The position numbers and the translations under genes are program-made. Shown piece after piece: positions 1 through 17,999 of a DNA stretch of 17,999 nt. This stretch comes from Hyphomonas sp. (lineage in GTDB: Bacteria; Pseudomonadota; Alphaproteobacteria; Caulobacterales; Hyphomonadaceae), in NCBI GenBank assembly GCA_024743015.1, contig JANSXJ010000028.1, positions 1-17,999 of the forward strand, in the 5' to 3' direction. A model generated the notes under the pieces. The model saw only the letters and a list, made by a program, of their open reading frames with translations. It searched no databases and was not told where the DNA came from. Every line of letters starts with the position of its first letter. Within the stretch, counting starts at the first letter, position 1.

Positions 1-417
1 GGCCTGATGACCATGGGCGCTCCGAATTTCTTCAAGGACGGGATCGCGCCTCTCACAGGCCTGGTTGAGACCGATTGGCTGCCCTTTCCGTTCACAATGA
101 ACTGGCAGATGACGCGGCCTGGTGAGGTGATCTTCAAAAAGGGAGAGCCGTTTTGCTTCATCGTCCCGATCGAGCACGGCAAGCTGGAGGAGATCGAACC
201 CGAGCGCAAACTCCTCAGCACCAATCCCGAGCTTGAGAAGGACTTTCACGGTTGGGCCGAAAGCCGGGGCAACTTCAACAAGAAGCTTGTATCCGGCGAC
301 AAAGAGGCCGTGAAAGCAGGCTGGCAACGCCATTATATGCGCGGCGAAAAGCAAACCGGCGACAAGATCGATAGTCACGTCACCAAAAGACGCCTCAAGC
401 CCCCAAAGGATGTTTAG
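1..417 (+). CDS. DUF6065-like protein, C-terminal part (5' end outside window)
   Basis: The frame is open from base 1 and ends at TAG 415-417, giving 139 residues. It contains a conserved-looking block, DGIAPLTGLVETDW, then PFTMNWQMTRPGE and KGEPFCFIVPIEHG. I recognise this pattern from the uncharacterised DUF6065 family, whose members are roughly 230 residues with this block in the second half. An ATG at base 7 lies in frame, but the family block begins right after it, so the gene almost certainly starts upstream of the window. The C-terminus is Lys/Arg rich. There is no signal peptide or membrane segment in the visible part. The biochemical function of the family is unknown to me; the family assignment is from memory. 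Confidence 0.68.
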   Translation, partial: GLMTMGAPNFFKDGIAPLTGLVETDWLPFPFTMNWQMTRPGEVIFKKGEPFCFIVPIEHGKLEEIEPERKLLSTNPELEKDFHGWAESRGNFNKKLVSGDKEAVKAGWQRHYMRGEKQTGDKIDSHVTKRRLKPPKDV

Positions 418-491
418 GGCCGTCTTGCCTTGATTTTCGTCCCGATTTCGCCCTGATTGAACCGCAGGTTTCAAGGGTGACGGAGGGATAA

Positions 492-1439
492 ATGACAATA
501 CGTGCAATTCTTGCTGGAGCTGGCCTGGTGGGCCTCGCGGCCTGCGGTGGCAGTGGCGGCGGCGATTATGAGCGGTCTATGGCGCCTCCCCCACCGTCGC
601 CGGTCATGGCCGAAGATGCGGTGGAATTTGACGGCGCCGTCGGAATGAAATCCGCCTCCGGATTGCAAATGGCAGCCGATGAGGCCGCGCCCGAACCGAG
701 CGCGGGCGAGCCTGGCGCAGAACAATATATTGCCTATCGACACAGCCTCGGCCTCACCCTTCCGAAGGGCCAGGTTGATCCCTTGATGGCTGCGCACACT
801 GAGGCCTGCCGCACGGCCGGGACGGCGACCTGTATTGTCGTCAATTCGAATGTCTACAGCCAGGACGAGGATTACGCTTCAGGCAATCTCTCCATTCGTG
901 CGACCCCGGCCTGGATTGAGACCTTCATGGGCAGCGTCGAAAGCGACGCCCAGAAATCCGGCGGCGAAGTCACGCAAAGATCGACCAGTGCCGAGGATCT
1001 GACCCGTCAGATCATCGATACCGGTGCCCGGTTGGAGGCGCAGAAAACGCTGCAAGGCCGGTTGCTCAACCTGCTGGAACGGCGCGATGGCGAGCTTGGC
1101 GAACTGCTTCAGATCGAACGCGAGCTGGCCCGCGTGACCGGTCAGATCGAGAGCATTGAGGCGCAATTGAAGACGCTGCGCCTACGGGTCTCGATGTCGT
1201 ATCTGGACATCAATTACCAGACCAAGGTCCCGGCCTTCAGCGGCTCCCGGGAGAACCCGTTGGGTCAGGCCTTTGGGGATTTCTTTTATAATCTGTCAGG
1301 CGCCATCGCTGCCGTGATCACGGCCTTCGCGGTTGGATTGCCGTGGATCCTGCTGATCGGATTATTCCTGTGGATCTGGCTGAAACTGATCTGGCCGCGT
1401 CTGCGCGGGAAGAAGAAAAAGCCCGGAGCGGCGTCCTAG
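492..1439 (+). CDS. DUF4349 domain lipoprotein with C-terminal membrane anchor
   Basis: This is a 315-residue envelope protein. The N-terminus has a short hydrophobic signal ending in the lipobox L15-A-A-C18, so Cys18 is the likely lipidated residue. A low-complexity Ala/Pro/Glu-rich stretch follows to about residue 78. The DUF4349 region (about 78-245) has a beta-rich segment, then a heptad-like coiled coil (about 170-235, rich in E, L, Q and R), then RLRVSMSYLDI. A strong transmembrane helix spans about 270-300 and ends in a Lys/Arg stop-transfer tail, all typical of DUF4349 proteins. The start ATG 492 follows a good ribosome site (cggaggg, 480-486). Its stop shares four bases with the convergent phyR stop. 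The molecular role of DUF4349 is not established; an envelope or stress-linked role is only inferred from position. Confidence 0.85.
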   Translation: MTIRAILAGAGLVGLAACGGSGGGDYERSMAPPPPSPVMAEDAVEFDGAVGMKSASGLQMAADEAAPEPSAGEPGAEQYIAYRHSLGLTLPKGQVDPLMAAHTEACRTAGTATCIVVNSNVYSQDEDYASGNLSIRATPAWIETFMGSVESDAQKSGGEVTQRSTSAEDLTRQIIDTGARLEAQKTLQGRLLNLLERRDGELGELLQIERELARVTGQIESIEAQLKTLRLRVSMSYLDINYQTKVPAFSGSRENPLGQAFGDFFYNLSGAIAAVITAFAVGLPWILLIGLFLWIWLKLIWPRLRGKKKKPGAAS

Positions 1440-2164
1440 GCGGACTGCACATTTATCAGGGCGTGACCGATGACGGCTTTGAGATATTCCGGATCGAATG
1501 GCTTGGTGATCAGATAGGACGGGCCTTCATTTGTGGTGGAAAGATATTTCTCCGGATATGCAGTGACGAACACGACGGGCACATTGTCCGGAAGGTTCAT
1601 TTCAGCAATCGCATCGGTTCCCTGCGTTCCATCCGCCAGGTTGATGTCACACAAGACAATGTCCGGGCGCTCTTTCTGACTGATCGAGACCGCCTCGCCC
1701 GCCGTGATCGCGATTCCGATAATGGTGTGTCCCAGACTTTCTGCCAGACGCTTGAGTTGCGCCGAAATCAGAGGTTCGTCCTCGATGATCAGCATCCGCG
1801 TCGCTGTGGAGGCGGTGAATTCTGCTTCCGCGATGATCAGCATTTTGTTGAGGTCGTCTTCGCTGACCCCGAGGATCCGCCGAACAACGTCGTTGGGCAG
1901 GTTCTCGACCGCAATCAATAAGAGTGCACGCCGGGCCCGCGCAGCAGGTGCCGGGTTCAGCAGATCGAGTTCCTGTTCAAGCATCTTGAACAAGCGCGCG
2001 CGATCGAAATCAGTTTCCTCAAAACTGCTATCGAGCGAAAAATCGATGACCTTTTGCAGGACTCGCTCAACGCAGGCATCGCCGGCTGCTGTATCACCCG
2101 TTGCAGCGCGCGCGAAGCGTCGGAGATAGGGCACCAGCTTTTCGATTCGGTCAGCCGTCCACAT
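1436..2164 (-). CDS. phyR: PhyR-type general stress response regulator (anti-anti-sigma factor)
   Basis: This 242-residue protein has the PhyR layout. An EcfG-like sigma domain fills residues 1-115, with a sigma4-like helix-turn-helix around LPNDVVRRILGVSEDDL (89-105). A receiver domain follows at 122-240. Receiver residues are visible: acidic pocket E128-D129-E130, phosphoacceptor D173 in IVLCDINLADG, T201 in VFVTAYPE and K221 in TKPF. In the known pathway, phosphorylation opens the protein and its sigma-like domain captures NepR, freeing EcfG-type sigma factor in the cytoplasm. Its neighbours agree: nepR is divergent 107 bp away and an HWE kinase lies just beyond. ATG 2164 follows a GGAG about 9 bases upstream. 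The length is slightly short for PhyR (usually about 260), but both domains are complete. Confidence 0.95.
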   Translation of the reverse strand: MWTADRIEKLVPYLRRFARAATGDTAAGDACVERVLQKVIDFSLDSSFEETDFDRARLFKMLEQELDLLNPAPAARARRALLLIAVENLPNDVVRRILGVSEDDLNKMLIIAEAEFTASTATRMLIIEDEPLISAQLKRLAESLGHTIIGIAITAGEAVSISQKERPDIVLCDINLADGTQGTDAIAEMNLPDNVPVVFVTAYPEKYLSTTNEGPSYLITKPFDPEYLKAVIGHALINVQSA

Positions 2165-2271
2165 CTCAAATTTCTCCGAACAATTCCAACTGCTTAAACC
2201 TCATTGACCTGACGGATCTAATTCGATTGTGCTCCGGGACAATCTGCCAAAGCCAGGCGAGGGGGGAGCTT

Positions 2272-2469
2272 TTGTCAGCGCGGCGTGCAAAATCAAGCCA
2301 AGCTCAGCAGACCGGGCTGCCAAAAATCGGCGATGGCCGGCTTGTCGAACTGGGCGAGGCGCTTCGAAGCGAATATGCGGATATCGAGAACGAGCCCTTG
2401 CCTGACCGTTTGAAGGCGATGGTTGACGCCCTGAAAGAGACCGAAAGGAAAACCCGCGGCGAGCCTTAA
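2272..2469 (+). CDS. nepR: NepR anti-sigma factor, TTG start
   Basis: This is a 65-residue acidic/basic helical protein. Its core, LGEALRSEYADIENEPLPDRLKAMVDAL, matches the NepR signature (LR-x2-Y-x2-I...EPLPDRL). NepR binds and silences the EcfG general stress sigma factor until phosphorylated PhyR removes it. The frame stays open upstream to 2101, but that part overlaps phyR antisense and looks non-coding. TTG 2272 is preferred because gggggag (2262-2268) lies 3 bases upstream and the resulting length is typical of NepR. That spacing is short, so the exact start carries some doubt. The usual downstream ecfG gene is missing; instead the convergent kinase overlaps the stop codon by four bases. 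I found no convincing EcfG-type promoter in the phyR-nepR gap (2165-2271). Confidence 0.87.
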   Translation: MSARRAKSSQAQQTGLPKIGDGRLVELGEALRSEYADIENEPLPDRLKAMVDALKETERKTRGEP

Positions 2470-3467
2470 TCCTCATCAAAGGCGACCTCGCCGGTGGCCA
2501 CGCTGACAGTGACCGGCACCTCGAATCGAAGCTTCAGACCATCCGGTTCAAATCGATGCGTGGTCTTGATTCTCGGCATCATGTTCAACAGCTGGAACCC
2601 AAATCCGGTTTGTTCAGGCGCGGTGATGTTCTCCAGGCCGGTTTCATTCCATTCCGCGTGAAGAACGTCGTCTTCGATCCACCAGCGCAGCGAAAGCCGA
2701 CCCGACTCGCTGGTGAGAAAGCCATATTTCGAGGCGTTGGTGACCATTTCGTGCATATACATCGAGGTGGCTTTACTGGCCCGGACGGAGAGCTTGGTCG
2801 GTTCGCCCTCAATGGTGACGCGGTCCAGGGCCGGTCCGGCATAAGGCTCAAGCTCGGTTCGGATAATCTCCTCAAAATCCAATCCGGTCCAATGCGAATC
2901 TGTGAGCGCCGCAAAGTTCCGGCTCATCGCCGCCAGGCGCCCATTGAAGCTTTTCAGGAACGTATCGATGTCCGGTGCGACACTGCCCGTATGGTCGGCG
3001 ATCGACTGAACCACCGTGAGGGCGTTTCGCACCCGATGGTTCAGTTCAGCCGTGACCAGATCGCGCTCTTCTCGCAGCTGCTCGCGTTCCGTCACGTCTT
3101 CGGCTCTCTGAACCAGATAATCCGCGTTGCCATCTTCGCAATGCACCCGGAATTGAGTGACCTTCCAGATTCGATCCTCAAGGCTCTGATCGGCAAATCG
3201 TATATTGAAGACTTGCGGGTCAACAGAAACAGATTCCCCGGCAAAGGTCCGTCGAAAGCTCTCTTTCAGCAGAGCTTCGCGTTCTTCCGTGTTCGGAAAC
3301 ACGTCAAAAACGTATCGACCGATAATCTCGGTTCTATGCCGTTGCACGGCACGGCAATACGCATCATTCGCATCCACATAGACCAGATCCGTGTTCAGAA
3401 TCATGGCCGGGTTCGGCATGCGATTGAAAATAGTCTGGTGAATCGAACTCCCCATGGACAGAATCAT
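2466..3467 (-). CDS. Soluble PAS-HWE family sensor histidine kinase (probable PhyR kinase)
   Basis: This 333-residue cytoplasmic kinase has no membrane segment. A PAS domain spans about 10-130, ending in a PAC-like DYLVQRAEDVTERE. The dimerisation/phosphoacceptor box has H144 in ELNHRVRNAL. The ATPase domain shows the HWE family marks: His239 in the N-box HEMVTNASKYG (239-249), the W273-N-E275 motif, and a glycine loop around GFG (288-290). HWE/HisKA_2 kinases phosphorylate PhyR in several alphaproteobacteria, so it probably senses a cue through PAS and starts the stress response; the cue is unknown. ATG 3467 lacks a clear Shine-Dalgarno sequence and Met5 (3455) is an alternative. It is convergent with nepR and their stops overlap at TTAA 2466-2469. 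Confidence 0.92.
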   Translation of the reverse strand: MILSMGSSIHQTIFNRMPNPAMILNTDLVYVDANDAYCRAVQRHRTEIIGRYVFDVFPNTEEREALLKESFRRTFAGESVSVDPQVFNIRFADQSLEDRIWKVTQFRVHCEDGNADYLVQRAEDVTEREQLREERDLVTAELNHRVRNALTVVQSIADHTGSVAPDIDTFLKSFNGRLAAMSRNFAALTDSHWTGLDFEEIIRTELEPYAGPALDRVTIEGEPTKLSVRASKATSMYMHEMVTNASKYGFLTSESGRLSLRWWIEDDVLHAEWNETGLENITAPEQTGFGFQLLNMMPRIKTTHRFEPDGLKLRFEVPVTVSVATGEVAFDED

Positions 3468-3559
3468 AGAGGGAATCGCGGGGCCGTCGAGACACCTATT
3501 TGCGTGACGTAGCGGACCTTTGTTCAGACTCAGCCAGCGTTAAAGACCTGAACGGAAAA

Positions 3560-3793
3560 TCAGCCAGGCGCGCGGGTTTTGAGGGCGAGCGCGTGTAGCT
3601 CACCGCCCATATTTCCCTTCAGCGCCGCGTAGACCATCTGATGCTGCGCCACGCGGGTCTTGCCGCGAAACTGTTCAGAAATGATCTCGGCCTGCCAATG
3701 GTCATTGTCGCCAGCCAGGTCAGTCAGAACAATCTCGGCATCCGGAAAAGCTTCGGTGAGGAAGCCTTCCAGCGTGTCTCGGGTCATTGCCAT
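3560..3793 (-). CDS. BolA family protein
   Basis: This 77-residue protein covers the whole BolA fold. The signature runs through GDNDHWQAEIISEQFRGK, RVAQHQMVYAALKG and MGGELHALALKT; the RVxQHQxVY block and the C-terminal LHALAL strand are characteristic. BolA proteins bind [2Fe-2S] clusters together with monothiol glutaredoxins and act in iron-sulfur trafficking or as DNA-binding regulators. The conserved His residues at the cluster site (HQ and LHA) are present; no cysteine is. ATG 3791-3793 lies three bases after the ftsH stop, with cggag inside the ftsH end as a possible ribosome site, so the two genes are probably co-transcribed and translationally coupled. ATG at codon 3 is an alternative start. 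No grxD gene is adjacent. Confidence 0.9.
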   Translation of the reverse strand: MAMTRDTLEGFLTEAFPDAEIVLTDLAGDNDHWQAEIISEQFRGKTRVAQHQMVYAALKGNMGGELHALALKTRAPG

Positions 3794-3796
3794 GGA

Positions 3797-5719
<1,923 letters not shown>

Positions 5720-5758
5720 CGATCATTCCAAACGTTAGTGATGTCGCTTGCCTACAAT

Positions 5759-5822
5759 ATAGGTGAAGGATTTCATGAAAACGACTCAAATCATCGCAAT
5801 CTGTGACATAAGCTTCACCTAT
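5759..5822. repeat. 10-bp perfect inverted repeat in the ftsH / TAXI divergent promoter gap
   Basis: ATAGGTGAAG at 5759-5768 and its exact reverse complement CTTCACCTAT at 5813-5822 are separated by 44 bp. Each strand therefore reads the same decamer heading toward its own gene: ftsH to the left, the TAXI protein to the right. The left arm overlaps an AT-rich TATATT (minus strand, 5761-5756). It could be a pair of operators or two copies of a promoter element. No consensus -35 sits at standard spacing, so the role is inferred. Confidence 0.5.
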
Positions 5823-5867
5823 GGCTATGGATTGCACGATTCAGGCCGCGATTTTGAGGGATAATGG

Positions 5868-7148
5868 ATGAAAGACGCGCTAAAAGTGTATGGCCCGCTC
5901 GCCGCGGCTATTTTGATCTTGCTGGTGATCACAATGCGGTTTGTCGCGCCGCCACCGCCAATGGAGATGCGCTTCGCCGCGGGCAGCGTTGACGGCCAGT
6001 ATTACGCACTGGCGCAGCGCTATGCCGACACGCTCTCCAGGCATGGCATCCAGGTCGAGATTCTGGAAACCAAAGGCACGATTGAGAACTATGGCCTGCT
6101 CAATGCGGGTGAAGCAGATGTCGCGCTCCTGCAAGGCGGCCTTGCAAGTGAAGAAGCCCGTCAAAATCTCGAATCGCTTGGCGGCATGTTCGCCGAACCG
6201 TTCTGGATTTTCACCCGGTCGGATCAGTTGTCGCGGCTCTCCGCCGACTTTGGTGACCTGGGAAATGTGCGGATCGCAGGCGGTGCCCCCGGATCGGGGA
6301 CGCGGGCGATGACGGAACGGCTCCAGGAAGAATGGGGCGGCGAGTGGCTGGAAATCGTTCCGCTGTCCGGCAATGCAGCGGCGACCGCCCTTCTTGAAGG
6401 TGACGTTGACGCCGCCGTGTTTACCGCCGGGGTTGGCGCCGGCTATGTCCAGCGCTTGCTGAACGATCCAACGAGCCGCCTGATCGGCATGCGGCGGGCC
6501 CAGGGGCTTTCCATGCGCGATGATGCGCTTTCTCCGCTCACCTTGTACGACGGCGTGGTCGACATGAACCGGGATATTCCGTCGGGCGATGTTCAGCTGA
6601 TTTCGGCGATTGCCCAGCTTGGCGTCGACAAGGACCTGCACCCGGCGCTTCAGTCCGTCTTGCTGGAGGCGGCAGAGGAAATTCACAGCGGCGGCTCGAT
6701 CCTGACCCGGGCCAAGACGTTCCCGGATGAAACCCGCACCGATCTGCCGCTTTCAGATGAGGCGCGACGCTATTACCGAAATGGCCCGACATTCCTGCGG
6801 CGCTATTTCTCGTTCGGCTGGGCCAACTTCCTCGAACGGGCCTGGGTATTCCTCATACCGCTGGTCGCTCTGATGATCCCGCTGGTGCAGATGGCGCCGC
6901 CTGTCTATCGCTGGCGCATCCGGCGCAAGATCTATGTCTGGTACAATGATCTGCATGACCTGGAACGCCGCGGTTTCGAAGCCGACAGCGATGAGACGCG
7001 CGCGACCGTCCTGTCAGAGATACAGGCCTTGCAACATGAAGTCGGCCAGGTGGATGTGCCCGTCTCCTATAATGACGAGCTGTATCATCTGCGCAGCCAC
7101 ATAAATTTCGTCGAAGCCCTGATCGCGCGGCAAGCGGCGCAGGGGTAG
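5868..7148 (+). CDS. TAXI-family TRAP-type solute-binding protein with N- and C-terminal membrane anchors
   Basis: The protein has 426 residues. An uncleaved-looking N-terminal TM helix (8-26) is followed by a Pro linker and a periplasmic type II binding fold. FAAGSVDGQYYALA (36-49) matches the TAXI N-terminal block. GEADVALLQGG (81-91), RIAGGAPGSGTRA (135-147) and GDVDAAVFTAG (178-188) match further TAXI motifs. A second TM (about 325-345) leads into a basic cytoplasmic tail of about 80 residues with helical character. TAXI proteins deliver organic acids to TRAP permeases, but no permease gene is adjacent, so this is an orphan receptor-like version; a sensory or scaffolding role is possible. 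ATG 5868 follows gaggg (5856-5860). An out-of-frame ATG at 5864 precedes it. Confidence 0.88.
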   Translation: MKDALKVYGPLAAAILILLVITMRFVAPPPPMEMRFAAGSVDGQYYALAQRYADTLSRHGIQVEILETKGTIENYGLLNAGEADVALLQGGLASEEARQNLESLGGMFAEPFWIFTRSDQLSRLSADFGDLGNVRIAGGAPGSGTRAMTERLQEEWGGEWLEIVPLSGNAAATALLEGDVDAAVFTAGVGAGYVQRLLNDPTSRLIGMRRAQGLSMRDDALSPLTLYDGVVDMNRDIPSGDVQLISAIAQLGVDKDLHPALQSVLLEAAEEIHSGGSILTRAKTFPDETRTDLPLSDEARRYYRNGPTFLRRYFSFGWANFLERAWVFLIPLVALMIPLVQMAPPVYRWRIRRKIYVWYNDLHDLERRGFEADSDETRATVLSEIQALQHEVGQVDVPVSYNDELYHLRSHINFVEALIARQAAQG

Positions 7149-7181
7149 GGCAAGTTTATTAGTTGCGTCATCGCATCAGAT

Positions 7182-7210
7182 CTGACAAAAACCGATGCTT
7201 GTAATAATAT
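7182..7210 (+). promoter_or_regulatory. Candidate sigma70-type promoter for the 7236 lipoprotein gene
   Basis: -35 CTGACA (7182-7187, 5/6 to TTGACA) and -10 TAATAT (7205-7210, 4/6) are separated by 17 bp. Transcription would start near 7217, leaving a leader of about 19 bases with ggag just before ATG 7236. Consensus match only. Confidence 0.45.
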
Positions 7211-7235
7211 GACAATTTTCGGCATCGGAGACTGC

Positions 7236-7895
7236 ATGGCTAAATTGAGGTTCATTTCAGCTCTGGTCGCGACGAGTTTAATTTCGAGCGGCGCATGTTC
7301 GACGAGCCTTGGCCCGACCAATCCGGGAAAAGCAGAGAGCGTCACATGCATTTCAGATCGCGATGGGCTGTTGAATATGACCCTGGAGCAATTCGATCGA
7401 ACATTAGGCGAGGGATGGAGGCCGATTGCAGATAAATCGGGGTGCAAGTTGATCGCCGCAGATCTGATATCTGAGTATTCATCGACACGTCTCGGTATCG
7501 AAAATGTACACGACCGACGCTCTCTGGCGTGGCACGAAGGTCAATTACGAGCGGCGGCAGGTCAGACCGACAAAGCGCTACCTCTCTTTGCTTTAGCGCA
7601 TCGGGAAAAAATCGATAATAACGCCGATGTCGCGTGGAATCTTTATGTCGCAGCAACAATTGCGTTCCTTGAACGCGACAGAGACGCGCTCGATGACGCG
7701 CATCGGAAATTGTCAGCATTACCGGAACCGGACTTTTGGGCCTCTGCGGTTGAACGCACAGTCGAAAAGTACGGATTTACACCAGTTTGGCCGAGCAATC
7801 TGAACGTCGTCGAAGCCTTCCAGCGCTGTTTCGAAAAGACCTACGAAGAGGCTTACTCCCGATGCAATCAAGGACTGAAGCCAGCGCAGAACTAA
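7236..7895 (+). CDS. Hypothetical lipoprotein, TPR-like helical character
   Basis: The gene gives 219 residues from ATG 7236, chosen over the in-frame ATG at 7209 because ggag (7227-7230) sits 5 bases upstream and because the protein then begins with a compact signal peptide. The signal MAKLRFISALVATSLISSGAC places a candidate lipid-attachment Cys at residue 21. Ser at -3 is not an ideal lipobox, so a normal signal peptide is possible. The middle is helical and alanine/leucine rich (HEGQLRAAAGQTDKALPLFA, then WNLYVAATIAFLERD), resembling degenerate TPR helices. Two cysteines lie near the C-terminus. I do not recognise a family. Base composition is nearer 50% GC (30 of 60 at 7441-7500) than the surrounding genes, and the gene has its own promoter-like sequence, suggesting an accessory gene. 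Confidence 0.75.
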   Translation: MAKLRFISALVATSLISSGACSTSLGPTNPGKAESVTCISDRDGLLNMTLEQFDRTLGEGWRPIADKSGCKLIAADLISEYSSTRLGIENVHDRRSLAWHEGQLRAAAGQTDKALPLFALAHREKIDNNADVAWNLYVAATIAFLERDRDALDDAHRKLSALPEPDFWASAVERTVEKYGFTPVWPSNLNVVEAFQRCFEKTYEEAYSRCNQGLKPAQN

Positions 7896-7917
7896 ACGGA
7901 TTTGCACTTCGACTCTA

Positions 7918-7947
7918 TTGACGCCAACGCCACTCCTACCCCATAGT
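7918..7947 (+). promoter_or_regulatory. Candidate promoter for the SDR gene
   Basis: TTGACG (7918-7923) and CATAGT (7942-7947) lie 18 bp apart, upstream of the SDR start at 7976. The -10 runs into the inverted repeat at 7945-7961. Moderate consensus match only. Confidence 0.35.
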
Positions 7948-7961
7948 TCCAAAATAGAACT
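7945..7961. repeat. Short inverted repeat AGTTC-N7-GAACT upstream of the SDR gene
   Basis: AGTTC (7945-7949) and GAACT (7957-7961) form a perfect 5-bp inverted repeat with a 7-bp A/T-rich centre, overlapping the candidate -10 and ending just before the ribosome site cggag (7964-7968). This geometry suits a dimeric repressor. It is not the alphaproteobacterial LexA box, which is a direct repeat. Confidence 0.35.
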
Positions 7962-7975
7962 TACGGAGATCTGAA

Positions 7976-8740
7976 ATGAAACCAGTCTGTTTGGTCATCG
8001 GTGCGGGGGCAGGGATCGGCGGCACGGTCGGTGCCAGATTCGCAAGTGAAGGCTATCACGCGGTTCTGTGTCGTCGCAGCGATAAGGAAGGCCTCGACAA
8101 ACTGGTGGACGGCATTCAGTCCGCGGGCGGCGAAGCAACCGGGTTGCTCCTCAACGCGATCGATGATGACGCGATCGAGAACGCCGTCACGCATGTCGAG
8201 AAGAATATCGGCCCGATCGAAGTGGTGATCTACAATCTCGGCGCGCAGATCGGAGACCGCCCGCTTGAGGAGACCAGCTACAAGGCGTTTGAAATGGGCT
8301 GGCGACTGGCAACATTTGGATTGTTCCGTCTGGCCAAAACAGTCTGTCCCTTGATGGAGGAGCGCGGCAGCGGCACCATCCTGGTCACCTCGGCGACGGC
8401 AGCCGTGCGGGGGAATAAAGGCCAGCACTCACATGCCGCGGCAATGGGTGGCCGCCGTATGCTGTGCCAGACCTTGAACGCGCAATATGCATCCAAGGGC
8501 ATCCATGTCGTACATATTCTCGTCGACGGCGCGGTGGATGCGCCGGATACGCTTGGCAAAATGCTCGGACCCGAATTGTTCCAGAAATTGCGCGAAACGC
8601 GCGGGGCTGAAGATGGGCTTCTGCTGCCCGCGCAGATGGCGGAGACGTATTATCATCTCTCCACCCAGCATCGCAGCGCCTGGACCCACGAGCTTGACCT
8701 GCGGGTGTTTTCCGATGTCGCCTGGTGGAACCACCCCTAG
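7976..8740 (+). CDS. SDR-superfamily protein with altered catalytic motif
   Basis: This 254-residue protein has a classical short-chain dehydrogenase Rossmann fold. The nucleotide-binding loop is VIGAGAGIGG (7-16), and IYNLGA (85-90) stands where NNAG normally is. Ser139 in LVTSATA is the usual catalytic Ser position. The catalytic YxxxK is missing: the aligned stretch reads H153-A-A-A-M157. The following GIHVVHILVDGAVD matches the SDR segment after the active site (GIHV..V..DG.ID). The fold and cofactor site look intact but standard hydride-transfer chemistry is doubtful, so it may be a divergent reductase or a non-catalytic SDR. Related SDRs that use other residues at these positions exist, so this is not decay by itself. 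ATG 7976 follows cggag (7964-7968). The gene stands alone and is convergent with the peroxiredoxin. Confidence 0.9.
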   Translation: MKPVCLVIGAGAGIGGTVGARFASEGYHAVLCRRSDKEGLDKLVDGIQSAGGEATGLLLNAIDDDAIENAVTHVEKNIGPIEVVIYNLGAQIGDRPLEETSYKAFEMGWRLATFGLFRLAKTVCPLMEERGSGTILVTSATAAVRGNKGQHSHAAAMGGRRMLCQTLNAQYASKGIHVVHILVDGAVDAPDTLGKMLGPELFQKLRETRGAEDGLLLPAQMAETYYHLSTQHRSAWTHELDLRVFSDVAWWNHP

Positions 8741-8796
8741 CGCCGCGGCGTTCTGGCAGCTCAGCGGCTGGAACCGATTCACGCGACTGCAACAAA

Positions 8797-8838
8797 ATCG
8801 CCGGCAGGAGAACGGTAACCGCAATCCAAACCGGCGAT
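8797..8838. repeat. Inverted repeat between the convergent SDR and peroxiredoxin genes
   Basis: ATCGCCGG (8797-8804) and CCGGCGAT (8831-8838) are an exact 8-bp inverted repeat with a 26-base loop, in the 144-bp gap between two convergent stops. No T-run follows on either strand, so it is at best a weak or Rho-assisted bidirectional terminator. Confidence 0.3.
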
Positions 8839-8884
8839 AGTGTTTCGGACTCTTTATCCTTGGACAGACGTCCGCGCAGCCGAT

Positions 8885-9520
8885 CTATTTGTTGGGCTGC
8901 GGGGTCGTGCGCAGATATGGACGCACTTCCTTATAGCCTTTCGGGAAAAGCTTATCGGCCTCTTCATTGCTGACACTCGGCACGATGATCACGTCGTCGC
9001 CATCCTGCCAGTTCACCGGCGTCGCAACTTTGTGATTATCGGTCAGCTGCAGGCTGTCGATGAGGCGGAGGATCTCATCAAAGTTCCGCCCCGCGGATGG
9101 CGGGTAGATGATCGAGGCCCGGATCTTCTTGTTATTGTCGATGACGTAGACCGCCCGCACCGTGACTTTCGCGTCGGCGTTCGGGTGGATCATATTGTAA
9201 AGCGTGGCGACTTTCTTTTCCGGATCGCCAATGATCGGGAAGTTGACCTCGGCGCCTTGCGTATCCTCGATATCCTCGATCCACTTCTTGTGGGCCTCAA
9301 CCGTATCAACAGAAATGACGAGCGCTTTCGCACCGCGCGCTGCGAGCTTGTCCTTCAGCTTCGCTGTGTAGCCGAGTTCAGTTGTACAAACCGGCGTAAA
9401 GTCGGCGGGGTGAGAGAAAAACACGACCCAGTCATCGCCGATCCAGTCATGGAACCGGATGCGGCCGTGTGTGGTATCGGTTTCGAAGTCGGGTGCGGTG
9501 TCACCGAGCAGCAGGCTCAT
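8885..9520 (-). CDS. 1-Cys peroxiredoxin (Prx6/AhpC-TSA family)
   Basis: This 211-residue cytoplasmic peroxidase reduces hydrogen peroxide and organic hydroperoxides. The active-site motif P38-A-D-F-T-P-V-C45 is intact and Cys45 is the only cysteine, fitting the 1-Cys class. The Prx6-type C-terminal domain is present: RAVYVIDNNKKIRA, YPPSAGRNFDEILR and TPVNWQDGDDVII are characteristic blocks. The start is firm: aaggag lies 8 bases before ATG 9520. It is divergent from the SixA-like gene across a 123-bp gap and convergent with the SDR gene. No OxyR gene or site is obvious nearby; I saw no sure promoter in the gap. Confidence 0.95.
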   Translation of the reverse strand: MSLLLGDTAPDFETDTTHGRIRFHDWIGDDWVVFFSHPADFTPVCTTELGYTAKLKDKLAARGAKALVISVDTVEAHKKWIEDIEDTQGAEVNFPIIGDPEKKVATLYNMIHPNADAKVTVRAVYVIDNNKKIRASIIYPPSAGRNFDEILRLIDSLQLTDNHKVATPVNWQDGDDVIIVPSVSNEEADKLFPKGYKEVRPYLRTTPQPNK

Positions 9521-9643
9521 CTGACTTCTCCTTGTAAATTGGCTTGATTTCTACAGCGAAAGTGGGGCCTATGCGGGTGGGTTCCAACGGCCCAACCCTG
9601 ACTCGCAGGTTTAGTTTTCCTGCACGATATCGAAGGATATTTG

Positions 9644-10162
9644 ATGAAGCGCCTTATTCTGATGCGTCATGCGAAAACCGAACCCTGGACAGAAGGGATC
9701 GATGACTTCGCGCGGGCGCTGACCCCGGTCGGGCATGAGGCTGCCGAGACAATGGCGAAAGCCCTGAAAGGCGAGGGTTGGTCACCTGAAAAAGCCGTCT
9801 TGTCGACGGCGCGGCGGACGCGCGAAACCTGGAGCCATCTATCCGACGTCTTCGGCGCGTGCGAAATGGTGCTGGAAGACGACTTGTATCTTGCTGGCGA
9901 ACGCGGCATCTCCGACATTATTTCCGACCATGACGGGGCCCGCACACTGATCATTATCGGTCACAATCCGGGGCTACACGATCTCGCCGTCAGTCTGCTC
10001 AGAGAGGCGGGGAGCGTCGACCACCAAGCCTCCATTCGCATCTCAGCAAAGCTGCCCACGGGCGGGGTCGTGATGTTTGAAGCGGCGGAAGACGGCGCCT
10101 TTGTACCCGCACATTTCAAACTTCAGAATTTCATGAAGCCCAAAGACTTCTCGCAAGACTAG
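9644..10162 (+). CDS. SixA-type histidine phosphatase (phosphohistidine phosphatase family)
   Basis: This 172-residue single-domain protein belongs to the histidine phosphatase (RHG) superfamily. LMRHAKTEPW carries the catalytic R8-H9; STARRTRET supplies the second conserved arginine region; IIGHNPGLHDL carries the second catalytic His107. The size and HNPGL motif match the SixA branch, which in E. coli removes phosphate from histidine phosphotransfer or PTS proteins; the substrate here is unknown. ATG 9644 is preferred over the overlapping TTG 9641 because aagga (9633-9637) is 6 bases away. The gene is followed closely by the terminator-like hairpin at 10179-10209, whose T-run serves the opposite strand. 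Confidence 0.9.
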   Translation: MKRLILMRHAKTEPWTEGIDDFARALTPVGHEAAETMAKALKGEGWSPEKAVLSTARRTRETWSHLSDVFGACEMVLEDDLYLAGERGISDIISDHDGARTLIIIGHNPGLHDLAVSLLREAGSVDHQASIRISAKLPTGGVVMFEAAEDGAFVPAHFKLQNFMKPKDFSQD

Positions 10163-10176
10163 CCATATCGCTCACG

Positions 10177-10209
10177 AAAAACGCCCCGCGGGGGAGACAC
10201 GGGACGTTT
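10177..10209 (-). terminator. Intrinsic terminator of the 62-codon gene
   Basis: On the minus strand AAACGTCCCG (10209-10200) pairs with CGGGGCGTTT (10188-10179): ten base pairs including one G-U, with an 11-base loop, followed directly by T residues to 10177. It lies 33 bases past the small gene's stop. For the plus-strand sixA transcript the same hairpin forms but only three T residues follow. Confidence 0.75.
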
Positions 10210-10241
10210 CGAATCTGCCGAACGGGCCGGGCACAGGCGCG

Positions 10242-10430
10242 TTAGCGCGCGCTGCGACGACCGCCGCGGCGACGGCGACGCACGAGCAGATGATCGCGAC
10301 CAGCATCGCTGGCAGCTTTTTTGAGCGCTGGCAGAATGAGGCCGCCAAGCTCGCCATCATAGGATGACGCATTGATCAGGGTTGCAGCTTCGAAGCTGGA
10401 TGGGGTGACGTGGGAGGGAGTCGCTTGCAT
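10242..10430 (-). CDS. Small basic protein of unknown function (62 aa)
   Basis: I do not recognise this protein. It has a Ser/Thr/Ala-rich start, a central segment YDGELGGLILPALKKAA that could form an amphipathic helix, and a strongly basic end (LLVRRRRRGGRRSAR), which suggests binding to nucleic acid or another acidic partner. No signal peptide or cysteine is present. It is supported as real by ATG 10430 preceded by aaggat at good spacing, by the intrinsic terminator 33 bases after its stop, and by an A/T-rich upstream region with phased direct repeats. It is on the same strand as the truncated photolyase, 178 bp downstream of it, and seems to be a separate transcript. Its leader may fold a small hairpin (10467-10454) with a GCGA tetraloop. 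Confidence 0.65.
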   Translation of the reverse strand: MQATPSHVTPSSFEAATLINASSYDGELGGLILPALKKAASDAGRDHLLVRRRRRGGRRSAR

Positions 10431-10520
10431 TGTTTCTATCCTTTTTATTATGGCCCGGTCGCCCGGGATCAGACGACCCTATTGAGTTCTGCCTGACGAG
10501 GATGAACTTAACACCGAAAT

Positions 10521-10552
10521 TATCGTTTTTCAATATGTGAATATCGTTTTTC
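10521..10552. repeat. Two 11-bp direct repeats phased 21 bp apart
   Basis: TATCGTTTTTC occurs at 10521-10531 and again at 10542-10552, exactly 21 bp (two helical turns) apart, in an A/T-rich stretch upstream of the 62-codon gene. On the minus strand TTGAAA (10533-10528) within this block could act as -35, though the matching -10 (TAAGTT, 17 bp on) is weak. The phasing suggests two copies of a protein-binding site on one face of the helix. Confidence 0.55.
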
Positions 10553-10608
10553 GGTAATTTTCTGCAATTCGCTTCAATTTCCGACCCACGCGCTGCGGTG
10601 CGCGTTGC

Positions 10609-11517
10609 TCAGTCGGTGCCGGTCTGACCAAGGTCGAGGGACAATTGCTGCCCCTGTTCTGACCTGCCTCCAGCATGCGGGCTCGGGCCCGGCGTGGGCG
10701 CACGCCGTGTTCGCATATGGTAAAAGTTGGGCAAACCCCGAATGAGCTCGGTCACGCGCGCCGCACGAATATCCTGCCCAGCAGATAGATACTGGTTTCG
10801 CGCCGTAACAGCCGCTTGCCAGGTTTCCTTGATCGAGATGACCCCGAAATTCAGATAAGGGGCGAGTTGATCGAAATAGGCGTCCTGCACCAGAGTTTCG
10901 GACGCAGCGACCTGGCTGAGATCAGATACAGGCCCCAACAAGTGTTTCAGCAACTCGATCGCGGCTTTGCGTCCACCGCTCGGATGGCTGGTTGAGTCTT
11001 CCGACCGTGTCTGGGCGATCGGGCGATGACCAATACCGATTTGCGCGGCGGGAAGTTCGGCCGGGGCCTCATGCCGCGGCGTTGCCATGAACGCGTCCCA
11101 CGCTGCTGCTTGCGAGCCGCCCGGGCTCGGGGTCTGCTCGGGCCCAAACTGAGAGAAGGTTCGCAGCGCCACGCCGGCGCGCATACACCAGGCTTCAACT
11201 TGCGCATCGTATGGTTCCGGTACCACCGCCTCGTGCCTGTAGACGCTGAGAACATTCTCCGTCCGATGCAACTCGGACAGGACGGCAACCGGATCACCTG
11301 ATCGGAAATGCAAACTTGCGCCGCGCTGCTCCAGGGCTGCGTCGAGATCATTCAGGCTCTCGGTCAGAAATGAGCTGTGGGGCGCATCAGGCTCGGAAAT
11401 AAACAATGGCACAACGCGCCCGCCATCCCGCGCCGCCGCGAGACAGACGGCCCGCAAGGGCGCGTGATCGTGCACACGCAAATCGTTCCGAAACCAGAGA
11501 ATATGTACGCCACTCAT
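10609..11517 (-). CDS. Photolyase/cryptochrome family protein, truncated in the FAD domain
   Basis: The frame gives 302 residues from ATG 11517. The N-terminal antenna alpha/beta domain is recognisable (HILWFRNDLRVHDH; VVPLFISEPD; VYRHEAVVPEPYD). The start of the helical FAD domain follows (GGRKAAIELLKHLL; LAPYLNFGVISIKE), up to ELIRGLPNFYH, which aligns with the usual LxWREFYxH. There homology stops and a Pro/Gly tail (APTPGPSPHAGG) leads to TGA. Full-length photolyases have about 470 residues, so most of the FAD and substrate site is missing, and repair activity is unlikely without a partner. The HEETG motif of the class is changed to HEAVV. ATG 11535 is in frame but lies upstream of the -10, so 11517 was chosen; it has no ribosome site and would be leaderless. 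A LexA-type box covers the promoter. Confidence 0.75.
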   Translation of the reverse strand: MSGVHILWFRNDLRVHDHAPLRAVCLAAARDGGRVVPLFISEPDAPHSSFLTESLNDLDAALEQRGASLHFRSGDPVAVLSELHRTENVLSVYRHEAVVPEPYDAQVEAWCMRAGVALRTFSQFGPEQTPSPGGSQAAAWDAFMATPRHEAPAELPAAQIGIGHRPIAQTRSEDSTSHPSGGRKAAIELLKHLLGPVSDLSQVAASETLVQDAYFDQLAPYLNFGVISIKETWQAAVTARNQYLSAGQDIRAARVTELIRGLPNFYHMRTRRAPTPGPSPHAGGRSEQGQQLSLDLGQTGTD

Positions 11518-11518
11518 G

Positions 11519-11533
11519 GAACATATATAGAAC
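11519..11533. promoter_or_regulatory. LexA (SOS) box over the photolyase promoter
   Basis: The plus strand reads GAAC-ATATATA-GAAC (11519-11533); the minus strand reads GTTC-TATATAT-GTTC. This is a perfect match to the established alphaproteobacterial LexA operator GTTC-N7-GTTC. It covers the -10 (11524-11529) of the photolyase promoter and ends two bases from its ATG, where bound repressor would block polymerase. Confidence 0.72.
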
Positions 11534-11552
11534 ATCTAATCACATTTGTCCA
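11524..11552 (-). promoter_or_regulatory. Promoter of the truncated photolyase gene (probably leaderless)
   Basis: On the minus strand -35 TGGACA (11552-11547, 5/6) and -10 TATATA (11529-11524, 4/6) are 17 bp apart. Only 6 bases separate the -10 from ATG 11517, so transcription should begin at or next to the start codon, giving a leaderless mRNA. That fits the lack of a ribosome site. Confidence 0.55.
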
Positions 11553-11626
11553 CAGAGCAGCAAGTTGAGAAGAAAATTCAACCAGTAGATGCTTGCTCTC
11601 AGTCATCATGGATTCAATATTTATAT

Positions 11627-13126
11627 ATGCTCAAATATAATAACATTGAGTTCAATATATATTACCCACAATCGCCTCGTATAGAAAAATATAAGCCTTA
11701 TTTACTCAAACACTCCTATTGGTCTGGCACGCCAACGCCAGACCTTGCCGCGATCCTCCCTGCCCCACTCGAGTCTTGTTCTTTTCGCACCGGCATCCAT
11801 CCCCACCAGCAAGCGTTGCTTAACACCATCATTGCTGCAATTGGGGCGTTCGGAATCGTGCAACCTGTCCTGACCGCTCAGGCGCTGTCATGGTTGGCAC
11901 TCACCATGTTTAGCGCCCTGATTCTGTTTCGCCTCGTGCTTGTTCTAACCGGGTTGGGCCTGAGGCTTCTCCCCAGTCCGCCACTGATCGCGAGTGATAT
12001 TCCTGAGGATCTCCCGACCTATTCGATCCTGGTCGCCGCCTACAACGAAGCCGGAATGATGCGCCAGCTCGCAAGCGCCCTCAACGCCCTTTCATGGCCA
12101 GAGGACAGGCTGGAAGTGTTCCTGCTTCTGGAAGCGGACGACCCGGAGACGCTGCAAGCTGCGCAAGCAGCCGGATTTTCCGGGTCGACCCGGCTCATTA
12201 TCGTTCCCCCGGGAGGACCAAAAACCAAGCCGAACGCATTGAACCACGGTCTCGCTCTGGCGCGCGGAACCTATGTGACGGTCTATGATGTCGAGGACCT
12301 CCCCCATCCTGGCCAACTCCTGCAATCCTACACTCTGTTCGCGAACGCTGCAGAACACACGGTTTGCGTCCAGGCCCCTCTGGTTGCCGTCAATGACGGA
12401 TCAAACTGGATCGCGGCGCAATGGGCGCTTGAATATGACGTTCAGTTCGGATTGCTTCTGCCAAGTCTGTCGCTGCACGGCATGCCAATCCTGTTGGGTG
12501 GGACGAGCAACCATTTTCGGCGAAACGCCCTTCTTGCCGCTGGTGGATGGGATGCCTGGAATGTCACCGAAGATGCGGATCTGGGCATACGAATCGCCAG
12601 AGCCGGATTTACGACCAAAACCCTTACGGCGCCCACATTTGAATCTGCGCCGACGCAGTTTGGTGTTTGGTTAGCGCAACGTAGTCGCTGGTTGAAAGGC
12701 TATTTGCAAACCTGGTTGGTCCTGATGCGAGATCCCGCAGCCACGGTCCGCCAGATGGGGTTTGTTCGGTTCCTCGTCGCGCAGCTCACGCTGGGCGGCG
12801 CAATCCTTGCGCCGCTCGCGCATGCGCCATGCGCTGTTCTGGTCGCGCTGGCGCTCTGGTCCGACCCCCTCGAAATCGGCCGCGTGGGACTAGGACTTCT
12901 ATTTGCGGGCCTGGGTGTCGGGCTGCTCGGCGATCTGGTTGCACCGGGAAAATGGAGCTGGGCCCGTCTTCTGGCCGTTGTAACGCGTCCGCTCTACTGG
13001 CCGCTACATAGCCTCGCTGCATATCGCGCGCTTTGGGAGCTTGCGAACAAACCCTTTTTCTGGGCAAAGACGCCGCATCACCCTCATGATGTGGAGCCGC
13101 AATCATTCTACTCGACTGGATCATAA
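11627..13126 (+). CDS. Membrane family 2 glycosyltransferase (BcsA-like), 5' end uncertain
   Basis: Residue numbers here count from the open frame at TTG 11546. TM segments lie at about 90-110 and 115-138. A GT-A domain follows: YSILVAAYNEAG (159-170), LLLEADDPET, KPNALNHGLALARG, D248-V-E-D251 as the metal-binding region, TED (341-343) with the likely catalytic Asp, and Q378RSRW382, the QxxRW motif of processive enzymes. Further TMs span about 405-465. It probably adds sugars to an exopolysaccharide or envelope glycan from an NDP-sugar. No other synthesis genes are near. The start is unclear: ATG 11627 has no ribosome site, a perfect TATAAT (11636-11641) lies just after it, and the next in-frame start is TTG 11816. 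11581-11700 is 31% GC (37 of 120), unlike the rest, so the N-terminus may be truncated or replaced. Confidence 0.82.
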   Translation: MLKYNNIEFNIYYPQSPRIEKYKPYLLKHSYWSGTPTPDLAAILPAPLESCSFRTGIHPHQQALLNTIIAAIGAFGIVQPVLTAQALSWLALTMFSALILFRLVLVLTGLGLRLLPSPPLIASDIPEDLPTYSILVAAYNEAGMMRQLASALNALSWPEDRLEVFLLLEADDPETLQAAQAAGFSGSTRLIIVPPGGPKTKPNALNHGLALARGTYVTVYDVEDLPHPGQLLQSYTLFANAAEHTVCVQAPLVAVNDGSNWIAAQWALEYDVQFGLLLPSLSLHGMPILLGGTSNHFRRNALLAAGGWDAWNVTEDADLGIRIARAGFTTKTLTAPTFESAPTQFGVWLAQRSRWLKGYLQTWLVLMRDPAATVRQMGFVRFLVAQLTLGGAILAPLAHAPCAVLVALALWSDPLEIGRVGLGLLFAGLGVGLLGDLVAPGKWSWARLLAVVTRPLYWPLHSLAAYRALWELANKPFFWAKTPHHPHDVEPQSFYSTGS

Positions 13127-13338
13127 GCCTCAGCCTCGCGACGGGCCTGATTGTTCTGGGCGTTTTTGCGCAATCCAAGCTCGGCACCGTGCGCAAAAAG
13201 GATCAACGACCTCACCAGGTGCCATGGGGTCTGGTGATGATTGGCTGCGTGTTCGGCGTGTTCCTCGTCGTGGTCCACCTGATGAACCTGATCGGCGTGG
13301 AGACCGGCCCGGAAAACAGTATGTTTGGCCGGTTCTAG
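13105..13338 (+). CDS. Small two-TM membrane protein, probable ATT start
   Basis: This frame opens after TGA 13087-13089 and runs to TAG 13336-13338. It has no ATG, GTG or TTG before GTG 13189, which would remove the first membrane helix. ATT 13105 lies 8 bases after ggag (13093-13096) and gives 77 residues: hydrophobic helix 1 (about 2-22, LLDWIISLSLATGLIVLGVF), a basic hinge (KLGTVRKKDQRPHQ), helix 2 (about 40-62, PWGLVMIGCVFGVFLVVVHL), and a short tail. The two clean helices and positive loop argue for real coding. I know similar small alphaproteobacterial membrane proteins with a PW...HLxNLxG pattern, but no function. It overlaps the glycosyltransferase end by 22 bases and is probably co-translated. 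ATC 13102 or a CTG further on could be the start instead. Confidence 0.6.
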   Translation: MLLDWIISLSLATGLIVLGVFAQSKLGTVRKKDQRPHQVPWGLVMIGCVFGVFLVVVHLMNLIGVETGPENSMFGRF

Positions 13339-13354
13339 ACAACAAAACTGTCAC

Positions 13355-13382
13355 TTGACTCCAAACCGTTTGTTCGCATTAT
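13355..13382 (+). promoter_or_regulatory. Promoter of the NTF2-like gene
   Basis: -35 TTGACT (13355-13360, 5/6) and -10 CATTAT (13377-13382, 4/6) are 16 bp apart. Transcription would start near 13389, giving a leader of about 20 bases containing the strong ribosome site aaggagg (13397-13403). The -10 lies inside a LexA-type box. Confidence 0.6.
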
Positions 13383-13386
13383 GTTC
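13372..13386. promoter_or_regulatory. LexA (SOS) box over the NTF2-like gene promoter
   Basis: GTTC-GCATTAT-GTTC (13372-13386) is a perfect GTTC-N7-GTTC alphaproteobacterial LexA operator. It covers the whole -10 (13377-13382) of the promoter upstream of ATG 13410, the classic place for LexA repression. Confidence 0.72.
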
Positions 13387-13409
13387 TCATACAAAGAAGG
13401 AGGACAGAT

Positions 13410-13799
13410 ATGCCAACCCCACAAGAGCTTATGCAACTCGGACAGGCGCTGGTTGAACATTGCTCAAATCAGACCGAGCAGGCTTTGCAGGACAAATACT
13501 ATACGCAGGACGCTGTCTCGGTCGAAGCAGTTGCCATGCCCGATGGTAATGCCGAAGCCGTCGGTCTGGACGCCATCAAGGCCAAGAATGAATGGTGGTA
13601 TGGCGCGCATGAGCTGCACTCCAACAAAGTAGAAGGCCCTTTTGTTCATGGCGATGATCGGTTCAGCGTGATTTTCGATATCGATGTGACCCAGAAGGAA
13701 AGCGGTCAGCGCATGCAGATGCGCGAGATTGGGACCTATTACGTGAATCAGGACGGCAAGATCACCCGCGAAGAGTTCGCGTATCCCGTCGAAGGATAG
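13410..13799 (+). CDS. NTF2/SnoaL-like fold protein
   Basis: This 129-residue soluble protein is one complete NTF2-like domain: an N-terminal helix with a catalytic-pocket-type pattern (LVEHCSNQTEQALQDKYYTQDAVSVEA), the helix GLDAIKAKNEWW, then curved beta strands (GPFVHGDDRFSVIFDIDVT; MQMREIGTYYVNQDGKITREEF). SnoaL-like proteins act as small-molecule isomerases or hydrolases, or simply as binding domains, so the reaction cannot be read from the sequence. ATG 13410 follows an excellent aaggagg at 6 bases. Its promoter is overlaid by a LexA-type box, suggesting induction by DNA damage. It is not obviously co-transcribed with the acyl-CoA dehydrogenase 103 bp further on. Confidence 0.9.
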   Translation: MPTPQELMQLGQALVEHCSNQTEQALQDKYYTQDAVSVEAVAMPDGNAEAVGLDAIKAKNEWWYGAHELHSNKVEGPFVHGDDRFSVIFDIDVTQKESGQRMQMREIGTYYVNQDGKITREEFAYPVEG

Positions 13800-13871
13800 G
13801 TTCTGCCCCGGCGTCAGAGATAGCCATTAACTGGCGTGCCCGTTAAGGTGCTGCATCTGCGAACAAAAGCA

Positions 13872-13885
13872 GGTGCATCTGCACC
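13872..13885. repeat. Palindrome upstream of the acyl-CoA dehydrogenase pair
   Basis: GGTGCA-TC-TGCACC (13872-13885) is a perfect 6-bp inverted repeat just before the ribosome site (gggag, 13891-13895). A related but imperfect GGTGCTGCATCTGC lies about 25 bp upstream. It could be an operator for a fatty-acid-responsive repressor or a small leader hairpin. The role is inferred from position. Confidence 0.4.
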
Positions 13886-13902
13886 GATACGGGAGAATGA
13901 TG

Positions 13903-15117
13903 ATGGCCTTTGACGCCCCTGAAGATCTCGACGAATTCCGCACCAGCGTGCGCGAATGGCTCGAGGAAAACTGCCCGCCAAGCATGCGCACGCCCATGAA
14001 GGACGATGAAATTGTCTGGGGCGGCAAACGTGAGGCGTTCAAGAACCCGGACTCGAAAGTCTGGCTGGAACGCATGGGCGAAAAAGGCTGGACCGCACCG
14101 GAATGGCCGGCCGAATATGGCGGCGGCGGCCTGAACAAAGCCCAGGCGCGAGTCCTTCAGCAAGAGTTGCGGCGCATCAAGGCGCGGCCGGCCCTGTTCT
14201 CTTTCGGTCTCTGGATGTTCGGACCAGCGCTTCTCGAGTTCGGCAATGACGAGCAAAAAAAGCGCTTCATCCCGGATATCGTCAAAGGCAAGACACGCTG
14301 GTGTCAGGGCTATTCCGAACCGGGCGCTGGCTCGGACCTGGCTGGCCTACAAACCAAGTGTGAAGACAAGGGCGACCATTGGCTCATCAATGGCCAGAAA
14401 GTCTGGACCTCTTATGCCGACCAGGCGGACTGGATCTTCTGTCTGGTCCGAACGGACAAGAGCGTAAAGCATGAGGGTATCAGCTTCCTCGTATTTGATA
14501 TGGAGACTGAAGGCGTGGAAGCCCGGCCGATTAAGCTGATCTCCGGCTCATCGCCCTTCTGTGAGACTTTCTTCACGGACGTGAAAGTGCCGAAAGACCA
14601 ATTGGTCGGGAAACTCAATGGCGGTTGGACGATTGCCAAACGCCTGCTGCAATTCGAGCGCTCGTCGATTTCCGCGGGCGGCTTTGGCGGCACGGGCGGC
14701 TCCGGCATCCTGCCACCTCAGGAATATGCCAAACAGCATGTCGGGGTTGATGAAACCGGCCGCGTTTCGGATGGCGATCTGCGTGCCCGCATCACCGATC
14801 ACCTGATGTATGCCAAGGCGTTCGGCCTGACCGTGCAGCGCTCAACCGAAGAAGCCAAAGCCGGGCAGGAAGTCGGACATACCGCTTCGATCATGAAATA
14901 TGCTGCGGCCAAGATGAACCAGGACAAGTGCGAACTGCTCGTCGAAGCGCTGGGTACTGACGGCCTTGGCTGGTCCGGCGATGGCTTTGCCGAAGACGCC
15001 AAGAAAGCCACCCGCGGCTGGCTCCGTTCGAAAGGCAACTCGATCGAAGGCGGCACCAGTGAAATCAATCTCAACGTGGTCGCCAAACGCGTCCTCGGTC
15101 TGCGGGAGCATCAATAA
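13903..15117 (+). CDS. Acyl-CoA dehydrogenase family protein, large-type subunit
   Basis: This 404-residue flavoenzyme of the ACAD family introduces the alpha,beta double bond into an acyl-CoA in beta-oxidation or a related degradation path. Visible features: an N-terminal helical domain, the flavin/substrate motif YSEPGAGSDLAG (137-148), KVWTSYADQADW (166-177), a beta domain with FLVFDMET, and the C-terminal helical domain ending IEGGTSEINLNVVAKRVLGL (381-400), which matches the usual (Y)EGTxEIQ.N...RxxLG block. Three in-frame ATGs occur at 13897, 13900 and 13903; 13903 has the best spacing (7 bases) from gggag. It is followed after 3 bp by a small membrane gene and then a second, different dehydrogenase, so all three form one operon. 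The chain length or substrate cannot be read. Confidence 0.95.
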   Translation: MAFDAPEDLDEFRTSVREWLEENCPPSMRTPMKDDEIVWGGKREAFKNPDSKVWLERMGEKGWTAPEWPAEYGGGGLNKAQARVLQQELRRIKARPALFSFGLWMFGPALLEFGNDEQKKRFIPDIVKGKTRWCQGYSEPGAGSDLAGLQTKCEDKGDHWLINGQKVWTSYADQADWIFCLVRTDKSVKHEGISFLVFDMETEGVEARPIKLISGSSPFCETFFTDVKVPKDQLVGKLNGGWTIAKRLLQFERSSISAGGFGGTGGSGILPPQEYAKQHVGVDETGRVSDGDLRARITDHLMYAKAFGLTVQRSTEEAKAGQEVGHTASIMKYAAAKMNQDKCELLVEALGTDGLGWSGDGFAEDAKKATRGWLRSKGNSIEGGTSEINLNVVAKRVLGLREHQ

Positions 15118-15120
15118 CCC

Positions 15121-15432
15121 GTGCAGATGGTGCTCATCATAACCTTGTTCATTTGGCCCGCACTTATCGGCGGATGGGTGGCATTTCAGCGCCAGCCTGA
15201 CCGGTGGCATGGGTTCGGTGGATGCGTTGCAATTGCCCCTGCTGCGACCATGCTAATCGCAACACTGATGATAAGCACGCGGGGCAAACTCAATTTTTCT
15301 GATCTAGTGATGATCTTAATTCTGACCCTTATCGCGGGACTGTTCTTCTTTCTCGCACGCCGGTTGGCTAAACCGTTTGCGGAAGCCTGGCGTGAACACC
15401 GCGATGCAAAAGTCGAGGAGACTTTCAAATGA
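15121..15432 (+). CDS. Small three-TM membrane protein inside the acyl-CoA dehydrogenase operon
   Basis: This 103-residue protein from GTG 15121 has three hydrophobic helices (about 4-22, 35-52, 62-80) and a basic, charged cytoplasmic tail (RRLAKPFAEAWREHRDAKVEETFK). ATG 15127 is an alternative start. The ribosome site is poor (gggag 12 bases away, within the preceding gene), suggesting coupling to the upstream gene. Its TGA overlaps the ATG of the next dehydrogenase (ATGA, 15429-15432), so translation of that gene is probably coupled to it. I do not recognise a family. Its place between two enzyme subunits could be chance insertion, or it could tether the complex to the membrane. It is somewhat richer in A/T than its neighbours. 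Confidence 0.75.
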   Translation: MQMVLIITLFIWPALIGGWVAFQRQPDRWHGFGGCVAIAPAATMLIATLMISTRGKLNFSDLVMILILTLIAGLFFFLARRLAKPFAEAWREHRDAKVEETFK

Positions 15433-16565
15433 GCTTTGTTCTTTCCGAAGACCAGCAAATGCTGCGCGATACGGCGATGGCGTTCGCGCGCGATGAAATG
15501 CCGGTGAGCCATCTGCGTGAATTGCGCGATGGCGGCGCCAATGGCGTCGACGCGGAAATGCGCGGCAAGCTTGCCGAGCTTGGTTTCTTCGGCGTCCTCG
15601 TGCCGGAAGAATATGATGGTGTCGGACTGGGCATGGTGGCCATGGGCCAGATCATGGAAGCCCAGGGCCGCACGATTGCTGCCACGCCGCTGCTCCAAAC
15701 CGCGGTCATGGGCGCTAGCGCATTGATCCTTGGCGGGTCGGAAGCGCAAAAGGCCGAATGGCTGCCAAAAATCGCAAGTGGCGAGGTCACCGTCGCACTC
15801 GCCGTGGATGAAGGCACGCATCACGCGCCGCTCAACATCGCGACCGAAGCCGAACGCAATGGTCAGGGCTACACGCTGAACGGCGCCAAACGCTATGTTC
15901 CGGATGGGCATCACGCCGACGTCTTCATCATCGCAGCACGCACCTTTGGCGAGGCAGGCCAGGCCCATGGCATCAGTCTGTTCCTGGTGCCGAACACTGC
16001 TGATGGCTTGAGCGTCAACGCGCTCAACACCGTTGATTCGCATGGCGCCGCGCATCTCACGCTTGAGGATGTAGCGGTCGGCGAAGACTGCGTGATCGGC
16101 GCGGTAGATGCGGGGTGGGAAGTGCTTGAGCCAACCCTGGATCGCGGTCGCATCGCCCTCGCCGCGGAAGCCCTGGGCAGCGCTCAGGCCGCGTTTGATA
16201 TGACGCTGGAATATATGCAGACCCGCAAACAGTTCGGACAGTTGATTGGCTCTTTCCAGAGTCTGCAGCATCGCGCGGCAAAAATGTTCACCGATCTGGA
16301 ACTGACCCGGTCCTGCATCGCTGCGGCTTTGTCCGGCATTGATGAGAACCGCAATGACGTGGCCGAACTGGCCAGCCTCGCCAAGGCGCGGGCGTCCGAT
16401 CTGATCCACCTTGTGTCGAACGAAACCGTGCAATTCCACGGCGGAATCGGCATGACCGATGCGCATGATAGTGGACTCTATATGAAGCGTGCGCGGGTGC
16501 AGGAAGCGCTGCTCGGCGGCGCATCCTATCACCGTGATCGCTATGCCAAACTGAACGGGTTTTGA
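15429..16565 (+). CDS. Acyl-CoA dehydrogenase family protein, second subunit type
   Basis: This 378-residue ACAD-fold protein differs clearly from the upstream one. Its N-terminus, MSFVLSEDQQMLRDTAMAFA, is typical. The usual flavin motif (SEPGAGSD) is absent; that region reads ALAVDEGTHHAP (123-134). The C-terminal domain retains YMQTRKQFG (262-270), the QSLQHRAAKM helix and QFHGGIGMTDAHDSGLYMKRA (335-355). Paired unlike ACAD genes of this kind are known to form alpha2beta2 enzymes in actinobacterial sterol side-chain degradation (FadE/ChsE pairs), where one subunit carries the catalytic Glu. A similar heteromer with the 13903 product is a reasonable inference. ATG 15429 overlaps the stop of the small membrane gene. 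A strong terminator follows the stop. Confidence 0.94.
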   Translation: MSFVLSEDQQMLRDTAMAFARDEMPVSHLRELRDGGANGVDAEMRGKLAELGFFGVLVPEEYDGVGLGMVAMGQIMEAQGRTIAATPLLQTAVMGASALILGGSEAQKAEWLPKIASGEVTVALAVDEGTHHAPLNIATEAERNGQGYTLNGAKRYVPDGHHADVFIIAARTFGEAGQAHGISLFLVPNTADGLSVNALNTVDSHGAAHLTLEDVAVGEDCVIGAVDAGWEVLEPTLDRGRIALAAEALGSAQAAFDMTLEYMQTRKQFGQLIGSFQSLQHRAAKMFTDLELTRSCIAAALSGIDENRNDVAELASLAKARASDLIHLVSNETVQFHGGIGMTDAHDSGLYMKRARVQEALLGGASYHRDRYAKLNGF

Positions 16566-16600
16566 TCACTAGCGATTGACCCGGAAAGAGAGACCCGACT

Positions 16601-16636
16601 AGGCTCCCCTAAACTCGGTTTTAGGGGGGCCTTTTT
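16601..16636 (+). terminator. Strong intrinsic terminator after the dehydrogenase operon, overlapping the next gene's ribosome site
   Basis: AGGCTCCCCTAAA (16601-16613) pairs with TTTAGGGGGGCCT (16620-16632): 13 bp with a single G-U, a 6-base loop and T16632-16636. It ends the acyl-CoA dehydrogenase transcript. The 3' arm contains AGGGGGG (16623-16629), which also appears to be the Shine-Dalgarno sequence of the next gene, whose TTG start (16635-16637) uses the last Ts. Confidence 0.82.
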
Positions 16637-17999
16637 GGTTCGATTCATTCCGTTCTTGATCGTGCTTGGACTTTTGGCGCTAAGCCTGTGGGGCACATTG
16701 TCGTCCGTTTGGTTTTGGGGACCGGCGGCGCTGTTCGGCGCGCTGACTCTGGTTGGCTTCAGCGACATGATCCAGACCCGGCATACATTGTGGCGAAATT
16801 TCCCGCTGCTTGGGCGCCTGCGCGGTGTTGCCGAAACAATCCGCCCCTTCTTTCGCTCTTATGCCGTGGAAAGCCAGACGGAAGGCCGGCCTTTCAATTT
16901 CGAGCAACGCGCCATGGTTTATGCACGGGCGCATAACGTCTCCTCGGTTGAGCCGTTTGGCAGCCATCTCGACATTGAGCATCCGCCGCATGAATGGGTC
17001 TCGCACTCGATCGCTGCCGTTCACCCGGAAGACTCAGATCCGCGCATTCTGATTGGCGCGCCGGGCACCAAACAGCCGTATTCTGCCAGCATTCTGAACA
17101 TCTCCGCCATGAGCTTTGGCTCGCTTGGCGCGCATGCCATTGAGGCGCTTAATCGCGGGGCGGCGAAAGGCGGCTTCTTTCACGATAGCGGCGAAGGCGG
17201 GGTCTCACGTTATCACAAAGCCGGCGGCGGAGACCTCGTCTGGGAACTCGGATCCGGCTATTTTGGATGCCGTGCCCGTGATGGCGGTTTTGACCCGGTT
17301 CAATTCAAGGAGACGGCCCAGCTTGACCAGGTCAAGATGATCGAGGTCAAGCTCAGTCAGGGGGCGAAGCCCGGTCATGGCGGGGTCCTTCCGGGCGCGA
17401 AAGTTACTCCGGAAATCGCAGAGGCGCGCGGAATTCCAATCGGTGAGACCTGTTTCTCCCCGCCGCACCATACCGCCTTTGATACGCCCAAGGGCTTGCT
17501 CGATTTTCTTGACCAGTTGCGAGACCTTTCAGGCGGTAAGCCTGTCGGCTTCAAGCTCTGTATCGGCAATCGCTGGGAGTTTCTGGCCATCTGCAAAGCC
17601 ATGATCGAGACGGGGCAGCGGGCGGATTTTATCGTTATCGATGGCGCGGAAGGCGGCACGGGCGCGGCGCCCGCCGAGTTCCTCGATCATGTTGGTGCCC
17701 CGCTCCGTCAGGGTCTGGTGTTTGCGCGCAACGCCCTGGTCGGGTGCGGCCTGAAAGATGACATCAAGCTCGGTGCCAGCGGCAAGCAGGTCTCCGCCTA
17801 TAATATGGCCGCTTCGCTCGCCCTGGGAGCAGACTGGATCAACACAGCACGCGGCTTCATGTTTGCGCTTGGCTGCGTGCAGTCTTTACATTGCCACAAG
17901 AATACCTGCCCGACCGGGATCGCAACATCTGACCCCGGGCGGCAGCGCGGGCTCGTGGTCGCTGACAAGGCCGAGCGCGTCTTTCACTTTCACAAGAAC
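16635..17999 (+). CDS. FMN-binding glutamate synthase family protein, membrane-anchored (3' end outside window)
   Basis: 455 codons are visible and the frame is still open at the window end; the family is usually about 500-540 residues. The N-terminus has two hydrophobic helices (about 3-18 and 24-42), then the standard linker QTRHTLWRNFPLLGRLR. The FMN barrel follows, with NISAMSFGSLG, KGGFFHDSGEGGVSRYH, KPGHGGVLPGAKV, VIDGAEGGTGAAP and LGASGKQVSAYNMA. The Fe-S motif is exact: C414-x5-C420-x4-C425, as in the 3Fe-4S site of GltB. Members share the synthase domain of GltB but lack the glutaminase half, and their physiological reaction is often unknown. TTG 16635 is preferred because agggggg is 5 bases upstream; no ATG or GTG lies between the upstream in-frame stop (16563) and here. 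TTG 16647 and GTG 16653 are less likely. Confidence 0.92.
   Translation, partial: MVRFIPFLIVLGLLALSLWGTLSSVWFWGPAALFGALTLVGFSDMIQTRHTLWRNFPLLGRLRGVAETIRPFFRSYAVESQTEGRPFNFEQRAMVYARAHNVSSVEPFGSHLDIEHPPHEWVSHSIAAVHPEDSDPRILIGAPGTKQPYSASILNISAMSFGSLGAHAIEALNRGAAKGGFFHDSGEGGVSRYHKAGGGDLVWELGSGYFGCRARDGGFDPVQFKETAQLDQVKMIEVKLSQGAKPGHGGVLPGAKVTPEIAEARGIPIGETCFSPPHHTAFDTPKGLLDFLDQLRDLSGGKPVGFKLCIGNRWEFLAICKAMIETGQRADFIVIDGAEGGTGAAPAEFLDHVGAPLRQGLVFARNALVGCGLKDDIKLGASGKQVSAYNMAASLALGADWINTARGFMFALGCVQSLHCHKNTCPTGIATSDPGRQRGLVVADKAERVFHFHKN

Follow-up and report, generated by a model that had tools for sequence, protein, structure and literature searches.

Two operators of the LexA type in this stretch of DNA appear to place a pair of unusual genes under SOS control, one encoding a photolyase descendant that lacks the FAD-binding domain and is probably docked on the sliding clamp, the other a SnoaL-like protein of the NTF2 fold. 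We consider this the best explanation of the locus, and a likely one. The window, i.e., the whole stretch of 17,999 nucleotides that was analysed, is contig C86 of an assembly of 3.88 Mb in 585 contigs that is 87.5% complete, and its closest protein and locus matches carry the names Henriciella and Hyphomonas. The features under discussion are collected in Table 1.

Table 1. Features of the two boxed genes and of the region between them (positions in the window).
Feature	Positions	Strand	Remarks
Photolyase descendant, 302 aa	10609..11517	-	PF00875 only, no FAD domain
Codons of QLSLDL, candidate beta-clamp-binding peptide	10630..10647	-	Fits QLxLxL consensus
LexA box GTTCTATATATGTTC	11519..11533	-	Exact match; 1 nt before the photolyase-like ATG, over the putative -10
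Putative -10 TATATA	11529-11524	-	Read from the sequence
Putative -35 TGGACA	11547..11552	-	Read from the sequence; 17 nt from TATATA
Glycosyltransferase family 2	11627..13126	+	Pfam Glyco_tranf_2_3; start uncertain (codon scoring), open frame back to 11546
Small membrane protein	13102..13338	+	tblastn match in 12/20 fetched neighbourhoods
SnoaL-like promoter TTGACT-N16-CATTAT	13355..13382	+	Consensus promoter scan
LexA box GTTCGCATTATGTTC	13372..13386	+	Exact match; over the -10, 24-38 nt before the SnoaL-like ATG
SnoaL-like (NTF2-fold) protein, 129 aa, SnoaL_5 family	13410..13799	+	PF20409

An exact scan of both strands for GTTC-N7-GTTC returned the same two perfect boxes that the initial annotation had reported, and no third match in the window; the chance expectation given there, about 0.5 matches, likewise agrees with the computed mean of 0.55. 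The number by itself is not significant, since 22 of 200 dinucleotide shuffles reached at least two matches, and the whole genome holds 101 matches versus 107 for the reversed control pattern, i.e., no excess of the bare pattern. A proof of the boxes based on counts was dropped for these reasons. Once one duplicate was merged, the 101 matches gave 100 places, 63 of which lie inside coding frames and 37 outside according to a codon-scoring ORF caller; boxes with at least five A/T in the 7-base spacer fall outside coding frames in 20 of 29 cases, the others in 17 of 71. The shuffles, the parity with the control and the share of coding places are what would be said for chance matches or for binding of another regulator, a reading that we hold to be very improbable given that the position of the box is conserved across species and that the motif, which precedes DNA-repair genes here, is the published Caulobacter LexA motif GTTCN7GTTC (available part of PMC12700426). 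Position and conservation of the boxes, not their count, exceed chance. The alphaproteobacterial operator consensus on which the initial annotation relied is the one that marks repair genes in this genome. In the SOS response, DNA damage leads to RecA-stimulated cleavage of LexA, which frees the repressed genes. Conservation supports the view that both boxes serve as LexA operators overlapping the promoter core, and SOS control of the two boxed genes is, on these comparative grounds, highly probable.

Conservation of both boxes upstream of orthologues, the check proposed in the initial annotation, was read for each gene, and the refuting outcome named there, a lack of such conservation, did not occur. 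On the photolyase side, a match was listed in 65 of 101 genomes and 30 loci were fetched for box reading; a fragment of 54% identity, sited at the end of a contig in G049, is not among them. In 16 of these 30 loci, all of the same family, a perfect box is separated from the ATG downstream by 1-2 nt; the 14 loci without box comprise 10 that do not belong to the family and four that do, at 29-33% identity (L087, L088, L090 and L091), the latter being taken for putative paralogues. In a broader set, the best 80 of 428 relatives, a perfect box occurs no more than 160 nt upstream in 28 loci, and 24 of these show the same arrangement, with a gap between box and ATG of 1 nt (22 of 24) or 2 nt (2 of 24). 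The exceptions are L227 and three loci labelled Paracoccaceae (L236, L262 and L265). One boxed photolyase, in L193, stands on a contig labelled Candidatus Sulfopaludibacter (Acidobacteriota) and groups tightly with a Hyphomonadaceae record; the contig is probably mis-binned.

The SnoaL-like gene was matched in 39 of 101 genomes, and 30 of the 39 matches were fetched. Within 150 nt upstream, 23 of the 30 loci carry a perfect box, in seven cases inverted yet intact, four more have a one-mismatch box in the same place, and three (L040, L049 and L050) have none at this position. The box of L048 is identical to a Caulobacter box published in the available part of PMC12700426. In G047 and G058 (L105:8523 and L107:7583), the locus gave no match for the SnoaL gene, yet a perfect box lies between the glycosyltransferase gene and the first acyl-CoA dehydrogenase gene; perhaps it is a leftover operator.

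The claim that each box covers a -10 was examined for both genes. Upstream of the SnoaL-like gene, the promoter scan places the box over the -10, although the two promoters found in the region compare with a shuffle mean of 1.4 and this call is consequently not evidence by itself. The photolyase-side promoter is not listed by the consensus scan; its -10 comes from reading only and matches TATAAT at four of six positions, several relatives having TATATT (five of six). At the same spacing, the TTG of the -35 is found in 72, 84 and 80% of rows per column, among 25 rows that were selected for a perfect box and whose GTTC columns are 100% by construction. This putative promoter would place the A of the ATG (11517) at +1 and leave no space for a ribosome site, and the photolyase-like mRNA is probably leaderless, starting at its own start codon.

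The same motif precedes recN, rarA, comM, rmuC and mmcB in this genome. Pfam was run on 20 of the proteins from 34 box-gene pairs, and identified RecN, RarA/MgsA, ComM/YifB, RmuC and MmcB, as well as a PA0069-type radical SAM protein and a DNA polymerase III alpha-type protein. Several of these are SOS genes in other bacteria. The remainder of the 20 is mixed, with for instance an OmpH-like protein, an arginine deiminase, an AraC-type regulator and an acyltransferase, as would be the case if some matches arose by chance. At the edge of one contig (C249:57-245), a LexA domain is encoded without a readable promoter. A search for recA found none in the assembly, which is 87.5% complete, but all seven relatives searched have the gene. 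Perfect boxes at lexA and recA were looked for and are true only for lexA of G041: the lexA gene of 6/6 g1 relatives has two one-mismatch boxes, as does the region upstream of recA in the 7/7 relatives examined, whereas the pair is missing from a second LexA-type match in G028. Because shuffling of a 280-nt stretch yields a one-mismatch box in 21% of cases, it is the fixed positions at lexA and recA that carry the argument. Three other perfect boxes deserve mention. One of them, GTTCTATATACGTTC, lies at L003:1501-1515 (G000:C15:6833-6847) between divergent CBASS genes, 29 nt from the oligonucleotide cyclase and 58 nt from the 4TM effector, and this anti-phage defence is possibly SOS-controlled. 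The others may be chance: the box at L012:651-665 precedes a TacA1-like antitoxin gene by 94 nt, and the one at L154:1501-1515 precedes a T4SS DNA-transfer-type gene by 39 nt.

The gene initially called photolyase does not encode an intact one. Its product scores 80.6 bits against PF00875, the N-terminal photolyase domain (cut-off 26.6), and PF03441, the FAD-binding domain, is absent by Pfam from this protein and from two further short forms scanned. Since the FAD/catalytic domain is missing, no photoreactivation by the known mechanism is expected. The model (mean pLDDT 83.3, below 50 at residues 276-290) finds its best fold match in 4u63, a class III photolyase (Foldseek probability 1.00, TM 0.60 by query length). 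PF03441 is present in full-length relatives that occupy the same locus, and every genome with a short form (8/8) also encodes one or more longer photolyase-like frames (493-603 aa).

Comparison of relatives suggests that the FAD domain eroded stepwise, from intact to decayed to deleted, while the box and the tail motif described below persisted. The PF03441 score is 205-224 bits in L197, L199, L101 and L231, 177-178 in L209 and L216, 146 in L206 and L213, and 95 in G022. The C-domain was also scored at the 60 positions that reach at least 95% conservation among 70 reference sequences: 58-60 of them are kept by the intact relatives listed, 55 by L209, 52 by L216, 36 by L213, 33 by L206 and 25 by G022, whereas 22-31 of 31 conserved N-domain positions are kept in all relatives tested. 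The short forms make up one clade (support 100/99), sister to G022 under midpoint rooting, where long branches meet according to a warning of the program.

The 302-aa protein ends in a second element of interest, the hexapeptide QLSLDL at residues 291-296, after the low-confidence linker. In the available parts of the sources, the beta-clamp-binding motif is given as QLxLF or QLxLxL (PMC4564189), and its consensus as QL[S/D]LF, usually C-terminal (PMC3716654). The tails of 13 locus orthologues end near QLSLDL, QLSLIF, QLTLDF, QLSFDL, QLDLDF or QMRLGF, and two further ones have QLSLAL and QLSLGL. The pattern Q[LMIF]x[LF]x[LF], defined after the first tails were seen, occurs in the last 45 residues of 25 of the 29 short rows of alignment A1, or of 27 if a final I is allowed; P0147 and P0149 are without it. 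Six of the best 80 of 428 relatives were set aside (three without stop, one ending early at 389 aa, two judged aberrant), and 39 of the 74 remaining tails have the hexapeptide, against a mean of 0.19 and a maximum of 3 in 1000 shuffles, and against a single match in 713 windows from other parts of these proteins. None of the six excluded tails has it, giving also 39/80. All 23 relatives with both the box at the conserved position and a complete tail carry the hexapeptide, versus 16 of the 57 others. The rows are related, and this comparison, like those before it, makes them look more independent than they are. A search of seven genomes with the QLSLDL pattern returned no recognisable known clamp-binding protein, and hence no calibration of the motif. 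Judging from motif, position and conservation, docking of the tail on DnaN, the sliding clamp, is most likely.

What the short protein does is a matter of more tentative claims. One reading accepts the boxes as LexA operators and takes the short photolyase for a remnant being lost, with a tail devoid of clamp function; the stepwise decay of the FAD domain before its deletion, the failure to find a photolyase-like gene at the locus in G012 and G017 among the 20 neighbourhoods fetched, and the two short rows without tail motif all point that way. We nevertheless judge it improbable, since dN/dS is 0.09-0.18 in seven of eight pairs of short forms, with dS high and near saturation in most pairs and the eighth not computable, and since the clade keeps an exactly placed box together with the tail motif. 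On the basis of these substitution rates, the gene is under purifying selection. Our preferred reading, a maintained protein docked on the clamp, leaves room for a light-independent, clamp-linked role, which we put forward tentatively. Equally speculative, and somewhat short of an even chance in our estimation, is the history in which a clamp-docking photolyase lineage came under SOS control, lost photochemistry step by step, and is now a FAD-less clamp accessory in light-independent damage tolerance. If this were true, light-dependent relatives across Proteobacteria, many with the same tail motif, would share clamp docking.

The proposed sequence of events is as follows. LexA bound to both boxes would block transcription of both genes, and DNA damage, through RecA-stimulated cleavage of LexA, would free them. 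The minus-strand gene would then be transcribed from its own start codon as a leaderless message, yielding a photolyase descendant that keeps the N-terminal Rossmann-type domain, a flexible linker and the QLSLDL tail. With its tail docked on DnaN, the short protein would bring its N-terminal domain to the clamp, or compete for the clamp, during the SOS response, and most likely modulate repair or translesion traffic, while its longer photolyase relatives in the same genome would do the photorepair. The plus-strand gene would provide an SOS-induced NTF2-fold protein.

Each part of this scheme resembles a known system and departs from it. The operator is that of the Caulobacter LexA/SOS regulon as presented in the available part of PMC12700426, and the box lies over the promoter here too, but it stands here before genes for a FAD-less photolyase descendant and a SnoaL-like protein instead of repair enzymes of known function. 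The N-terminal photolyase domain is held in common with the class III CPD photolyase 4u63 and the photolyase/cryptochrome family, whose FAD/catalytic domain is missing from the 302-aa protein. The C-terminal QLSLDL after a low-confidence linker is like the motif of beta-clamp binders such as the E. coli polymerases (QLxLF or QLxLxL); the 302-aa protein is not a polymerase, and its binding to the clamp is predicted. SOS control of photolyase genes occurs in other bacteria, and that part is accordingly not claimed as new. Among the matches listed by word searches of the open-access literature, no title or abstract dealt with SOS control of a FAD-less photolyase, with a clamp-bound photolyase or with a SnoaL-type LexA target, and no paper combined SnoaL and LexA. 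Two candidate targets are added to the SOS regulon of Hyphomonadaceae. A photolyase that loses its enzyme domain while the LexA-boxed promoter and the clamp-type tail stay would separate a light-independent role from photorepair, and the presence of the tail motif in 39 of 74 photolyase tails makes recruitment of photolyases to the replication clamp a testable idea.

The second boxed gene encodes a protein that scores 51.5 bits against PF20409 (cut-off 24.1), that is modelled with an NTF2 fold (pLDDT 94.9), and whose alignment has 39 columns invariant in 27 rows. The closest solved structure, 3hk4 of Mesorhizobium, is of putative function (37-38% identity, TM 0.80-0.92 by Foldseek). Fold and SnoaL_5 membership are shared with 3hk4 and NTF2-fold enzymes, from which the gene described here differs by its place under a LexA box. 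The protein is probably a small-molecule enzyme or binder. PADLOC gave no match for it, nor for the photolyase-like protein or the glycosyltransferase.

A damage-inducible neighbourhood, as the initial annotation had envisaged, is retained for the two boxed genes, for which box conservation argues; nothing marks the two genes between the boxes as LexA targets. In 20 neighbourhoods, the recurrent order is, with losses, peroxiredoxin, phosphatase, photolyase-like protein, glycosyltransferase, SnoaL, two acyl-CoA dehydrogenases and GltS. Their 251,426 bases hold 29 boxes versus 7.7 expected, 25 at the two promoters and four elsewhere, in a set picked for holding one of the two boxed genes. A single damage-inducible unit, spanning the entire cluster between the boxes and around them, glycosyltransferase and small membrane protein included, would agree with the gene order kept in the family, and one LexA dimer could act both ways from the photolyase-side box, which precedes the scored glycosyltransferase start by 94 nt. 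We find this unlikely: the glycosyltransferase gene is without a box of its own, the nearby box overlaps the start of the divergent gene, and in G012 and G017 the glycosyltransferase is present without the photolyase-like gene. Support for LexA control is confined to the two boxed genes. In G026, about 3.6 kb separate two parts of the glycosyltransferase gene (L098, between 3590 and 7179), as if by an insertion. The frame of the small membrane protein is conserved and here has no ATG, GTG or TTG at its start. Codon 3 is ATG, GTG or TTG in eight of 12 relatives, and codon 2 is ATT, ATC or ATA in this genome and in four near relatives; the protein could begin at a rare AUU-type start.
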